Below are positions 1 to 64,000 of a DNA stretch of 64,000 nucleotides, one piece after another. The stretch comes from Citrifermentans bemidjiense Bem (GTDB lineage Bacteria; Desulfobacterota; Desulfuromonadia; Geobacterales; Geobacteraceae), in contig NC_011146.1 of the NCBI RefSeq assembly GCF_000020725.1, forward strand, positions 4,344,001 to 4,408,000. Reading direction: 5' to 3'. Under the pieces are notes generated by a model. The model was not told the origin of the DNA and ran no database searches. It was given only the letters and a program-made list of their open reading frames with translations. The stretch's first letter is position 1; every line of letters begins with the position of its first letter. A program made the translations under genes and the position numbers.

Positions 1-91
1 GCGCAGCCCGCATCGGCTGTGATATAAATTAAGACCTCGAACGCGGCGAGGACGGAGATCGCCGGAGAGCCGACCTTCAAGGAACCTAGCC

Positions 92-1528
92 ATGACCATC
101 CCATTAAACCTACTGCGGCTGATTTTCGCCTCGCTGCTGGTGCTGCTGCCGCTCCAGCTTTTCGCTGCGCCCCTTCCCAAGCTGACCGAGCTACCGCTCG
201 GGGAGCGCTGGTTCAGCATCAAGCTCGGCGACGAGCGAGTCGGCTTCAGCCGGCTCACCATCACCCGGACCGACGCGGGGTACCGCATCGATTCCGAGGG
301 GAGCGTGAAGATGCGGGTGATGGGGTTCTCCAGGGAAGCCACTTCGAAGGAGTCCTACCTGGTCGCCCGGGACCTCGCGCTGCAATCGTTTTCGGCGGAA
401 AACCGCATCGACGGCAGCCCAGTCACCATCACCGGCGAGGTCACGCCTAAGGGAGTGGCAATCGTTTCCCGGTCGGGCAGCGGAAAGAAGGAGCGTACCC
501 TCAAGGTGAAGGGGGTGCTCTACCCCCCCCACGCGCTGAACCTTTACCCGCTCATGCAAGGGGCGCCGAAAGGAAAAAGCTACAAGCTCCCTGTCTTGGA
601 CGTGGAAGCGCTGAAGGTGAAGCAGCTCAAGGTTGAGGTGGTCGGGGAGGAGACGCTTCCGCCGGGGCGGCCGGTGGTCCATCTGAAGAACGACGTCTAC
701 CCCATGGTCGACAACGATATCTGGGTCGACCTGCAGGGGAACGTACTCAAGGAGTCGGTCCGCGACGACCTGGTGGTCACCGAGGCAGAGGACGAAGCGA
801 CCGCCCGTGAGGAACTTGCACGCGGCGCCCTCTCCAAGAAGGATCTGGTGCTGGATTTCAGCATGATCCGGGTCACCCCCCCCATCGAGCGTCCCGCCCA
901 ACTGCAGAAGCTGGTACTGGAGATGACGGGCATACCGCCGCAGCTGCCGCTTCTGCAGGGGATAAGGCAGCAGGTAGTGCGGCAGCCCGATGGCACGGTG
1001 CTCGTGACCTTGCCCAACCCCGCCCCTGCCGCCGAAGCGCCCCCGACCGCCGCCGATCGGGAACCGGCGGAGCGGATACCGAGCGATCACCCCGAGATCA
1101 AGGCGAAAACCGCGGAGATCAGGGGGAGCGAGCAGGATCCGGCACGGGTGGCAAAGCTACTGTCCGACTGGGTGGCCCGCGAGATAAAGGGCGCCGTTAC
1201 CGACAGCCAATCCCCCCTGGAAACGCTCAAAACCCGCATCGGCAACTGCCAGAGCCACGCGAGGCTCTATGCTTCCCTGGCCCGCGCCGCCGGCATCTCG
1301 ACCCGGTTCGTGTCCGGCATCATCTACGAGGGGGATGGCTTTCTCTACCATAGCTGGGCGGAAAGCTACCTCAGCGGAGCGTGGGTACCCGTCGATCCCA
1401 CTTTCGGCGAGATGCCCGCCAATCTGAGCCACGTCAAGTTCGTCGAAGGGGAAACGCTGGACGAGATGGGGACACTGGCGGGGATGATAGGCAGGGTACG
1501 GGCGAAAGTGGTGGAAAAGAAGTACTGA
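92..1528 (+). CDS. Exported transglutaminase-like domain protein
   Basis: A 478-residue protein with an N-terminal hydrophobic signal segment (about residues 8-26). It has a long central region without a recognised fold and a C-terminal transglutaminase-like domain. The papain-type triad is visible as Cys386 in GNCQSHA, His420 in FLYHSWAE and Asp435 in PVDPTFG. Such domains act as cysteine peptidases or peptide-modifying enzymes, and with a signal peptide this one probably works in the periplasm or envelope. The substrate cannot be read from sequence. It stands alone and is followed by a strong terminator at 1551-1590. No clear neighbour explains its role. Confidence 0.85.
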   Translation: MTIPLNLLRLIFASLLVLLPLQLFAAPLPKLTELPLGERWFSIKLGDERVGFSRLTITRTDAGYRIDSEGSVKMRVMGFSREATSKESYLVARDLALQSFSAENRIDGSPVTITGEVTPKGVAIVSRSGSGKKERTLKVKGVLYPPHALNLYPLMQGAPKGKSYKLPVLDVEALKVKQLKVEVVGEETLPPGRPVVHLKNDVYPMVDNDIWVDLQGNVLKESVRDDLVVTEAEDEATAREELARGALSKKDLVLDFSMIRVTPPIERPAQLQKLVLEMTGIPPQLPLLQGIRQQVVRQPDGTVLVTLPNPAPAAEAPPTAADREPAERIPSDHPEIKAKTAEIRGSEQDPARVAKLLSDWVAREIKGAVTDSQSPLETLKTRIGNCQSHARLYASLARAAGISTRFVSGIIYEGDGFLYHSWAESYLSGAWVPVDPTFGEMPANLSHVKFVEGETLDEMGTLAGMIGRVRAKVVEKKY

Positions 1529-1550
1529 GTTGAAGGCATCAACAGGAAAA

Positions 1551-1590
1551 CGGGGCGGCCTCTAGAGGCTGCCCCGCTTCTTTGTTTTCC
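1551..1590. terminator. Intrinsic terminator, bidirectional stem
   Basis: A near-perfect inverted repeat (CGGGGCGGCCTC / GAGGCTGCCCCG) starts 23 bases after the stop of the transglutaminase gene and is followed by a T-rich tail. It can also end transcription of the small gene on the minus strand (stop at 1601), since the preceding bases on that side are A-rich. Confidence 0.85.
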
Positions 1591-1600
1591 TATCCAGCCG

Positions 1601-1753
1601 TTAGGCTTGGCAGCACTCCTGAGTAGCCACCTCACCCAGAGTTTTCAGCTCCTTCAGATCCGCCTGCTTCTTGACGCTCCCCATGTAGCACAGCGCCTGA
1701 ACCGCCAGCGCCAGCGCATAGAACGCGCCCAGCACCATGAACAAAGTCCCCAT
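1601..1753 (-). CDS. Small single-span membrane protein (50 residues)
   Basis: A reading frame too short for usual ORF cut-offs. ATG at 1753-1751, TAA at 1603-1601, preceded by a strong Shine-Dalgarno (AGAGGAG, 6 bases before the ATG). The product begins MGTLFMVLGAFYALALAVQA, a single hydrophobic helix over about residues 3-24. A charged tail follows (SVKKQADLKELKTLGE), and the protein ends with a Cys-Cys pair, ECCQA. The RBS, the membrane helix followed by positive charges, and termination exactly at a bidirectional terminator make it a credible gene. Function unknown. It might be a membrane anchor or a small regulatory subunit, but no partner is apparent. Confidence 0.7.
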   Translation of the reverse strand: MGTLFMVLGAFYALALAVQALCYMGSVKKQADLKELKTLGEVATQECCQA

Positions 1754-2037
1754 TCGTCACTCCTCTTGAGCCCGGCAACCAGCCACCGGCTGCGCATGCT
1801 CGTCATTGTAGTTTCCCCTCACCAGCCAGCAGCATCCGTGCCGCCGACGCCTAGGCAACGTAACCGCTTAATCTCCTTGAAAGCGGTGGGGGAAGGGCTC
1901 TCCTGAAGGAGCAGGAATGTTCCAAACTGGAACGGGGTCCGGTGTTACGTAGACGAACGCAACGACCACAGGGACAGAAATAGTAAAGGTACACCTTGCG
2001 GTCGCCCCTTTTCTTGTTGCCGATATTTGCCTCGCGG

Positions 2038-2874
2038 CTATTTCCCCATGGCCTCCACGATTTCCCTACGGGCCTCGCCGATGGTGAGCGGGATGCGCGC
2101 GAAGGGAAGCCCCTCGTCGTGCTTCAGCTTGTAGATCAGCTCGGCTATGTGCGGCAGGCGCAGCTTGACGTTGGCCAGCTCATCGGGCGCGGTAAAGACT
2201 TCTTCAGGGGTACCGCCGCGCACCAGCTTTCCGCGGCTCAGGATGTGGAGCTGGTGCAGGAAGATGGGGACTAGGTCGACACTGTGGGTCGCCATGACGA
2301 TGGTCACCCCCTGCTCCTTGTTGAGCCGGGTCAGGAGTTCCATCATGCGGTACTCCCCCATCGGGTCGAGCCCGGCGGTCGGCTCGTCCATGAGCAGTAT
2401 CTCGTGCCCCATGGCGAGAAGGCCCGCGATGCAGACCCTCTTCTTCTGGCCGTAGCTCAGGTTGTGAATCCCCTTGGCGCCGAACTCCGCCATGTCCACA
2501 CTTGAAAGCGCCTGCTCCACTCGCCTGCGCACCTCGGCCTCGGCACATCCCATGTTGCGGGGACCGAAGGCGGTGTCCTCGAAGACGTTGCTGGCGAAAA
2601 GCTGGTCGTCGGGGTTCTGGAACACAAGCCCGACTTTACGGTAGATGTCCCTGGGATGCAGGCGCAGCACGTTGTCGCCGTCCAAGAGCACCTCCCCCTG
2701 GTACCCCTTGATCAGACCGTCCATCACCTTCAAAAGGGTGGTCTTGCCGGAGCCGTTGGAGCCTAGGATGCCGGTAAACTCTCCCCTTTTCACGGCGAGA
2801 CGGATGTCGGAGAGGGCAACGGTGCCATCGGGGTACTTGTAGCTCTGGAGGTCGACGGAGATTCTTGTATCCAC
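2038..2874 (-). CDS. cbiO: Cobalt ECF transporter ATPase CbiO
   Basis: ABC ATPase of 278 residues that powers uptake of Co(II) for cobamide synthesis. Visible motifs are Walker A GSNGSGKTT (residues 38-46), Q-loop Gln in VFQNPDDQLF (about 86), ABC signature LSYGQ (139-143) and Walker B ILLMDEPTAGLDP (159-171). The FQNPDDQ sequence is typical of the CbiO/EcfA branch. It is the last gene of the cobamide operon, ten bases after cbiQ. Ni(II) transport is the alternative, but the cobalamin genes and riboswitch upstream favour cobalt. Confidence 0.93.
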   Translation of the reverse strand: MDTRISVDLQSYKYPDGTVALSDIRLAVKRGEFTGILGSNGSGKTTLLKVMDGLIKGYQGEVLLDGDNVLRLHPRDIYRKVGLVFQNPDDQLFASNVFEDTAFGPRNMGCAEAEVRRRVEQALSSVDMAEFGAKGIHNLSYGQKKRVCIAGLLAMGHEILLMDEPTAGLDPMGEYRMMELLTRLNKEQGVTIVMATHSVDLVPIFLHQLHILSRGKLVRGGTPEEVFTAPDELANVKLRLPHIAELIYKLKHDEGLPFARIPLTIGEARREIVEAMGK

Positions 2875-2884
2875 GCTTGATCCT

Positions 2885-3649
2885 TTAAACGCTGCTTCTG
2901 AGCGCGATCATCGCCGCGAGAAAGAGGAAGGCGGAGGCGACCTCGGCCAGCCGCAGCGGCCGGTGCAGCGTCATCGGCATATCGCCATCGTAGCCGCGCT
3001 GCACCATGGCGGTGGTGATGCTCTGGCTGTTGTCAAAGGCCTTGATCACCAGCACGCCGGCGAGGGTCCCGAACGAGGAGAGGGAGCGGCGGTAGCCGAC
3101 GTAGCCGAGGCGGTTCTTCTGCGCGTTGTAGACCACCTGTGCCTCCTCCAGGAGCAGGAAGAGGTAGCGCCAGGCAAAGAGGGCCACGTCGACCAGGACC
3201 TGGGGCACCTTGAGCCAGGAGAGCGCGGCCATAAGTTCGGTGAAGGGGGTCGAGAACCCGACCACGGCCAGGAGCGAGACGCCGCCCAAGATGCGGCTCG
3301 CGATGAGCCCCCCCTCCCTCAGCCCCTCGCGGTAGGCGGAGAGCTCGTACCCGGCGACGCCGAACGAGAAAAGAGGGTCGCTGCCGGAAAAGAACATCTT
3401 CAGCAGGACGACAGTGGCCGCGATGAAGAGCGGCTCGGAAAAGCGCAGGGCGAGAAGGCGCCAGGGACTGCCGAGGGAGCGGCAGAGGGCGAGGCTTAGG
3501 ACCGAGACCAGCAGGGGGAACGCGACGCCCCGGCAGCTGATCACCATGACCAGCAGGGCCAGGGCGCAGATGAGCTTCACCCTCGGATCGATGCGGGTGA
3601 CCGGGTGCGCGGCGTCGCAGGTATGCGCCTTCAGGTGGTGCATCGCCAT
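2885..3649 (-). CDS. cbiQ: Cobalt ECF transporter transmembrane protein CbiQ
   Basis: A 254-residue integral membrane protein of the EcfT/CbiQ family, which couples ATP hydrolysis by CbiO to the substrate-binding component CbiM. It begins MAMHHLKAHTCDAAHPVTRIDPRVKL, and DPRVKLICAL is a family hallmark ahead of the first helices. The coupling region contains the characteristic Ala-Arg-Gly type motif (AMVQRGYDG, near residue 220). It starts one base after the cbiN-like gene, consistent with translational coupling. Confidence 0.92.
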   Translation of the reverse strand: MAMHHLKAHTCDAAHPVTRIDPRVKLICALALLVMVISCRGVAFPLLVSVLSLALCRSLGSPWRLLALRFSEPLFIAATVVLLKMFFSGSDPLFSFGVAGYELSAYREGLREGGLIASRILGGVSLLAVVGFSTPFTELMAALSWLKVPQVLVDVALFAWRYLFLLLEEAQVVYNAQKNRLGYVGYRRSLSSFGTLAGVLVIKAFDNSQSITTAMVQRGYDGDMPMTLHRPLRLAEVASAFLFLAAMIALRSSV

Positions 3650-3650
3650 C

Positions 3651-3935
3651 TTACTTATCCTTCCTCGTCAACTGGCGCCAGTAGTAGCCGGCGACGAACC
3701 CGCCGACCGCTCCCGCCACAAGGAACCCGAAGAGGAGGAGGTCTCCGGAGCCGGGATTGATCAGCGGCGCAGACGCCTGTCGTCCATGTTCCTTGGCGAT
3801 CTTCTCCACCACCGCCTCGTCCACCCCCTCCCAGGACTTGGGCGCCAGGGTGAAGAAGTAGAACGTGAACAACAGCGTCGGGAGCAGCACCAGGTGCATT
3901 GACAGTACCTTCCACTTCCTTCTGCGCTCAGGCAT
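3651..3935 (-). CDS. cbiN: CbiN-like small cobalt transport subunit
   Basis: A 94-residue protein with two predicted membrane helices (about 12-30 and 67-86) separated by a periplasmic stretch. The second helix is preceded by NPGSGDLLLFGFLVAGAVGG and followed by a Tyr-Tyr and basic tail. This matches the length, topology and P-x-SG-(D/E) pattern of CbiN, the accessory subunit that helps CbiM load metal. It overlaps cbiM by eight bases and precedes cbiQ by one. The family is divergent, so the assignment rests on context as much as on sequence. Confidence 0.68.
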   Translation of the reverse strand: MPERRRKWKVLSMHLVLLPTLLFTFYFFTLAPKSWEGVDEAVVEKIAKEHGRQASAPLINPGSGDLLLFGFLVAGAVGGFVAGYYWRQLTRKDK

Positions 3936-4665
3936 GGGCTGGGAGCTCCTTCTCGGTTATTACCCGCATCTTCACCAGGAGATCGGGGCGTTTACGGTAC
4001 AAAAGCGTCACCATCCCTGCGGTGATAACACCCTCCAGGATCCCCAGCGGCAGCTGGGTCGGGAGAAAGGCAAGCACCACCTTGACGAAGAGCGGCGTAA
4101 GCGGCGCCTCCCCCCGGATACCGAGCGACAGGATGAGCGCGGTCGCGGCGTAGGTCGCCCAGTCGGCCAGGATGCCGGCGACGAACCCGGAGACGGCGAG
4201 GCTCCCGCCCAGGCGCCGGATTCCCCTGAAGGCGAGCCACCCCGCCAGCGACCCCACCACCCCCATGGAGAAGGTGTTGGCGCCCAGGGTGGACAGTCCG
4301 CCGTGGGCGAGGAAGAGTGCCTGGATCAGCAGCGAGACCGCCGCGATCAGCACGCTGACCAGCGGCCCCACCAGGATGGCCGCAACGCCGGTGCCGCAGG
4401 GATGCGAGCAGGTCCCGGCAGTCGGGACCGGGATCGGCATGCAGGAGATGATGAAGACAACCGCCGCCAAAAGCCCTACCAGCGGCTTGATGGAGAGGTC
4501 TTCGCGCGACACGGCGTTCAGGCGCCTCACCCCGAGGGCGATGAAGGGCGCCAGCACCAGATACCAGAAGACGGCCCAGGGGAAAGGAAGTATCCCTTCC
4601 GAGATGTGCATGGCGAAGGCCGGGGTGGCGGAGAGAAGCGGCAGCGAAAGCGCAAATAGCGTCAT
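3928..4665 (-). CDS. cbiM: Cobalt ECF substrate-specific component CbiM
   Basis: The metal-binding membrane subunit. I start it at 4665, giving 245 residues: a short signal peptide (MTLFALSLPLLSATPAFA) and then MHISEGILPFPW. Removal of the signal peptide would expose the N-terminal Met-His used to bind metal in CbiM/NikM proteins. The conserved SCMPIPVPTAGTCSHPCGTG loop (about residues 74-93) follows. The frame is open further upstream, to 5010, but that part lies inside a repeat element with no protein similarity I recognise. The Shine-Dalgarno before 4665 is weak (G-rich), and the signal peptide lacks basic residues, so the native start may have been disturbed by the repeat. Confidence 0.85.
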   Translation of the reverse strand: MTLFALSLPLLSATPAFAMHISEGILPFPWAVFWYLVLAPFIALGVRRLNAVSREDLSIKPLVGLLAAVVFIISCMPIPVPTAGTCSHPCGTGVAAILVGPLVSVLIAAVSLLIQALFLAHGGLSTLGANTFSMGVVGSLAGWLAFRGIRRLGGSLAVSGFVAGILADWATYAATALILSLGIRGEAPLTPLFVKVVLAFLPTQLPLGILEGVITAGMVTLLYRKRPDLLVKMRVITEKELPAHA

Positions 4666-4683
4666 CAGCGCGAATCCGCACCG

Positions 4684-4940
4684 CCCCCCCTTTTTCAAAG
4701 GTTCTGCGAATAATCGGGTTCCCTCCCCCTCTGGGGGAGGGACAGGGTGAGGGAGACGCCACGAAGGCAAGATCTTGGCTGGGGCACAGCCCTCACCCCC
4801 GCCCCTCTCCCACCTTCGGACCGGAAGCCTACGGTGGGCGAAGGCCCGAAGGGCGAGGGGAGACAGGCGCCACAAACCTTCGCGGGTGAACCTAATCCCG
4901 GTCCCCCGTAATTTTTCGATGAACCTTTTCAAAGGGGGGA
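4684..4940. repeat. MITE-like repeat element in the cbiM leader
   Basis: About 257 bases bounded by imperfect inverted ends (CCCCCC...AAAGGTTC at 4684-4704; GAACC...AAAGGGGGGA at 4921-4940). Inside lies a hairpin, CCCTCCCCC / GGGGGAGGG, at about 4720-4742 followed by ACAGGGTGAGGG, and an inverted relative near 4790-4815. A second locus with the same core occurs at 46406-46520. It has no coding capacity of its own. It occupies nearly all of the 341-base space between bzaF and cbiM. Confidence 0.7.
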
Positions 4941-5006
4941 GATGAGGGGGTGGCTCCCACCATTCCTTTCCCATAGTTAGCGGGTATGCGGCGACGTGCT
5001 CGTTCA

Positions 5007-6314
5007 TCAAATCTTGTCACCCCGGAGATCGCCGGCGAAGATCTTGCCGGCGCCGCGGGAGGCGCAGAAGTCGCCGCACATGGTGCAGGTCTGCTCGTCT
5101 TCGGGGACGCGGCTCTTCCTGATGGCGGCGGCATCCTCGGGGAACAGGGCGAGCTCGAACTGGCGCTGCCAGTCCAGGTCCCTTCTGGCCTTGCTCATCT
5201 CCTTGTCGCGCTCCCTACCCTTCTCGGGGTACTTGTTCATATCGCCGATGTAGGCGGCGATCTTGGCGGCCTTCACCCCCATACGGACGTCCTCTTCGTT
5301 GGGAAGCGCCAGGTGCTCGGCCGGGGTGATGTAGCAGATCAAGTCGGCGCCATAGCGGGAAGACTGCGCTGCACCGATGGCCGCGGTGATGTGGTCGAAG
5401 CCGGGGGCGACGTCGGTGGCGATGGGCCCCAGCATGTAGTAGGGGGCGCCGCCGCTCATCCGCTTCTGCAGCTTGATGTTCCCCTCGATCTCGTCCAGAG
5501 GCACGTGTCCCGGCCCCTCCACCAGCATCTGGCACCCCATGTCGCGCCCGAGTTCCGCCAGCTCGCAGTTGATCAAAAGCTCCTGGATCTGCGCCCGGTC
5601 GCTCGAATCGTGGATGGCGCCGGCTCTGAGGCCGTTCCCCAGCGACAGCACGGTGTCGTAGCGCTTCAGGATCTCCACCACGCGGTCGAACTTCTCGTAG
5701 AGCGGATTTTCTCGGTTGTTGGCGATCATCCAGGCCGCCATGCTCACCCCACCCTTGGAAACCAGGCCGCCGTAGCGGTACCCCTGCTTCCTCAGGCGTT
5801 CGATCGTGTAGAGGTTGATGCCGCAGTGCACCGCCATGAAGGCCATGCCGTCGGCACACTGCCTTTCGATGATGTCGAAGAGCATCTCCTCGTCCAGCTT
5901 GTTGGGGTCGCCGTACTTCCTGGAGGCCTCGCAGAAAGCCTGGTAGAGGGGGACGTTGCCGACGGGGAGATCCACTGCCGCAATCACCTCGCGCCGCACC
6001 CGGTCCAGGTCCCCTCCGACGGAAAGTTCCATCAGGGTGTCTGCTCCGGATTCCTGCGCCGCGAGCCCCTTCTTCACCTCCGCCGCGTAATCGATGATGT
6101 CGGAGGAGGTCCCGATGGAGGCGTTCACCTTGGTCCTGAGACCCGCGCCGATCCCGGCCACCTTCGGCTTCCTGACATGGTTCCAGGGGATCACGATCTG
6201 TCCCAGCGCCACCTTCTCCCGAACGTACTCCGGCGTCAGATTTTCGTCGAAAGCCACCTGCGCCATCTGCTGGGTGGTAATGCCGGCACGCGCCGATTCT
6301 ATCTGTGTCATCAT
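5007..6314 (-). CDS. bzaF: 5-hydroxybenzimidazole synthase BzaF (ThiC paralogue)
   Basis: A radical-SAM enzyme of the ThiC superfamily, 435 residues from the ATG at 6314 (Shine-Dalgarno AAAAGGAG). The start overlaps the cbiA stop as ATGA. It begins [20 protein letters not shown] and carries the C-terminal cluster-binding cysteines Cys410, Cys413 and Cys417 (CTMCGDFC). ThiC makes HMP phosphate for thiamine. BzaF converts the same substrate, aminoimidazole ribotide, into 5-hydroxybenzimidazole, the lower ligand of some anaerobic cobamides. Position inside a riboswitch-led cobamide operon next to cobT, absence of any other thiamine gene, and lack of the long ThiC N-terminal domain favour BzaF. 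Sequence alone cannot fully exclude ThiC. Confidence 0.82.
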
Positions 6315-7699
6315 GTGAGGCTCCTTTTCCGGTATGCCCTTCCCTGTTCCACGAAGTGAGGAGCCAAGTCTGGCGAGCTGCCGAAGTGTAGATGTATGTA
6401 CGAGGCGAGGCAGTTCTTGTAGCGGTAACCTTCGGGCGCGAGCTCTACCCCTTTCCTGGTGACCCGGTACAGGCGCTCCACGTGGAGGGGCATCTCCTGC
6501 ATATCGGAATAGTGGAACTCGTGGCCGCGGGCGACGCTCCCTTTGCGGCCAATCGTGCAATCCTCCAGCAGCTCCACCTCGCGGTACCCCAGCGCCTTGC
6601 GGCGCGGCAGCATCCGGGTCTGCACCGGGAAGATGCCTGCAAAACAGTGGTTTTCCCCTTCCCCGGCCATGCCTTGGGTCAGGTAGATGAAACCGCCGCA
6701 CTCGGCATAGACGGGCGTCCCCCCCTCGACCGCCGCGCGGATCTGCTCCTTCATCGGCTCGTTGGCGGCAAGCTCCGCGGCGAAGAGCTCGGGGTAGCCG
6801 CCGGGGAGGTAGATGCCACAGATAGCCTCCGGCAGCGAGCTGTCGGCAAGGGGGGAGAAGTAGCAGAGCTCGGCCCCGCTTTGCTCCAGGAGGCGCAGGT
6901 TGTCTTCGTAGACGAAGCAGAAGGCGGCGTCCCGCGCCACCGCGATCCTCACCCGTTCCAGGCTGGCTGCAGCGTTGGCGGCGGCTGGCGCGGGATCTTC
7001 CGGCAGCTCGCCATGCTCCAGGTCGAGGAGCGCGTCGAGGTGAAGGTGTTCTTCCACGACCTCGACCAGGTGGTCCAGGAAGGAGTCAGACAGCGGGTTG
7101 TCCTCCGCCGTCACCAGTCCCAAGTGGCGCGACGGAATGGCGAGGGCGGGGTCCCTGCGAAGGCAGCCGATCACCTGCACGCCCGGCACCGCAGCATCCA
7201 GCGCCTCCCGCAGGATGCGCTCATGGTTCGCGCTGGCGACGTTGTTGAAGATGACCCCTGCCACCCGCAGCGCCGGATCGAAGCTCGCGAAGCCGTGCAC
7301 TAGCGCGGCGGCGCTTCTCGCCTGGCTGCGGGCATCCACCACGAGAACCACCGGGGCGGCCAACTCCTTGGCGACCTGCGCGCTGCTCCCCGCTTCGGAG
7401 AGCCCGTCGATACCGTCGAAGAGCCCCATCGCCCCCTCGACGACCGCGATATCCGCAGCGGCCGCATGGTAGAGGAAGCTCTCCCTCAGGAAGCGGGGAT
7501 CGCAGATCCAGCCGTCCAGGTTCACGGAAGGGACCCCGGTCGCCAGCCGGTGATAGCCGGGGTCGATGAAGTCCGGACCCACCTTGAAGGGGGCCACCTT
7601 CAGGCCGCGCCTTTTCAGGGCCGCCATGACGCCCAAGGTCACGGTGGTCTTGCCGCAGCCGCTGGAAGGAGCCGCTATGACGATCCGCTTCAATCGCAC
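6311..7699 (-). CDS. cbiA: Cobyrinate a,c-diamide synthase
   Basis: A 462-residue enzyme that amidates the a and c side chains of cobyrinate using glutamine and ATP. The N-terminal P-loop domain shows [10 protein letters not shown] (residues 10-19) and [11 protein letters not shown]. The C-terminal class I glutamine amidotransferase domain shows the nucleophile Cys334 in YAECGG and the His pair at 436 and 438 in SYIHLHFGS. It is encoded directly upstream of bzaF with an ATGA overlap and follows the cobC-like gene by 10 bases. It is the only corrin-ring enzyme in this window, so the other ring-building genes must lie elsewhere. Confidence 0.95.
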
Positions 7700-7709
7700 G
7701 CCGCTCCCT

Positions 7710-8306
7710 TTAACCGTTCACCAACTGCACCACGGTATTGCCGTCGGCGTAGTAGTCGATCAGGTTCACGCAGCAGTAGTGCTGGTCGATGCTGAAAAAG
7801 GATGAAAGGGGCGCGCCGATGGCATCCATGAGGATGACCCGGTTGACTCCCCCATGGGCCACCACCAAGACCTCCTCCCCCCGGTGTCTCGCCACGATTT
7901 CCTTCAGGGCTGGAAGCACCCGGCCGGCCAGATCCCCCAGGCTCTCCCCTCCCGGCGCGCGGAAGTGCTCCAGGTCCGCAAGCCGCGCCGCCCACTCGTC
8001 GGGGCGGTCCCGCTGGATGTCGGTCACCGAAAGTCCCTGCCACTCCCCGCAGTTGAGTTCCCTGAACTGCGGCACCTTCACCGGTTCCACGCCGAGATAG
8101 GGTCCGAGGATCTCGCCGCCGCGGACGGTCCTGACCAGGTCGCTGGTATAAAGTGCGCTGATCCGGTCCGGGTCGAGACGCGGCTTCAAGAGCTGGTACT
8201 GCTCCTCTCCCCGCGCGGTCAGGCGCACGTCGTACTGGCCGTTGTAGCAATGCGAGCGTTCCACCTCGCCGTGGCGGATCAGGTGCAGGCGGGTTCTCTC
8301 CATCAT
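7710..8306 (-). CDS. cobC: Alpha-ribazole phosphatase-like histidine phosphatase
   Basis: A 198-residue protein of the phosphoglycerate mutase/histidine phosphatase superfamily. The phosphoaccepting His12 sits in LIRHGEV, the second catalytic His is in VVAHGGVNR near residue 148, and the acid Glu is in FRELNCGEW. In cobamide pathways the family removes phosphate from alpha-ribazole 5'-phosphate or adenosylcobalamin 5'-phosphate. The position between cobS and cbiA supports that role. GGAG lies six bases before the first of two tandem ATGs. The fold is promiscuous, so the substrate is assigned from context. Confidence 0.85.
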
Positions 8307-8315
8307 CTGCGACTC

Positions 8316-9071
8316 CTATGCTCCCGCTAACCCCTGGCGCAAAAGGGCCAGAAGGACCAGCAGGAAAAAAATCTCGTTCAATTCGCTGGCGCAGCCGATC
8401 ACGTCTCCGGTCACCCCGCCGAGCCTTTGGTGCGACCAGAGCTTCACGCACCAGGTGAGGAGAAAGAGAAAGAGCAGGCAGATTACGCCGGTCAACCCCA
8501 GGAGAAGATACCCCGCGGCAACGGTCAAAAGGCAGGCGACGACGAGCTGGGTGAGCCCGGCCCCTCCCACGAAAGCGGAGCCAAGGCCGTCCTTTCTCGC
8601 CCGCTTGGCCCCCACCGTCATCTGCACCTGGGCGCAGCGCGCCGCCATCGGGAAGAGAAGGAGCGCCTCCCGCTTGTACTGAAGCGGCACCGCCAGAAGG
8701 GCTTGGTACTTGAGCCCCAGCCCCAGCACGAGCGCGACCGCACCGACGGCCCCGACCCGGGAGTCCTTCATGATCTCCAGGAAGCGCTCCCGGGAGCCGC
8801 GGGCGGCGAGCCCGTCGGCTACGTCGGAGAGCCCGTCCAGATGCAGCGCCCCCGTCGTCACGCTCATCAGCGCGATCAGGACCAGGTCCCCGACGCTTCT
8901 GGGGAGGAGCGGGGCAAGGAGGTAATCCGCCCCCGCCAGGAGCGCACCCAAGGCCAGCCCCACCAAGGGGAAAAAGGCCATGGAGCGCCCCAGATCCTCC
9001 TCCTCGCAGCGCACCGCGAACGGGAGGGGAAGGATGGTGAGGAACTGGAATGCGATCAGGAAGAGTCTCAT
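8316..9071 (-). CDS. cobS: Adenosylcobinamide-GDP ribazoletransferase CobS
   Basis: Integral membrane enzyme of 251 residues that joins adenosylcobinamide-GDP to the alpha-ribazole nucleotide, completing the nucleotide loop. The family signature near the N terminus is visible (FLTILPLPF), as is the metal-binding region TGALHLDGLSDVADGLAARG (about residues 72-91). Several hydrophobic helices follow. It lies between cobT and the cobC-like gene, the usual order for lower-ligand assembly genes. Confidence 0.95.
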   Translation of the reverse strand: MRLFLIAFQFLTILPLPFAVRCEEEDLGRSMAFFPLVGLALGALLAGADYLLAPLLPRSVGDLVLIALMSVTTGALHLDGLSDVADGLAARGSRERFLEIMKDSRVGAVGAVALVLGLGLKYQALLAVPLQYKREALLLFPMAARCAQVQMTVGAKRARKDGLGSAFVGGAGLTQLVVACLLTVAAGYLLLGLTGVICLLFLFLLTWCVKLWSHQRLGGVTGDVIGCASELNEIFFLLVLLALLRQGLAGA

Positions 9072-9082
9072 CGCAATCCTTC

Positions 9083-10135
9083 CTAGGAGGAGGCCACTCC
9101 GGCCTCTTCGAAGGTCGCCATTTCGTTGAGGACCTTGACGCCTGCCTCGATGAGACCCATGGCCAAAGCGGCGCCGGTCCCCTCGCCGAGGCGCAGTTGC
9201 AGGTCGAGTATCGGCTTGGCGCCGATCCGCTGCAGCATCATCTGGTGGCCGATCTCGACCGAGTTGTGGGCGGCGAAGATGTACTCCCTGACGTTCGGGT
9301 GCATCTCGCAGGCGATAAGCGCCCCCGCGGTGGAGATAAAGCCGTCCACGACGACCGGGATCCGGTTAGCGGCGGCACCCAGGACCAGCCCGGCGATGCC
9401 AGCGATCTCCAGCCCCCCCACCTTGGAGAGCACGTCCAGGGGGTCTTCCGGGTTGGGACGATTCAGGTCGAGACCGGCCTGGATCACTTTGATCTTATGC
9501 TCCAGCGCCTGATCGCCGATGCCGGTACCGCGATGTGTCACCTCGCGCACGCTGCAGCCGGCGAAGGCCGCGATGATGGCGGAGGAGGGGCTGGTGTTGC
9601 CAATCCCCATCTCGCCGGTACCGACCATGGAGATACCCTCGGCCTTGGCCCGGTCCGCCAGCGCAATCCCCACCTCGATGGCGGCCACCGCCTCCTCGCG
9701 CGTCATGGCGCTTTCCTTAGCGAAGTTGCGGGTACCCTTGGCGATCTTCCTGATGATGAGTCCCTCGGTCGGCTCGAAATCGTAATCGACCCCGACGTCG
9801 ACCACCCGCACCTCGGCGCCTGCGTGGCGGGCGAGCACGTTGACCCCCGCGCCGCCGCGCAGGAAGTTGAGCACCATCTGCGGGGTCACTTCCTTAGGAA
9901 AGAGGGAGACCCCCTCCTCCACGATGCCGTGGTCGCCGGCAAAGGTGAAGATGACCTTCTTCCCCATCTTGGGGGAAAGGTCGCCGGTGATGGCGGCGAA
10001 GCGGCGCGCCATCTCCTCCAGGAGCCCGAGGGACCCCGGCGGCTTGGTCTTGTTGTCCAGCTTTGCCTGCGCCTCGGTCAAAAGCGCCTCGTCTACCGGC
10101 TGGATTTTTGCCAGCGCCGATTCCAGAAGTTCCAT
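9083..10135 (-). CDS. cobT: Nicotinate-nucleotide-benzimidazole phosphoribosyltransferase CobT
   Basis: Activates the benzimidazole lower ligand to its alpha-ribotide using nicotinate mononucleotide. I take the ATG at 10135 ([19 protein letters not shown]), which has GGAGGG four bases upstream and gives 350 residues, the family norm. The frame is open further 5', but that start would place the Shine-Dalgarno inside the gene. Family motifs include KPPGSLG (about 32-38), [14 protein letters not shown] and [10 protein letters not shown]. Together with bzaF this suggests that 5-hydroxybenzimidazole is the native substrate. Confidence 0.95.
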
Positions 10136-10173
10136 GATTCCCTCCATTTGCAGTGAATAGTTTTGTTCTAAGA

Positions 10174-10303
10174 CCATTGGCAAGGAGAAATTCTGAGGAC
10201 ATCTGAGAAACCAACGGAGCGGAGAGAAACAAACCGTGAGACTTTGATTCTCTCATGCTGTTGCTTATGCTCAGATTTTCTCAGATGTTCTCCTTGTTAA
10301 TGG
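10174..10303. repeat. Long imperfect inverted repeat between cobU and cobT
   Basis: The left arm (10174-10210) and right arm (10271-10303) share CCATT-N2-CAAGGAGAA and CATCTGAGAAA in inverted orientation, with an extra 11 bases in the left arm. The centre is itself partly palindromic (GAGAGAAAC ... GATTCTCTC). It fills the gap between the cobU stop and the cobT start and would form a large hairpin in the operon transcript. A small non-autonomous element or an mRNA-processing structure is possible. Confidence 0.6.
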
Positions 10304-10314
10304 TTTTCTGAGCT

Positions 10315-10839
10315 CTAGCCCTTCAACTTCAGCGGCAGGCCGGCGAAGCAGACATGCACCTCGTCCGCCCGCGCCGCGATCAGTTCGTTCGCCTCGCCGG
10401 AGAGATCGCGAAAGGTCCGCGAGAGCGGATGCTCCGGCACTATCCCCATCCCCACCTCGTTGGTGACGATGACCAGCGGGGTCTGCAAGCTCTTGAAGCT
10501 CTCGGTGAAACGCTCCACCCGCGACAGTGCCTCTGCGGCCCCGCCGTCGCAACTGAACAGGAGGTTCGAGAGCCAGAGTGTCACGCAGTCAAGGAGGATG
10601 ATGCCGTAGCGGCCGTCGTTGGCGCGGATTGTCTCCTCCACCTGCAGCGGCTCCTCCAGGGTCTCCCACTCCTCGCCGCGACGCCCCTGGTGCCGCGCGA
10701 TGCGGTCGGCCATCTCCGCGTCCCCCGCCTCGGCGGTCGCCAGGTAGCCTCGCAAGGCCGGGTACGAAAGGGCGAGCCCTTCGGCGAACCTGCTCTTGCC
10801 GCTGCGGCTCCCGCCGGTCACCAGAATCACGTTGGACAT
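10315..10839 (-). CDS. cobU: Adenosylcobinamide kinase / guanylyltransferase CobU
   Basis: A bifunctional 174-residue enzyme that phosphorylates adenosylcobinamide and transfers GMP to it. Walker A is GGSRSGKS (residues 9-16). The histidine that carries GMP in the family corresponds to His50 in ARHQGRRGEEW. VTNEVGMGIVPEHPLSRTFRD (near 120-140) is also diagnostic. It is the first gene of the cobamide operon. The ATG is directly preceded by the U-tract of the riboswitch terminator, and its ribosome binding site lies within the terminator stem. Confidence 0.95.
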   Translation of the reverse strand: MSNVILVTGGSRSGKSRFAEGLALSYPALRGYLATAEAGDAEMADRIARHQGRRGEEWETLEEPLQVEETIRANDGRYGIILLDCVTLWLSNLLFSCDGGAAEALSRVERFTESFKSLQTPLVIVTNEVGMGIVPEHPLSRTFRDLSGEANELIAARADEVHVCFAGLPLKLKG

Positions 10840-10873
10840 AAAAAAACCCCCCTTCCGATGACGGAAGGCGGGT
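10840..10873 (-). terminator. Riboswitch expression-platform terminator
   Basis: On the minus strand a stem (CCGCCTTCCG, loop TCAT, CGGAAGGGGGG) is followed at once by seven Ts and the cobU ATG. This is a classic intrinsic terminator. The purine-rich 3' arm GGAAGGGGGG is also the only Shine-Dalgarno candidate for cobU, so folding should both stop transcription and hide the ribosome site. The normal expectation is termination when B12 is bound. Confidence 0.82.
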
Positions 10874-10935
10874 CAAAAATCGTCCTTTTGGATGCGATTC
10901 CGGCTTAGCCCCTCTGCCACGGAGGTTGCGACAAG

Positions 10936-11112
10936 CTTTCATCCTGGCAGGTTTCCTGACTCACGGGTCATCTTACTCGCCGCGCCTTCCCGATCTTGTC
11001 AGTGGCGTAGTTGCGGCTTTCATAACCGTTCACAGTTGCGGGACAGCGAGGGATTTGCACCCTCTTCCCTTTTAACCCCTCTCGGGGCACCCGGATGGTT
11101 CTCTATTCGATT
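10936..11112 (-). promoter_or_regulatory. Cobalamin riboswitch
   Basis: On the minus strand the leader has the conserved B12-box elements. These are an early GGTGCCCCGAG stem, then GGGTGCAAATCCCTCGCTG, CCCGCAACTGTGAACGG, GCCACTG, and the terminal GAGTCAGGAAACCTGCC. Order and spacing match the class that binds adenosyl- or other cobamides. It lies about 65 bases before the terminator at 10840-10873 that precedes cobU, so it should control the whole ten-gene cobamide and cobalt uptake operon. Confidence 0.95.
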
Positions 11113-11123
11113 GCGGTCTGTTT

Positions 11124-11150
11124 ACTATCAGAGCCGGCGGGGAAAGTCAA
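11124..11150 (-). promoter_or_regulatory. Putative sigma-70 promoter for the cobamide operon
   Basis: TTGACT (11150-11145) and GATAGT (11129-11124) are separated by 15 bases. The -10 is weak, but the location, just before the riboswitch and overlapping the end of engB, is right for the operon's own start. Confidence 0.45.
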
Positions 11151-11791
11151 TCATTAACCGGGGCGGACGGCGCCGGATCGCCCGAAATTTCCGTAGTTTC
11201 CGCCGCCGCGGGGGAGAGCAGCGCGTCGATGCGGGCCCATACGGCGTCCTTTCCTTCCTTGGAAAGGGCAGAGAAGTAGTTCAGCTCCTCCTTCTTGAGC
11301 TGCATCTTTTCCATGATGACTGCGCTTTGCCGGGCGCGCTCGTTCTTGGACACCTTGTCGCACTTGGTGATCACGACGATCGGGGGGACCGAGAAGGCGC
11401 GCAGCCAGGCGAGCATCTGCAGGTCCTCTTCCGTCGGGGTCCTGCGGATGTCGAGGATCAGCACCACCCCGCGCAGGTTGCGGCGCTTGGAGAGGTAGGT
11501 CTCCATCATGGGGCGCCACTCTTTCTTGACCGCCAGCGGAACCTTGGCGTAGCCGTAACCGGGTAGGTCCACCAGCATGAAATCGTCGTTCACCTGGAAG
11601 AAATTGATCAGCTGCGTGCGGCCGGGGGTGGAACTGGTGCGGACGAGGTTCTTCCGGTTCACCAGCACGTTGACCAGGGACGACTTCCCGACGTTGGAGC
11701 GCCCGGCGAAGGCGATCTCTGGGAGATTGCCCTCCGGATAGTGGGCGGGTTTAGTGGCGCTTTTAATAAACTCAGTTTGCTTTACTATCAA
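11147..11791 (-). CDS. engB: Ribosome biogenesis GTPase YsxC/EngB
   Basis: A 214-residue TRAFAC-class GTPase required for large ribosomal subunit assembly. GTPase motifs are visible: G1 GRSNVGKSS (residues 30-38), G3 DLPGYGYAK and G4 TKCDK. The frame starts with TTG at 11791. No ATG with a better ribosome site lies upstream in frame. The C-terminal extension after the GTPase core is Ala/Pro-rich. It is probably monocistronic, ending against the cobamide promoter. Confidence 0.93.
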
Positions 11792-11864
11792 TGAGAAGAC
11801 CTATCCTTATTTTTCAGCGCAGTATAGCCCCCCGCGCCCCCCCTTTCAATCATTAAATCCCCGC

Positions 11865-11892
11865 TTGCCTTACGCTAACGTTTTGGTATATT
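11865..11892 (+). promoter_or_regulatory. Putative sigma-70 promoter of the HDOD gene
   Basis: TTGCCT (11865-11870), a 16-base spacer and TATATT (11887-11892) lie 44 bases before the HDOD start codon. Confidence 0.55.
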
Positions 11893-11935
11893 TTGAAACC
11901 TGACCTGCAACCGGCCAAGCGAGGACAACTCAGGC

Positions 11936-12787
11936 ATGAACAAAGAACTCGAAACAGCGATCATGAACGCGGCGGATCTGCCGACCATTCCCATCGTAGC
12001 CATAAAGGTAATGCAACTGATCGAGAGCGAAAACGCGACGGCGGACGAGCTGGCGAAGATCGTCTCGACCGACCCCGCCGTGGCCGCGCGGGTGCTCAAG
12101 ATCTCCAACTCCTCCTTCTACGGCTGCCGCCGACAGATTCAGACCCTTTCCAGCGCCATCGTCATCCTCGGGTTCAGCACGCTCAGAAGCCTCGTGGTCG
12201 CAGCCTCCGTAAAGCAGGTCTACAAGCCTTACGGGCTCACCGAAAAGATGCTCTGGGAGCACTCCTTCGCGGCAGGCCTCGCCGCCAGAATCATCGCCAA
12301 CCGCACCCGCATCGCCAACGAGGAGGAGGCGTTCCTGGCCGGGCTCTTCCACGATATCGGCAAGATCATCATGAATACGCTGGACCGCAACAAGTTCCAG
12401 GAAGTGATGCAGCACTGCTATAACGAGGGGATCTCCTTCGGACAGGCGGAACGGACCATCTATCCCTTCAGCCATGACGAGGTGGGAGCGTACGTGATAA
12501 AGAAATGGAACTTCCCGGAGATCCTCACCAGCGCCATCCTATACCACCACACGCTGGAGTTCGACGAGTTCGAGGATCCGGCCGTGGTCAACCTTACCGC
12601 CATCACAGCTTTGGCCGACCTTTTCTGCCTGAAGCTCGGTATCGGGATCAGGGAACCCGAGGAGGATATAGATCTGGCGTGCTCGAAACCGGCGCAGCTG
12701 CTGAACATCGCACCGGAGACCGTGCAGCAGCTGCTGGAGACCTTCGACAAGGCGTTCCAGGAAGACAAGGCCCTGTTCGTCAGCTAG
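11936..12787 (+). CDS. HDOD domain signalling protein
   Basis: A 283-residue single-domain HDOD protein. The start MNKELETAIMNAADLPTIPI is typical of the family. It keeps an HD-like LFHDIGK motif (about residues 141-147) and a later YHH (about 202-204), so metal binding is possible although most HDOD proteins are thought to be non-catalytic. HDOD proteins take part in stress, motility and biofilm signalling, and Geobacteraceae have many. It is divergent from engB and has its own promoter. No output partner is fused, so its pathway is open. Confidence 0.85.
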   Translation: MNKELETAIMNAADLPTIPIVAIKVMQLIESENATADELAKIVSTDPAVAARVLKISNSSFYGCRRQIQTLSSAIVILGFSTLRSLVVAASVKQVYKPYGLTEKMLWEHSFAAGLAARIIANRTRIANEEEAFLAGLFHDIGKIIMNTLDRNKFQEVMQHCYNEGISFGQAERTIYPFSHDEVGAYVIKKWNFPEILTSAILYHHTLEFDEFEDPAVVNLTAITALADLFCLKLGIGIREPEEDIDLACSKPAQLLNIAPETVQQLLETFDKAFQEDKALFVS

Positions 12788-12789
12788 CT

Positions 12790-12984
12790 TCAGGAGTCGG
12801 GCCCGTCCCCGCTCTCCGCCCCCTCTTCCAGGGAACTGCGCCGCTTTGCTTCTTCTGAGATGCTGACGCTGTCCATCCGGTCCGGTTTGCGCGCCGGCCG
12901 TTCCCGCTTGCGCTGACGTTCCTGCCCACCCGCGTCCGGGTCGATCTTGATGGTGCCCGGAATCCTGTCGACCGTGTAACTCAT
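12790..12984 (-). CDS. Small FlgM-N-terminus-like protein
   Basis: A 64-residue charged protein from the ATG at 12984, with GGGAGG seven bases upstream. An upstream in-frame start has no ribosome site. It begins MSYTVDRIPGTIKIDP and later has DSVSISEEAKRR. The pair KIDP and D-x-(V/I)-x-IS-x-(E/S)-A resembles the N-terminal half of FlgM, the anti-sigma-28 factor. The C-terminal sigma-binding helices of FlgM are absent: the tail is acidic and short. It converges on the HDOD gene, ending two bases after its stop. Anti-sigma function is not supported, and I offer only a motif resemblance. Confidence 0.6.
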   Translation of the reverse strand: MSYTVDRIPGTIKIDPDAGGQERQRKRERPARKPDRMDSVSISEEAKRRSSLEEGAESGDGPDS

Positions 12985-13115
12985 GAGCGCACCTCCCCTC
13001 GCCGCTGCCGGCCCTGACAAAGCCTTGCCGAACGGCATCTTAACAGCAACCAAACCCTAATGGAAGAGAATTAACCCAGTTTTTCATCTAAGCCTGCCGG
13101 CGCTGGACATTCCTC

Positions 13116-13144
13116 TTGCCCAGCTCAAGTGAGCGCAGTATACT
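13116..13144 (+). promoter_or_regulatory. Sigma-70 promoter of the two-component operon
   Basis: TTGCCC (13116-13121), a 17-base spacer and TATACT (13139-13144) lie 36 bases before the histidine kinase start. The -10 is close to consensus. Confidence 0.6.
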
Positions 13145-13180
13145 TCCGAGCTTAGTGAAAACTCATACGGAAAGGACCTC

Positions 13181-14587
13181 ATGAAACTCAATACCAAGCT
13201 GGTGATGATTATGCTCACCATGCTTATCGTGGCGACGGCTATGCTCTTCGTCCTGAATCAGGTCAGCCAGAACGACCTGGTGGGGGAGATCCAGGAGAGT
13301 TCCACCATGGTGTCGAAAGCCATTCAGCTCAGCGTGGAAGACCTGACCTCCGAGGTCGAATCATCGCGCCTGACCGAGTACCTCCAGCAGGCGAAGGGCA
13401 AAGGGGTCAACGAGATCAACATCATCAACAACGAGGGGGAGATCATCAACTCCTCGGATCCCGCCCAAGTCGGTAAAAAACGCGAAATCAAAAAGCTGGA
13501 GAAGGGGCTGCGGGCCTCGCGCCGCGGCGGCGGCGGGGGGTCGCTCAAGCCGTACGACCTGGTGGTGCCTGTCATCGTGGGCGACGAGCAGCTGGGTTAC
13601 GTGCAGGTGAACCTCCTTCTCGACAACATACGCGACATCCAGCACGCCAACTTCGTCAAGCGCCTGGCTGCGACCACCATGGTGTTCCTGATGGGGATGA
13701 TACTGATCATCTTCCTCGCGCGCCGCTACACCTCGCCGATACACCGGCTGGCTACGGGGGTGAAGCACGTCTCCGGGGGGGACCTGAGCGTCACCTTCCA
13801 GGGGGGGAGCGGCGACGAGATCGGCGAGCTTGCCGAGAACCTGAACGAGATGGTGGAAAAGCTGAAAGAAAAGGAACTGCTCGAAAAGCGGCTCTACGAG
13901 GCGGAGCACCTCTCCAAGGTGGGGCAGCTGGCCGCGGGGATCGCGCACGAGATCAGGAACCCGCTCAATTACATAAGCCTCGCCATCGACCACCTGAAGA
14001 GCGAATTCCTCCCCTCCTGCCCCGAAAAGGCCCAGGATCTGGAGTCGATCGCCAACAACATCAAGGAAGAGGTGCGCAAGGCGAACTACATGGTGCTCAA
14101 TTTCATGAATTACGGCCGTCCCTTGAAGCTGCGGCTGCAGCGGGTATGTTACCCTGAACTCGTGGACAAGGCGATGCAACTCATGAAAGACCGGCTCGAC
14201 GAAAGGGGAATCGAAGTGGTGCGGGAAATACCCGAGGATCTGCCGCCGATGCTGGCGGACCCGGAGCTGATGCGCAACTGCCTGTGCAACTTCATCAGTA
14301 ACAGCACCCAGGCGATGCCGGAGGGGGGAAAGTTCACCATCGGCGCGAGCCTTGCCCCCGAAACCGGCCAGTTCTGCCTCACCTTCAGCGACGAGGGGAC
14401 GGGGATCGAACCGCAGGACCTGGAGAAGGTGTTTCAGCCCTACTTCACCACCAAGGAGGCCGGGATCGGCCTCGGGCTCGCCATCACCGAACGGATCGTG
14501 AGGGAGCACGGCGGCAGCATCGCGGTTCGAAGCACGAAAGGGGAAGGGACCACCTTCTCGGTCACCCTCCCGGCGGCAACGGCATAA
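13181..14587 (+). CDS. Membrane sensor histidine kinase (NtrB-type)
   Basis: A 468-residue kinase with two membrane helices (about 6-25 and 161-180) enclosing a roughly 135-residue extracytoplasmic sensor. This is followed by a HAMP linker (181-235), the dimerisation H-box with His256 in AGIAHEIRNPLN, and an ATPase domain with LCNFISNSTQAMPEGG, DEGTGI and GLGLAI. The sensor contains an unusual Arg/Gly patch, SRRGGGGGS (113-121). It is cotranscribed with the sigma-54 activator 50 bases downstream, its presumed partner. Given the sigma-54 flagellar promoters nearby, a role in flagellar or surface control is a reasonable inference. Confidence 0.9.
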   Translation: MKLNTKLVMIMLTMLIVATAMLFVLNQVSQNDLVGEIQESSTMVSKAIQLSVEDLTSEVESSRLTEYLQQAKGKGVNEINIINNEGEIINSSDPAQVGKKREIKKLEKGLRASRRGGGGGSLKPYDLVVPVIVGDEQLGYVQVNLLLDNIRDIQHANFVKRLAATTMVFLMGMILIIFLARRYTSPIHRLATGVKHVSGGDLSVTFQGGSGDEIGELAENLNEMVEKLKEKELLEKRLYEAEHLSKVGQLAAGIAHEIRNPLNYISLAIDHLKSEFLPSCPEKAQDLESIANNIKEEVRKANYMVLNFMNYGRPLKLRLQRVCYPELVDKAMQLMKDRLDERGIEVVREIPEDLPPMLADPELMRNCLCNFISNSTQAMPEGGKFTIGASLAPETGQFCLTFSDEGTGIEPQDLEKVFQPYFTTKEAGIGLGLAITERIVREHGGSIAVRSTKGEGTTFSVTLPAATA

Positions 14588-14637
14588 AGCACCGCCCGGC
14601 TCCCAGGGCACGGGAGCAAAAAGAGCAAGGAGTAGCA

Positions 14638-16005
14638 ATGATCGGCAGCATCCTGATAGTAGACGACGAGAAGGGGCAGCGGGACATACTCACTGCCATA
14701 CTCACCAAGATGGGGTACAACATCCAAACCGCCTCGGGCGGTGAAGAGGCGCTGCAGCAACTGCAGCAGGAAGAATTCGACCTCCTCCTCACCGACCTCA
14801 AGATGCAGGGAATTTCAGGGATGGAACTCATGGAGCGGGTGCTGGCCGACAACCCCTCCCAGTGCGTGGTGATGATGACCGCCCACGGCACCATCGACTC
14901 GGCCGTGGAGGCAATGAAGAAAGGGGCTTTCGACTACCTGGAAAAGCCCCTGGAGCGCGAGGACTTGATCCTCACCGTGCAGCGTGCCTTCGAGCGGATT
15001 GGGCTTTTGCAGGAAAACAAGGCGCTGCACAAGAAGCTCGCCGAGACGAAAAGGCTTCCCAACATGATCGGAGAGCACCCGAAGATGCACGAGGTGGTCC
15101 GGATCATCAACAAGATAGCCCCAACCTCCACGACGGTCCTCATCTACGGTGAGTCGGGGACGGGGAAGGAACTGGTGGCGCGCGCCATCCACGACGGGAG
15201 CCCGCGCAGGGACAAGGCCTTTTTCGCCATCAACTGCGCGGCGATTCCCGACTCGCTGATGGAAAGCGAGCTCTTCGGGCACGAGAAGGGGGCCTTCACC
15301 GGCGCGGGGACACGGGAGATCGGCCTTTTCGAGGCAGCCGAGGCGGGAACCGTCTTCCTCGACGAGATCGGCGAGATGAACATCGCCATGCAGGCGAAGC
15401 TCTTGCGCGCCATACAGGAGAAGGAGATCCGCAGGGTCGGGGGGAAGGTGAACATCCCCGTCGACGTCAGGATCATCTCCGCCACCAACAAGGACCTGGA
15501 GCAGGAGACCCGGCGCGGCAACTTCCGCGAGGACCTCTTCTACAGGCTCAACGTGATCAGGATACCCCTCCCTCCCCTGAGGGAGCGCGGCAACGACATC
15601 GTGACGCTGGCCGACTTCTTCCTGAGGAAGTACAGCGCCTCCTGCGGCATTCCCCTGAAAGGGATCGCCAAACCGGCGCTGAAGATCCTGCTCGACTACA
15701 ACTGGCCCGGCAACGTGCGGCAACTGGAATCGGTCATCGAGCGCGGCGTGCTCATGGCCGAAAGCGAATACATCCAGCCCGAGGACCTGCCGGCCGAGGT
15801 GCACCACGAGGCCTCCCCTGCGGGAAGCCTCCCCTTCGACTTCCCGGCCGAGGGGATATCCATCGACAACCTGGAACGGGACCTGATCGTCAAGGCGATG
15901 CAGAGAACCGACTGGGTCATCGCCAAAGCGGCACCACTACTCGGTATGAGCTACAAGACGCTGCAATACCGGTTGGAAAAATTCGGCATCGGCAAACCGG
16001 AGTAG
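14638..16005 (+). CDS. NtrC-family sigma-54 response regulator
   Basis: A 455-residue activator in three parts: a receiver with phosphoacceptor Asp53 in LLLTDLKM, an AAA+ domain and a C-terminal Fis-type helix-turn-helix. The AAA+ domain has Walker A GESGTGKE at 171-178, the sigma-54 contact loop GAFTGA at 218-223 and Walker B VFLDEIGEM. The helix-turn-helix is near AKAAPLLGMSYKTLQYRLE. The intact GAFTGA loop means it should activate sigma-54 promoters. Three such promoters drive the flagellar operons at 23.9-35.6 kb, the closest candidate targets. It follows the kinase gene and precedes glgP by 23 bases. Confidence 0.93.
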   Translation: MIGSILIVDDEKGQRDILTAILTKMGYNIQTASGGEEALQQLQQEEFDLLLTDLKMQGISGMELMERVLADNPSQCVVMMTAHGTIDSAVEAMKKGAFDYLEKPLEREDLILTVQRAFERIGLLQENKALHKKLAETKRLPNMIGEHPKMHEVVRIINKIAPTSTTVLIYGESGTGKELVARAIHDGSPRRDKAFFAINCAAIPDSLMESELFGHEKGAFTGAGTREIGLFEAAEAGTVFLDEIGEMNIAMQAKLLRAIQEKEIRRVGGKVNIPVDVRIISATNKDLEQETRRGNFREDLFYRLNVIRIPLPPLRERGNDIVTLADFFLRKYSASCGIPLKGIAKPALKILLDYNWPGNVRQLESVIERGVLMAESEYIQPEDLPAEVHHEASPAGSLPFDFPAEGISIDNLERDLIVKAMQRTDWVIAKAAPLLGMSYKTLQYRLEKFGIGKPE

Positions 16006-16028
16006 CCTCAAGTAGCCAGGAGCGCGGT

Positions 16029-18581
16029 ATGAACCTGAGCTCAACGCTGCACAGATTTACCGTCGTCCCCTCGCTTCCCAAGGAGCTTGCCGGGCTGCAG
16101 CGCATCGCCTACAACCTCTGGTGGAGCTGGGAACCCGAAGCCATCGGCCTTTTCAAACGACTGGACCCCGAACTCTGGCGCCTGACGCGCCACAACCCCC
16201 TCGAGGTGCTGGGAAGCCTGCAGCAGGCGACCTTCGAGAGCCTCATGGCGGACGAGGGGTTCATGTCCCACCTCTCGCAGGTAGAGGAACGCCTTACCGA
16301 ATACCTCTCCTCCCACACCTGGTATGAGCGGCACGGCAACTCCGGCGCCCGCATCGCCTACTTCTCCATGGAATTCGGCCTGCACGAGTCGCTCCCCATC
16401 TACTCCGGGGGGCTCGGCATCCTCGCGGGCGACCACCTCAAATCCGCCAGCGATTTAGGGCTCCCTCTGGTCGGTGTCGGGCTTTTGTACCGCCAGGGGT
16501 ACTTCCGCCAGTACCTGAACCTGGAAGGGTGGCAGCAGGAAATCTACCCCGAAAACGACTTCTACAACCTCCCGCTGCACCAGGAGAAGGACAGGGATGG
16601 AAAGCCCGTGGCGTTCTCCCTGGAGTACCCGGGGAGAAACGTGCGGGTGCAGGTCTGGCGGGTGCAGGTAGGCCGCGTCAACCTCTACCTTCTTGACACG
16701 AACCTCGAGGAGAATGCCCCCGCCGACCGTGAAATTACCACCAGGCTCTACGGCGGCGACCAGGAGTTGCGGATCAGGCAGGAAATCCTGCTCGGCATCG
16801 GCGGCATCCGGGCGCTGAGGCTTTTGGGGGCCGAGCCCAACGTCTGCCACATGAACGAGGGGCACGCCGCCTTCCTGGCGCTGGAGCGGATCCGCTCCCT
16901 GATGGAGCAGCGCCAGCTCACCTTCCGGGAGGCGATGGAGGCGGTGAGAGGCGGCAACGTCTTCACCACCCACACGCCGGTTGAGGCCGGGATCGACCAT
17001 TTCCCCCCCGATCTACTCGACCAGTACATGGGGCATTACTACAGAAACCTGGGGCTTTCCCGCGAGCAGTTCATGGCCCTGGGGATGCAGAACCACGGCA
17101 GGAGCAACGAAAGCTTCTGCATGGCGGTGCTCGCCATGAAGCTCTCGCTCCACTCAAACGGGGTAAGCGAACTGCACGGGGAGGTGTCGCGCAGGATGTG
17201 GGCGGACGTCTGGCCGGACCTCCCCGAGGAACAGCTGCCGCTTACCTACGTCACCAACGGGGTGCACCAGAAGAGCTGGCTCTCGGAGGAGATGACCGGC
17301 CTGTTGATCCGGTTCCTCGGCACCAGGTGGTTGGAACAAAGCGCCGATCAGCTCTGGCGCAGGGTCTCGCGCATCCCGGACGCGGAGCTTTGGCGCACGC
17401 ACCGGCGCGGCACCGAGCAGCTGGTCGACTACGCCCGCCGCAGCTTGAGGGCGCAGCTGGAGAAGCTCGACGCCTCCGCCAAGGAGATCGACGCGGCAGG
17501 CGACGTCCTGGACCCGGAGATACTCACCATCGGCTTCGCGCGCCGCTTCGCCACCTACAAGCGCGGGACGCTCCTGTTGCACGACAAGGAGCGGCTCTTC
17601 AGGATACTGAACCACCCCGAGCGGCCGGTGCAGATCGTATTCGCCGGGAAGGCACACCCCGCCGACCACCAGGGAAAGGAGCTGATCCGCCAGATCGTGC
17701 AGCTGTCGCAGCAGCCCGAGTTCCGGCGCCGCATCGTCTTTTTGGAGGATTACGACATCTCGGTGGCCCGGCGCCTGGTGCAGGGGGTGGACATCTGGCT
17801 CAACACGCCGCTCAGGCCCCTGGAGGCCAGCGGCACCAGCGGGATGAAGGTCGCCTTCAACGGCGGCCTCAACCTGAGCATCCTGGACGGCTGGTGGTGC
17901 GAGGGGTACCGCGGGAACAACGGCTGGGCCATAGGGCGCGGCGAGGTGTACGACGACCTGGCCTACCAGAACCAGGTGGAGAGCCGCGCCATCTACGACC
18001 TTCTGGAGAAGGAGATCGTGCCCCTTTTCTACAACCGGGGGAACGACGGCATCCCGCGCGGCTGGACCACCTTCATGAAGAGCTCCATGCAGACGCTCTG
18101 CCCGGTGTTCAGCACGGACCGGATGGTGCAGGAGTACGCAAGGCGCTGCTACCTTCCCGCCTTCGAACACTGGGAGCGGCTGAACCGCGACGACCTGCGG
18201 CTTGCGGTGGAGCTGGCGCGCTGGAAGGAGCGGCTGCACGGCATGTGGGGGGAGCTTTCCATCGTGGCGGTCCACGCCGAGATCCAGAAGGAGGTGATGG
18301 TGGGGGAGATGCTACCCATCTCGGTGCAGATCACGCCGGGGCGGATCCCGCTTTCCGAGATCGCGGTGGAGGTCTATTTCGGGGTGCTCGATTCCCGCGG
18401 CGCCATCATCGGGGGGGAGATCGTGCCGCTTACGCCGGTGGCAGACCCGGAAAAGGCGGGGCACTTCGGCGGCGAACTGGAGTGCCGCTTCTGCGGGCGG
18501 CACGGCTTCATGCTGCGGGTAATGCCCAGGCACCCGGAGCTTGGGACCGTGTACGATCCGGGGCTGATACTCTGGGGTTAG
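16029..18581 (+). CDS. glgP: Alpha-glucan (glycogen) phosphorylase
   Basis: An 850-residue GT35 enzyme that releases glucose 1-phosphate from storage glucan. The N-terminal region (KELAGLQRIAYNLWWSWEP) is the DUF3417-type extension of the bacterial short phosphorylase group. The pyridoxal-phosphate lysine is Lys607 in EASGTSGMKVAFNGG, and THTPVEAGIDHF and ATYKRGTLL are further family motifs. It lies 23 bases after the sigma-54 activator gene and may share its transcript. No other glycogen gene is in the window, so the link to motility is positional only. Confidence 0.95.
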   Translation: MNLSSTLHRFTVVPSLPKELAGLQRIAYNLWWSWEPEAIGLFKRLDPELWRLTRHNPLEVLGSLQQATFESLMADEGFMSHLSQVEERLTEYLSSHTWYERHGNSGARIAYFSMEFGLHESLPIYSGGLGILAGDHLKSASDLGLPLVGVGLLYRQGYFRQYLNLEGWQQEIYPENDFYNLPLHQEKDRDGKPVAFSLEYPGRNVRVQVWRVQVGRVNLYLLDTNLEENAPADREITTRLYGGDQELRIRQEILLGIGGIRALRLLGAEPNVCHMNEGHAAFLALERIRSLMEQRQLTFREAMEAVRGGNVFTTHTPVEAGIDHFPPDLLDQYMGHYYRNLGLSREQFMALGMQNHGRSNESFCMAVLAMKLSLHSNGVSELHGEVSRRMWADVWPDLPEEQLPLTYVTNGVHQKSWLSEEMTGLLIRFLGTRWLEQSADQLWRRVSRIPDAELWRTHRRGTEQLVDYARRSLRAQLEKLDASAKEIDAAGDVLDPEILTIGFARRFATYKRGTLLLHDKERLFRILNHPERPVQIVFAGKAHPADHQGKELIRQIVQLSQQPEFRRRIVFLEDYDISVARRLVQGVDIWLNTPLRPLEASGTSGMKVAFNGGLNLSILDGWWCEGYRGNNGWAIGRGEVYDDLAYQNQVESRAIYDLLEKEIVPLFYNRGNDGIPRGWTTFMKSSMQTLCPVFSTDRMVQEYARRCYLPAFEHWERLNRDDLRLAVELARWKERLHGMWGELSIVAVHAEIQKEVMVGEMLPISVQITPGRIPLSEIAVEVYFGVLDSRGAIIGGEIVPLTPVADPEKAGHFGGELECRFCGRHGFMLRVMPRHPELGTVYDPGLILWG

Positions 18582-18609
18582 GCGGGAAGGGTCAAGGAGA
18601 GGCGAAACG

Positions 18610-18641
18610 AAAAAGGTGGGGCGCGAGCCTCACCTTTTTTT
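18610..18641. terminator. Bidirectional terminator between glgP and flhB
   Basis: AAAAAGGTGGGGC, a four-base loop and GCCTCACCTTTTTTT form a stem with A- and T-runs on both sides. It serves the convergent glgP and flhB units and overlaps the last codons of flhB. Confidence 0.85.
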
Positions 18642-19691
18642 GAGGCTGTAGACGTAGGCGAGGATCTCGGCGACGGCGGCGAAGAGCGCCTCGGGTATCT
18701 GGTCCCCCTCCTCCACCTGGGCGTAGAGTTCGCGGGCCAGGAAGCGGTTCTCCACCAGGGTGACGTTGTTCTCCCGCGCCGTGATCTTGATCTGCAGCGC
18801 CATCTGGTCCACCCCCTTGAAGAGCACCACCGGCGCCGCCATCTTGAGCCGGTCGTACTTGAGCGCCACCGCGTAGTGGGTCGGGTTGGTGACCACCACG
18901 TCGGCGGTGGGGATGATCTGCCTCATGCGGCGGCGGGCCATCTGAAACTGCTTCTGCTTCATCTTCCCCTTGATGGCCGGGTCCCCCTCCATGTTCTTGT
19001 GCTCGTCCTTGACCTCCTGCTTGGTCATCTTCAGGTTATCCATGAAGCGCCACTTCACGAAGGCAAGATCCAGCACCGCCAGTACGATCAGCACGCCGCA
19101 GGTGTGCAGCACGAGCTTGAAGGATATGTGACCGATGAACTGCATGATCCCCATCAGGTCCTGGTCGACGAGGTAGACGATCCCGTCCATCTCCTCGGTG
19201 AGGATCTTGTAGGCCATGTAGCCGACGATCGCCATCTTCAGGAACGACTTCGCCACTTCGAAAACCGAGTCCTTGTTGAAAAGCCTCCCCACCCCCTGTA
19301 TCGGGTTCAGCCGTCCCAGGTCCCACTTCATCTTCTCCGAGCTTACCGTCACCCCCCCCTGGGTCACCTCCACCGCTATCCCTACTACGATCCCCACCAG
19401 GATGAAGGGGGCCAGCATGATGGCCAAGTAGCCGAACTCCTTGATCATCAGGGTGTGCACCGCGGCATAGGTGAGCTCGGGGCGCGCCAGGCCGCCGAAG
19501 ATCTCCTGCATGCTGGTCTTCATGGTCCTCAGGAAGAGGCCGGAGCTGGCGTAGAGGGTAACCATGGCGGTGATCAGGCTCACGGCGGAGGTCATCTCGC
19601 GGCTGCGCGGGACCCCGCTCTTGTTCCTCGCCTCCTCGATCTTCTTACTGGTAGGTTTCTCTGTTTTTGAATGTTTATCTTCGTCTGCCAT
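18630..19691 (-). CDS. flhB: Flagellar export switch protein FlhB
   Basis: A 353-residue flagellar type III export component with four membrane helices and a cytoplasmic domain. The autocleavage motif is intact as Asn269-Pro270-Thr271-His272. Self-cleavage there switches export from hook to filament substrates. It is the last gene of the fliL operon and its final Lys-Lys-Arg codons form half of the terminator. Confidence 0.96.
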   Translation of the reverse strand: MADEDKHSKTEKPTSKKIEEARNKSGVPRSREMTSAVSLITAMVTLYASSGLFLRTMKTSMQEIFGGLARPELTYAAVHTLMIKEFGYLAIMLAPFILVGIVVGIAVEVTQGGVTVSSEKMKWDLGRLNPIQGVGRLFNKDSVFEVAKSFLKMAIVGYMAYKILTEEMDGIVYLVDQDLMGIMQFIGHISFKLVLHTCGVLIVLAVLDLAFVKWRFMDNLKMTKQEVKDEHKNMEGDPAIKGKMKQKQFQMARRRMRQIIPTADVVVTNPTHYAVALKYDRLKMAAPVVLFKGVDQMALQIKITARENNVTLVENRFLARELYAQVEEGDQIPEALFAAVAEILAYVYSLKKR

Positions 19692-19700
19692 GGGCTTTTC

Positions 19701-20486
19701 CTAGGCCAGAAGCCTGAAGAGGGTCCTCATCTGATCCACCACCTGCCCGAAACTCCCCTGCAGCACCCGCACGAAGACGGGAAGGGAGATGCCGAGGATG
19801 ACGAAGCCGATCCCGATGTTGAGGGGCATGCTCACCATGAAGACGTTCATGGCGGGGAAGCTGCGGGCGACGATGCCGAGGGCGACGCTGGTGGCCAGGA
19901 GCGCCACCGACACCGGGGCGGCGAGCTTGATAGCGATGATGAAGATACCGGTGCTGGTCTCGACCAGGAACTTCAGGAGCCCGCCGCTCACGTGCCAGGC
20001 CCCGAGCGGGACCACCCGATAGCTGTCCACGATGCCTCGGATGAAGTACTCGTGCACGTTGAAGGCGAGGAAGAGCAGGGTGGCGAGCGCCCCCTGGAAG
20101 ATCGCCATGGTGGGGACGTTGTTCTGGGTGGCGGGGTCGAACTGGGCGGCCATGCTGATCCCCATCTGGGTCCCGACCAGCTGCCCGCAGAACTCGACCG
20201 CGGCGAAGATGAACTGCGAAACGGCCCCCAGGGTGAGCCCGATCAGGGTTTCCTGCAGCACGAGGAGCATGAGCCCCAGCGAGTCCGAGACGTTGGGTAC
20301 GACATGGGGCTTGATGACGGGGAAAATGAGGAGGGTCATGGCGAAGATGAGCCCCATTTTGACCCGGGCGGGGACGAGCCTCGCCCCGAACATGGGGATC
20401 GCCGAGAAAAGCCCCGCCACCCGCGCCAGGACCAGGGCCAGCGGGATCAGGTCGGCGAGCGATGTCAGGGGCAGGTTCTGGAACAC
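19701..20486 (-). CDS. fliR: Flagellar export gate protein FliR
   Basis: A 261-residue polytopic membrane protein with the FliR start pattern (LADLIPLALVLARVAGLFSA) and a GTQMGISMAAQFDP loop typical of the family. It forms the export gate with FliP and FliQ. The start is a GTG at 20486, three bases after the fliQ stop. Confidence 0.94.
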   Translation of the reverse strand: MFQNLPLTSLADLIPLALVLARVAGLFSAIPMFGARLVPARVKMGLIFAMTLLIFPVIKPHVVPNVSDSLGLMLLVLQETLIGLTLGAVSQFIFAAVEFCGQLVGTQMGISMAAQFDPATQNNVPTMAIFQGALATLLFLAFNVHEYFIRGIVDSYRVVPLGAWHVSGGLLKFLVETSTGIFIIAIKLAAPVSVALLATSVALGIVARSFPAMNVFMVSMPLNIGIGFVILGISLPVFVRVLQGSFGQVVDQMRTLFRLLA

Positions 20487-20489
20487 GCG

Positions 20490-20759
20490 CTAATGCCTCA
20501 TGTTGGCGATCATGCCGTAGATTTCGCGGGTGAAGTCGCTCATGTACATCATCATCCAGGGGAAGAAGACCACCATCGCCACCATGACGGCGACGATCTT
20601 CGGGGCGAAGGCGAGGGTCGCCTCGTTGATCGAGGTTACCGCCTGGAAGATGCTGATGAGAAGGCCCACCACCAGGGCGCAGATGAGCAGCGGGGCCGAA
20701 AGGAGGATCACCGCCTCGAAGCTTCTTCTGCCGAGTTGGACTACCATTTCCGGGGTCAT
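20490..20759 (-). CDS. fliQ: Flagellar export gate protein FliQ
   Basis: An 89-residue protein with two membrane helices (about 14-36 and 53-74) and the family sequence SIFQAVTSINEATLAFAPKI. The Shine-Dalgarno GGAG is six bases before the ATG. It is separated from fliP by about 116 bases containing a GATT(G/A)A repeat, unlike the tight packing elsewhere in the operon. Confidence 0.94.
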   Translation of the reverse strand: MTPEMVVQLGRRSFEAVILLSAPLLICALVVGLLISIFQAVTSINEATLAFAPKIVAVMVAMVVFFPWMMMYMSDFTREIYGMIANMRH

Positions 20760-20781
20760 ACTTAGCTCCAGTAAAGCAGAT

Positions 20782-20803
20782 AAAGATTGAGATTAAGATT
20801 GAG
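20782..20803. repeat. GATTGA/GATTAA hexamer repeat between fliP and fliQ
   Basis: Tandem hexamers (AAGATTGAGATTAAGATTGAG) followed by GACAAAGACCAAGACAAAG. The same hexamers build the large hairpin between fliE and fliF at 34270-34360. Noncoding in the flagellar transcript. Confidence 0.6.
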
Positions 20804-20875
20804 AAAAAGACAAAGACCAAGACAAAGTCGACGGCCGCCTGGATAGAGCCGGCAGGAGGCGCGCACCGGGTAGGG

Positions 20876-21634
20876 TCACCCGAAGCTCTTCACCAGCGAA
20901 CCGATGACGAGCCCCCAGCCGTCCACCAGGACGAAGAGAAGGATCTTGAAGGGGAGGGAGATCATCACCGGCGGCAGCATCATCATACCCATGGACATCA
21001 GCACCGACGCGACCACCATGTCGAGCACCAGGAAGGGGATGAAGATCAGGAAGCCGATCTGGAAGGCGGTCTTCAGCTCGCTCACCATGTAGGCCGGGAT
21101 CAGGGTCAGGGTCGGGATGTCGTCGGCGTTTTTGGGCCTGGGAAGCTTGGAGAGGTTGATGAAGAGCGCCAGGTCCTTCTCGCGCACCTGGGAAAGCATG
21201 AACTTCCTCAAGGGGGCCACCCCCCTTTTCACCGCCTCCTCCTGGGTTATCTGCGAGGCCCGGTAAGGCTGCAGCGCGTTGGCGTTCACCTGCTGCCAGA
21301 CCGGCGCCATGATGAAGAAGGTAAGGAACAGGGAAAGGCCGACCACGATCTGGTTGGAGGGGGCCTGCTGGGTCCCCAGCGCCGAACGGAGGAACGAGAG
21401 CACCACGACGATCCTGGTGAAGGAGGTGGTCATCATCAAAAGGCTCGGGGCCAGCGAGATGACCGTCATCAGGAAGAAGATTTGCAGCACCACGGAGACG
21501 TCGGCAGGCTTCGTGACCTTGCCGACCCCGACGCTCACCGTGGGTAAGGAGAGGGGTTCAGCCAGTGCGGTACCGGCCAGTACCAGGATTGCCAGCACGA
21601 GGAGCAGCGCTCCCGCCATAAATTTCTTTCTCAC
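20876..21634 (-). CDS. fliP: Flagellar export gate protein FliP
   Basis: A 252-residue protein with an N-terminal signal sequence and four helices. Family motifs include SFTRIVVVLSFLR, the ALGTQQAPSNQIVVGLSLFL region and a C-terminal MMLPPVMISLPFKILLFVLV segment. The start is GTG at 21634, overlapping the fliO stop as GTGA. Confidence 0.95.
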   Translation of the reverse strand: MRKKFMAGALLLVLAILVLAGTALAEPLSLPTVSVGVGKVTKPADVSVVLQIFFLMTVISLAPSLLMMTTSFTRIVVVLSFLRSALGTQQAPSNQIVVGLSLFLTFFIMAPVWQQVNANALQPYRASQITQEEAVKRGVAPLRKFMLSQVREKDLALFINLSKLPRPKNADDIPTLTLIPAYMVSELKTAFQIGFLIFIPFLVLDMVVASVLMSMGMMMLPPVMISLPFKILLFVLVDGWGLVIGSLVKSFG

Positions 21635-22110
21635 GCAAAGTCACCACTTTTTTTTAACTGCCCCAGAGGCATCTTCCCGCGCGCTCCCGCGCCGGGAATG
21701 TTTTTCAGCTTGTTTCTCAGCGGGAACGGGATCAGCGTGCCGTAGCCTCGCTCTTCCACCACCTCGATCTCCTCCAGCATCTCCACCTGCTTGATCAGGC
21801 TGACCCCCTCGCCGCTGTTGCTCAAAAGGAGGTACTCGCCACCCACCTCGACCAGCATCAGCGACTTCTTCGGGGCCAGGTGCCTGGTCTCGACCACCCG
21901 GATGTAACGCGCCCCTCCCCCTTGCGGCACCTTCATCAGGCGCCCCGCCAGGTAGTAGAGCAGCAGGATGATCCCGATCACGAGGATGAGGGATCCCGCC
22001 ATCTGCGCGAGGCTCCCCATGAGCTCCGGGCCCGCCTCCCCCTGCTGCGCCAGCGCAGCGGCCGGCGACAGGGTAACCGCCGTTGTAATCGACAGCAGGA
22101 GCTTTCTCAT
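21631..22110 (-). CDS. fliO: Flagellar assembly protein FliO
   Basis: A 159-residue protein starting at 22110, where ATGA overlaps the fliN stop. A signal-like N terminus is followed by one membrane helix (about 33-52, SLILVIGIILLLYYLAGRLM) and a cytoplasmic domain with the FliO pattern ETRHLAPKKSLMLVEVGGEY. FliO assists FliP assembly. The same frame is open upstream through fliN, but that part is a shadow of fliN. Confidence 0.88.
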   Translation of the reverse strand: MRKLLLSITTAVTLSPAAALAQQGEAGPELMGSLAQMAGSLILVIGIILLLYYLAGRLMKVPQGGGARYIRVVETRHLAPKKSLMLVEVGGEYLLLSNSGEGVSLIKQVEMLEEIEVVEERGYGTLIPFPLRNKLKNIPGAGARGKMPLGQLKKSGDFA

Positions 22111-22412
22111 AGCACCTTGTCCACCCTCTCGTTGGGGCTCACGATATCGAGGAGCCGGATGCCGAACTTGTCGTTCACCACCACCGCCTCGCCCCGGGCC
22201 ACCAGCTTCGAATTCACGAAGACGTCCAGCGGCTCGCCCGCGAGCTTGGTGAGCTCCACCACCGACCCCTGGTTCAACTGCAGCACGTCGCGCACCAGGA
22301 GCTTGCTTCTGCCAAGCTCCACGGTCAGCTGCAGCGGTATATCCATGATGAAATCCAGATTCTTCGGCTGGGGTACTTCCTTCTCGTCTTCCAAAGCGAG
22401 TTTTTCGCTCAA
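22107..22412 (-). CDS. fliN: Flagellar switch protein FliN
   Basis: A 101-residue C-ring protein with a single SpoA domain: LTVELGRSKLLVRDVLQLNQGSVVEL and EPLDVFVNSKLVARGEAVVV. It partners FliM and FliG in torque and direction control. It overlaps fliM by four bases. Confidence 0.95.
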   Translation of the reverse strand: MSEKLALEDEKEVPQPKNLDFIMDIPLQLTVELGRSKLLVRDVLQLNQGSVVELTKLAGEPLDVFVNSKLVARGEAVVVNDKFGIRLLDIVSPNERVDKVL

Positions 22413-23386
22413 TCTTCACCTCCTGCATTCAGGGCCCGGGTTATCTGTACTGCCTTGTTGCCGCCGCTTACCCCGGCGATCCCCATGAACTTCTTGGTGC
22501 CGCCCACCTTCACCGTCAGCTCGTCCTTGCCGCTTGCCTCCAGCATGATGGTGTCTCCCGGCGTTAAGTGCAGCAGGTCCGAAAGCGAGATGGTCGCCCC
22601 TCCCATCTCGACCGAGAGATCCATGGGCGCGCCCATGAGCTCCTCGGAAAGCCGGTAGGACCAGAACGGGTCCACAGCCATCATGTCCATCTGGACGCCG
22701 CGCTTCAGCTTGTCGCGGATCGGCTCGATGGTAAGGAAGGGGATGGCGAGGATCATGCTCCCCACCGTCTCCTCGATCTGGATCTTCATCGACATGGTCA
22801 CCACCTGGTACTCGGGGGGGACGATGTTGACCAGGCGCGGGTTCATCTCCAGGCGGAGCAGGTTCATGCTGGCCGGGCAAAGCGGCGCCCACGCCTTCTC
22901 CAGGTCCGCCAGCGCGTCCTTGACGATCTTCTCCACGAGCCTCAGCTCGATCGAGGTGAAGAGCCGGTTCATCCCTTGGGGCTGCACTCCGCTCCCCCCG
23001 AGGATGCTGTCCACGATGGTGAAGACCAAGGTGGCGTCGAAGGCGATCAGGGCGGCCCCCTTCAGGGGGTCCATCTTGTAGATCGCCATGCAGACGGGGT
23101 TCGGGAGCACGCTCAGGAAGTCCCCGAACTTGTAGGGGACCGCCTCCTCCTTCTTGATGTCCACCATCCGCCCCAGCCGGTTGGACATGGTGACCCTGTT
23201 GTACCGGATGAATCCGTCGTAGACGATGTCAAGGTTCGGGATGGCGCGGTGCGCCTCGATGTCCAGCAGGTCGAACTGCTCGGCCTGCGGCCCTTCCTTG
23301 GCCAGCTCGTTTTCCGGAACCAGGGTCCCGTCGAAAACCGCCGCGACCAGGGCATCTATTTCTTCCTTGGTGAGAAGTTTTTCCAT
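22409..23386 (-). CDS. fliM: Flagellar switch protein FliM
   Basis: A 325-residue C-ring protein. The N terminus MEKLLTKEEIDALVAAV resembles the CheY-P binding motif (LSQ-E-EIDALL type). The middle domain has the CheC-like fold and the C-terminal SpoA domain binds FliN. It starts 13 bases after fliL. Confidence 0.95.
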   Translation of the reverse strand: MEKLLTKEEIDALVAAVFDGTLVPENELAKEGPQAEQFDLLDIEAHRAIPNLDIVYDGFIRYNRVTMSNRLGRMVDIKKEEAVPYKFGDFLSVLPNPVCMAIYKMDPLKGAALIAFDATLVFTIVDSILGGSGVQPQGMNRLFTSIELRLVEKIVKDALADLEKAWAPLCPASMNLLRLEMNPRLVNIVPPEYQVVTMSMKIQIEETVGSMILAIPFLTIEPIRDKLKRGVQMDMMAVDPFWSYRLSEELMGAPMDLSVEMGGATISLSDLLHLTPGDTIMLEASGKDELTVKVGGTKKFMGIAGVSGGNKAVQITRALNAGGED

Positions 23387-23398
23387 CGCGGATACCTT

Positions 23399-23923
23399 TT
23401 ACTGCACCACGAAATCCGTGAAGTAAACCTTGGTTATCTTGCTGGGAGGCACCACCTTCGAGACCGCCGCCAGGATCTGTTCCCGCAGCTGGTTTTTCCC
23501 CTGCAGGTCCTGGATCTCCTGCATGGTCTTGGTGGTGAGCAGAATGAGGATGGCATCCCGAAGCGGGGCCATTTTCGCCTCCAGTTCGGGCTTCACCTGC
23601 GGGTTGGCCATCTCGAACTCGACCTTTACCTTCAGGTAGCGCAGTTCCGCACCGTCGTAGATGTTGACGATGAACGGTTCCAGCGGATAGATGGTCGCGC
23701 CGGCTGCTGCGCCCTCTCCTTCCTTGGCGGGCGCGCCGTGCCCTCCCCCTTCCGCCTTGGCCTCGACCTTGGCGCCTTCCGGAGCCTTCTCGCCCTTCTT
23801 GCCGCCGAGGAACAGAGCCGCTCCCCCTCCGATGGCGAGTACCGCCACCACGGCGCCGATGATGATGAAGAGCTTCTTGTTGTCCTTCGGTGGGGCGTCC
23901 TGCGCCTTCGCCTGTTCAGCCAT
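23399..23923 (-). CDS. fliL: Flagellar basal-body protein FliL
   Basis: A 174-residue single-span membrane protein with a short cytoplasmic tail, a helix at about 20-42, a Gly/Ala/Glu-rich periplasmic linker and the C-terminal FliL domain (YPLEPFIVNIYDGAELRYLK, then LRDAILILLTTKT). FliL associates with stators at the basal body. It is the first gene of the fliL-flhB operon. A sigma-54 promoter lies about 55 bases upstream. Confidence 0.94.
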   Translation of the reverse strand: MAEQAKAQDAPPKDNKKLFIIIGAVVAVLAIGGGAALFLGGKKGEKAPEGAKVEAKAEGGGHGAPAKEGEGAAAGATIYPLEPFIVNIYDGAELRYLKVKVEFEMANPQVKPELEAKMAPLRDAILILLTTKTMQEIQDLQGKNQLREQILAAVSKVVPPSKITKVYFTDFVVQ

Positions 23924-23977
23924 ACCCGGTTCTCCTTTTAAAGCAGCTCAAGCTGGTGTATTCGGAATGAACACCTT

Positions 23978-23993
23978 TGCAACGGCGGTGCCA
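23978..23993 (-). promoter_or_regulatory. Sigma-54 promoter of the fliL operon
   Basis: On the minus strand TGGCACCGCCGTTGCA has GG and GC exactly ten bases apart and matches the TGGCAC-N5-TTGCA consensus fully. Predicted transcription start near 23966, giving a leader of about 43 bases before fliL. Confidence 0.85.
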
Positions 23994-24137
23994 GATCGCG
24001 GAGGGAAGGGGATAAATCCCGGGGACTATGGTTTTCGCCAGGGGGCGCATGCGAAAACTCCCCTTATTTTACGGAAGGTTGCAATGGGGATTAGCAGCGT
24101 GGAATTAACAGCGGGAAAGCGGGGGAAGCCCCAAAGA

Positions 24138-24151
24138 GTCAACATTTTGAC
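24138..24151. promoter_or_regulatory. Candidate activator site (GTCA-N6-TGAC)
   Basis: GTCAACATTTTGAC lies about 145 bases upstream of the fliL sigma-54 promoter. A matching palindrome occurs before flgB at 35649-35662. The spacing suits an upstream activating sequence for an NtrC-type regulator. Confidence 0.4.
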
Positions 24152-24360
24152 CGAACAAAAGAGTTGCCAATAACCTGACCGGGAACTGCGCAACCAAGGC
24201 CCGGGCCGCGGCAGGCGGGATTTGGGCGCGCAGCAGACGCGACAAGGCGCAGAGCGGCCGGAAACGGCGGGATGCCGGCGGTTCGCCCAGGGTAAAGATA
24301 CAGGGGGTGCGGGAAGACGAGGAGCGTTTTCAGAGCTCCGACAACGCCGGCGACGCGGCT

Positions 24361-24405
24361 CCAGGTGGGGGGCGCGGCTTGCGCCGCGCCCCTTTCGGTA
24401 CCTGG
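24361..24405 (-). terminator. Hairpin after flgE
   Basis: GGGGCGCGGC, TTGC loop, GCCGCGCCCC nested within CCAGGT/ACCTGG, starting 11 bases after the flgE stop. There is no T-run on the minus strand, so it may be a rho-dependent or mRNA-stabilising 3' end rather than a strong intrinsic terminator. Confidence 0.5.
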
Positions 24406-24415
24406 TGAGCCGGCG

Positions 24416-25300
24416 CTAGCGGATCAGGCTCAGCACTTCCTGCGTCATCTGGTCGGAGGTGGTGATGGTCTTGGAGTTGGCCGAGTAGGCCCTCTGGGTG
24501 GTGATCATCTTGACGAACTCGTTCGCCAGGTCGACCGTGCTCTGCTCCAAGGTGTTGGAGAGGATCTGCTCGCTCACCCCGTTGGCCTTGTTGGCTGCCA
24601 GCGAGAAGCCGGCGGCCGAGACGCCGGAGGTGGTGGTCGCCTGGTACAGCGAGCCGCCGACCTTCTTCAGCGCGGTCGGATCGGGCGCGGTTACCACGGC
24701 AACCTTCTGCGCGGCGGCCGCAGCGGCGGGTGTCGTGGCGACACCGGCCACCCCGGAGGTGCTGTAGTAGTTCTGGGTGATCCCGTCCGTTGCGAGGTAG
24801 GTGATCAGGCCGGTGTTGTCGATGCTCAGGACCTTGCCGAAGTCTGTGGCGGGGGCGGCGCCGGAGTTGAGGAACTTGATCGGGTTGCCGGCGGTGTCGA
24901 GCACCTGGTAGCCGTCCGGGTTCACCAGGTAAAGGTTGCTGTCGGTGTGGAAGGCGCCGGCGCGGGAGAGAAAGGCGGAGCTCTGCGCAGCCACGGGGGC
25001 GGCCGCGGTCGAGGGCTTCAAGGCAAAGAAGCTGTTCCCCTGGATGGCGAGGTCGGTGACGTTCTCGGAGGTCTGGGTGGAGCCCTGGGAGAAGACGTTC
25101 TGCACGGCCTGCATCTGCACGCCCTTGCCGATCTGGGAGTTGTTGCCGACGTTCTGGGAAAGCATGTCCGAGAAGAGGGTGCGCGCACCCTTGTAGCCGA
25201 CGGTGTTGACGTTGGATATGTTGTTGCCGATCACGTTCATGGCCTCGCCGTTTTGAAGCAGGCCGCTGACGCCGGTATACAGTGCGGAAGTTACGCTCAT
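24416..25300 (-). CDS. flgE: Flagellar hook protein FlgE (short form)
   Basis: A 294-residue flagellar hook-basal body protein. The N terminus (ALYTGVSGLLQNGEAMNVIG, then NNISNVNTVGYKGARTLF) and C terminus (ANEFVKMITTQRAYSANSKT) are the conserved rod/hook D0-D1 segments. Many FlgE proteins exceed 400 residues, so the outer domains are reduced here. A short Ala-rich stretch (TPAAAAAAQK) lies in the middle. FlgF/FlgG are alternatives by length, but the order fliK-flgD-TIGR02530-flgE favours hook protein. It is the last gene of its unit. Confidence 0.85.
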   Translation of the reverse strand: MSVTSALYTGVSGLLQNGEAMNVIGNNISNVNTVGYKGARTLFSDMLSQNVGNNSQIGKGVQMQAVQNVFSQGSTQTSENVTDLAIQGNSFFALKPSTAAAPVAAQSSAFLSRAGAFHTDSNLYLVNPDGYQVLDTAGNPIKFLNSGAAPATDFGKVLSIDNTGLITYLATDGITQNYYSTSGVAGVATTPAAAAAAQKVAVVTAPDPTALKKVGGSLYQATTTSGVSAAGFSLAANKANGVSEQILSNTLEQSTVDLANEFVKMITTQRAYSANSKTITTSDQMTQEVLSLIR

Positions 25301-25331
25301 TTTTTTGCCTCCTCAGGCTTTTCTTTGGTTT

Positions 25332-25359
25332 AGGGACGCGTCAATCGGTCGGCGTCCCT
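25332..25359. other. Intercistronic hairpin before flgE
   Basis: AGGGACGC and GCGTCCCT flank a 12-base loop in the 108-base space between the upstream flagellar gene and flgE. No T-run follows. It may pace flgE expression relative to the upstream genes. Confidence 0.45.
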
Positions 25360-25408
25360 TGGGCTTTCCTTCTGGAGGGCCAGCCCGTTGCAGTTTGGAT
25401 CGCGGTCT

Positions 25409-25801
25409 CTAGAAAAAAACCGCCGAATCGATGTTGGTGAAAACGTTCCCTTTCATGCTCTGCCGATCCATGGCCGTGACCACTGTCCGGTTTTTGACGC
25501 TGACCACCAGCGCCGCGTCCCCCATCATGATCAGGGATTCCTTCCCCCCCTTTTGCGCCACGCTGTCCACTGCCCCCTTGAGCTGCTCCATGTCGCTGTC
25601 GGAGAGGGTGATGCCGCGGGACTTGAGCCTTTCCTGCGCGTGCTGGGAGAGTCGGACCGGCTGCCCGGTCAGTTTCTGGTCCAGTACCTGGGCGAAGGGG
25701 GTGCTGCTCCCGACGCTTTTACCGGCCGGCTGGTTGACGTTTGGCCTGGGCTTGACCGGCGCCTGGATCGGTTGCGGAAACAGGATGCTGTTGTCGATCA
25801 T
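25409..25801 (-). CDS. Flagellar operon protein, TIGR02530 type
   Basis: A 130-residue protein with FAQVLDQKL, LSQHAQERLKSRGITLS and a C-terminal SVKNRTVVTAMDRQSM pattern. These match the small uncharacterised flagellar family found between flgD and flgE in many genomes. It lies two bases after flgD. The family's molecular role is not established to my knowledge. Confidence 0.8.
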   Translation of the reverse strand: MIDNSILFPQPIQAPVKPRPNVNQPAGKSVGSSTPFAQVLDQKLTGQPVRLSQHAQERLKSRGITLSDSDMEQLKGAVDSVAQKGGKESLIMMGDAALVVSVKNRTVVTAMDRQSMKGNVFTNIDSAVFF

Positions 25802-25803
25802 GG

Positions 25804-26469
25804 CTAGGCTCCCCCGGTAACGGAAGTCACCTCGGTCAGCTTAAGCTTGAGTGCCCCGATCGAGAGCATCGGGCTTGCGCCGGACATGTCCACGCCGTCC
25901 ACCTTGCCCATAACCAGGCCCGCGGCGGTGACGTTGCTGCCGGAGGCGGTCTTCGCGGATACGCTGAAGCTGTAGGTGCCGGCCGCAAGTTGCGTCCCCT
26001 TGTCGTCGGTACCGTCCCAGGTGACGCTCCCAGCCCCGGCGCCCTTGCTGCCGCCGGAAAGGGTCCTCACCACCTTGCCGCTTTGGTCCGTGACCGACAC
26101 GGTGACCTGGTCCGCCGCACTGTCCAGCTTGTACTGGATTGTGGACGGGCTCCCCGATTTCAGTTCCAGCTGGTTTCCCTGCGCCTCCACCTGTTTGCCG
26201 ATCAGGGTGACGGCGGCTAACGTGGCCGAGTTGCTCCCCTGGTTCAGCATGTTCTGCAGGTTGCTGTTGGTGTTGTAGGCCTGCTCGACCTGGGTCAGTT
26301 GGGCCAGTTGCGAAATGAACTGGGTGCCGTCCTGCGGGTTGAGCGGGTCCTGGTTCTGCAGCTGGGTCACGAAGAGCTTGAGAAAGTCGTCCTTGTTCAT
26401 GCCGGTCGACTTTTTCATCTCCGCCTGCGCCGCTGCCGTGGTCGCGGTAGATGTTACGTCTGTAACCAT
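25804..26469 (-). CDS. flgD: Flagellar hook capping protein FlgD
   Basis: A 221-residue scaffold for hook assembly. The N-terminal signature is DDFLKLFVTQLQNQDPLNPQ followed by TQFISQLAQLTQVEQ. The C-terminal half has the Ig/tudor-like pattern DQSGKVVRTLSGGSKGAG and WDGTDDKGTQLAAGTYSF. It lies 17 bases after fliK. Confidence 0.94.
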   Translation of the reverse strand: MVTDVTSTATTAAAQAEMKKSTGMNKDDFLKLFVTQLQNQDPLNPQDGTQFISQLAQLTQVEQAYNTNSNLQNMLNQGSNSATLAAVTLIGKQVEAQGNQLELKSGSPSTIQYKLDSAADQVTVSVTDQSGKVVRTLSGGSKGAGAGSVTWDGTDDKGTQLAAGTYSFSVSAKTASGSNVTAAGLVMGKVDGVDMSGASPMLSIGALKLKLTEVTSVTGGA

Positions 26470-26486
26470 TTTCTTGCCTCCTGTGA

Positions 26487-28469
26487 TCAGAATCTCACGT
26501 CCAGCAGGTTGTTGACCTCAGCCGTCAGATAATTGACTCGGGTCTCCTGCGGGGCGTCGTAACCTCCCCCCCGGGCGAACCTGGAGGCGGATTGCTGCCG
26601 CTGGTTCGCCCTCTCCTCGTAAAGCGGTTGCTGGAAGCCGCCGCTGCCGGTGGAGACGTTGAACCCGTCCATGGCGAGATCCTTGCCGGAAAGGGCCTCC
26701 TTCAGGGAGTCCAGGTTGCTCATCAAGAGGTCCTTGACCATGCGGTTGTCCGCCTGGACCTCGACCTTGAGCCGGTTGTGCTCCATGCTCACCTGGATCT
26801 TCAGCTCGCCCAGTTCCCCGGGGTTGAGCCTGATGCTCATCTGGCCGTTTCCTTTGCCGTCATGGGTCACCACCCCATCCTTCACCTGGGAAAGGATGTG
26901 CTCATGCAGCGCGCTGCGGGTGGCGGTCTGGTGTGATTCGGGTGCCGCCGTTTCCGCCATGCTCCCCTGCGCCCCTACCGCGGCGCCTTGAAGCTGTGCG
27001 TTTTGGCTCTCCTGCCCTTGCTGCTGGTGTCCCTGCTGCTTGAACTGGGACCCCTCGGCTCCGCGCAGTTGCTCCGGGGTTATTGCTGCGGATACGACCG
27101 GGGCTCCCTTGGTGCCGGTGAGATCCTTTGCGGCCGCGCTGGCCGCCTCCGGTTGGCCGGCGTTGTCGGCTCCCTGAACCGGGACGTGCTTCTCGTCACC
27201 GTGCTGCAAATCCCTTCTCTGCGCCGTCCTTTCGGTCGCCTGGGCCGCCTCCGGGCGGGGCGCCTCGGGGGTTGCCCCCTGCTGCTGCGGATGGATTACC
27301 TCGCCCTGGGCCTTCGCCTTGGGGGCGGCCTGCGCCGTCACCTCGGCAGTCCCGGGATTGCCCGCCGCTTTCTGCTGCTCCTTATTTGCATCCGCCGCTT
27401 CGTCGGCGTGGATCGCCTGCTGCGCCGCTTCGGGCGCGGTCTGCGTCAAGGATTCCCGGACGCTTCCGTTGACCGGCGTCGCCACGAACCCTGCGGCCGC
27501 ACCCTTCGCCCCCGGCTGCGCCGGGTTGCTCTCCTCCATCCGCGCCGCTTCTGTGGCGCCCGATGCTACTGCCTCCCCTTTCTGCTGCGGGAGTTCCGCC
27601 TGCTCCGCCTTCTGGCCGAGTTTCGTTGAGGCCGGCTGCTGCGGCTGACCCGCTTCCGGGAGCACCGCCTTTTCCGCCTGTGCAGCGGCTATCTGCGCCT
27701 CAGGCCGCTCCACCGCCTGCCGCTCTAGAGCCTTTTGCTGCAATTCATCCAGCTGAGTGAGCGCGTTGGCGCCCGCTGCTACTTGAGCCTCGGTACCCCT
27801 GCGCTCCCGGGCGGCCTCCACCTTCCCCGCGGCTACCTCCAGCCCGCGCGGTACTGCGCCCTGTTCCACTGCTGCCGCCTTGGGGGCGGGTTGTGTCGCC
27901 GCTGCTGCCGCCATTTCCTGCCCGGCCGGTTTGGGCGAAGCCGCCTGCACCGGCGCCTCTTCATCCCTTTCGCCGTCCGTAGTGACGGTTTCCATCTCCG
28001 GCAGTATCTTCCCTGCCGTAGCCACTTCTGCCGTCGCCACTTCTGCCGTCGCCACTTCTGCCGCAGCCGTTTCCGCACCGGCAGGGGCCGTCCCCTGTTC
28101 CGGTTTCGCCGCCAGGTCGCTCTTCAGCGCCTGCCAGGTCATCACCAGCTGCAGCCTGGCTCCGCCGGTCGCGGACCTTTGCCCTGTCGGGTTCGCAACG
28201 GATCCTTCCTGCGCCGTTTCGGGCAGGACGAGGTTTGCCGCGGACATCTGCTCCGCAACCTCCTTTTTAGTAGCGCCGCTTTCCGGTTGCGCGGCAGGAA
28301 CTGCCGTGGCCGCAGCTCCCTTTTCCCAGAAACCGGCCGGTTGCTTCCCCTGCAGCAGTTGCTGAAAGAGGCCACCCCCTTCCCCCGCCGTCGCGGCGGT
28401 TCCCGATCCCGGTGCCGTCGCGGCGGCCGGTGCTGCTTCTGTTGCCAATGTTGCGTTTGCTATCATCAT
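26487..28469 (-). CDS. fliK: Flagellar hook-length control protein FliK
   Basis: A 660-residue protein with a long Ala/Gln/Glu-rich, low-complexity N-terminal two-thirds and a conserved C-terminal substrate-switch domain (IRLNPGELGELKIQVSMEHN, then MSNLDSLKEALSGKDLAMDG). The unstructured part acts as a molecular ruler in the family. A three-copy 15-base tandem repeat lies within it. First gene of the fliK-flgD-flgE unit, with GAGGAGG before the tandem ATGs and a sigma-54 promoter upstream. Confidence 0.93.
   Translation of the reverse strand: MMIANATLATEAAPAAATAPGSGTAATAGEGGGLFQQLLQGKQPAGFWEKGAAATAVPAAQPESGATKKEVAEQMSAANLVLPETAQEGSVANPTGQRSATGGARLQLVMTWQALKSDLAAKPEQGTAPAGAETAAAEVATAEVATAEVATAGKILPEMETVTTDGERDEEAPVQAASPKPAGQEMAAAAATQPAPKAAAVEQGAVPRGLEVAAGKVEAARERRGTEAQVAAGANALTQLDELQQKALERQAVERPEAQIAAAQAEKAVLPEAGQPQQPASTKLGQKAEQAELPQQKGEAVASGATEAARMEESNPAQPGAKGAAAGFVATPVNGSVRESLTQTAPEAAQQAIHADEAADANKEQQKAAGNPGTAEVTAQAAPKAKAQGEVIHPQQQGATPEAPRPEAAQATERTAQRRDLQHGDEKHVPVQGADNAGQPEAASAAAKDLTGTKGAPVVSAAITPEQLRGAEGSQFKQQGHQQQGQESQNAQLQGAAVGAQGSMAETAAPESHQTATRSALHEHILSQVKDGVVTHDGKGNGQMSIRLNPGELGELKIQVSMEHNRLKVEVQADNRMVKDLLMSNLDSLKEALSGKDLAMDGFNVSTGSGGFQQPLYEERANQRQQSASRFARGGGYDAPQETRVNYLTAEVNNLLDVRF
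28021..28065. repeat. 15-base tandem repeat inside fliK
   Basis: Three copies of GCCACTTCTGCCGTC (the last ending GCA) encode repeated Glu-Val-Ala-Thr-Ala units in the disordered ruler region. Unit number could change by slippage without a frameshift. Confidence 0.75.
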
Positions 28470-28537
28470 GGTTCTTTCACCTCCTCTTTTTCCGACATAA
28501 GCGCTGCGCTTTCCATCGCCGCGCCAAAACCATTACT

Positions 28538-28553
28538 TGCAAACCTTCGGCCA
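28538..28553 (-). promoter_or_regulatory. Sigma-54 promoter of the fliK operon
   Basis: On the minus strand TGGCCGAAGGTTTGCA has the GG-N10-GC spacing and TTGCA box. Predicted start near 28526, about 57 bases before the fliK ATG. Confidence 0.75.
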
Positions 28554-28631
28554 GCGAAGAACCCGATTCCGAATCACCCATACAAGGTTTTCCCGGGTGG
28601 TTACCGGACTTCTCTTCCGTGGCTAACGGCT

Positions 28632-29126
28632 TTAAATCAGGTTCAGGCGGGTCCACTCCAGCACCCTGGGCTGGGTGAGGAGCGGGATCAGCTTGACCGC
28701 CGTCTTCTGGTCCATGAGGTTCAGCATCTCGATCACGATCTTGTCGTCCAGCTTGTTCAGGAGGTCCGCTGCGTCCTGGGGCTTCAGCCCCTTGTAGATC
28801 TTGATCATCTTCTTGTAGCGTTCGTCGTCCTGCTTCTTCTTGGCGACCAGCGACCCCTCGATCCCCTTCTTGGCCAGGTTCAGCTCCTTGACCCGGGCGT
28901 CCAGCTGCGCCGAAAGCTGTTTCAGCGCCGCTTCCTTCGCCTGCAGTTGCGCCTCCTTCTGGGCCAGCTGCTGCCGATTCGCCTCCAGGGCGGCGGCGTC
29001 GTTGGCGGGGGGCTTCGCCGGCACCGTTCTCACCTCGGCCGCATCGGCCCCGGGGCCCATATGGAACACTCCGAAAAGGTTCAGAGCCAGGAAAACCAGC
29101 GCCAGCGTGAGCAGCACCTTCGTCAC
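28632..29126 (-). CDS. motE: MotE-like flagellar protein
   Basis: A 164-residue protein starting at GTG 29126, overlapping the fliJ stop as GTGA. One N-terminal helix (about 3-20) is followed by a coiled coil (about 48-100, Ala/Gln/Lys/Glu heptads). A C-terminal MgtE-N-like domain follows (YKGLKPQDAADLLNKLDDKI). This architecture matches MotE, a membrane chaperone for stator protein MotC in other bacteria. No motC or motA/B lies in the window. Last gene of the flgB operon. Confidence 0.75.
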   Translation of the reverse strand: MTKVLLTLALVFLALNLFGVFHMGPGADAAEVRTVPAKPPANDAAALEANRQQLAQKEAQLQAKEAALKQLSAQLDARVKELNLAKKGIEGSLVAKKKQDDERYKKMIKIYKGLKPQDAADLLNKLDDKIVIEMLNLMDQKTAVKLIPLLTQPRVLEWTRLNLI

Positions 29127-29566
29127 TTCTGCCCCCTCTGCACCGCTATCTCGTCCAGGAAAGCCCGCTCCTTGTAGAGCTGCTCCATCCTCAGGTCGCG
29201 CATCTTCTTCTCCTTGAACACCTCGAGCGCCTTCTTCTCCTTGGAGGCGACCAAAAGCGCCTCCCGCTTCTCGTGCACCGCCTTCTCCAGCGTGGTCAGC
29301 GAATCCCTCAGCTGCTGGATCTCGTGCGCCTTGCGCCTGGTGAAGTCGCCGTAGAGCTGGAGGTCCTTCGCCTCGATCCCCCCCGCCTGCCGCTGGGCGC
29401 ATTCCTGCGCGAGCCGCTCCATGAGCGCCTTTTCGCTCCTGAGCCTTTCACGCGCCGTCTCGTGCTGCTGCTTTGCCGTCGCAAGTTCCAGCTGGTGCAT
29501 CTTCTCGACTTCCTTGCGGAACTTGAGCACCTGTTCCAGCCTGAATTCCGGTCCTGCCATGGCCAA
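29123..29566 (-). CDS. fliJ: Flagellar export chaperone FliJ
   Basis: A 147-residue, almost entirely coiled-coil protein (FRLEQVLKFRKEVEKMHQLE through KEKKALEVFKEKK). Length, charge and position directly after fliI identify it as FliJ, the central stalk-like part of the export ATPase complex. Confidence 0.88.
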   Translation of the reverse strand: MAMAGPEFRLEQVLKFRKEVEKMHQLELATAKQQHETARERLRSEKALMERLAQECAQRQAGGIEAKDLQLYGDFTRRKAHEIQQLRDSLTTLEKAVHEKREALLVASKEKKALEVFKEKKMRDLRMEQLYKERAFLDEIAVQRGQK

Positions 29567-29656
29567 CCCTCCCCTTACGCCAAGCCCACCTTCTTGCCAA
29601 CCTTCTTGCTAAATCCACCCTTGGTCCTGCAGGGTTCGAGCCGAGCCGGCCTCGAT

Positions 29657-30961
29657 TCATTCGAAAATCCGCTCCAGGGCGGCTATCGATTCCTCGAAGT
29701 TCACCTCGTCGCCCACGTCCTGCTTCAGATAGCCGATCATCTGCTCCATCTTGGCAACGGCATAGTCTATCTTCGGGTTGCTCCCGCTCTTGTAGGCGCC
29801 GATGTTGATCATGTCCTCGGCCTGCCGGTAGGTGGCCAGGAGCTCCTTGAACCTCCCCGCGAGCGCCTTGTGCTCCTTGGTGGCTACGTCGGACATGACG
29901 CGGCTGGCGCTGTTCATCAGGTCGATCGGGGGGTAGATGTTGCGCGCCGCAAGCTCGCGGGTCAGGATGATATGCCCGTCCAGGATGCTCCTCATGGCGT
30001 CGGAGATCGGCTCGTTGAAGTCGTCCCCCTCGACGAGCACGGTGTACAGGCCGGTGATGCTCCCCCCCTGGAAGTTGCCGGTCCGCTCCAAAAGCCTCGG
30101 CAGCGCCGCGAAAACCGAAGGGGTGTACCCCTTGGTGGTGGGAGGTTCGCCGATGGCAAGCCCCACCTCGCGCATCGCCATGGCGAACCGGGTCGCGGAG
30201 TCCATCATCAGGAGCACCTTCTTCCCCTGGGCCTGGAAGTACTCGGCTATGGTGGTCGCTATGTATGCCCCGCGCATCCGGACCAGGGGAGGCTGGTCGC
30301 TGGTTGCCACCACCACGACCGATTTCCTCAATCCCTCCTTTTGCAGGTCCTTCTCGATGAATTCCCTGAGCTCCCTGCCGCGCTCGCCGATCAGGGCGAT
30401 CACGTTGACGTCGGCCTCGGTGTAGCGGGCGATCATACCCAAAAGGGTCGACTTGCCGACGCCTGAGCCCGCCATGATCCCGACCCTCTGCCCCTCGCCG
30501 CAGGTCAAAAGCCCGTTGATGGCGCGAATGCCCAGGTTCAGCGGCTTCCTTATGGGACGCCTTTTCATCGGGTTCACCGGGAGCGCGTAGATGGGGTATT
30601 CGTCGGCGACCTCTATGGGGCCCTTGTCGTCGATCGGCTGCCCCAGCCCGTCGATCACCCGCCCCAAAAGGGCCGGTCCCACACCCAGCGCCGCCTTCTC
30701 GCGCCGGACCGAGATCACCGAACCGAGCCCCACGCCGCGCAGTTCGCCCAAAGGCATCAGGAGCGTCTTGTTCTCACGGAAGCCGACCACCTCGGCGGGG
30801 ATCGGGGCATGCCCCTCGGAATGGACCTCGCAGACGCTCCCGACGGCGGTCTCGGGGCAGTACCCCTCGATGACGAGCCCCACAACCTGGGTCACCTTGC
30901 CGTGGAAGCGCACCGGCTTCGCCCCCTCGACCACCGGCATGTAGCGCGAGAGATTAATCAC
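29657..30961 (-). CDS. fliI: Flagellar export ATPase FliI
   Basis: A 434-residue F1-beta-like ATPase that energises flagellar export. Walker A is GSGVGKSTL (near residues 165-173), followed by ALIGERGRELREF and the LLMMDSATRFAMA Walker B region. It overlaps fliH by eight bases. A 90-base gap without obvious features separates it from fliJ. Confidence 0.95.
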   Translation of the reverse strand: MINLSRYMPVVEGAKPVRFHGKVTQVVGLVIEGYCPETAVGSVCEVHSEGHAPIPAEVVGFRENKTLLMPLGELRGVGLGSVISVRREKAALGVGPALLGRVIDGLGQPIDDKGPIEVADEYPIYALPVNPMKRRPIRKPLNLGIRAINGLLTCGEGQRVGIMAGSGVGKSTLLGMIARYTEADVNVIALIGERGRELREFIEKDLQKEGLRKSVVVVATSDQPPLVRMRGAYIATTIAEYFQAQGKKVLLMMDSATRFAMAMREVGLAIGEPPTTKGYTPSVFAALPRLLERTGNFQGGSITGLYTVLVEGDDFNEPISDAMRSILDGHIILTRELAARNIYPPIDLMNSASRVMSDVATKEHKALAGRFKELLATYRQAEDMINIGAYKSGSNPKIDYAVAKMEQMIGYLKQDVGDEVNFEESIAALERIFE

Positions 30962-31670
30962 CAGGTTCCACCTCGCGCTGGGCGTTGCGCTCCTCGCTGA
31001 GCCTGCGGAAGATCTCCTCCAGTTGCGCCTCGATTCCGGCCTCGATGTTGCCGCGCACCGTCTCCACGATGCAGCCGGCGGGGGGGAGGGTGGGATCTTC
31101 CCTCAGGGTGATGCGCTTTCTTTCCCGGGAAAGCATTTCGAACTGCGACGAGTAGGCCACCACCTGGTACTCCTCGGGGTTCAGCCGCACCAGGATCTCT
31201 CCCTCTTCCGAGGCGAGTTCCAGGGCCCCCTGCACCAGCCCTATCACCATCCCCGGGTCGAGCGTCAGCTCGCGCATCATCACCTTGCGGGCGATCAGCA
31301 CCGATAGCTTCAGGAGGTCTTCCTCGGCCTCGCGCATTAACTGCCCCCTGAGCGTTCCGATAGACAGAAGCCCTTGGGCCAGCGCCTCGCCGACCTTGGC
31401 CAGATCCTCCTCGGCCTGCTGCCTTCCCTTCTTGAAACCTTCGGCGTGCGCCTGCTGGATGCGCCTGAGCGCCTCCTCCTCCGGGATGCAGGGGGGAGGG
31501 GGCTCCGGCTCCTCTTCCAGCTCGGGCTCGGGCTCGGGCTCCGGGGCTCCCAGCCGGACCGCCCGGAACTCCTCCTTCTCCGGCGCCGGCGCCGGGGGGG
31601 CAGCACCCAGCGGTCCCAAGAGAAACGGGGACGATTCGCAACCCCTTCTGATGATCTTAGACGAGGACAT
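30954..31670 (-). CDS. fliH: Flagellar export regulator FliH
   Basis: A 238-residue protein from the ATG at 31670 (MSSSKIIRRG), overlapping fliG by 14 bases. The frame is open further 5' only as a shadow of fliG. A proline/glutamate-rich segment (EPEPEPELEEEPEPPPP, near 45-61) precedes a coiled coil and the C-terminal domain homologous to V/A-ATPase E subunits (ARKVMMRELTLDPGM). It regulates and docks FliI. Confidence 0.87.
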   Translation of the reverse strand: MSSSKIIRRGCESSPFLLGPLGAAPPAPAPEKEEFRAVRLGAPEPEPEPELEEEPEPPPPCIPEEEALRRIQQAHAEGFKKGRQQAEEDLAKVGEALAQGLLSIGTLRGQLMREAEEDLLKLSVLIARKVMMRELTLDPGMVIGLVQGALELASEEGEILVRLNPEEYQVVAYSSQFEMLSRERKRITLREDPTLPPAGCIVETVRGNIEAGIEAQLEEIFRRLSEERNAQREVEPGD

Positions 31671-32649
31671 CTTCCGCCCCGCGTCCCGCGATGACCACCT
31701 TCCCTTCCTCCTCCATCTTCCGGACGATCTTGATGATCTCGCTCTGCGCCTTCTCAACGTCGGAGAGGCGCACCGGCCCCATGACCTCCAGGTCCTCTTT
31801 GATCATCTCGGCTGCGCGGCTGGAGATGTTGCGGAAGATCTTGTCCTTCACCTCGTCCACCGAGGTCTTCATGGCGAGCGTCAGTGTGTCGTTGGAGATC
31901 TCCCTCATGATGGACTGGATGGCGCGGTCGTCCAGCTTGAAGATGTCCTCGAAGGTGAACAGGTGCTTCCTGATCACCTCCGCCAGCGGCGGGTTCATGG
32001 TGTCGAGCTTGTCCAGGATCTTCTTCTCGCGGCTTCTGTCCAGGTGCGCGAACATGTCGACCACCTTCTCGACGCCGCCGACCTTGAACCGCTGCACCCC
32101 GCCCAAAGCGGTGAGCTCGACTCGGATCACCTCGTCGATCTCGGCCAGGATCTCCGGTGAGACCTGGTCCACCTCGGCGATCCTGATCACCACCTCGGCC
32201 TGCAGTTCCTGCGGCAGGAGGGAGATGATCTCGCTGGTCTGCTTGGGCTTCAACTTGGCGAGAACCACGGCGATGGTCTGGGGATGCTCCTGGGAAAAGA
32301 AGTTGGCGATGGTGCGCGCATCCATGGTGGAGAGGATGTCCGCCATGTCGCCGATGCCGGAGGTGCGGATCTCCTGCAGAAGCGTCTCGGCGCGCAAGGG
32401 TCCCAGCGCCTTCTCGAGGATCTTCTTGACGAACTCCTCCCCCTGCGAGAAGAACCCGGTTTCCGGGTTGGTGATATCGGTAAATTCGGCCACCACCTGC
32501 GCGATCTCCTCGCGCGGCACGTGCCCGAGCTTGGACATGCTCTGGCTGATCCTCTTGATGTCTCCGTCGTCCATGTGGGAGAACACCTTCGCGGTCGCCT
32601 CGGGGCCCAGGTACAAAAGGAGTATGGCGGACTTCTCCGCTCCGGTCAT
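31657..32649 (-). CDS. fliG: Flagellar motor switch protein FliG
   Basis: A 330-residue torque-generating C-ring protein. Visible family regions are the N-terminal GAEKSAILLLYLG, the middle EHPQTIAVVLAKLKP (EHPQ motif, around residue 125) and the C-terminal charged torque helix near DDRAIQSIMREI. It follows fliF by 26 bases. Confidence 0.96.
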   Translation of the reverse strand: MTGAEKSAILLLYLGPEATAKVFSHMDDGDIKRISQSMSKLGHVPREEIAQVVAEFTDITNPETGFFSQGEEFVKKILEKALGPLRAETLLQEIRTSGIGDMADILSTMDARTIANFFSQEHPQTIAVVLAKLKPKQTSEIISLLPQELQAEVVIRIAEVDQVSPEILAEIDEVIRVELTALGGVQRFKVGGVEKVVDMFAHLDRSREKKILDKLDTMNPPLAEVIRKHLFTFEDIFKLDDRAIQSIMREISNDTLTLAMKTSVDEVKDKIFRNISSRAAEMIKEDLEVMGPVRLSDVEKAQSEIIKIVRKMEEEGKVVIAGRGAEDVLV

Positions 32650-32675
32650 GCGGCACCTCTGCTAATGGCTTTCAT

Positions 32676-34247
32676 CTAGTCCTTGCGCGTTAGCCAGTTC
32701 TGAAGGATCTGGGCTGCCTGGTAGGGGTCCTGCTTCACCTTCTCGACCAGCTCGAGCTGGGTGACTCTCATCTTCTCGTGCTCGACCTTCTGCATCTCGA
32801 GCATCTGCTGCTGCTCCACGTCGTCCTGGATGGGGAGGAAGTGGTGGGCCGCTTTCTCGATCTTGAGCATCTTCATGAGCGGACGGATCACGTAAAAGAG
32901 CAGCGCCAGGAAAGCGAGCCCGATCAGCCCGTTTTTGATCAGCGTCTGCACGATGGGGGCGTCGTACCAGGACGGCTGCTCCCCACCCTGGTCCCCGGTC
33001 TCTTGGAAGGGGATGTTGGCCACGGTGACCTGGTCGCCGCGTTCGGCGTTGAAGCCGACCGCGCTTTTCACCAGCGACTCGATCTTCTGCATCTCGTCGG
33101 GGCTCCTCGGCTGGTACTTCGGGGTGGCGCCCGGCTTGGCCCCCGGCGAGAGCTCGTACTTGCCGTCCACGAGGATCGCCACCGACACCTTGGAGAGCGA
33201 CCCCACCGGCTCGATGATCCTCGCGGTGGAGCGGCTCACTTCGTAGTTCAGCGTCTCGTCGGTCTTGGAACCGCCGCCGGTGGTGCTCCCCGCGGCACCC
33301 TGGGCGCGCCCCATGTTGGACTGGACGCCGGGGACGCCGCTGGCGGTGCTGCTGCCCCCCCCCTTCTCCTCGCTTCTTTGCTCGCTTCTCACCGCGGCGC
33401 TTTCCGGGTCGTAGCGCTCCTCGTACTTCTCGACCTGCTTGAAGTCGAAGCTCGCCGAGACGCGCGCAACGGATTTCCCCGAGCCTACCACGCGGTCCAG
33501 AAGCGACTGCAGCTTCTCCTCCTCGGTCTTCTCGAAGGCGCGCTGGGTGTCCTGGCGGGCGCCGGCCACCTTGCTGGTCGGGTCGTTGGGGGAATGGGAG
33601 GAGAGGACCTTGCCCCGGGTATCCAGGACGGTCACCTGCTCCGGGTCCATCCCCTCGATGGAGGAGGCGACCAGGTGCACGATCCCCTGCACCTCCCCCT
33701 CCCTAAGCTGCCGGTTCGACTTCATCTTGAGCACCACGGAGGCGGTGGCGGGCTTTTCCTGATCCTTGAACAGCGCCTTCTCCGGCAGGGCCAGGTGCAC
33801 CCGGGCCGACTCCACGCCGGCGATCTGGGCGATGGTGCGCCCAAGCTCACCCTGCAGCGCCCGCTGGTAGTTGAGCTTCTGCACGAACTCGGTCATGCCG
33901 AAGTTCTTCCGGTCGAAGATCTCGAAGCCGACGCCCCCTCCCTGGGGGAGCCCGTCGCTGGCCAGAGAGAGCCGCAGGTCGTAGACGTTGTCCGAGGGGA
34001 CCAGGATCGCCTTGCCGTCCGGGGAGATCTGGTACGGGACCTTTTGCTCCTTCAATTTTTTGACGATCTCGCCGGCGTCCTCCTGGGTCAGGTTGGCGAA
34101 CAGCGGCCGGTAATCGGTCTTGTTGGCCACGGCGATCAGCGCGGCGAAGCCGAGCAGGGAGGCGAGCGCCACCCCGCCTACCACGAGCCGCTTGGCGGTC
34201 GAAAGGGCGAGAAAAGGTTCCAGCAGTTTTTTAAGGCCTTCCGGCAT
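32676..34247 (-). CDS. fliF: Flagellar MS-ring protein FliF
   Basis: A 523-residue membrane protein with two helices (about 22-42 and 435-455). Ring-building motifs follow the first, including LPQGGGVGFEIFD and LNYQRALQGELGRTI. The conserved C-terminal FliG-binding tail (MRVTQLELVEKVKQDPYQAA) is intact. The Shine-Dalgarno GGAG is just upstream of the ATG, after a large intercistronic hairpin. Confidence 0.96.
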   Translation of the reverse strand: MPEGLKKLLEPFLALSTAKRLVVGGVALASLLGFAALIAVANKTDYRPLFANLTQEDAGEIVKKLKEQKVPYQISPDGKAILVPSDNVYDLRLSLASDGLPQGGGVGFEIFDRKNFGMTEFVQKLNYQRALQGELGRTIAQIAGVESARVHLALPEKALFKDQEKPATASVVLKMKSNRQLREGEVQGIVHLVASSIEGMDPEQVTVLDTRGKVLSSHSPNDPTSKVAGARQDTQRAFEKTEEEKLQSLLDRVVGSGKSVARVSASFDFKQVEKYEERYDPESAAVRSEQRSEEKGGGSSTASGVPGVQSNMGRAQGAAGSTTGGGSKTDETLNYEVSRSTARIIEPVGSLSKVSVAILVDGKYELSPGAKPGATPKYQPRSPDEMQKIESLVKSAVGFNAERGDQVTVANIPFQETGDQGGEQPSWYDAPIVQTLIKNGLIGLAFLALLFYVIRPLMKMLKIEKAAHHFLPIQDDVEQQQMLEMQKVEHEKMRVTQLELVEKVKQDPYQAAQILQNWLTRKD

Positions 34248-34269
34248 GGTGTCTCCAAAAACTACAGAT

Positions 34270-34360
34270 CAAGATTGAGATTGAGATTAAGAGAAAACCT
34301 TTCAGGCACCAGCCCAACCAAGGTTTTCCTCAATCTTAATCTTAATCTCAATCTCAATCT
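34270..34360. repeat. Large hexamer-built hairpin between fliE and fliF
   Basis: The left arm (34270-34300) and right arm (34319-34360) are inverted copies built from GATTGA/GATTAA hexamers and ending in GAAAACCTT. The right arm has an extra TTAAGATTGAG, so unit number differs between arms. It fills the fliE-fliF space and would form a stable stem in the operon mRNA. Confidence 0.8.
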
Positions 34361-34364
34361 GCCT

Positions 34365-34679
34365 CTAGACAGGCATCCTCATGATCTCCTGGTAGGCCTC
34401 TACCGCCTTGTTCCTTACTTGGGTGAGCATCTGGAAGGAGATGCTCGCCTTCTCCACCGCCAGCATCACCTCGTGCAGCCCCTTGGACTCGCCGGTGGCA
34501 AGCCCCTGGATCGACTGGTCCGCTGTTTTTTGCAGCTCGCCCACCTTTCCGACCATGTCGTCGAGGAAGTTGCCGAAGCTGACGGTGGGGTTTTGCTGCA
34601 CGCCCGCAGCGCCGGTTGCCCCGGCGGCGGGAAAGGCCTCGGAGAGGCCGCTGACCTTGGTAAGTGCGGAAATTTCCAT
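34365..34679 (-). CDS. fliE: Flagellar MS-ring/rod adaptor FliE
   Basis: A 104-residue protein with the FliE pattern SFGNFLDDMVGKVGELQKTA and the C-terminal MLAVEKASISFQMLTQVRNK. It connects the MS ring to the proximal rod. It follows flgC by 18 bases and precedes the hexamer hairpin. Confidence 0.93.
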   Translation of the reverse strand: MEISALTKVSGLSEAFPAAGATGAAGVQQNPTVSFGNFLDDMVGKVGELQKTADQSIQGLATGESKGLHEVMLAVEKASISFQMLTQVRNKAVEAYQEIMRMPV

Positions 34680-34697
34680 CTAATGCCTCCTGATGTT

Positions 34698-35135
34698 CTA
34701 GCGCATCAACTCGAGCGTCTTCAAGGCCATGCTCTTGGACGCCTGGGTCGCGGTGATGTTGGCTTCGTAGCTGCGGCTGGCCGTGATCATGTCCGCCATC
34801 TCCTCCACCACGTTGATGTTGGGGTAGGCGACGTAGCCGTTCGGGTCGGCGTCGGGGTGCCCCGGCTCGTACTGCAGCCTCGGGGGACGCGGGTCCTCTT
34901 TGATCTGGGTCACCTGCACGCTCCTGGCGCTGGTGGCCTGGGAGAGAGCGGCCCCGAAGGAGGCCCCTTCCTTGAGCGGCGTGGCGGTGAAGACGGCGTC
35001 CTTGCGGCGGTACGGCCCACCCTCCGCGGTCCGGGTCGAATTGACGTTGGCCAGGTTGCTGGAGATGAGGTTCATCCTGGTGCGCTCGGCGGCGAGCGCC
35101 GTGGCGGAGATGTCCATCGAGGTGAAAAAGTCCAT
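34698..35135 (-). CDS. flgC: Flagellar proximal rod protein FlgC
   Basis: A 145-residue rod protein: N-terminal TALAAERTRMNLISSNLANV, central GYVAYPNINVVEEMADMITA and C-terminal ATQASKSMALKTLELMR, all standard. Its start shares bases with the flgB stop. Confidence 0.95.
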   Translation of the reverse strand: MDFFTSMDISATALAAERTRMNLISSNLANVNSTRTAEGGPYRRKDAVFTATPLKEGASFGAALSQATSARSVQVTQIKEDPRPPRLQYEPGHPDADPNGYVAYPNINVVEEMADMITASRSYEANITATQASKSMALKTLELMR

Positions 35136-35554
35136 TATAAGGTACCCCTGATAGCCTGTTTCAGCCCCTCGAACTTCTTGGCGAGGAGCTGAACGGTGGC
35201 GTTGTACATGATCTGGTTCTCGGCCATGCGTCCCATCTCGCTTTCCAGCTCCACGCCGTTGCCGTCCGGGCCCATGTTGCTCCCGGTGACCTGGACCAGG
35301 TCACCCTGCACCCGGTCGAGGGAGACCGACGCCCCTTTGAGCGGGATGTGCCTCGGGTGCGGCGTTGCTGTCGGGGTCGCCCCCTGCTTCAGCGCGTCCT
35401 TCAGCCTCCCCTCGAAGGAGAGGTCGCTCGGGGTGTAACCGGGGGTCTCGACGTTGGCGAGGTTGGAGGCGATCACCGACTGCCTCTTGGCCCTGAGATC
35501 CAGGGTCTTGCCCAAAAGTTCCACCGTATTTCCGAAAATTCCTTGTACCGGCAT
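35135..35554 (-). CDS. flgB: Flagellar proximal rod protein FlgB
   Basis: A 139-residue rod protein from the ATG at 35554 (MPVQGIFGNTVELLGKTLDL), with AAGGAGG six bases upstream. A longer frame exists, but its start would lie within the sigma-54 promoter. SVIASNLANVETPGYTPSDL is the family signature. First gene of flgBC-fliEFGHIJ-motE. Confidence 0.95.
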   Translation of the reverse strand: MPVQGIFGNTVELLGKTLDLRAKRQSVIASNLANVETPGYTPSDLSFEGRLKDALKQGATPTATPHPRHIPLKGASVSLDRVQGDLVQVTGSNMGPDGNGVELESEMGRMAENQIMYNATVQLLAKKFEGLKQAIRGTL

Positions 35555-35582
35555 GGCTACCTCCTTGTGGCAAGGGTCTGAC

Positions 35583-35598
35583 AGCAAAAGCCGTACCA
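35583..35598 (-). promoter_or_regulatory. Sigma-54 promoter of the flgB operon
   Basis: On the minus strand TGGTACGGCTTTTGCT has GG-N10-GC spacing. The predicted start near 35572 gives a leader of about 18 bases before flgB. Confidence 0.78.
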
Positions 35599-35648
35599 TT
35601 GTCACAGCCGTGTGTTATCGAGCGGTTAAGCGCGCCGCGGGGCGTAAA

Positions 35649-35662
35649 GTCATCTTTTTGAC
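35649..35662. promoter_or_regulatory. Candidate activator site (GTCA-N6-TGAC)
   Basis: GTCATCTTTTTGAC lies about 50 bases upstream of the flgB sigma-54 box and resembles the site before fliL (24138-24151), including a T-rich centre. It partly adjoins the end of the upstream TPR gene. Confidence 0.4.
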
Positions 35663-35664
35663 AG

Positions 35665-37773
35665 TCAGGGGAGCTCCTTGGAGATCTTCATGCGCCACTT
35701 GAGGTCAGCAAGCGCCTCGCCGGCAAGTTTCCCCCAGGTCCCCCCGGAAGCTGCCGCCTTCTCCCAGCTCGCTTGAGCCTTGGCCACCTCCCCCCGCTGC
35801 AGGAAGAGTTCGCCGGCCTTGTACTTGAACTGCGCGGCGCCCTCTCCGGCTACGACCCTACCCCCGACCTCGCAGGCCGCCAGCGCCCCGTCGTAATCCT
35901 TGCAGGCGGCAAGCGCCCCGGCCAGGGTGAAGTAGCCGTCGGGAAGAAGCGCCGAGTCCTCCCTCACGTTCTGGGTGAACCGGGCGAGGCTCCTCACCGC
36001 GCCCCTGTGGTCGCCGGCGGCCAGCTGCGCCTTGCCGAGATAATAGTCGCTGTCGGGAAACTGCGCCTTCCCTCCCTTGGTGGCGAGGAAGCGAAGCTCA
36101 GCACCCGCCGCCGGCAGGTCCCCCTTCTCGAAGGCGATCCGCCCCAGCTGCTCCCTGACCCTCGCGGCGCGCACGTCGGCCGGGAAGCGCTGCAGGAACC
36201 TGCGCCCCACCGCCTCAGCCTGCGCTTGGTTCCCTAAGGTGGCGGCATCGTCCACCACGCGGGAGAGCATGAACGCGGCGCCCGCCGCGGCCCAGTTCTT
36301 CTCGTCCAGGTAACCGAAAAGCTCCATCTCCTGGGTCAGCTTCCCGGTACGGTCGAAGGCCTGGGAGAGCCTCTCGGGGAAGGCGGGGTCGCTGAAGCAC
36401 CGGGCGAGATGCTCACGGTTCTCCCGCGCGAGCTGCACCAGGGCCTCGTCCTTTCCTGACGCGGCGAGCTCACGGTAGGAGGGGAGCAGCAGCTCCTCGC
36501 GCATCTGCTTGACGATAGTGCTGAAGATGCCGCGCGGGTAGCGCCGGTCGTAGCTGATGGCGGCCTCCAGCGCCTCCCGGGGGGGGGCGTAAAGGGCCAG
36601 CAGAAGCGCCGTCTTGAAGAGCGCCTCGTCCCTCGTGGCGAAGTCGCCCGGCGCCTGGTAGATCCCCTGGTACTTGGCCAGAAGTTCCCGGTAACGGTCA
36701 CGGGAAAGGGTGAAGAGTTCACGGTCGGCAAGCTTCAGCCGCGCCCTTGCCGCCGCGGCGCTACCGGGCGCGTGCACCACGACGCTTCGGTACAGGGCCG
36801 CCGCCGCAAGCTTCCTACCCTGGCGCTGCGACAGGTCCGCCAGGCGGCTCATCAGCTCGGCCTGGTAGGGGGTGCCGACGTAGCGGTCCATGAGCTGCAG
36901 GAGCTTGCGGCGCCCGGCGGCGAAGTCGCCGCTTCGGGCCAGGGCGTCGGCGTAGGATTGCTGGATGTCGTCTGCCTGCTCCAGGTACTGCGGCCAGGCC
37001 GCCTCCCCCCGCTTGAAGGCGTCCAGCGCCTCCTTGACGCGCCCAAGCCCTAACTGCGCCTCCCCGAGCCGGTAAAAGGCGAGCGCCCGCGCCCCCCGGG
37101 GCTTCCCCAGGAAGGTGGTGAAGACCCCTGCAGCAGCCTCGGCCTGCTCCTCGTAAAGGAGGCTCTCCCCCTGCTGGAAGAGCGCCAGCTCCTCGGGGGT
37201 GAAGAGCTCCTTCAAAAGCTTCGCGTCGGTGGGGGCGAAGGGAACCCCTCCCGGATCCGATTCGAAGGCGCGCACGAACTGCTCGGTCCCGGCGAGGATC
37301 GGCTCGCGCCCCGGCGCAATGTCGACCCTTCCTGCCCGCTTCACCCCCGGCCCGATGTCGAGCGAGAGGACCGAAGGGTTGCCGTAGGAAACCGCCTGTA
37401 CCCCCGGCTCCGACTCGCGCACCGGAATGGAGACGCTCAGGACCCCGGCTCGCAGCTCGGTGAAGATGCCGGAGAGCCTGGCATCCGCGTAGCCGCGCAG
37501 CTTCCTGAAGCTCGGGGCGTCGGCCCCCCTCACCTCGAGGCGGACCCGTCCCGGAGAGAGCCTGAGCGTGTAATCGGGAGGGGACTGGAAATAGAGGTTG
37601 ATCCTGGTGAATTCCTGGTGGGGACGGACGGCGATACGGCGCAGACGGTTCTCCTGCTCTCCCTCCGCGCGGCCGGGGAGCGCGCAGGCGACAACGAGCA
37701 GGAGCAGCAGGGTGAGCCCTGGGCGGGGTGTGCGCAACGTGTAGATCATAGCGGGGAGCAAGGCAAAAGGCAT
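35665..37773 (-). CDS. Exported AMIN-like / tetratricopeptide repeat protein
   Basis: A 702-residue protein with an N-terminal signal segment (about 14-35), an AMIN-like beta domain (about 45-130: FTRINLYFQSPPDYTLRLSP) and then multiple TPR units to the C terminus. AMIN domains usually localise envelope proteins to peptidoglycan, and the TPRs suggest a scaffold. It lies immediately upstream of the flgB promoter and downstream of the chemotaxis genes, so an envelope role linked to the flagellum is plausible but unproven. A second possible start is at 37749. Neither start has a convincing ribosome site. Confidence 0.78.
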   Translation of the reverse strand: MPFALLPAMIYTLRTPRPGLTLLLLLVVACALPGRAEGEQENRLRRIAVRPHQEFTRINLYFQSPPDYTLRLSPGRVRLEVRGADAPSFRKLRGYADARLSGIFTELRAGVLSVSIPVRESEPGVQAVSYGNPSVLSLDIGPGVKRAGRVDIAPGREPILAGTEQFVRAFESDPGGVPFAPTDAKLLKELFTPEELALFQQGESLLYEEQAEAAAGVFTTFLGKPRGARALAFYRLGEAQLGLGRVKEALDAFKRGEAAWPQYLEQADDIQQSYADALARSGDFAAGRRKLLQLMDRYVGTPYQAELMSRLADLSQRQGRKLAAAALYRSVVVHAPGSAAAARARLKLADRELFTLSRDRYRELLAKYQGIYQAPGDFATRDEALFKTALLLALYAPPREALEAAISYDRRYPRGIFSTIVKQMREELLLPSYRELAASGKDEALVQLARENREHLARCFSDPAFPERLSQAFDRTGKLTQEMELFGYLDEKNWAAAGAAFMLSRVVDDAATLGNQAQAEAVGRRFLQRFPADVRAARVREQLGRIAFEKGDLPAAGAELRFLATKGGKAQFPDSDYYLGKAQLAAGDHRGAVRSLARFTQNVREDSALLPDGYFTLAGALAACKDYDGALAACEVGGRVVAGEGAAQFKYKAGELFLQRGEVAKAQASWEKAAASGGTWGKLAGEALADLKWRMKISKELP

Positions 37774-37875
37774 GCCGTTAATGCACTCCCGCGAGCATGA
37801 TCTTAAGTCTTCGAAATAAAAGGGGTTTTAACTGCGATGCGGATCCGGTCGGGGAAAGAGGGGGTCCTGCGCGGT

Positions 37876-37917
37876 CCGGCAGTCAAAAAAACTGCCGGCC
37901 GGGATGTTTTTTTGACT
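37876..37917 (-). terminator. Overlapping alternative hairpins after the CheC-like gene
   Basis: Two mutually exclusive stems share bases: AGTCAAAAAAAC/GTTTTTTTGACT (37881-37892 and 37906-37917) and CCGGCAGT/ACTGCCGG (37876-37883 and 37891-37898). Both lie directly after the stop at 37921. The T-run in the first stem's 3' arm on the minus strand supports termination. Confidence 0.6.
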
Positions 37918-37920
37918 CGG

Positions 37921-38928
37921 CTACGGGATGTGCAGGATCTCTCCCACCTTGGAGTTCAGCTCCTGCGGATCGAAGGGGGGCATGAGGACACCTTTCACCC
38001 CCGCCTTGAGCGCCTTCAGGACCGAACTGCGGGTCCACTCCGGCGCGCAGAGCACCACGGCGCCCCCTTTGCGGTCCACCATCGGGACCACCCTCTTGCA
38101 GATGGCCAGGTCGCGGTCCGTAGTGTGCTTTAAGGTGATGAAGGCGATCTTGACCTCCCCCTGGGAGAAGAGCCCCGGAAGGTCTGCGCCAAGCGGCGCG
38201 TCGATGAGGTTGAGGCCGGTCCCGGCGAGCCCCAGCACCAGTTCGTGGCGCGACTCGTCGTCACCCAGCACCAGGATGGAGTCGGCTACGGCCTCATCCT
38301 CCGGCGCGGCTTCGGCCGTCTCCTCCGCCACCTCCTCGGCCGGCTGTTCGGGCTGCGGGTCGAAGAGATTCGCCAGCGGGTGCGGGACCATGATGTCCAG
38401 CATGCTCATCTCGTGCCCCTCGATCTCCAGGGGGGCGCGGTACATCATGTACTCGCCGTCGGGGAAGGGGGCTTCGTCGCTCAGTTCGTCCGTTCCGGGA
38501 ACGTACTTCTGCGGCGGGAGGAGCTTCAGGTGCACCTTCTCTGGAAGGTTCGGCTGGAACACGGAATTGAAAGAGCCGATGATCTGGTTGGCGATTTCCC
38601 CGAAGGCGTCCACGTCGTCCGGCTCCTGGATGCTGAGCCTGCGCTTCTCCTGGATCCTGGGCCCGGGGATGCCGAGCAGGATGGAGCTCATCACGATGGT
38701 GTCGCCCAGCGAGAAGAGGAGGTAGAAGCGCCCGGGATAGGCCTCGCGCGACTCGACCCCGACCACGTAGATGGGGTTGTCCTCGTCCCCCAGGTAGCTC
38801 TTGCGGTCCGTGTTCAAGACGTCGGAAGCTGCCACCGTCATGCTCTGGCCGAGGAGCATGCTGCTCTCCTCGCCGGCCTGCTTCATGGCGGCGTCCAACA
38901 TGGATTGTAGCTTTTCGTATGCAGCCAT
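37921..38928 (-). CDS. CheC-like protein with degenerate receiver domain
   Basis: A 335-residue cytoplasmic protein. Residues about 1-190 have a CheC/FliY-like fold with a single phosphatase-type motif, FGEIANQIIGSFNSVF. An Ala/Glu/Pro-rich linker follows (about 193-220), then a CheY-like domain (about 222-335). That domain keeps part of the acidic pair (GDDE) but has no Asp in the phosphoacceptor position (AFITLKH) and lacks the usual Lys. It is therefore probably a pseudo-receiver. It sits after cheX and the cheY-like gene. It may tune CheY-P turnover or act as an adaptor. Confidence 0.78.
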   Translation of the reverse strand: MAAYEKLQSMLDAAMKQAGEESSMLLGQSMTVAASDVLNTDRKSYLGDEDNPIYVVGVESREAYPGRFYLLFSLGDTIVMSSILLGIPGPRIQEKRRLSIQEPDDVDAFGEIANQIIGSFNSVFQPNLPEKVHLKLLPPQKYVPGTDELSDEAPFPDGEYMMYRAPLEIEGHEMSMLDIMVPHPLANLFDPQPEQPAEEVAEETAEAAPEDEAVADSILVLGDDESRHELVLGLAGTGLNLIDAPLGADLPGLFSQGEVKIAFITLKHTTDRDLAICKRVVPMVDRKGGAVVLCAPEWTRSSVLKALKAGVKGVLMPPFDPQELNSKVGEILHIP

Positions 38929-38938
38929 CGCCTACCGC

Positions 38939-39448
38939 CTAGAGTTCCTTTCTCAGCTTCAGCCCGACCAGGAAGCGGTCACCCTCGTTGGTGAACGGGA
39001 TGATGACGCAGTCGCTGTCGGCCATCGAGTTGACCGTATAATCCTCGCCCGAGATGACGGTCGGGATGGAGAGGTTGATGTCCAGCCCCCCCTTGGAGAG
39101 TATCTGCTTCACGTAGCCCCCCAGCATGTTGGCGATCTCGCCCAGGGCGTCGTTCACGTCCTCCCCCACCTCCTCCACGTCCATGCCGAGCATGTTCGAG
39201 GTGATGCGCAGGGCGAACTCCTGCGGACAGTGGATGGAGAGGATGCCGGTGTAGGTGCCGGCCAAGCCGACCATCCCGGTGACCGAGCAGTGGAACGCGG
39301 TGACCGGCTCCTTGAGGGGGTAGCTGTCCTCCAAGGCCATCATCACCATCGTTTCGAAGACCTCCTTGGTGGCGTTGATCACGTAGCCGGCCAGGTCCGC
39401 CTCCTCCAGATGTGTCGCGTGCGCGATTTCCTGGTTCAGCGACATCAT
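38939..39448 (-). CDS. cheX: CheX-type CheY-P phosphatase
   Basis: A 169-residue protein starting at 39448, with an ATGA overlap with the cheY-like gene. The phosphatase motif is visible as DALGEIANMLGGYVKQILS (Glu and Asn in E-x-x-N, around residues 101-104). CheX proteins dephosphorylate CheY-P. Direct coupling to a response regulator supports that pairing. Confidence 0.86.
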   Translation of the reverse strand: MMSLNQEIAHATHLEEADLAGYVINATKEVFETMVMMALEDSYPLKEPVTAFHCSVTGMVGLAGTYTGILSIHCPQEFALRITSNMLGMDVEEVGEDVNDALGEIANMLGGYVKQILSKGGLDINLSIPTVISGEDYTVNSMADSDCVIIPFTNEGDRFLVGLKLRKEL

Positions 39449-39807
39449 AACAAGCCTCCCAGCTTCTCGTTGAGCTGATCGGGCGTGAAGGGCTTCTTGA
39501 TCGAGTCGCTCGCGCCGTTGCTGATGGCTTCCTTGAGTATGTCCTCGCCCCCCTCGGTGGTGATCATCACGATGGGGGTCTTGACCCCTTTGGCCCTGAC
39601 GCTCTTGATGAACTCGAGGCCGTCCATGTTCGGCATGTTGATGTCGGAGAGGATGAGGTCGATGCTCTTTCCTTCCATGGCGGCAAGTCCCTCGATGCCG
39701 TCGCCCGCCTCGTAGATGTCGTCCACGGCAAGACCGGCCTGGCGCAGGCTGCGGGAGATGATCTTTCTCATGGTCGAGGAATCGTCCACTATTAATACGT
39801 TGCCCAT
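39445..39807 (-). CDS. CheY-like single-domain response regulator
   Basis: A 120-residue receiver with the acid pair Asp8/Asp9, phosphoacceptor Asp55 in LILSDINMPN, a Thr in VMITTEGG and Lys in SIKKPFTPD. It has no output domain. AAGGAGGAG precedes the ATG. It is the first gene of the cheY-cheX-cheC-like group and may receive phosphate from the nearby PAS kinase or from CheA elsewhere. Confidence 0.9.
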   Translation of the reverse strand: MGNVLIVDDSSTMRKIISRSLRQAGLAVDDIYEAGDGIEGLAAMEGKSIDLILSDINMPNMDGLEFIKSVRAKGVKTPIVMITTEGGEDILKEAISNGASDSIKKPFTPDQLNEKLGGLL

Positions 39808-39885
39808 GTTTTGCTCCTCCTTGGCTGATAGGTGGTATCGGTCGCAACAGCGTCTTTTTGCTGCTGTTTTAGGCTCGATGCTAGG

Positions 39886-40944
39886 CTAATCGGTTTCTTG
39901 GCCCTGAACTTTAACGCTTAAATGACTTCCTTCCTCCCGCAGCGGCAAAAGGACCGAGAAGCGGCTCCCCTTGCCGGCCGTGCTCTCCACGCCGATGCTG
40001 CCGCCGTGGGCTTCCACGATCGCCTTACTGATGGTGAGGCCGAGGCCAGTCCCCTTGAAACCGTGCGCGCCCTGAGCCCGGAAATACTTGTTGAAGATCC
40101 GCGGCAACTCCTCGGGCGGAATCCCGATACCGGTATCGGCGACCTGTACCCGGAGAAATCCGTCCCGAACCTCGCTGCTGAAGGTGATGGTGCCGCGCCT
40201 GGGGGTGAATTTCACCGCGTTGCCGATCAGGTTGGCGAAGACCCGGCTGATCTGCTTCGAGTCTAATTCCAGCGGGGGGATCTCGTCGCAGAGCTCGCTT
40301 TGGAATGAGGAGCCGTGCACCGCCGCCTCGCGCTCGCCGTCGCGGCTGCAACCCTCCAGCAAGGGGCGGATGTCGCAACGGCAGCGGTCGATCTGTAAAA
40401 GACCCGCCTCCAGCCGGTAGGCGTCCAGCACGTCGTCGATCATGGAGAGCATCTTCGCCGAACTCTTGTCCATCTCCCCGAGGAACAGGTGCAGCGAGGC
40501 GTCGATCTTCGCCTTTTCCCCCACAAGGGCCTGGATGTACCCCATGATCACGGTGAGCGGCGACTTGAGGTCGTGGGTCATCATCGCCACGAACTCCTCG
40601 CGCTGCCGCCTCTCTTTTCTTTCAGCGGTTACGTCGCGCAGTTGGTACAGCTCCCCCCCGCCGCATCCGGCCGGCAGGCCAAAGGAGCGGACCTGGATCA
40701 CGGTCCCTTCTAAGCTCATCTCCACCGGAGCGTCCTGCGAGTCCTCGCTCAACACACGGTAAAGCGGGGTACGCAAGGGGAGCATGTCGACCCTGCGCCC
40801 CAGCACCCGGCCGCGCTGGACGTGGAGTAGTTCTTCTGCCTTGCTATTGACGAGGAGCACCTTTCCGGTGTCGTCCAGATGCACGACGCCGCAGTCGAGC
40901 CGCTCCAGGAGCATGGCTGCGTTTTTTTCAGGTTCCACCTGCAT
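39886..40944 (-). CDS. Soluble PAS sensor histidine kinase
   Basis: A 352-residue cytoplasmic kinase: PAS domain (about 8-105), HisKA with His124 in VAMMTHDLKSPL, and HATPase_c (FANLIGNAVKFTP, VADTGIGIP, GTGLGLTI). It has no membrane helix. It lies upstream of the cheY-like gene with a 78-base gap, so it may supply phosphate to that regulator, but there is no direct evidence. The signal sensed by the PAS domain is unknown. Heme-ligand residues are not apparent. Confidence 0.88.
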   Translation of the reverse strand: MQVEPEKNAAMLLERLDCGVVHLDDTGKVLLVNSKAEELLHVQRGRVLGRRVDMLPLRTPLYRVLSEDSQDAPVEMSLEGTVIQVRSFGLPAGCGGGELYQLRDVTAERKERRQREEFVAMMTHDLKSPLTVIMGYIQALVGEKAKIDASLHLFLGEMDKSSAKMLSMIDDVLDAYRLEAGLLQIDRCRCDIRPLLEGCSRDGEREAAVHGSSFQSELCDEIPPLELDSKQISRVFANLIGNAVKFTPRRGTITFSSEVRDGFLRVQVADTGIGIPPEELPRIFNKYFRAQGAHGFKGTGLGLTISKAIVEAHGGSIGVESTAGKGSRFSVLLPLREEGSHLSVKVQGQETD

Positions 40945-41076
40945 GGCACCTCCGCCTGGACCTTAAAGCCGTCCTTGGCTTATCGGAAATAGGTGTGCAT
41001 ATCTTGAGCCAAAAAGGCCTGCAAAATTCTACCAGATTGTGGAGAGGTTCCAGGGGAGGGGAAGAAGTAGCGGGGA

Positions 41077-41109
41077 AGAAAAAAGAGGACCGCCGGGTTG
41101 CCCCGGCGG
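41077..41109 (-). terminator. Terminator after the rhodanese gene
   Basis: On the minus strand CCGCCGGG, a GCAA loop and CCCGGCGG are followed by TCCTCTTTTTT, five bases after the rhodanese stop. Confidence 0.88.
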
Positions 41110-41113
41110 CTTG

Positions 41114-41503
41114 TCAGCGGGAAGAGCCGGTCTGCAGCGGGAGCCCGTTTTTGTACCATCCCACCAGGCCGTCGGCCATGTTGTACACGTCGCGGTACCC
41201 CTTCGAGGCAAGGAAGCTGGCTGCGGTCTGCGAGCGGGCGCCGACGGCGCAGTATACCAGCACCGGCCGGTCCCGCGGGATCTCCTGCACCCTTTTGCCG
41301 AGGTCGCCCAGCGGTATCAGGAGCGATCCTTTCAGGTGCGCCTGCCGGTACTCCTCTGGGGTGCGGACGTCCAGGACCACCATCTTGGCGTTCTTCGCCA
41401 GGAGCGCACGGGCCTGGGCGGAGCTGACGTTGACCGCACCGGTGGCAAAGGAGGGGGCAACGGCAAAAAGCACCAGGGAAAAAAGTACGGCAAAGACTCT
41501 CAT
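41114..41503 (-). CDS. Exported rhodanese-like sulfurtransferase
   Basis: A 129-residue single rhodanese domain behind a signal peptide (about 1-20). The active-site loop is CAVGARS, a standard Cys loop at about residue 87. It probably carries sulfane sulfur in the periplasm. It follows the MBL-fold gene by 26 bases and ends the group 43.1-41.1 kb. Confidence 0.87.
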   Translation of the reverse strand: MRVFAVLFSLVLFAVAPSFATGAVNVSSAQARALLAKNAKMVVLDVRTPEEYRQAHLKGSLLIPLGDLGKRVQEIPRDRPVLVYCAVGARSQTAASFLASKGYRDVYNMADGLVGWYKNGLPLQTGSSR

Positions 41504-41529
41504 AATCGATGAACCCCTTCGTTGTTAAT

Positions 41530-42360
41530 TTATTCGACTTCGAGCAGGTATCCTACCTGCAGAGGCTTGAATCCGCCAGGGAATTCGCGGGCCAGACGCG
41601 CCGCCGCGTGGAAACCGGTGCAGTGGCCGGGGGAGACTTTCTTAACCTTGTACTTCTTAAGGGCCTTGATGGTGGCATCGACCTGGGGCTGCGAGGAGAA
41701 GGCGAGATGGCATCCTCCCACCACCCCGTACACCTCCCCCACCCCGGTCTTCTCCCGGGCGAGCTCGATGGTGTTGACCACCCCGGCATGGCAGCACCCC
41801 AGAAGGAGCAAAAGCCCCTTCTCCGTCACGATGACCAGGGACTGGTCGTCCGGGACCGTATCGCGCCGGCAGCCGGCGAGGTCGCAGAAAAGGCCGGCGT
41901 CCCCCTCCTCGAAGCTAGACAGCCTGGGCACCTCCCCGGTGAGGAACACCCCCGGCAGGATCTCCCTGAAGGCATCCCCGTAGGAAAAGGCGGCCCCCAG
42001 GCCGGCGAGGAAATCCTCGGAGTAGGGTATGCCGACCGAGTGGGCCGCCCCCTCGCGGAACACGTAGCGCCTGGCGAAGACGTCGGGATGCGCCAGCACC
42101 TTCTTGGGGCCGGCCGCCTGCAGGAGCGGCCAGAGCCCCCCCGCGTGGTCGTAATGCCCGTGGGAGAGGACCACCTGCTCGACGCTCCGCAGGTCGACGT
42201 TCATGCGCTGGGCGTTGTGCAACAGGGTCTCCCCGGCGCCGGTGTCGAAGAGGAGCGACTCTTCCCCCTGCTGCACCAAGGCGGCAAAACCGTGCTCCCC
42301 GAGGGTCCCGGAGAGCGGCCCGGCGCTGTTGTCGCAGAGTATCCTGATCCGGCAACTCAC
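41530..42360 (-). CDS. MBL-fold metallohydrolase
   Basis: A 276-residue metallo-beta-lactamase-fold protein from the GTG at 42360, overlapping the upstream stop as GTGA. The metal-binding motif is SHGHYDHAGG, with later His ligands in GCCHAGVVN and PGHCTGFH. The N-terminal LCDNSAGPL and overall pattern resemble the group annotated as dihydropterin-pathway MBL proteins (COG1237 type). Physiological substrate unknown. The open frame upstream of 42360 lies over the preceding gene and is not used. Confidence 0.82.
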   Translation of the reverse strand: MSCRIRILCDNSAGPLSGTLGEHGFAALVQQGEESLLFDTGAGETLLHNAQRMNVDLRSVEQVVLSHGHYDHAGGLWPLLQAAGPKKVLAHPDVFARRYVFREGAAHSVGIPYSEDFLAGLGAAFSYGDAFREILPGVFLTGEVPRLSSFEEGDAGLFCDLAGCRRDTVPDDQSLVIVTEKGLLLLLGCCHAGVVNTIELAREKTGVGEVYGVVGGCHLAFSSQPQVDATIKALKKYKVKKVSPGHCTGFHAAARLAREFPGGFKPLQVGYLLEVE

Positions 42361-42569
42361 TTGGGGGAAGCCTGCGGCGGGAGCTTCGACACCCCGAGCT
42401 TTTTCAGGATGGTCATCATCGGGCACCAGTCGGTGAATCCGGACTGCAAGAGGTTCAGCCCGATGAAGGCGGTGAACCAGAGCCACCGGGGGTCATGGTA
42501 ATGGGCCAGAGCCAGCGAGATGAGGGTGAAGCTCCCGGCAATGAGCCTTAAAAGCCTGTCGATGTACAT
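42357..42569 (-). CDS. YgaP-like small membrane protein (DUF2892)
   Basis: A 70-residue protein with two hydrophobic segments (about 6-22 and 28-46) and the DUF2892 pattern GLNLLQSGFTDWCPMMTILK. In YgaP this module anchors a rhodanese domain to the membrane. Here it is separate, with a rhodanese gene two genes on. RBS GGAGG before the ATG. Confidence 0.85.
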   Translation of the reverse strand: MYIDRLLRLIAGSFTLISLALAHYHDPRWLWFTAFIGLNLLQSGFTDWCPMMTILKKLGVSKLPPQASPK

Positions 42570-42590
42570 GGTGTTCCTCCTATCCCCTGC

Positions 42591-43019
42591 CTAGGCGCAG
42601 GTTCTTCGCTCCAAGAGTTGCGCCACCGCTGCCGCCACGCTCGCGGTGATGCCGGGGCAGCCGCTTTTTCCTTTGGCGGAGAGCACCTTGCAGCAGGTGG
42701 CCCCGTACTGTGCCTTGAACCAGCGGTGCAGCTCGTGGGTCACTTCCGCGGTCGTGCGCCGGTCGCCGTCGAGGACAAGCCCAAGCCCCATGGTCCCCCC
42801 AGCCACCGCGCCGCAGATGCAGCCGGAGCGGGAGCCGGCGCCGAAACCGGCGGCCAACCGCAACAGCTCGTCTCCCGCCTCCGGCAGGAACTGGTTCTTC
42901 ACGGCCGCAAGCACCGCCTCGGCGCAATGCATCTTACCCGAGCGGTAGAGCCCCTCGGCATCCGTGGCGACCTTGCCGGCCACCGTCTGATCGATTTTTC
43001 CCGCTGTGTTCTGTAACAA
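42591..43019 (-). CDS. C_GCAxxG_C_C family redox protein
   Basis: A 142-residue protein with the spaced cysteines that name the family: MHCAEAV, GCICGAVAGG, ATCCKVLS and SGCPG. These probably bind a metal or cluster. Function is not established. I take the TTG at 43019, four bases after AGGAGG. A TTG at 43055 is possible. It is the first gene of the redox group with the YgaP-like, MBL and rhodanese genes. Confidence 0.82.
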   Translation of the reverse strand: MLQNTAGKIDQTVAGKVATDAEGLYRSGKMHCAEAVLAAVKNQFLPEAGDELLRLAAGFGAGSRSGCICGAVAGGTMGLGLVLDGDRRTTAEVTHELHRWFKAQYGATCCKVLSAKGKSGCPGITASVAAAVAQLLERRTCA

Positions 43020-43120
43020 GAAGCCTCCTTTAAGGCAGGTCAAGGTCGGGTACAAGATGCTCGCCCCGCCTTGGCTGCGTCAGCGCTATATCTTAATATT
43101 TCTATCTACCATTTCTCAAG

Positions 43121-46100
43121 CTAAACCTGAGCCTCAACCTGTTTTTCCGCCTCGCCACCCTTTTTGTGCTTCTCCTTCCAGGACTCCACCATGAAGTACA
43201 GGATGGGGATGGTGATCCGGGAAAGGGTGGTGGAGGCGATCTCGCCGCACATCATGGCCAGGGCCAGCCCCTGGAAGATCGGGTCGAAAAGTATCACGAA
43301 GCTCCCCACCACAACCGCCGCCGCCGTCAGCAGCATGGGGCGGAAGCGTATCGCGCCCGCGTCTATTATGGCCTCGTCGAGCGCCATCCCCTCCCGTCGG
43401 CGCAGCTCCGCGAAATCGATCAGGATGATGGAGTTCCTGACGATGATCCCGGCGAGCGCGATGAAGCCGATCATGCTGGTGGCGGTGAAGAAGGCTCCCA
43501 TCAGGGCGTGCCCCGGCAGTATCCCGATCAGGGTGAGCGGGATGGGGGCCATGATCACGAGCGGCGTAGTGAAGTCCCGGAACCAGGCCACGACGAGGAC
43601 GTAGATGAGGACCATGACCGCCGCAAACGCCGCTCCCAGATCGCGGAAGACCTCGTAGGTTATGTGCCATTCGCCGTCCCACTTGATCCCGGGGCGCTCC
43701 TCGCTCCAGGGCTGCGTTGCTGCGCGCTGCTCGATATGGTAGCCGCCGGGAAGCGGTATGTTGTCGATATCCTTCTGCATCTTGAGGATGGCATAGACCG
43801 GCGCCTCGATCACACCGGCGACGTCCCCGGTGACGTAGACCACGCTCTTCAGGTTCTTTCTGTAGAGCGATTTTTCCTCCACCCCCTTCACCACGCGCAC
43901 CAGCTCCGAAAGCGGGACGTTACCCTTGCTCCCTGCGAGATAGATGGAGGAGAGCGAGGCTATGTCGCTTCTGGAAGCAAGCGGGAGCCTCAGGTTTATG
44001 TGCACCGGTTCCTTTTCCTGCGGGACGTGCATGATCCCCACGTCCGTCCCCCCTACCGCCATCTTCAGGGTCTGCACCACCTGGGCCGCGTCGACCCCGG
44101 AGAGAGCGGCCTTCTCGCGGTCCACCTCGAAGCGCAGGTTCGGCTGGTCGTCCTCCTGGTACCAGTCCACGTCGACCACACCCGGGGTGGAGGCGAAGAT
44201 CCCCTTGATCTTTTTGGCGATCTCCACCCGGCTCTGCTGGTTGGGGCCGTACACCTCCGCCACCAGGGTGGAGATGACCGGCGGCCCGGGGGGGATTTCG
44301 GCCACCTTGATGCGCGCGTGGTAGCGGTCCGTGATCGCCTTCAGCGCCGGGCGGATCCTTCTGGCGATGTCGTGCGACTGCCCCTTTCGCTCGTCCTTTC
44401 CTACCAGGTTCACCTGGATCTCGGCGACGCTCGGCCCTTTGCGCAGGTAGTAGTGGCGCACGAGGCCGTTGAAGTTGAAGGGGGAGTTGGTCCCGACGTA
44501 GCTCTGGAAGTCGGTCACCTCGGGGACCTTCCTGAGCGCCTCCCCCAGCTCCGCCACCATGCGGGCGTTCTCCTCCAGCGTGGTCCCCTCCGGCGCGTCC
44601 ACGATCAGCTGCAGCTCGCTCTTGTTGTCGAAGGGGAGCATCTTGACCGTCACCGCCTTGAAGTAGATCAGCGAAAGGGAGAGGAGCAGCAGGAGCACCA
44701 CCGTGGTCAGGAAACCGTAGCGGACCTTCTTGTCGTGCAGAAGCCTCCCCATGAGGCGCCGGTAGAAGCGGGTCATCCAGCTTTCGTCGGGCGGCGCCTC
44801 GCTGCCGTAGTGGGACTCACCCTTCATGAAGCGGTAGGCGAAATAGGGGGTGACGATGAGCGCGATCAAAAGCGAGAAGACCATCGCCATGGAGGCCCCC
44901 ACCGGGATGGGGCGCATGTACGGCCCCATGAGCCCACCCACGAACCCCATGGGGAGGATGGAGGCGATGACGGCCAGGGTGGCCAGCATGGTCGGGTTGC
45001 CGATCTCGTCCACCGCCCGCACCGCGGCCTCCAGAGGTTTCAGCCTGGTCGTGGTGAAGTAGCGGTGGATGTTCTCCACCACCACGATGGCGTCGTCCAC
45101 CAGAATCCCGATGGAGAAGATGAGGGCGAAGAGGGTGATCCGGTTCAGCGTGTACCCGATCCGGTTGAAAATGAACATGGTGAGGGCGAGGGTAACCGGA
45201 ATGGCGATGGCCGCTACGGCGCCCGCACGCCAACCCATGAAGACGGCGATGAGGATGGTGACCGAGATGGCCGCGAGGAACATGTGGAAGAGGAGTTCGT
45301 TGTTCTTGTCCTTGGCGGTTTCGCCGTAGTTCCTGGTCACCGTGACCTGCATCTCGGAGGGGATGAGCTTACCCTTCTGGAACTCGACCCGTTTCAGCAG
45401 GTCCTCGGCTACCCAGGTGGCGTTGGCCCCCTTCCTCTTGGCGATCGATATGGTGACCGCCGGGTAATCCGCCGCTCCCCCCTTGAGCCCCTTGTGTGCA
45501 GCCGCCGGGCCCAGGCCGAAGAAGACGTAATCCTTCGGCTCCTGGACGTCGTCGGTCACCGTTGCCACGTCCGAGAGGTAGACCGGGCGGCCGTCCTTCA
45601 CGCTCACCACCAGCCTGCGGGCGTCCTCCGGGGTCGAGATGAAGCTCCCCGCGTCGAGCTTGTAGTCGCGGTTTCCGGAGGAGACGGCGCCTGCGCGCTG
45701 GGCCACGTTTCCCCGCTCCAGGGCGCCCATGACGGCGACCGGCGTGAGGGCATAGGACGAGAGCCGGGCGGCGTCCAGTCTCACCTTCAATTCGCGCGAG
45801 ACTCCCCCGCGGATTTCCGAGTTGGCGACGTTGTCCACCTTCTGCAGGTCGTCGCAGAGTTCCCTCGCCACCCTTCTCAAGGCATGGTGGTCGTAGCGGT
45901 CCGACCAGAGGGTAAGTGAGAGGATGGGGACGTCGTCGATGGATTTGGAGACCACCAGCGGTTCGGCGGCGCCGGGGGGGAGGAAGTTGCGGTTGCTCAT
46001 CACCTTGTTGTAGAGCTTGACGAGCGAGTTCTCCATGTCCTCGCCCACGAGGAAGCGGACCGTGATCATCCCCATGCCCGGCTTGCTCACCGAGTAGAGG

Positions 46101-46354
46101 TACTCGACCCCCTTGATCTCCCAGATCTTCTTCTCGAAGGTGTTGATCAGGCGTTCCTCCACCTCCTTGGGCGAGGAGCCCGGCATGGGGAAGTAGATGT
46201 CCACCATGGGAACCACGATCTGCGGTTCCTCCTCTCGAGGCGTGGCGACGATCGAGTAGAGGCCCAGCAGCAGCGAGGCGGCCACGATGAGCGGCGTCAG
46301 CTTGGAGTCTATGAAGGCGCGGGCGATCTTCCCCGCGAAGCCCAAGTTATTCAT
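43121..46354 (-). CDS. RND efflux pump inner-membrane transporter
   Basis: A 1077-residue RND permease with the expected twelve helices and two large periplasmic loops. The proton-relay Asp pair is in [16 protein letters not shown], and [12 protein letters not shown] and [11 protein letters not shown] lie in the periplasmic domains. It belongs with the adaptor and TolC genes upstream. Substrate could be a metal, organics or lipids. The Asp-Asp pair is kept, but I see no clear Met-rich copper relay. Confidence 0.93.
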
Positions 46355-46405
46355 CTGTTTCTCCAGTGGTTAACAAGACGCGGCAGTGAACCGGCCGTAC
46401 ATTAC

Positions 46406-46520
46406 TCCCCCTCCCCTTGCGGGAGGGGGCCGGGGGGTGGGGGAGGGCGCCAATTCTGGTTGGGCGATACTTCGTGGCAGCTGCACCCACCCCCTAACCC
46501 CCTCCCGTCAAGGGAGGGGG
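46406..46520. repeat. Inverted C/G-rich repeat between RND genes
   Basis: Two inverted hairpin units (46406-46448 and 46484-46520) with the core CCCCTCCC-N-GGGAGGGGG followed by a G-rich GGGGGTGGG tail. This is the same family as the element at 4684-4940. It fills most of the 218-base gap between the adaptor and the transporter. Confidence 0.7.
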
Positions 46521-46572
46521 ACCAGAGGCGTGAACCCGGCAACAACCAGCTATCTACTGCCGCTCTGATGGG

Positions 46573-47670
46573 TCACTGCACCTTGGCGCCGTCCACCAGG
46601 CGCTCCGTGCCCTGGGTGACCACCTTTTCGCCGGCGGCAAGCCCGGAGATCACCTCGACCCGGCCGTTCAGGTTCCTCCCCAGCCGGATCAACCTGAGCC
46701 TCGCTATCCCTTCCGGGGATACGGCCCACACGGAGGTGAGCGAGCCCCGCTCCACCACGGCTTGGGCGGGAACGGCTACTCCCTGCCGGGAACCTGTCTT
46801 GAAAAACGCCTTGCCGTAACTGCCGGAGCGAAGCGCACCGGTCGAAAGGTCAAGCTTTACGGTGAAGGTGCGGCTGGCTGGGTCGACTACGGGCACCACC
46901 TCGGAGACGGTCCCCACCGCTTGGACCCCCTCGACCGACACCGGCACCCGGTCTCCCTGCTTCACCTTGCCGAGCAGCCCTTCCGGCGCGGCAACTTCGA
47001 GGCGGAACCCGCTCTCCCCCTCCACGGTCAGAAGCGGGGTTCCCGGAAAGACGGTTTGCCCGGCCTCCGCCTGTTTCGATACCACCACGCCGGAGATAGG
47101 AGCGGTCACCCGGCCATATCCGGCAACGGCGCCTGCCGCTCTTGCGCTCTGGCGCGCCTGCGCGAGCCTTGCCTCGGCACGGGCGACCCCTTGCGCCGCC
47201 ACCTCCTGTTCCGTTCTCCGCGTGTCCAGTTCCTGCCGAGTCAACGCCTGCTGCTCGAAGAGCCTGCTGTAGCGCTCGAAGGTGACGTCGGCGAGTTTCT
47301 TCCGCGCCTGGGCCTCGGAGAGGGCGCGGGACGCCTCGTCGACGCCGGAGGACGCTCCCGCCGCCGCCGCGCCGCTTTCAACCGCCTCGATGGCAACCAG
47401 TAGCTTCCCCTTGCCGACCCGGTCCCCTTCACGGACATAGACAGCGGTCACGCTGCCCGAAAGCCTGGCGGAGATGGCCGCGCTGGAGCGGGCCCGGACC
47501 GTGCCGACCGCCTCCTGCACCTCGGGGAGCTCCTCGGCCGCCACGGCGGCGACCGTCACCCCGCGCACCACCGGCGGCGTACTCTGCTGGACGGCATGCT
47601 CTTCCTTCTTCCCGCAGCCGAGAGCCGACGCTATCATGAGGGCGAGAACTGCGGCCCGGTAGCTTCTCAT
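46573..47670 (-). CDS. RND efflux periplasmic adaptor (lipoprotein)
   Basis: A 365-residue membrane fusion protein with a lipobox (ASALGC, Cys19), biotinyl-lipoyl halves (AISARLSGSVTAVYVREGDR and GYGRVTAPISGVVV), an alpha-hairpin between them and a beta-barrel domain. It links the RND transporter to TolC. The start overlaps the outer-membrane gene's stop as ATGA. Confidence 0.92.
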   Translation of the reverse strand: MRSYRAAVLALMIASALGCGKKEEHAVQQSTPPVVRGVTVAAVAAEELPEVQEAVGTVRARSSAAISARLSGSVTAVYVREGDRVGKGKLLVAIEAVESGAAAAGASSGVDEASRALSEAQARKKLADVTFERYSRLFEQQALTRQELDTRRTEQEVAAQGVARAEARLAQARQSARAAGAVAGYGRVTAPISGVVVSKQAEAGQTVFPGTPLLTVEGESGFRLEVAAPEGLLGKVKQGDRVPVSVEGVQAVGTVSEVVPVVDPASRTFTVKLDLSTGALRSGSYGKAFFKTGSRQGVAVPAQAVVERGSLTSVWAVSPEGIARLRLIRLGRNLNGRVEVISGLAAGEKVVTQGTERLVDGAKVQ

Positions 47671-49010
47671 TGGATGACCTCCTTCAGAAATACCCCCGCA
47701 CGGAAATAGACCTCGCCGGTTGAGGCGAGGAGGTTGTTCTCCACCTCGACCAGGCTGGCCCGGGACCGGTTCAACGCCGCTTCGGCATCCATCAGCTCTA
47801 CCAGCGGGGAGAGCCCGTTGCCAAAGCGGAGCGCCACCAGGCGCACACCTTCCTCGGCGTCCTGCACCGCCCGCCGTGCGCTCTCCAACCTGAGCAGAGC
47901 CTCCTGGCGCCTGAGCACGCTCTCGGTCACCTGGAGCGCCACTTCTCTGCGGTCGTTTTCCAGCACCGCCGCCGCAGCCTTGCGGCTAAGCTCGGCTTTC
48001 GTCTTCTCATGGGAGCGCCTGGCGCCGTCGAAGAGCTCCCAACGCAGATTCACCCCCAGGTTCCATGAATCCTTGTCCATCCCCAGCGGGAGGTCGCGGT
48101 CGTTTATCTGGTAAGCCCCCCGGGCATAAACGGTGGGGAAGTAGGCGTCCCTTGCCTGTCGTACCGCGAGTTCCCCCAGTTGCACCGAGGTCTCGTCCGC
48201 TTTCAGGTCCGGGCGGCTTTGCTGGGCCAGCGCCACCAGGTCCTGCTGGGGCAGTGCCGGTTCCTTTATCTCGGGGAGTTCGCCTATATCCAACGCTCCC
48301 CCCTGCTCGCCGCCGGCCGCCAGGTTCAGCCTCATGCGTGACAGCAACAGGTCGTTTTGCGCCGATACCAGCCGCTGCTCCGCCTCGGATAGCGCGGTCG
48401 CGGTGCGCAGCCGGTCGGATTTAAGCCCCAGGCCGTCCTTTTCCCGCAACCCGGCCAGGCGATCATGCTCCTTCGCGTTGGCCAGCGCCTGGTCTGCGAT
48501 GCTGCAGTAGGCCTGGGCGCGCCGCACCCCGAGATAGGCCAGGTAGACGCGGAAGGCAACCTCCTCGCGCCTCCCCTGGAGGGAGAGATCTGCCGCCTGG
48601 GCGTTCTTGTCCGCCATGCGCACGCCGTTCCCGATCCCGAGATCGAAAAGCGGCTGCTCAAGCGAGACCGAGGTGCGGAAATCCGCGCGCGGCGACGGGT
48701 TGTTGAGGGTGTCGGCGGCAAAGTCGCCGGAAGGGTTGATGCGCCCCTCGTCCAGCTTCATCATGAAGACGCTCGATGGGGTATTGGAAAGAACCACGCC
48801 GCTTTCGGCCTGAACGCGGGGAAGGTAGCGGCTCTTGCTGACCGCGACCTCCTGCTCCGCCGCGCCCCGCTGGAACGACGCCGCCTTCAGCAGGTTGTTG
48901 CTCTCGAGGGCCCGGTGCACCGCCTCGCGCAGGGTGACCGTCTCCCCCAAGGCCGGCGCCGCGAGGAGTGCGAAGTACATTACGATCAGCGGCATTATCT
49001 TTCGGCTCAC
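47667..49010 (-). CDS. TolC-family outer-membrane efflux channel
   Basis: A 447-residue protein from the GTG at 49010, eight bases after AAGGAGG. A signal peptide is followed by two OEP repeats with long helices. ETVTLREAVHRALESNNLLK marks the N-terminal repeat. It is the first gene of the three-gene efflux operon. A longer frame reaches 49094, but it would place the start upstream of the ribosome site. Confidence 0.9.
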   Translation of the reverse strand: MSRKIMPLIVMYFALLAAPALGETVTLREAVHRALESNNLLKAASFQRGAAEQEVAVSKSRYLPRVQAESGVVLSNTPSSVFMMKLDEGRINPSGDFAADTLNNPSPRADFRTSVSLEQPLFDLGIGNGVRMADKNAQAADLSLQGRREEVAFRVYLAYLGVRRAQAYCSIADQALANAKEHDRLAGLREKDGLGLKSDRLRTATALSEAEQRLVSAQNDLLLSRMRLNLAAGGEQGGALDIGELPEIKEPALPQQDLVALAQQSRPDLKADETSVQLGELAVRQARDAYFPTVYARGAYQINDRDLPLGMDKDSWNLGVNLRWELFDGARRSHEKTKAELSRKAAAAVLENDRREVALQVTESVLRRQEALLRLESARRAVQDAEEGVRLVALRFGNGLSPLVELMDAEAALNRSRASLVEVENNLLASTGEVYFRAGVFLKEVIQ

Positions 49011-49065
49011 CCGGCATCCCTCCTTGGAACCGTTTCGTCCTTGAATTAATATATATGTGAAGCTG

Positions 49066-49094
49066 AATATAAATACTCCACTGGGGTATGTCAA
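49066..49094 (-). promoter_or_regulatory. Strong sigma-70 promoter of the RND operon
   Basis: On the minus strand TTGACA (49094-49089), a 17-base spacer and TATATT (49071-49066), close to the full consensus, end 56 bases before the TolC-family start. Confidence 0.85.
49073..49089. promoter_or_regulatory. CsoR/CstR-like operator palindrome
   Basis: ATACCCCAGTGGAGTAT on the minus strand is an 8-1-8 inverted repeat with one mismatch that fills the promoter spacer. It resembles the ATACCC-N-GGGTAT operators of the CsoR/RcnR/CstR family. Repressor binding there would block the RND promoter. No such regulator is in the window. Confidence 0.5.
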
Positions 49095-49331
49095 GGCAAT
49101 TTCTGTTCAGCCGTCATCTCCCGGAGAGCTTCCCACAGCGACAGCTACTAACCCTTGCTCCGCATCCGCTTCCGGATAGCAGCCCCATCTGAGTGAGAGA
49201 CACCCAGAGCCGTCAAAGAAGCGTCTGTCCCGGTCACACAGAAAAATACCAAGTGTAACAGGTCGGCCCTCTTTGTCTTTACGCAGAAGGACCTGATCTC
49301 TCGTTAAACCTATGCAGAAACTTCCCTGTAT
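49095..49331. other. Intergenic region, no gene supported
   Basis: Between the RND promoter and the DUF815 terminator. A 75-codon open frame on the minus strand begins with TTG inside a terminator T-run and lacks a ribosome site, so I leave it out. I see no other structure. Confidence 0.6.
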
Positions 49332-49371
49332 CAAAAAAAACCGGCGCCCATCGATAACGATGGACGCCGGT
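49332..49371 (-). terminator. Terminator after the DUF815 gene
   Basis: ACCGGCGTCCATCG and CGATGGGCGCCGGT form a long stem followed by eight Ts on the minus strand, about 54 bases after the ATPase stop. Confidence 0.92.
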
Positions 49372-49424
49372 CGTGTTCTTTCATAGTAAAGCTGCTGAGC
49401 CAGTGGCTCCGAATTTTATCCTTG

Positions 49425-50318
49425 TTACGCTCCCGCCTGAGTCAGCAGATAGCGCCCGACCCAGTTCTTGGAGAACTGGAAAGCGGTGCGGCCGCAGCGT
49501 TTGGTCTTGTCGTGCGACCACTGGATGGCATCGAGTTCCAGCTCCTTGGTCCAGGGGATGGTGAGGTTGCGGGTCGCCGCCTCCCGCTCGACGCACTGGC
49601 GCACCGCGTCGATGTAACGGTCCTGGGTGAAGACGTGGAAGGGAACCCAGAGACCGAAGCGGTCGGAAAGGGAGACCTTCTCCTCCATCGCCTCGCTCTG
49701 CTGCAATTCGCCGTTCACGTACTTGCCCCCCAAAAGGTCGGTCTCGTACTGGGGGAGCAGGTGGCGGCGGTTGGAGGTTACGTAGATCAGCACGTTTTCC
49801 GGCGCCGAATAAACGGAGCCGTCCAGCGCGCTTTTCAGCATCTTGTAGGAAAGCTCCCCCACCTCGAAGGTGAGGTCGTCGCACAAAAGGATGAAGCGGT
49901 AAGGCTCGTTCTCGACCGCGCTGAAGATCTCGGAGAGATAGATCAGGTCTTCCTTCTCCACCTGGATCACGCGCAGCCCCTCGCGCCCGTACTCGTTCAG
50001 GAGCGCCTTCACCATGGAGGACTTGCCGGTCCCGCGCGAACCCCACAAAAGCGCGTTGTTGGCCGGGAGCCCCTTAAGGAACTGGCGGGTGTTGTTGATC
50101 ATCACCTCTTTCTGCTTCTCGCAGCCTAAGAGTTCTTCCAGCCTGGTGTTGTCAGTCACCTTTACCGCCTCGAGGTATCCCGAGAAGGAATGGCGACGCC
50201 AATTCGCGGCGTGGCACTTGGTCCAGTCCACCGCTTTCACGGCCCTGGGGAGCAGCATTTCGACAGAGCTGAGCACTCGCTCAAGCTGGGCAACGACCTC
50301 CGGTTTCAGATTCAACAT
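49425..50318 (-). CDS. DUF815-type AAA+ ATPase
   Basis: A 297-residue P-loop ATPase with Walker A WGSRGTGKSS (about 93-102), Walker B ILLCDDLTFE and sensor region YVTSNRRHLLPQ. GLWVPFHVFTQDRYIDAV is also typical of DUF815 proteins. Their role is unknown. It is monocistronic between a good promoter and a strong terminator. Confidence 0.85.
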   Translation of the reverse strand: MLNLKPEVVAQLERVLSSVEMLLPRAVKAVDWTKCHAANWRRHSFSGYLEAVKVTDNTRLEELLGCEKQKEVMINNTRQFLKGLPANNALLWGSRGTGKSSMVKALLNEYGREGLRVIQVEKEDLIYLSEIFSAVENEPYRFILLCDDLTFEVGELSYKMLKSALDGSVYSAPENVLIYVTSNRRHLLPQYETDLLGGKYVNGELQQSEAMEEKVSLSDRFGLWVPFHVFTQDRYIDAVRQCVEREAATRNLTIPWTKELELDAIQWSHDKTKRCGRTAFQFSKNWVGRYLLTQAGA

Positions 50319-50433
50319 GTGCTGTTTCCATCCTGTGTGTGGTGGCGACGGGACGCGAAAAAGCGTACCGGGCCGAAGTGATCTCCCCTGCAGCTGCCGC
50401 TAAGACGCGGAACGCCGGGTAAAAAGTCCAACT

Positions 50434-50463
50434 TGTATACGTCATTACACGCCTCGCTGTCAA
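50434..50463 (-). promoter_or_regulatory. Promoter of the DUF815 gene
   Basis: TTGACA (50463-50458), an 18-base spacer and TATACA (50439-50434) lie about 115 bases before the start codon. Confidence 0.65.
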
Positions 50464-50556
50464 TTAAAACAGCGTTCAATTTGGCCAACATGATATGGGA
50501 AACTGCGGGGCAAGCAAGGGGTGCGGGGAATTGCGGCGGGTAGGGGGCGGCGCGGC

Positions 50557-51306
50557 TCAAGGCCCGCCAGGTTGTTTTTCGCACAGCGCCCAGGCGGTGA
50601 GTCCGGGCAGCCTCACCCCTCGGCGCGCCAAGAGGATCATCAGGGAATTTTCCAGCCAAAGCCAGTTTTTAAGGAGCGCGGTGAGCATCCGCCCCCCGCT
50701 CCAAGAGCCGACCCCCTCCGAGCCGCGGGCGCGGTCTGCCACCTTGAAAAGAAGGTACTTGGGGAGAAGGAGCGAACCGAAGAGGTGCCCCGAGGCGAGG
50801 ACGGCGAGCCCGGCGCAAGTCAAGTGCCGCGTAAGCTCCTGCAAGCGGTAGCGCCGGTAATGCCCCAGCGAAAAATCGTGGCCGCTGTAAAGGGCCGGGA
50901 AGGCGGGGACGGTCACCAGCACGCGTCCCCCTTCTCCCGCGTGCCGCGCCACGACCTGGGCCAGGAAGGCCCGGTCCTCCGGCACGTGTTCGAGAACGTC
51001 CAAAAGCAAGGTGAGGTCGAAGCGGCTTTTCTCGGGGGGAAGCTCGGTCTGGTAGGCGATGCCGTCCCCCTTTTCCCGCAGCATCGCGAGTTGCTCCGGG
51101 CTCAGGTTCGGGTCGACCGCCGTCACCCGGCTCCCTGCAACATCCTGAAAAACGGTACGGCTGAGATAGCCGTCGCCACAACCCAGATCCAGAACCGACA
51201 ACCCGTGGCGCAGGTACGGCTCCAGCAGTTTGGCAACGGCCGCGGCACGGGCCGTCTCCCAAGGGTGCCTGCAGACCTGCGCGTCGCTCATTTCCCTGAG
51301 ATCCAT
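50557..51306 (-). CDS. Class I SAM-dependent methyltransferase
   Basis: A 249-residue methyltransferase. Motif I is VLDLGCGDGYLS (near residue 37), an acidic residue follows in TAVDPNLS, and motif IV-like LLLDVLEHVPED is present. A hydrophobic segment near the C terminus (about 175-230) suggests membrane contact. Substrate unknown. It may modify a quinone, lipid or glycan. Confidence 0.82.
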   Translation of the reverse strand: MDLREMSDAQVCRHPWETARAAAVAKLLEPYLRHGLSVLDLGCGDGYLSRTVFQDVAGSRVTAVDPNLSPEQLAMLREKGDGIAYQTELPPEKSRFDLTLLLDVLEHVPEDRAFLAQVVARHAGEGGRVLVTVPAFPALYSGHDFSLGHYRRYRLQELTRHLTCAGLAVLASGHLFGSLLLPKYLLFKVADRARGSEGVGSWSGGRMLTALLKNWLWLENSLMILLARRGVRLPGLTAWALCEKQPGGP

Positions 51307-51440
51307 GCCGCCTCCCTGAGAATCATAAACAGGAGAGTCCGGTCGAGCCGGGTTAATTAATGGGCAGCTGTGAAAGCAGAGGCGATATTAAAAAGGCGCC
51401 AAAATTGCCTTTGTCAAACGGGGATCTGTGTTAGAGGACT

Positions 51441-52259
51441 TCAGGAAGCGGCGAGATCAAGCTCGCCGGTGTGGGCGAGCCAGGCGAAGGAGAGGGCAAG
51501 GAGGTCGGCGACCCCTCCCATGGTCAAGTTGCGGCTGATGTAGGCCTCGTTCCTTTCGGCAAGAAAACCGAGGAAGTCGCCCCGCTGCAGCACCAGGAGT
51601 TCCAGCTTCCGCCCGTCCTCCCTGACCGTCGCGAGCCCTTCCCTGCCGCAGCGGTGCAGGGACGTGCTGTCCTCGACGGTGGCCATCAGGCGCCCAAGCA
51701 TCGCGTAGACCGCCGTGCCGCGGTTTCCGCCCCTGGCGATCTCGTGCCTGAAGGCGGGAAGTGCGGCGCCGAAGAGCGAGGGGAACCCCGCCAGCGCCTC
51801 CCCCATCACCCCCTGTGCCTCGGAGCTGTTGCGGATGCGGCTTCCGTTGGTCGGCTGGGGGTGCGGACGGTCGAAGAAGCGCTTGGCCAGGCGCCCCACG
51901 GCGGCGCTGAGCTCCCCCTCGTCGCGGCGCGCCACCTGCGAGCCGGCGCAAAGGAGGAGCCCGGAGAGGAAGATGTACCCCTTGTGGCAGTTGGTCCCCG
52001 CCCTCTGAAGCATCGCTGCCTCCGCCGCCACCCCGAGCCGCACCTGGGCGGCCAGCTCCTCCCCCCGCGCGAGGCTGTCGGCAACTTCGGCGAGGTAAGC
52101 GGAAACGATCTTCAGGGAGGTTTCCATCCGGTGCAGCGTGAGGTCGCGGTGGGAGCCGGAATCGTTCAGGTCGACCAGTCCCGGCTTGGGGGTAAGGTAG
52201 AGCTCCATGAAGGCGCCGCGCACCAGGTTCAGGGAGAGCGTGGGAAGCTCAGAGCGCAT
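51441..52259 (-). CDS. citG: Triphosphoribosyl-dephospho-CoA synthase CitG
   Basis: A 272-residue enzyme that makes the prosthetic-group precursor of citrate lyase from dephospho-CoA and ATP. Family patterns include YLTPKPGLVDLNDSGSH, GTNCHKGYIFLSGLLL and a central Gly-rich region. It overlaps citX by 11 bases and is last in the citrate lyase operon. Confidence 0.92.
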   Translation of the reverse strand: MRSELPTLSLNLVRGAFMELYLTPKPGLVDLNDSGSHRDLTLHRMETSLKIVSAYLAEVADSLARGEELAAQVRLGVAAEAAMLQRAGTNCHKGYIFLSGLLLCAGSQVARRDEGELSAAVGRLAKRFFDRPHPQPTNGSRIRNSSEAQGVMGEALAGFPSLFGAALPAFRHEIARGGNRGTAVYAMLGRLMATVEDSTSLHRCGREGLATVREDGRKLELLVLQRGDFLGFLAERNEAYISRNLTMGGVADLLALSFAWLAHTGELDLAAS

Positions 52260-52743
52260 CGATGATCCTCCGGGCGCGCAGCATCAGCTCCTCGCTTTGG
52301 TGGCGCCTGGCATGGATGCAGGCGAGGGCGGGTTCGGGGCAGATGAGGCAGGCGCGGGGCGCGATATCCAGCCCGACCCGGGAAACGGGGCGGCCGGCAT
52401 GGTCGTAGATGTCGAGGTCTAGGAGCCTTCCCGCCGGATGCATCGACTCCAGGGAGATCCCGAGCCGCTTCACCTGTTTCGAAGGGAGGCGGGTGCGGTA
52501 GATGGCGAAGGGCCCGAGGTCGTCGCATCCGCGCACGGCGTCCGTCGTCTTCAGCGCGCCCAGAAGCGCCTTCTCGCCCCATTGGAACAGGCGCTCCGCC
52601 CGCTCCCCGGTCTTCTCCGTCCCCGGCAGGTTCAAGGAGAGCATCACCGTGGCCGGGAACTGGGTGGGGAACATCCCGTCCAGAAGGGCCTGCCGGCAGT
52701 CCCTCGCCTCCAAAAGGCTATTCCTTAACGCGTCTAACGGCAT
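52249..52743 (-). CDS. citX: Citrate lyase holo-ACP synthase CitX
   Basis: A 164-residue transferase that loads the phosphoribosyl-dephospho-CoA group onto CitD. Family motifs: GRLLDLDIYDHAGRPVSR, ACLICPEPALACIHARRH. It overlaps citF by 26 bases, an unusually deep overlap supported by the CitX N-terminal match. Confidence 0.9.
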   Translation of the reverse strand: MPLDALRNSLLEARDCRQALLDGMFPTQFPATVMLSLNLPGTEKTGERAERLFQWGEKALLGALKTTDAVRGCDDLGPFAIYRTRLPSKQVKRLGISLESMHPAGRLLDLDIYDHAGRPVSRVGLDIAPRACLICPEPALACIHARRHQSEELMLRARRIIDAL

Positions 52744-54256
52744 CTATGATGCTCCCGTCCCGGTACTCGATCACCGCCACCACCTGGTCCTCGAACTGAA
52801 GCGGCTGCGGGGTGCCGGTCACCCGGCAGATCTCGCGCTGCAGCTCGCCGATTTCTTTGACCGGCAGCTTCCTCCTGATCAGCTCCTCCTTGAGCTCGGG
52901 GTGCCGGTCGTTCACCGCGATCCCCCGCTCGGTCACCACTACGCCTATGGTTTCGCCGGGGGTGGTGACGGTGGTGACCCGGTCGCGCACGATGGGGAGG
53001 CGCCCGCGGATGGAGGGGGCCACGATGATGGAAAGTTTCGCGCCGGCCGCAGTGTCCGAGTGGCCGCCGGTGTTGTGCAGCAGATAGCCGTTAGACTCGG
53101 TGTTCACGTTGACGTTGAAGGAGGTGTCCACCTCGGTCGCCCCGAGGATCACGCAGTCGAGCCGGTTCACCACGGCCCCCGCGTTGAACGGGTTCGCGTA
53201 CATGTCGGCGCCGATCTCCTGGTGGGCGCGGTTTTTCGCTATCGACTTCACCGCCTCCTGGTCGAAGCACTGCACGTCCATCAGCGCGCCGAAAAGCCCC
53301 TCCTCCAGCATCTCCACGAAGTAGCCGGTGATGCCGCCGCAGCCGAAGCTCCCCTTGATGTTGCCGCGGCGCATGGCGTTTCTCACCTTGTCCGAGACGG
53401 CTAGGGAGATGCCGCCGCTGCCGGTCTGGAAGGAGAAGCCGTCCTTCAGGAGCCCGGAGGCCTCGATCACCTGGGAGGCGAAGCTGGCGATCTGGAGCCC
53501 AACGGGATCCGTGGTGATCCTGGTGGTGGTAGAGACGATCTTTGCCGGATCCCCCAGCCGGTCCACGGTCACCACGTAGTCCACGAGGGTCTGGGGGATG
53601 CTGACCGGCACCACCGGGAAGGGGACCAGGTTGTCGGTGACCGCGACGACGCAGGCGGCGTGCAGGGCGTCGGTCTGGGCGTATCCCAGGCTGCCGCAGG
53701 CGGAGGGGCCGCTGTAGCCGTTCATGTTGCCGTACTCGTCGCAGCAGGGTGCGGCGATGAAGGCCACGTCCACCTGCACCGACCCTTCCATGATGGCGCG
53801 GGCCCTGCCGCCGTGGGTCCTGACCACGATGGGGCAGGAGAGTTCGCCGCGGCTCGCCATCTCGCCGATCAGCCCGTTCACGCCGCAGTGGAAGCCGGCG
53901 ACTACGCCGCTTTTGATGTGGGGGATGATCTCAGCGTGCACCGGGTGCACCGAGGAGGAGGCGATCCAGATCCCCCGGATCCCCATGTCGGCGATCTCGG
54001 CCACCAGCCGGTTCAAAAGGAAATCGCCGTTTCGGAGGCTGTGGTGGGTGGCGATGGTCATGCCGTCTTTCAGGCCGCTCGCCTCGATCGCTTCCCTCAA
54101 GCTCGACAGGAGCTTCGAGGCGCCGGGGTTGACGCGCCTTAGGCGGCGGGCGGCGACGCTCCCACTCGGGGTGATCGAGTAGGGGTCGCCGTAGGGGACG
54201 AGCTTTCTCCCCGCGTAGCTTTCCGGGATCTCGCGGCCCAGGCTATTGAGCGCCAT
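52718..54256 (-). CDS. citF: Citrate lyase alpha subunit CitF
   Basis: A 512-residue citrate:acetyl-ACP transferase subunit of the CoA-transferase fold. Typical stretches are GMTIATHHSLRNGDFLLNRL, IWIASSSVHPVHAEIIPHI and GGHSDTAAGAKLSIIVAP. It exchanges acetyl for citrate on the ACP. The start overlaps the citE stop region. Confidence 0.95.
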   Translation of the reverse strand: MALNSLGREIPESYAGRKLVPYGDPYSITPSGSVAARRLRRVNPGASKLLSSLREAIEASGLKDGMTIATHHSLRNGDFLLNRLVAEIADMGIRGIWIASSSVHPVHAEIIPHIKSGVVAGFHCGVNGLIGEMASRGELSCPIVVRTHGGRARAIMEGSVQVDVAFIAAPCCDEYGNMNGYSGPSACGSLGYAQTDALHAACVVAVTDNLVPFPVVPVSIPQTLVDYVVTVDRLGDPAKIVSTTTRITTDPVGLQIASFASQVIEASGLLKDGFSFQTGSGGISLAVSDKVRNAMRRGNIKGSFGCGGITGYFVEMLEEGLFGALMDVQCFDQEAVKSIAKNRAHQEIGADMYANPFNAGAVVNRLDCVILGATEVDTSFNVNVNTESNGYLLHNTGGHSDTAAGAKLSIIVAPSIRGRLPIVRDRVTTVTTPGETIGVVVTERGIAVNDRHPELKEELIRRKLPVKEIGELQREICRVTGTPQPLQFEDQVVAVIEYRDGSIIDAVRRVKE

Positions 54257-55163
54257 GTATCGCCTCCTCGTCTATCAGGGTGTCGACCATGCCGTGGGCG
54301 TAGGCGGTCCTCAGCACGCGCGCCGCCCGCTTCACCACCGGGGCGTCCACCATCTTCCCCCCGAGGGAAATGACGCCGGTACCAAGCTGCCGCGCCCGCT
54401 GGATCGCCTCGATCACCTGCAGGGCGTACTCCACCTCGTGCTTTTTGGGGGCGAAGACCTCGTGCACCACCTCGATCTGGCGCGGGTTCACCAGGCACTT
54501 GCCGGTGTAGCCGAGCCTCTTGGCCAGCTCGGTCTCGGCCCTAAGCCCCTCCATGTCCCCCACGTCGGCGAAGATGGTGTCGAGCGCCTGGATCCCGTTC
54601 GCCTTGGCGGCCCAAAGGACCCGGGTCCTGGCGTTGAAGAGCTCCTCGCCGCCGCGGCTTCTCTCGATCTCCATGCTGGCGGTGTAGTCCTCGGCGCCGA
54701 AGGCGAGGGCGAAGATGCGCTGCGAGCTCCGGGCGATCCCCACCGCGTTGATGACGCCGAGCGCGCTCTCCAGGGAGGGAAGGATGCCGAAGCGGCCGAT
54801 CTCGACCTCGAGCTCCTCCTCGAACTCGGTCAAAAGCGTGTCCAGCCGCTCCACGATCTCCGGGGTGTCGGCCTTGGGGAGGCGGATGCCATCCGGCATG
54901 GCCGGGAGCACCACCTTCAGGTCCTCGTACCCCCAGCGGGTATCGAGCGGGTTGATCCGGACCAGGAGCTCCTTGTTGCGGTCGGTGTACTGCATGAGGA
55001 AGCGCTTCACCAGGTGGCGCGCCGCGTCCTTCTCGGAGAGCGGAACCGCGTCCTCCAGGTCGATGATCACGGAATCGCAGTTGAAGATGGGGATGTTTTG
55101 CAGCATGGAGGGCATGTTGCCCGGGACGTACAAAAGCGAGCGCCTGAGCTTGTAATCCGGCAT
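54243..55163 (-). CDS. citE: Citrate lyase beta subunit CitE
   Basis: A 306-residue citryl-ACP lyase (HpcH/HpaI-like barrel) from the ATG at 55163 with GAGGAGG upstream. RRSLLYVPGNMPSMLQN opens the protein, DLEDAV carries the metal-binding acid, and ALAFGAEDYTASM is diagnostic. A longer frame in the same phase overlaps the PPC gene and is a shadow. ATG shares bases with that gene's TGA. Confidence 0.95.
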   Translation of the reverse strand: MPDYKLRRSLLYVPGNMPSMLQNIPIFNCDSVIIDLEDAVPLSEKDAARHLVKRFLMQYTDRNKELLVRINPLDTRWGYEDLKVVLPAMPDGIRLPKADTPEIVERLDTLLTEFEEELEVEIGRFGILPSLESALGVINAVGIARSSQRIFALAFGAEDYTASMEIERSRGGEELFNARTRVLWAAKANGIQALDTIFADVGDMEGLRAETELAKRLGYTGKCLVNPRQIEVVHEVFAPKKHEVEYALQVIEAIQRARQLGTGVISLGGKMVDAPVVKRAARVLRTAYAHGMVDTLIDEEAIHGAQ

Positions 55164-55639
55164 CAAGGTGCCTCCTCGTCGATGTAGATGGTAGGGATTC
55201 CTCCCACCTTGGAGACGTGGCGTTCGACCCCCGAGACGTCCAGTTCGGTGAGGACGATTTCGCAGGTGGCGAAGACCTCGGCGTCGTAGAGATGCCCCCC
55301 GACCACCTCCCCGGAGGACTTGGACATCATGATATGGAAGTGGTAGTCGAGAAGGTCGCTCTCGCCGGGGACGATGTTCCCCTGCAGCCCCAAGAGCTCG
55401 CACGGCCCCTCGATGTCGTGGATGGTGATGCGGGGTTCGGTGATGGGAAGCCTGGCGCCGGTCTTGATGCCGCGCAGCCTCACGTTCTTCACGCTCCCCA
55501 GGGCCGAGACGATCATGGCGTAGCGCACGTCGGTTAAGTGCGCGAACTGCAAAAGCCTCGTGGTGAGGCTTTCGCCCGGCGTAATCTTGATGATGAAACG
55601 CCTGCCGTTGGAGCACTCCTTGTACCAGAGACCTTCCAT
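55163..55639 (-). CDS. PPC/DUF296 domain protein in the citrate lyase operon
   Basis: A 158-residue protein matching the PPC (DUF296) fold: FIIKITPGESLTTRLLQFAH, SALGSVKNVRLRG, LLDYHFHIMMSKSSGEVVGG. The HFH and GGH residues fit the metal-binding trio described for bacterial PPC proteins. Such domains are best known in plant DNA-binding AHL proteins. Bacterial ones often stand alone. It is inserted between citD and citE with coupled starts, so it is probably used with citrate lyase, as regulator or accessory. Confidence 0.85.
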   Translation of the reverse strand: MEGLWYKECSNGRRFIIKITPGESLTTRLLQFAHLTDVRYAMIVSALGSVKNVRLRGIKTGARLPITEPRITIHDIEGPCELLGLQGNIVPGESDLLDYHFHIMMSKSSGEVVGGHLYDAEVFATCEIVLTELDVSGVERHVSKVGGIPTIYIDEEAP

Positions 55640-55640
55640 G

Positions 55641-55901
55641 TTAACCCTCCGCCCTCATCAACGCCGTTTCCAGGCGGGCCTCGATGGCGTAGTCGAGTGC
55701 GCCCCGGTCGGTGATGCGCACCTCCCCCGCCTCCACCCCATGCTTGGCCAGCACCTCGTCGACCTTGGCGCGGATGAGACCCCCGAACTGCTTCAGCACC
55801 GTCGACTCGATGGTCACGGTCAGGGTCTCGGCCGGCTCCAGGAACACCATCAGGTCGCTAGATTGCAGCGTTCCCGCCTGCACCTTCTTCTTGATCTTCA
55901 T
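55641..55901 (-). CDS. citD: Citrate lyase acyl carrier protein CitD
   Basis: An 86-residue gamma subunit: MKIKKKVQAGTLQSSDLMVF. Ser14 in GTLQSSD is the expected prosthetic-group site. It starts four bases before the citC stop (ATGA overlap). Confidence 0.94.
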   Translation of the reverse strand: MKIKKKVQAGTLQSSDLMVFLEPAETLTVTIESTVLKQFGGLIRAKVDEVLAKHGVEAGEVRITDRGALDYAIEARLETALMRAEG

Positions 55902-56899
55902 TTGTCCCCCCCTTTGTCCCAGATCTTGATCCCCTCGCTGGAGAGGAGAAAGTCGAGCGTGCTCACCGGCACCAGCTCGGCGATCCCCTCCAGTTCGCCG
56001 CGCATCAGCATCTCCCGCACCCTTGAGGCGCTCACTGCCGCGCCGACCGCGCTCTTTCTTTCCAGCTCCCGCACCCCGATCCCCATGGGGGGGAGGATCC
56101 TGTGCATGGCGCGGTTATATTCCGCCGTGGTGCGGCTGAACGGCTCGGAGCCGATGAAGCGGGTGGCGATATGGAAATAGGGTGCTATGCGGGTGGCGAA
56201 GAGGAGCAGGTCGAGCTCCATCTGGATGGCGCAGGCCGGGTCGTCGTCTTTCAGGAAGTAGGTGGGGAAGGTGACGCTGGAGACGGCGTACCAGGAGGTA
56301 TCGAGGACGGTGACGTTTTCGAGATCGGCGGTCCCTTCCTGCACCATCCTAAGGCGCGCCGGGAAGGGGAACAATGAGCGCTCCTCGCGCACCACGAAGA
56401 GGTAGAGATGGTCGACGCTCGAAGCGGCCTCTTCCACCAGGTAGCGGTGCCCCACGGTGAAGGGGTTGCAGTTGGCCACCACGGCGCCGTTGCTGCCGGG
56501 GAACACCTGCCGGCTGTACCGGGCCAAGTAGCGTCTCAGCCCGTCGCCGTACTCCAAAAGCGCGGTCTTTCCCGAGGCGACCAAAAGGTTGAAGTTGAGC
56601 GACTCGAAGCTTGGTGCCAGTGCCGGCGAGGTGAAGATGAAGAAGGAATCGATCCCTTCCTGATAGCCGCGTCCCACCAGCTCCGTCACCACCTCGTCGA
56701 GCAGGGTCCCCCCCTGGTGCGCGGGCGCCACGACGAGCATCTTGAGTACCCGCCCCTGCCTGGCGCCGACCGCCACCAGCCGCCCGGCCTCGAACACCCC
56801 GACCAGATCGTCGTAGGGAAGCTCGAAGCGCAGGCCGCTTTCGGCTACCAGCGCCTGCGCCTGCGACAAATCGTCGGTGGATAGAAGTGAAGTGACCAT
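55898..56899 (-). CDS. citC: Citrate lyase ligase CitC
   Basis: A 333-residue enzyme that acetylates CitD to activate citrate lyase. The nucleotidyltransferase motif is NGAVVANCNPFTVGHRYLVE. SVTFPTYFLKDDDP is typical. I take the ATG at 56899 (MVTSLLSTDDLSQAQ). An upstream in-frame start exists, but neither has a strong ribosome site. First gene of citCD-PPC-citEFXG. Confidence 0.9.
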   Translation of the reverse strand: MVTSLLSTDDLSQAQALVAESGLRFELPYDDLVGVFEAGRLVAVGARQGRVLKMLVVAPAHQGGTLLDEVVTELVGRGYQEGIDSFFIFTSPALAPSFESLNFNLLVASGKTALLEYGDGLRRYLARYSRQVFPGSNGAVVANCNPFTVGHRYLVEEAASSVDHLYLFVVREERSLFPFPARLRMVQEGTADLENVTVLDTSWYAVSSVTFPTYFLKDDDPACAIQMELDLLLFATRIAPYFHIATRFIGSEPFSRTTAEYNRAMHRILPPMGIGVRELERKSAVGAAVSASRVREMLMRGELEGIAELVPVSTLDFLLSSEGIKIWDKGGDK

Positions 56900-56922
56900 A
56901 CAGGAAAGACTAGCACCATTCA

Positions 56923-56948
56923 GCGGTAAACCAAATGGTGTATACCGC
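56923..56948. promoter_or_regulatory. Imperfect palindrome upstream of citC
   Basis: GCGGTAAACC and GGTGTATACCGC face each other over the 5' end of the citrate lyase operon. A further GCGGTAA copy lies about 40 bases upstream. It could be an operator for a citrate regulator. Confidence 0.4.
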
Positions 56949-57102
56949 AAAAGTCCCTATCTTCCCGCGGACCTGGGCGTTTTTTCGCAGTTACCGCACG
57001 AAGGTGAGAAAATTCTAGTATTGTCCGTGGCGGTTGTGTTATTTTGCCGAGTTGCCGATTTCCCCGCAAGACAATGGTAAACGACCAAGGACCGAGGACT
57101 TA

Positions 57103-57816
57103 ATGAGCACGATCTCCATCGTCATACCTGCGCATAACGAGGAAGGCAACATAGGAACGTTGGTGCAGGAAATTCTTGCCACCCGGCTCGAATGCGAGAT
57201 CATCGTGGTCGACGACGCCAGTACCGACGAAACCCACCAAACGCTTCTCGCGCTGAAAAGGACGGTCCCCTCGCTGAAGATCGTCCAGCACGACCGCTCC
57301 TACGGCCAGAGCGCCGCCGTCGCTACCGGGATCAGGCATGCCAGCGGAGAGCTCATCGCCACCATGGACGGCGACGGGCAAAACGACCCGGCCGACATCC
57401 CGAAGATGGTGCAGGCGCTCATGAAAAGCGGCGACAAAAACCTCAGGATGGTCGCGGGGTTCCGCAAAAAGCGCGACGACGCGGCCTGGCGCATCATCTG
57501 CTCCAAGATCGCCAACGCCTATCGCCGCTTTTTCTTGAGGGACGAGACCCCCGACACCGGCTGCGGTCTCAAGGTGTTCTACCGCTCGGCGTTTTTGAAC
57601 CTCCCCTTCTTCGACCACATGCACCGCTTCCTCCCGGCCCTGATCAAGATGCAGGGGGGCGAGGTGGTCTCGGTCGAGGTGGAGCACCGCGCCAGGACCC
57701 ACGGCGTCTCGAAGTATGGGACGCTGAACCGGCTCTGGGTCGGCATCGTCGACATCTTAGGCGTCTGCTGGCTGCGCATGAGGGCCAAGAACGTGAAGAT
57801 CACGAGGTGCGACTGA
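57103..57816 (+). CDS. GT2 polyprenyl-phosphate glycosyltransferase
   Basis: A 237-residue family 2 transferase beginning MSTISIVIPAHNEEGNIGTL. It has the nucleotide-binding VVDDAS, metal-binding MDGDGQNDP and DTGCGLKVFYR regions of the DPM1/ArnC-like branch. It likely moves a sugar from an NDP-sugar to undecaprenyl phosphate. First gene of a tight three-gene operon with a LAB_N protein and an ArnT-like transferase. Confidence 0.88.
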   Translation: MSTISIVIPAHNEEGNIGTLVQEILATRLECEIIVVDDASTDETHQTLLALKRTVPSLKIVQHDRSYGQSAAVATGIRHASGELIATMDGDGQNDPADIPKMVQALMKSGDKNLRMVAGFRKKRDDAAWRIICSKIANAYRRFFLRDETPDTGCGLKVFYRSAFLNLPFFDHMHRFLPALIKMQGGEVVSVEVEHRARTHGVSKYGTLNRLWVGIVDILGVCWLRMRAKNVKITRCD

Positions 57817-58103
57817 TGGTAATGTCCGAAAAAATTTGGGTTGGGATAGGGCTTTCCGGCCAGTTCTTCTTCACCATGCGCTTCGTGGTGCAGTGGATCG
57901 CCACCGAAAGGAACCGCAGGAGCGTCATCCCCGAATCATTCTGGTACTTCAGCATCTTCGGCTCCCTGATCCTGCTGGTGTACTCGCTCTACCGCAAGGA
58001 CCCGGTCTTCATCCTGGGACAGGCCTTCGGCACCACGGTCTACCTCCGAAACCTCTTCTTCATCCACAAGGAAAAGAAAGATGTCTCATGCGCCACAAGC
58101 TAA
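57816..58103 (+). CDS. LAB_N domain membrane protein
   Basis: A 95-residue protein with the lipid-A-disaccharide-synthase N-terminal-like domain (LSGQFFFTMRFVVQWIATER, then VIPESFWYFSIFGS). It has three predicted helices. It overlaps both neighbours (TGATG start; 23 bases into the ArnT-like gene). Often found between GT2 and GT39 genes, possibly in flipping or holding the lipid-linked sugar. Confidence 0.86.
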   Translation: MVMSEKIWVGIGLSGQFFFTMRFVVQWIATERNRRSVIPESFWYFSIFGSLILLVYSLYRKDPVFILGQAFGTTVYLRNLFFIHKEKKDVSCATS

Positions 58104-59703
58104 GGGGCTCTGGCTCCCCTTCCTGATCCTGGCCGGGACCTGCCTCCTTTTCTCGCTGGCACTCCCCTTCTTCCCCGTGGACGAGACCCGCTACCTCTCC
58201 GTGGCCTGGGAGATGAGGGTGCACGACTCCTTCATCGTCCCGATCCAGAACGCGCTCCCCTATTCGCACAAGCCCCCCCTGCTCTTCTGGCTGATCAATC
58301 TGGACTGGCTGCTCTTCGGGGTCAATGAGGGGACGCTCCGCTTCATCCCGCTCATCTTCAGCCTTTTCAACGTCTGCCTGGTGTACCGGATCGCCTTGCA
58401 GCTCTGGGAGGACCGCAAGCTCGCGCTGAACGCCGCCGTGATCCTAGGCTCCACCTTCTCTTACCTCCTCTGGTCCTCGGTGATCATGTTCGACGTGATC
58501 CTCTCCTTCTGGGTCCTCGTAGCCGTCTCCGCCTTCATCCGCGCCGGCAGGGAAAGGAGATTCGCCGATTTCGCCCTGGCGGGCGCGGCCATAGGAGGGG
58601 GGTTCCTTACCAAGGGGCCGGTGGTGCTGGTCTACATCCTCCCGGTGGCGCTCTTCGCCTTCTGGTGGCAGCCCAAAGGCGAGGTCACTCCCAAGTGGTA
58701 CGGCTTTTTGCTCCTCTCCCTGCTGATAGGTATCGCGGTTGTCCTCGCCTGGCTCATCCCGGCGGCGCTCACGGGGGGGGAGGTTTACCGCAAGGCGATC
58801 CTGTGGGGGCAGACGGTGAACCGCATGGCCAACTCCTTCGCCCATAAAAGGCCGCTTTGGTGGTATTTGCAGTGGGTCCCGGCACTGCTGGCTCCCTGGA
58901 TCTTCTTCGCCCCCCTCTGGCGCGGCTGCCGCCGCCTGACCCTGGATGCCGGAACCAGAGTGGTGTTCACCTGGATCGTTTCCGGTTTCGTCGTTTTCTC
59001 CTTTTTGAGCGGGAAGCAGGTGCACTACCTCATCCCCCTGATCCCCGCCTGCAGCCTGTTGGCGGCGAAGGCGATCGCCTGCTCTCAGGATTCCGCACGG
59101 AGGTTCCAGCTCCCGATTGCCATCTTCTACCTGATCCTCGGCGCAGCCATCGTCGCGCTCACCTTCCTGAAGCAGAGGGGCGCGCTGCAATATTTCGATC
59201 CCGGCGAGCTGAGAATCGCCGCTGCCGGCCTCATGCTCCTCGGCGCGGCGCTCTCCTTCCCAAGACCACGCGACGTTTCGGCGGCACTCAGGCTGGTGGC
59301 GGTCTCAGCGCTCCCCTTCTGCGCCCTGGTGGCGGTCGGCTGCCAAACCTTCTCCGGGCGCTACGACCTCCACGCGGTATCCGCGGCGGTACTAAAGAAG
59401 CAGCAGGAAGGCTACCAAGTGCTGCACCAGGGGAAATACCACGGCCAGTACCATTTCATGGGGCGGCTGCAGCTGCCGCTGGTGGAACTGGAGGGAAGCG
59501 ACCAGATCCGGCGCTACGCACAGACCCACGACAAGGTGGCGCTGGTCAGCTACACCCCTCCGGGCCAGGCGGTGCAGCCTGAAGAGGCCTTCTTCCGGCA
59601 GCCGTTCAGGAGCAAGCAGGTGGTCCTTTGGAACAGCCGGGGGATCATGCAGAACCTCGACGGCGCCAAAGCCGCCGCACCCCTGCACCAAGGGGAACAA
59701 TAA
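58081..59703 (+). CDS. ArnT-like GT39 glycosyltransferase
   Basis: A 540-residue polytopic transferase with an N-terminal catalytic loop FPVDETRYLSVAWEMR (Asp/Glu pair) and about 11 helices. ArnT adds aminoarabinose from undecaprenyl phosphate to lipid A. The sugar here is unknown, since no arn sugar-making genes are present. A strong terminator follows. Confidence 0.87.
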   Translation: MSHAPQAKGLWLPFLILAGTCLLFSLALPFFPVDETRYLSVAWEMRVHDSFIVPIQNALPYSHKPPLLFWLINLDWLLFGVNEGTLRFIPLIFSLFNVCLVYRIALQLWEDRKLALNAAVILGSTFSYLLWSSVIMFDVILSFWVLVAVSAFIRAGRERRFADFALAGAAIGGGFLTKGPVVLVYILPVALFAFWWQPKGEVTPKWYGFLLLSLLIGIAVVLAWLIPAALTGGEVYRKAILWGQTVNRMANSFAHKRPLWWYLQWVPALLAPWIFFAPLWRGCRRLTLDAGTRVVFTWIVSGFVVFSFLSGKQVHYLIPLIPACSLLAAKAIACSQDSARRFQLPIAIFYLILGAAIVALTFLKQRGALQYFDPGELRIAAAGLMLLGAALSFPRPRDVSAALRLVAVSALPFCALVAVGCQTFSGRYDLHAVSAAVLKKQQEGYQVLHQGKYHGQYHFMGRLQLPLVELEGSDQIRRYAQTHDKVALVSYTPPGQAVQPEEAFFRQPFRSKQVVLWNSRGIMQNLDGAKAAAPLHQGEQ

Positions 59704-59708
59704 AAAAA

Positions 59709-59738
59709 GGCCCGCCAACTTCAGTTGACGGGCCTTTT
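59709..59738 (+). terminator. Terminator of the glycosyltransferase operon
   Basis: GGCCCGCCAACT, TC loop, AGTTGACGGGCC with TTTT, six bases after the stop codon, preceded by an A-run. Confidence 0.9.
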
Positions 59739-59759
59739 CTGCTACATGCCGAGGATCAA

Positions 59760-60071
59760 TCACCGGTACCCTGCTTCCTTCCAGGCGTTCAGACCACCCT
59801 TGAGGGCCGATACGTTGCGGTATCCCTTCTCCTCGAACTCAGCTGCCCGACCGGCAGACGTATGTTCCTGCGGTCACTGGCAATAGAAGATCAGCTCCTT
59901 CTCCTTCGGTATCTCGGAGAGCCGTGAGTTCAGCTCCCCCATGGTCATCGCCTTCTCCAACCTGATCCCCCCGCACATCTCCTCGCTGTCGTAGGCACAG
60001 ACGAAGAGGGCCTCCCCTCCCTGCACCTTCCTGCGCGCTTCCTCAATCGAGATCCGTTTTGCCTCTGCCAT
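59760..60071 (-). CDS. Candidate selenocysteine-containing rhodanese-like protein
   Basis: A 103-residue reading frame on the minus strand, interrupted by one in-frame UGA at 59876-59874 (codon 66). Reading UGA as selenocysteine restores a full rhodanese domain. Before it: MAEAKRISIEEARRKVQGGE ... LIFYCQ. After it: PQEHTSAGRAAEFEEKGYRN ... GGLNAWKEAGYR. In homologous rhodaneses the active loop often reads YCxCPNEATSA, so the UGA stands where a Cys is usual. A stem with a GGUC-containing loop begins 16 bases after the UGA, as in bacterial SECIS elements. AAGGAGG precedes the ATG. A pseudogene with a point mutation is the alternative, but the intact downstream domain and hairpin argue against it. 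Confidence 0.82.
59843..59876 (-). promoter_or_regulatory. Bacterial SECIS-like element
   Basis: From the UGA (59876-59874) there are 16 bases, then the stem CTGCC, loop GGTCG, stem GGCAG (59857-59843). The distance from UGA to the GGU loop is 21 bases, comparable to the E. coli formate dehydrogenase element, which is about 18. Confidence 0.7.
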
Positions 60072-60146
60072 GTCATCCTCCTTTGGGCACGCTGTAACCA
60101 GACCGTGAAAGAGTAGCAGAGAAAGCCACTGCGTATAGGGGAGCAA

Positions 60147-62069
60147 TCACCGCGAAATGTTCGCCCGCCTCTGGCGCGAGGACGACTTGGTGACCTCGAA
60201 GCGGAACTCCCCTTTGAGTTCCGCTTTCCCCCCCAGCATGCGCGCAAGGGTCGCCTTGACCGTCGCCTGGTCGTCATCGAAATCCCCATGATGGCGGGCC
60301 GTTGAATAGTCGCAGGGGGAGTCCTTCAGGTCGTTCGGGGCTCTCACCCAGTCCGCTTTCTTTGCGGAGAAGAGATCGCTAAGCCTTGAGTCGCTCTCGA
60401 TGCAGCGCTCCAGCCCCAATAGCGGCACGCCGTCCTTGAAGAGCGGGATGTGCGGCTCAGCCTCGAAGGCGTTCGACACCAGGTACAAGAGCGACTTGTT
60501 GTAGATGCGCGCGCAGTTGTCGCACTGCTCCGCCTTGTCGTTCAAGGTGAAAAGGGTGAAGCACCCGATGTGGCCGCAGTCGATGGAAGGGAGGTAGCTC
60601 TGCTTGAAGAGCGCCGTGGTGCATGCCGGCGCCCAGAGGGTGCAGCTCTTGATCGGGCGCCCCATCTTCGCCAGCCCCTCGACCACCGGGGCGTGGAAGA
60701 CCGATCCGGCGCTGTGCCCGACCAGGTGGATCTCCACATCGGCGGGGAGCCGCTTGATCTGCTCGAGAGCCAAGCGTGCGCCTCCCTCCTCGGCGGTCCC
60801 GGCAGCGAGCGCGTTTTGCTTCATCTCGCTCCAAAGCGGCTTTCCTGCCAGCCGCGCCACCGGTTCCAGTGCGTCGTCCAGGCGGTCCAGCATGAAGTCC
60901 TTGCTGTCGTCCAGGAACCCTTCCGACCTCCGCTTGTGCATGGCATCGGTGAGGATGTTGCAGATGGTGGTGAACATGTCGCTGTGCCAGATGAAGGCCA
61001 GTGGATATATCTCCGCCTTCAGGAGCTGGGTGCAGTATTCGGCCACCCGCTGCACCGCCGACGCCTCGTCCACAAGGCCCCCGTGCGCGTAAAGGAGCAG
61101 CCTTTTCTTGTTCCACCCCGCCGTGAGCGCAGGGAAGTCCCTGGCGAAGATGTCCTCCACGTCGTGCCTGGTGGTGCCGTAGCTTCCCCCCGGCCGCAGC
61201 ACCCCGTTGTTGCCGATGCTGACGATATGGCGACGCAGTTCCGTGCTGGAGTAGGCGCCGGAATGGCTGATCGCCGCGGAGCTCCCGATGGCCGTCGACT
61301 CCGGCGCATGGAGGTTCATCGGCACCCCCAGCCGCGCCACCCAGGCGTCGTCGCCGTTGGCAAGCCAGTCGTCATAGCCGATGCGGGCGAAGCCCCCCTT
61401 GCCCCAGTCCTTTCCCCAGGAGTTCTGCATCCAGAAGCCGTCCTCGTCGTAGCCCACGATGGCGAACGCGTGCCCACCTATGACGGTGTCCGATCTCTTG
61501 ATCACCCCGTCGGAGCCGACGTTTTCCCAGCCGCTGTGAACGCTCGAGGTGGCGAAGAGGATCCCCACCTCAGCCAGGGCGCTGTGCATCGCCACCAGGT
61601 CCTTGTGGTTCACCCGGAAATAGGCACCCAGCGAGCGCTTGGGAGCGTCCTTCAGCGCCTCCTCGCTCAGGCGTCCCCCCTTCTCGCACAGGCCGGTGGC
61701 ACAGACCCCGTGCTTGTGCCACCCCTTCATGGCGCCCCTCGCGCTCGACCCCTCGTAGTTCTCCCCAGGCCACTCGTCGTAGCGCTTGGCCAGCTGGTAC
61801 AACATCCAGGGGCTGACGCTGACCGTGTCCGGGATAACCCTGCGTTTGCGCAAAAGGTAGTTGACGTTCGTGGCCAGGCCGAAGCCAGTGCAGGCCCCTT
61901 CGGTTCCCTGGTCCAGGATGGGAACCTCGTATTCGAGGTAGCTTTCCAGCTCCATCCGCATCGGGACCTCCAACAGCGTCGGCACGAACATCCTGTCCCT
62001 GAAATCCAGCGTGTCCGGCCTGACGTACAACTTCCGTCCATCCTTCGTCACCAGTTTCGGCTTGCTCAT
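60147..62069 (-). CDS. Papain-like protease fused to a serine hydrolase domain
   Basis: A 640-residue protein from the ATG at 62069 with AAGGAGGG upstream. The N-terminal half is a C1A papain fold: oxyanion Gln54, Cys60 in DQGTEGACTGFG, His200 in GGHAFAIVGYD and Asn216 in NSWGKDWGKGGF. The C-terminal half looks like an alpha/beta hydrolase: HGG at 330-332 after LLLYA, and nucleophile Ser453 in VGHSAGS. No signal peptide is visible. I do not recognise a named family with this arrangement. It may be a cytoplasmic or non-classically exported hydrolase. Gene neighbours give no pathway. Confidence 0.82.
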   Translation of the reverse strand: MSKPKLVTKDGRKLYVRPDTLDFRDRMFVPTLLEVPMRMELESYLEYEVPILDQGTEGACTGFGLATNVNYLLRKRRVIPDTVSVSPWMLYQLAKRYDEWPGENYEGSSARGAMKGWHKHGVCATGLCEKGGRLSEEALKDAPKRSLGAYFRVNHKDLVAMHSALAEVGILFATSSVHSGWENVGSDGVIKRSDTVIGGHAFAIVGYDEDGFWMQNSWGKDWGKGGFARIGYDDWLANGDDAWVARLGVPMNLHAPESTAIGSSAAISHSGAYSSTELRRHIVSIGNNGVLRPGGSYGTTRHDVEDIFARDFPALTAGWNKKRLLLYAHGGLVDEASAVQRVAEYCTQLLKAEIYPLAFIWHSDMFTTICNILTDAMHKRRSEGFLDDSKDFMLDRLDDALEPVARLAGKPLWSEMKQNALAAGTAEEGGARLALEQIKRLPADVEIHLVGHSAGSVFHAPVVEGLAKMGRPIKSCTLWAPACTTALFKQSYLPSIDCGHIGCFTLFTLNDKAEQCDNCARIYNKSLLYLVSNAFEAEPHIPLFKDGVPLLGLERCIESDSRLSDLFSAKKADWVRAPNDLKDSPCDYSTARHHGDFDDDQATVKATLARMLGGKAELKGEFRFEVTKSSSRQRRANISR

Positions 62070-62170
62070 TGCGCCCTCCTTCGTTGTTGGTACCCCCCAG
62101 ACCCGGCAACCGCGATGGCCCTCCTTGGGCGCCTGGCTCAAACCCGACGCTCCGGCTACCGCCCAACCGG

Positions 62171-62773
62171 TCACTGCCCCGCGATCGAATTCTTCACCAC
62201 CTTGATCTCCCCCGAACTCATGTCGTACACCCAGCCGTGGATTTTCAGCTTCTTGTCCGTCATTGCCTTCCGCACGAAAGGATATTCCTGCAGATGCTCC
62301 AGTTGCAGCCTTACGTTCTCCTCGACGATCAGGTTCATCCGCTGTTCGTGCGGCATGTCGATGTGCAGCGCGTTGATCTTCTCGTCCACGCGTTCCTTTG
62401 CCTTATAGGCGTTGTTCAGCCAGATGGGGATGTACTTGTCGTCGCCGTCCTCCTCCATGAGAGCGTTGATCCCGCCGCAGCCGTAATGGCCGCAGATGAC
62501 GATGTCCGGAATCTTCAGATGGTTGATGGAAAATTCCAGCACTGCGCTCAGGTTCCAGTCGTTGTTGGCCACGATGTTGCCGACGTTGCGATGCACGAAC
62601 ACCTCTCCCGCCCTGGTCTGGGTGATGGTGTTCACCGGCACCCGGGAATCGGAGCAACCGATCCACAACACGGTCGGTTTCTGGTCCTTGGCGAGTACGG
62701 TGAAGAACTCCTTTTCCTTCTCGAAGGTCTCCTCGACAAAACGCTTGTTCCCCTCCAACAAGGTAGCGATCAT
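62171..62773 (-). CDS. Beta-class carbonic anhydrase
   Basis: A 200-residue enzyme interconverting CO2 and bicarbonate. Zinc ligands and catalytic residues are Cys40, Asp42 and Arg44 in CSDSR, and His96/Cys99 in GHYGCGG. Start at 62773 (MIATLLEGNKRFVE) after a G-rich ribosome site. It precedes the protease fusion by about 100 bases on the same strand. Confidence 0.95.
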   Translation of the reverse strand: MIATLLEGNKRFVEETFEKEKEFFTVLAKDQKPTVLWIGCSDSRVPVNTITQTRAGEVFVHRNVGNIVANNDWNLSAVLEFSINHLKIPDIVICGHYGCGGINALMEEDGDDKYIPIWLNNAYKAKERVDEKINALHIDMPHEQRMNLIVEENVRLQLEHLQEYPFVRKAMTDKKLKIHGWVYDMSSGEIKVVKNSIAGQ

Positions 62774-63117
62774 GACATTCCCCCCCCACACACCGGACGC
62801 CTCAGCAAAACGGCTGCAAACTCAGGCAAAGAACCCGGCGGGAAGAGAACTTCCCGGGGAAGGTTCCTCATGAGCTATGCAGGCTGGTGCTATTAAGGTA
62901 CAAGCTGATCGGGAAATGTCCAGCGAAGCAGGTAAGCAAAGCAGCTGATTTCCCGACATATTCGTTTTCTCCCGAGGTAAGTGAGCCCCGGGTCCGGCGC
63001 CTTTTTACGCGGCATTAAAAATAGCGTCGAGTCGTTGAGGAAGGGGCCGACACTGCTAAGATAACCTTCGGCTTGTGCAACAAAGCATGTCGCGACACGA
63101 ACCAAAGGAGGGATACG
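62774..63117. other. Divergent intergenic region
   Basis: 344 bases between the carbonic anhydrase and the small membrane protein gene. It holds a GGGAAG/CTTCCC hairpin near 62840 and a promoter for the plus-strand gene at 63035-63062. Open frames on the minus strand have no ribosome site and are left out. Confidence 0.6.
63035..63062 (+). promoter_or_regulatory. Putative promoter of the small membrane protein gene
   Basis: TTGAGG (63035-63040), 16-base spacer, TAAGAT (63057-63062), 55 bases before the start. Confidence 0.4.
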
Positions 63118-63483
63118 ATGAGGCTTTCCCGAAACAGCGACGAACCGCTCAACTACGCGGTAGACCAGCAGTCGAACCTCACCCCGCAGTTGCGGCGGAT
63201 GAACCTGAAGCTTGGCCTGGAGACGGCGCTGGGGGTCGTTTCCGACCCTCCGGCCACGCTGCTTCTGGGCGGGGCAGTCGCCTTGCTCCTCAAACGCAGG
63301 TTCGCGCTCGCCTCTCTCTGCGCCGCCGGCTTTCTGCTCCGGCAGACGATAACCAAGCGCCCGACCGTGCCGAGGTGGCGCTTGCTCACCGCCAGGGAAA
63401 GAAGAGAGATCGAGTTCGAGCGGAGCGTCTTGAAGGCACAGCGTGGCGACTACGGCAATCTCGAGGTCATCGCCTTCAAGTGA
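63118..63483 (+). CDS. Conserved-looking small membrane protein
   Basis: A 121-residue protein from ATG 63118 with AAAGGAGGG upstream. Residues 1-30 are polar, about 43-75 hydrophobic (two short segments around KRR), and 85-121 charged (LLTARERREIEFERSVLKAQ). It is probably a membrane-associated protein with a cytoplasmic amphipathic tail. I do not recognise the family. A terminator follows directly. Confidence 0.75.
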   Translation: MRLSRNSDEPLNYAVDQQSNLTPQLRRMNLKLGLETALGVVSDPPATLLLGGAVALLLKRRFALASLCAAGFLLRQTITKRPTVPRWRLLTARERREIEFERSVLKAQRGDYGNLEVIAFK

Positions 63484-63495
63484 CCCGGCGCAAAG

Positions 63496-63533
63496 GGGAC
63501 AGGCTGCTTTTGAAAGTAGCCTGTCCCTCTTTA
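63496..63533 (+). terminator. Intrinsic terminator
   Basis: GGGACAGGCT and AGCCTGTCCC with a 12-base loop, then TCTTTAATTT, 13 bases after the stop. Confidence 0.88.
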
Positions 63534-63606
63534 ATTTCGCTACAGTCTCGCCGCGGCTGCGCCGATAGGGTCGGTAAGGAAACCAGGCCAAGGAAGGAGC
63601 GACGAC

Positions 63607-64000
63607 ATGTTAGTTGAATGGGACGGGACACTTGAACTCGGGGTTAAAGAGATCGACGAGCATCATCGCAAGCTGATCGAGATATTGAACCAGTGCTACC
63701 AGGCGCTGATGCTGCACAATCACACGCGTCAGCTTAAAGAGGTCGTACGGGAGTTGCAGGATTACACGCAGTACCACTTCGGGACCGAAGAAAGGATCAT
63801 GAGCGAGCTCGGCTATCCCGCAGCGACGGCGCACCTGGAGGCGCACCGGCAGTTCATCGCCTCCATCGCCGAATTCGACCAAAGGGCCAGCGCCGGGGAA
63901 TCCTTCGTCGCCATCGAAGTGCTGACCTTCCTGCAGGAATGGCTGGTGGCGCACATCCTGAGCACCGACCGGGCCCTGGCCGACTGCATCAAGCCCGGCT
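63607..64000 (+). CDS. Bacteriohemerythrin, cut by window end
   Basis: The first 131 residues of a hemerythrin-like oxygen-binding protein. Di-iron ligands in order: His20 in IDEHHRKL, His57 and Glu61 in YHFGTEE, His76 and His80 in HLEAH, and the later His/Asp in LVAHILSTD. Near the C terminus at the window end, so only a few residues are missing. AAGGAAGGAG precedes the ATG. Likely O2 sensing or delivery in a strict or near-strict anaerobe. Confidence 0.93.
   Translation, partial: MLVEWDGTLELGVKEIDEHHRKLIEILNQCYQALMLHNHTRQLKEVVRELQDYTQYHFGTEERIMSELGYPAATAHLEAHRQFIASIAEFDQRASAGESFVAIEVLTFLQEWLVAHILSTDRALADCIKPG

Follow-up and report, generated by a model that had tools for sequence, protein, structure and literature searches.

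A candidate stand-alone rhodanese-fold selenoprotein encoded across an in-frame UGA in Citrifermentans bemidjiense Bem

The locus and its reading frame

We analysed a stretch of 64,000 nucleotides of the C. bemidjiense Bem genome (hereafter, the window), the minus strand of which carries a short gene with a Shine-Dalgarno sequence ahead of it and a terminator-like hairpin behind it (Table 1). The frame runs for 65 codons from the ATG to an in-frame TGA, and then for 37 codons to a second TGA; its coordinates were re-derived and agree with those of the initial annotation. As had also been pointed out there, ordinary annotation would end the protein at residue 65, where the first TGA is reached. 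With this TGA taken as residue 66, the product has 103 residues and reads, from the UGA on, UPQEHTSAGRAAEFEEKGYRNVSALKGGLNAWKEAGYR. No ATG, GTG or TTG is present in frame between the two TGAs. Of the neighbouring frames, one of 540 aa on the plus strand (58081–59703) is convergent with the gene, and one of 675 aa on the minus strand (60147–62174) lies upstream of it.

Table 1. Features of the candidate selenoprotein gene (positions within the window)
Feature	Position	Strand	Details
Gene, 103-residue rhodanese-fold selenoprotein (probable)	59760–60071	−	ATG 60071–60069; stop TGA 59762–59760
In-frame UGA, read as selenocysteine (probable)	59874–59876	−	Residue 66 of C64-Q-U66
SECIS apical stem-loop (candidate)	59843–59857	−	CUGCC-GGUCG-GGCAG, 16 nt 3′ of the UGA
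Shine-Dalgarno sequence	60077–60082	−	AGGAGG
Terminator-like hairpin	59703–59740	−	17 pairs, 3′ of the stop

Conservation of the UGA, the stem-loop and the selenocysteine machinery

Close orthologues were detected in 28 of the 48 family genomes, that of C. bemidjiense included (E below 1e-26), and each of the 28 is interrupted by a single TGA, always at the same column, and continues downstream. The same UGA was found again in other assemblies of relatives, and a 99% identical protein is encoded in Citrifermentans bremense (L042). The gene belongs to a group with the motif VCAY[DE] and a cysteine at residue 25, here called the VCAY clade. Among 104 fetched loci with the VCAY motif of this clade upstream of the site, a redundant set, 103 have UGA at the site, one has UAA and none has a Cys codon. 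A genome scan used two patterns, one of which covers the C[AS]Y[DE] motif of the clade and is silent on the UGA codon; of the 80 named loci among the matches listed (22 more confirmed stretches lie outside them), 48 carry that motif, each of them with TGA as the codon in question. In a class-level profile search of 277 genomes, 51 of the 52 matches of at least 100 bits have TGA, one of them (in G256) holding TAA as well, and the remaining match, in G181, has TAA without TGA; at least two of the 52 (in G035 and G001) belong to the LYCAU clade described below and not to the VCAY clade. In a phylum sample of 395 genomes, all 47 matches at E 1e-22, with the two clades pooled, have at least one TGA. 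Record titles place VCAY-clade members in deltaproteobacterial groups, Nitrospirota, two Planctomycetota and one Synergistaceae bin, the non-deltaproteobacterial records being mostly metagenome bins for which misbinning is possible.

The genome G181 holds two VCAY-clade copies (L154 and L155, on contigs C57 and C91), one of which, L154, has UAA at the selenocysteine site and is perhaps decaying, while the other has TGA. A VCAY-clade locus (L084:3001–3306) has TGA at both loop positions (U-x-U), and the same was observed in another rhodanese (L163, G036:C24:102119–102418).

The sequence after the UGA is under purifying selection, as is the part before it. For 13 near relatives, the pooled pN/pS was 0.188 before the UGA and 0.214 after it, compared with 2.23 and 1.57 for the two other frames of the stretch after the UGA. 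The pS was lower in the SECIS codons (0.181) than beyond them (0.443). Over 30 aligned sequences, Cys64 and residue 66 are invariant, as are G92, G93, W97, A100 and G101 in the last third of the protein, and Cys25 is retained in at least 90% of the rows. Homologues ending at the UGA would have spoken against the selenoprotein; those found run past it with conserved sequence.

The stem CTGCC/GGCAG with the loop GGTCG, proposed in the initial annotation, was borne out by a check of the sequence and starts 16 nt after the TGA. Its GGUC loop presumably resembles the loop of E. coli fdhF. When all 1693 TGA triplets of the window, counted over both strands, are compared, only this one is followed by five Watson-Crick pairs and a GGTC-containing loop at SECIS distance, a strict pattern chosen after the site was seen; if the loop rule is relaxed, 30 of the 1693 pass. 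In an Rfam scan of the gene, no family reached its gathering score. We then aligned the 54 nt from the UGA, gap-free, for 61 relatives (57 distinct), excluding L106 (frameshift after the UGA) and L154 (UAA). From these 61 rows, RNAalifold predicted the proposed stem alone (columns 20–24 with 30–34). Of the stem cells, 98.2% are paired. The complete five-pair stem is present in 52 of the 57 distinct relatives, and a GU loop likewise in 52 of 57, whereas of 32 homologues with Cys in the selenocysteine column and similar residues around it, 8 have the complete set of pairs and none has the GU loop.

Covariation of the stem was 0.226, compared with 0.112 (sd 0.013) for shuffled alignments and a maximum of 0.123 for slid versions of the stem, in a shuffle test that is inflated by the relatedness of the sequences. 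For two of the five covariation measures, the observed value was matched by shuffles in 49 of 500 cases (double-change pairs) and 58 of 500 cases (further pair types). The compensatory changes run from wobble position to wobble position: pair 21–33, formed by third codon positions, is UA in 33, CG in 20, UG in 2, AU in 1 and another combination in 1, and pair 24–30 is replaced by U-A in two cases and left unpaired in three. Pairs 22–32 and 23–31 are set by Ala codons and are little informative. In the 32 Cys homologues, pair 21–33 is paired in 19 compared with 13.2 expected (p 0.007), and pair 24–30 in 11 compared with 11.2 expected; since the excess at 21–33 is found in these homologues too, not all of its covariation need be due to SECIS, and a part may come from codon usage. 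A tree-based test of the 21–33 covariation gave only three supported independent pairs (p 0.25), and ten on an unsupported tree.

In single-sequence folding, the proposed stem appeared in the best fold of the 54 nt that begin with the UGA and in four out of five shorter slices, and a 42-nt slice from the UGA gave a competing helix. The best fold of a 71-nt stretch including bases before the UGA was also a competing helix, one that uses UGACC (z −0.79). The 14 best-fold pairs of the window sequence hold in 599 of 854 cells across the family, compared with 300 of 305 for the five SECIS pairs, and in 24-nt local folds the stem appears in 55 of the 61 relatives and is absent in 6.

The selenocysteine machinery, sought as a check on the initial annotation, is present in full in the C. 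bemidjiense genome: SelA (600.3 bits), SelB (393 bits), SelD (359.5 bits, encoded by a gene with a TGA of its own) and, for selC, a tRNA-Sec with the TCA anticodon (UCA). In the search for tRNA-Sec, all 14 control genomes were positive at the E-value limit, and the bit score was therefore used; matches above 70 bits were obtained in 27 of the 28 family carriers (not G031). SelB was matched at E 1e-60 in 26 of the 28 (not G031 or G032). The two carriers with missing matches are 84% complete. A further rhodanese, L162 (G001:C62:4074–4247), has TGA at the usual catalytic Cys (YUAAGVRS); SelB is present in its assembly, in which no tRNA-Sec match above gathering score was found.

These data bear on two other ways of decoding the UGA. 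Read-through of UGA is known in bacteria, and the codon could be read as some other residue, such as Trp, by ordinary suppression without SelB. However, the column holds Cys in 32 of 32 more distant homologues, which were picked with a Cys-requiring motif, as the initial annotation had stated for rhodaneses of the YCxCPNEATSA type; together with the SECIS-like stem with its GU loop and the selenocysteine machinery of the genome, this leaves suppression highly improbable. Standard annotation rules would make the UGA a true stop, leaving a 65-residue product and a decaying pseudogene, and the UAA of L154, whose genome also holds an intact copy with UGA, indicates that such decay occurs, but the equally low pN/pS on the two sides of the codon, the invariant residues of the last third, the use of UGA and not UAA or UAG at all but one of the 104 loci and the covarying stem make this reading scarcely credible.

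Fold, family placement and published relatives

The protein scored 35.3 bits against PF00581, above the gathering score of 22.2, which places it in the rhodanese superfamily. An AlphaFold2 model built with 30 sequences (pLDDT 91.1) predicts a confident rhodanese fold, and the best Foldseek matches listed are rhodanese domains, including GlpE (PDB 1gmx; TM 0.78), a thiosulfate sulfurtransferase that is likewise a single-domain rhodanese. Taken together, the conserved UGA, the coding constraint past it, the covarying stem, the selenocysteine machinery and the rhodanese fold argue that the gene very probably encodes a stand-alone rhodanese-fold selenoprotein of 103 residues with selenocysteine at residue 66.

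No NCBIfam model matched the VCAY clade at its cut-off among the members scanned. Against NF041203, with a cut-off of 115, the protein scored 65.6 bits and six other VCAY-clade members 46.0–69.8 bits, compared with 132.8–157.4 bits for four LYCAU members; against NF001195 (GlpE), with a cut-off of 102, it scored 24.5 bits. In a tree of 101 rows, the 61 VCAY-clade rows fell on one side of a branch with SH-aLRT 99 and the four LYCAU rows on one side of another with SH-aLRT 98; this was a quick tree from a short alignment, with long outgroup branches and much of the inner order unsettled. On these scores and branches, we judge the VCAY clade to be related to, but separate from, NF041203. Plasmid matches comprised 18 records, all below 60% identity, annotated as rhodanese-like, DedA/GlpE or VTT-domain proteins or unannotated.

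In the accessible part of PMC13188914, five forms of rhodanese selenoprotein are listed, of which ‘rhodanese-like domain-containing protein form 3, CxU’ corresponds to NF041203 (rhodanese_LYCAU); the CxU form also appears in the accessible part of PMC9312934. The statement in the initial annotation that selenocysteine rhodaneses have been listed in surveys thus holds, but the nearest listed family, NF041203, excludes the present protein at its curated cut-off. A ‘sulfurtransferase homologous to a rhodanese-like protein’ is listed in the accessible parts of PMC2398784 and PMC5029168 and might be the VCAY clade. The table of PMC1794560 on the selenoproteins of three Geobacter species names no rhodanese in its accessible part. 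No mention of the gene was found in the article passages searched, and an earlier description is possible. CxU rhodanese selenoproteins are already published, and from the sequence comparison the VCAY clade appears to be a separate, further one.

The VCAY and LYCAU clades share the rhodanese fold, the C-x-U motif and selenocysteine encoded by UGA at the same place, and the LYCAU members found belong to the same phylum. They differ in that the VCAY clade has Cys25, and VCAY[DE] instead of the D-V/A-R type motif, and in that the two LYCAU genes viewed closely upstream (L153 and L165) encode a hydrophobic leader, which the gene studied here lacks. At L160 (G197:C290:8257–8556), a relative resembling the LYCAU type has Cys in the selenocysteine column (LFCGC). 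The Cys rhodaneses with YCxCPNEATSA (L088, L090–L105 and L107–L121; mostly from Acidobacteria) have the same loop with Cys in the selenocysteine column, but are without the SECIS loop, in many cases carry a membrane-like segment ahead of the domain and fall outside the VCAY clade in the tree. Homologues with Cys in this column were found only outside the clade; no Cys form was seen within the supported VCAY clade, the records of which come from several phyla.

The C. bemidjiense genome encodes another selenocysteine rhodanese, the ExtH-type L152 (G000:C1:2734624–2734908, outside the window), which has an in-frame TGA with a similar stem after it. Unlike the short protein described here, it is a long multi-domain protein (465-codon open frame) with a different loop and no CxU. 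We take it to be, probably, the ‘form 1, UxxS’ rhodanese selenoprotein.

Proposed function of the selenocysteine rhodanese

Lying 16 nt 3′ of the UGA, the stem-loop would direct SelB and Sec-tRNA(UCA) to this codon, so that selenocysteine would be inserted at residue 66 in place of chain termination. In the alignment, the first Cys and the conserved Gly-Tyr/Phe lie two residues further apart than in GlpE, suggesting that the active-site loop is probably enlarged; the GlpE loop also has no CxC or CxU. The catalytic Cys of ordinary rhodaneses falls opposite Sec66 in GlpE and in the second 6mxv domain, and opposite Cys64 in the first 6mxv domain and in 6pfz. From the enlarged loop and the C-x-U motif, we infer a Cys–Sec pair handling persulfides, and give slightly less than an even chance to Cys64 and Sec66 lying together in this loop and acting as a pair. 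One of the two would take a sulfane sulfur atom and the other would attack to release or transfer the sulfur, and the resulting Cys–Sec bond would be reduced by thioredoxin-like partners. The nearly invariant Cys25 may assist them. The protein would then serve anaerobes in reducing persulfides or in carrying sulfur, and would not be a thiosulfate:cyanide rhodanese.

Alternatively, the selenoprotein could serve as a carrier or donor of selenium, in the form of a protein perselenide, for selenophosphate synthesis, instead of as a sulfur or persulfide enzyme; a perselenide rhodanese was reportedly proposed as a selenium carrier by Ogasawara in 2001. The gene neighbours show no theme among 20 reading frames at 15 of the 18 selected loci compared with Pfam (5 of the 20 without a match; matches at the selected loci including UbiA, FKBP, cytidylyltransferase, TauE and DJ-1, among others), which weighs against the proposed persulfide chemistry; nor does any fixed neighbour speak against a carrier. 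However, three genomes of the same genus (G018, G024 and G026) have tRNA-Sec and SelB with no VCAY-clade match at E 1e-12, so that the VCAY-clade protein is not required for selenocysteine synthesis, and selA lies approximately 68 kb away from the gene and does not adjoin it. We therefore regard the carrier role as improbable, though far less so than the two other decodings of the UGA.

Returning to the sulfur-handling role, a more far-reaching version appears unlikely, but less so than the carrier: the VCAY clade may be a subfamily of rhodaneses that cannot do without selenocysteine, with three chalcogen residues in the active site (Cys25, Cys64 and Sec66, or Sec-x-Sec in one member) that would perform redox reactions of persulfides or perselenides of a kind not known for rhodaneses with Cys. 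In practice, an annotation pipeline that has no model of the VCAY clade would cut the gene short or break it in two wherever it occurs. Synonymous substitutions within the stem offer a natural data set on the requirements of bacterial SECIS elements, and a selenocysteine clade for which no Cys counterpart was found is a good place to ask what selenium can do in sulfur transfer that is beyond sulfur itself.
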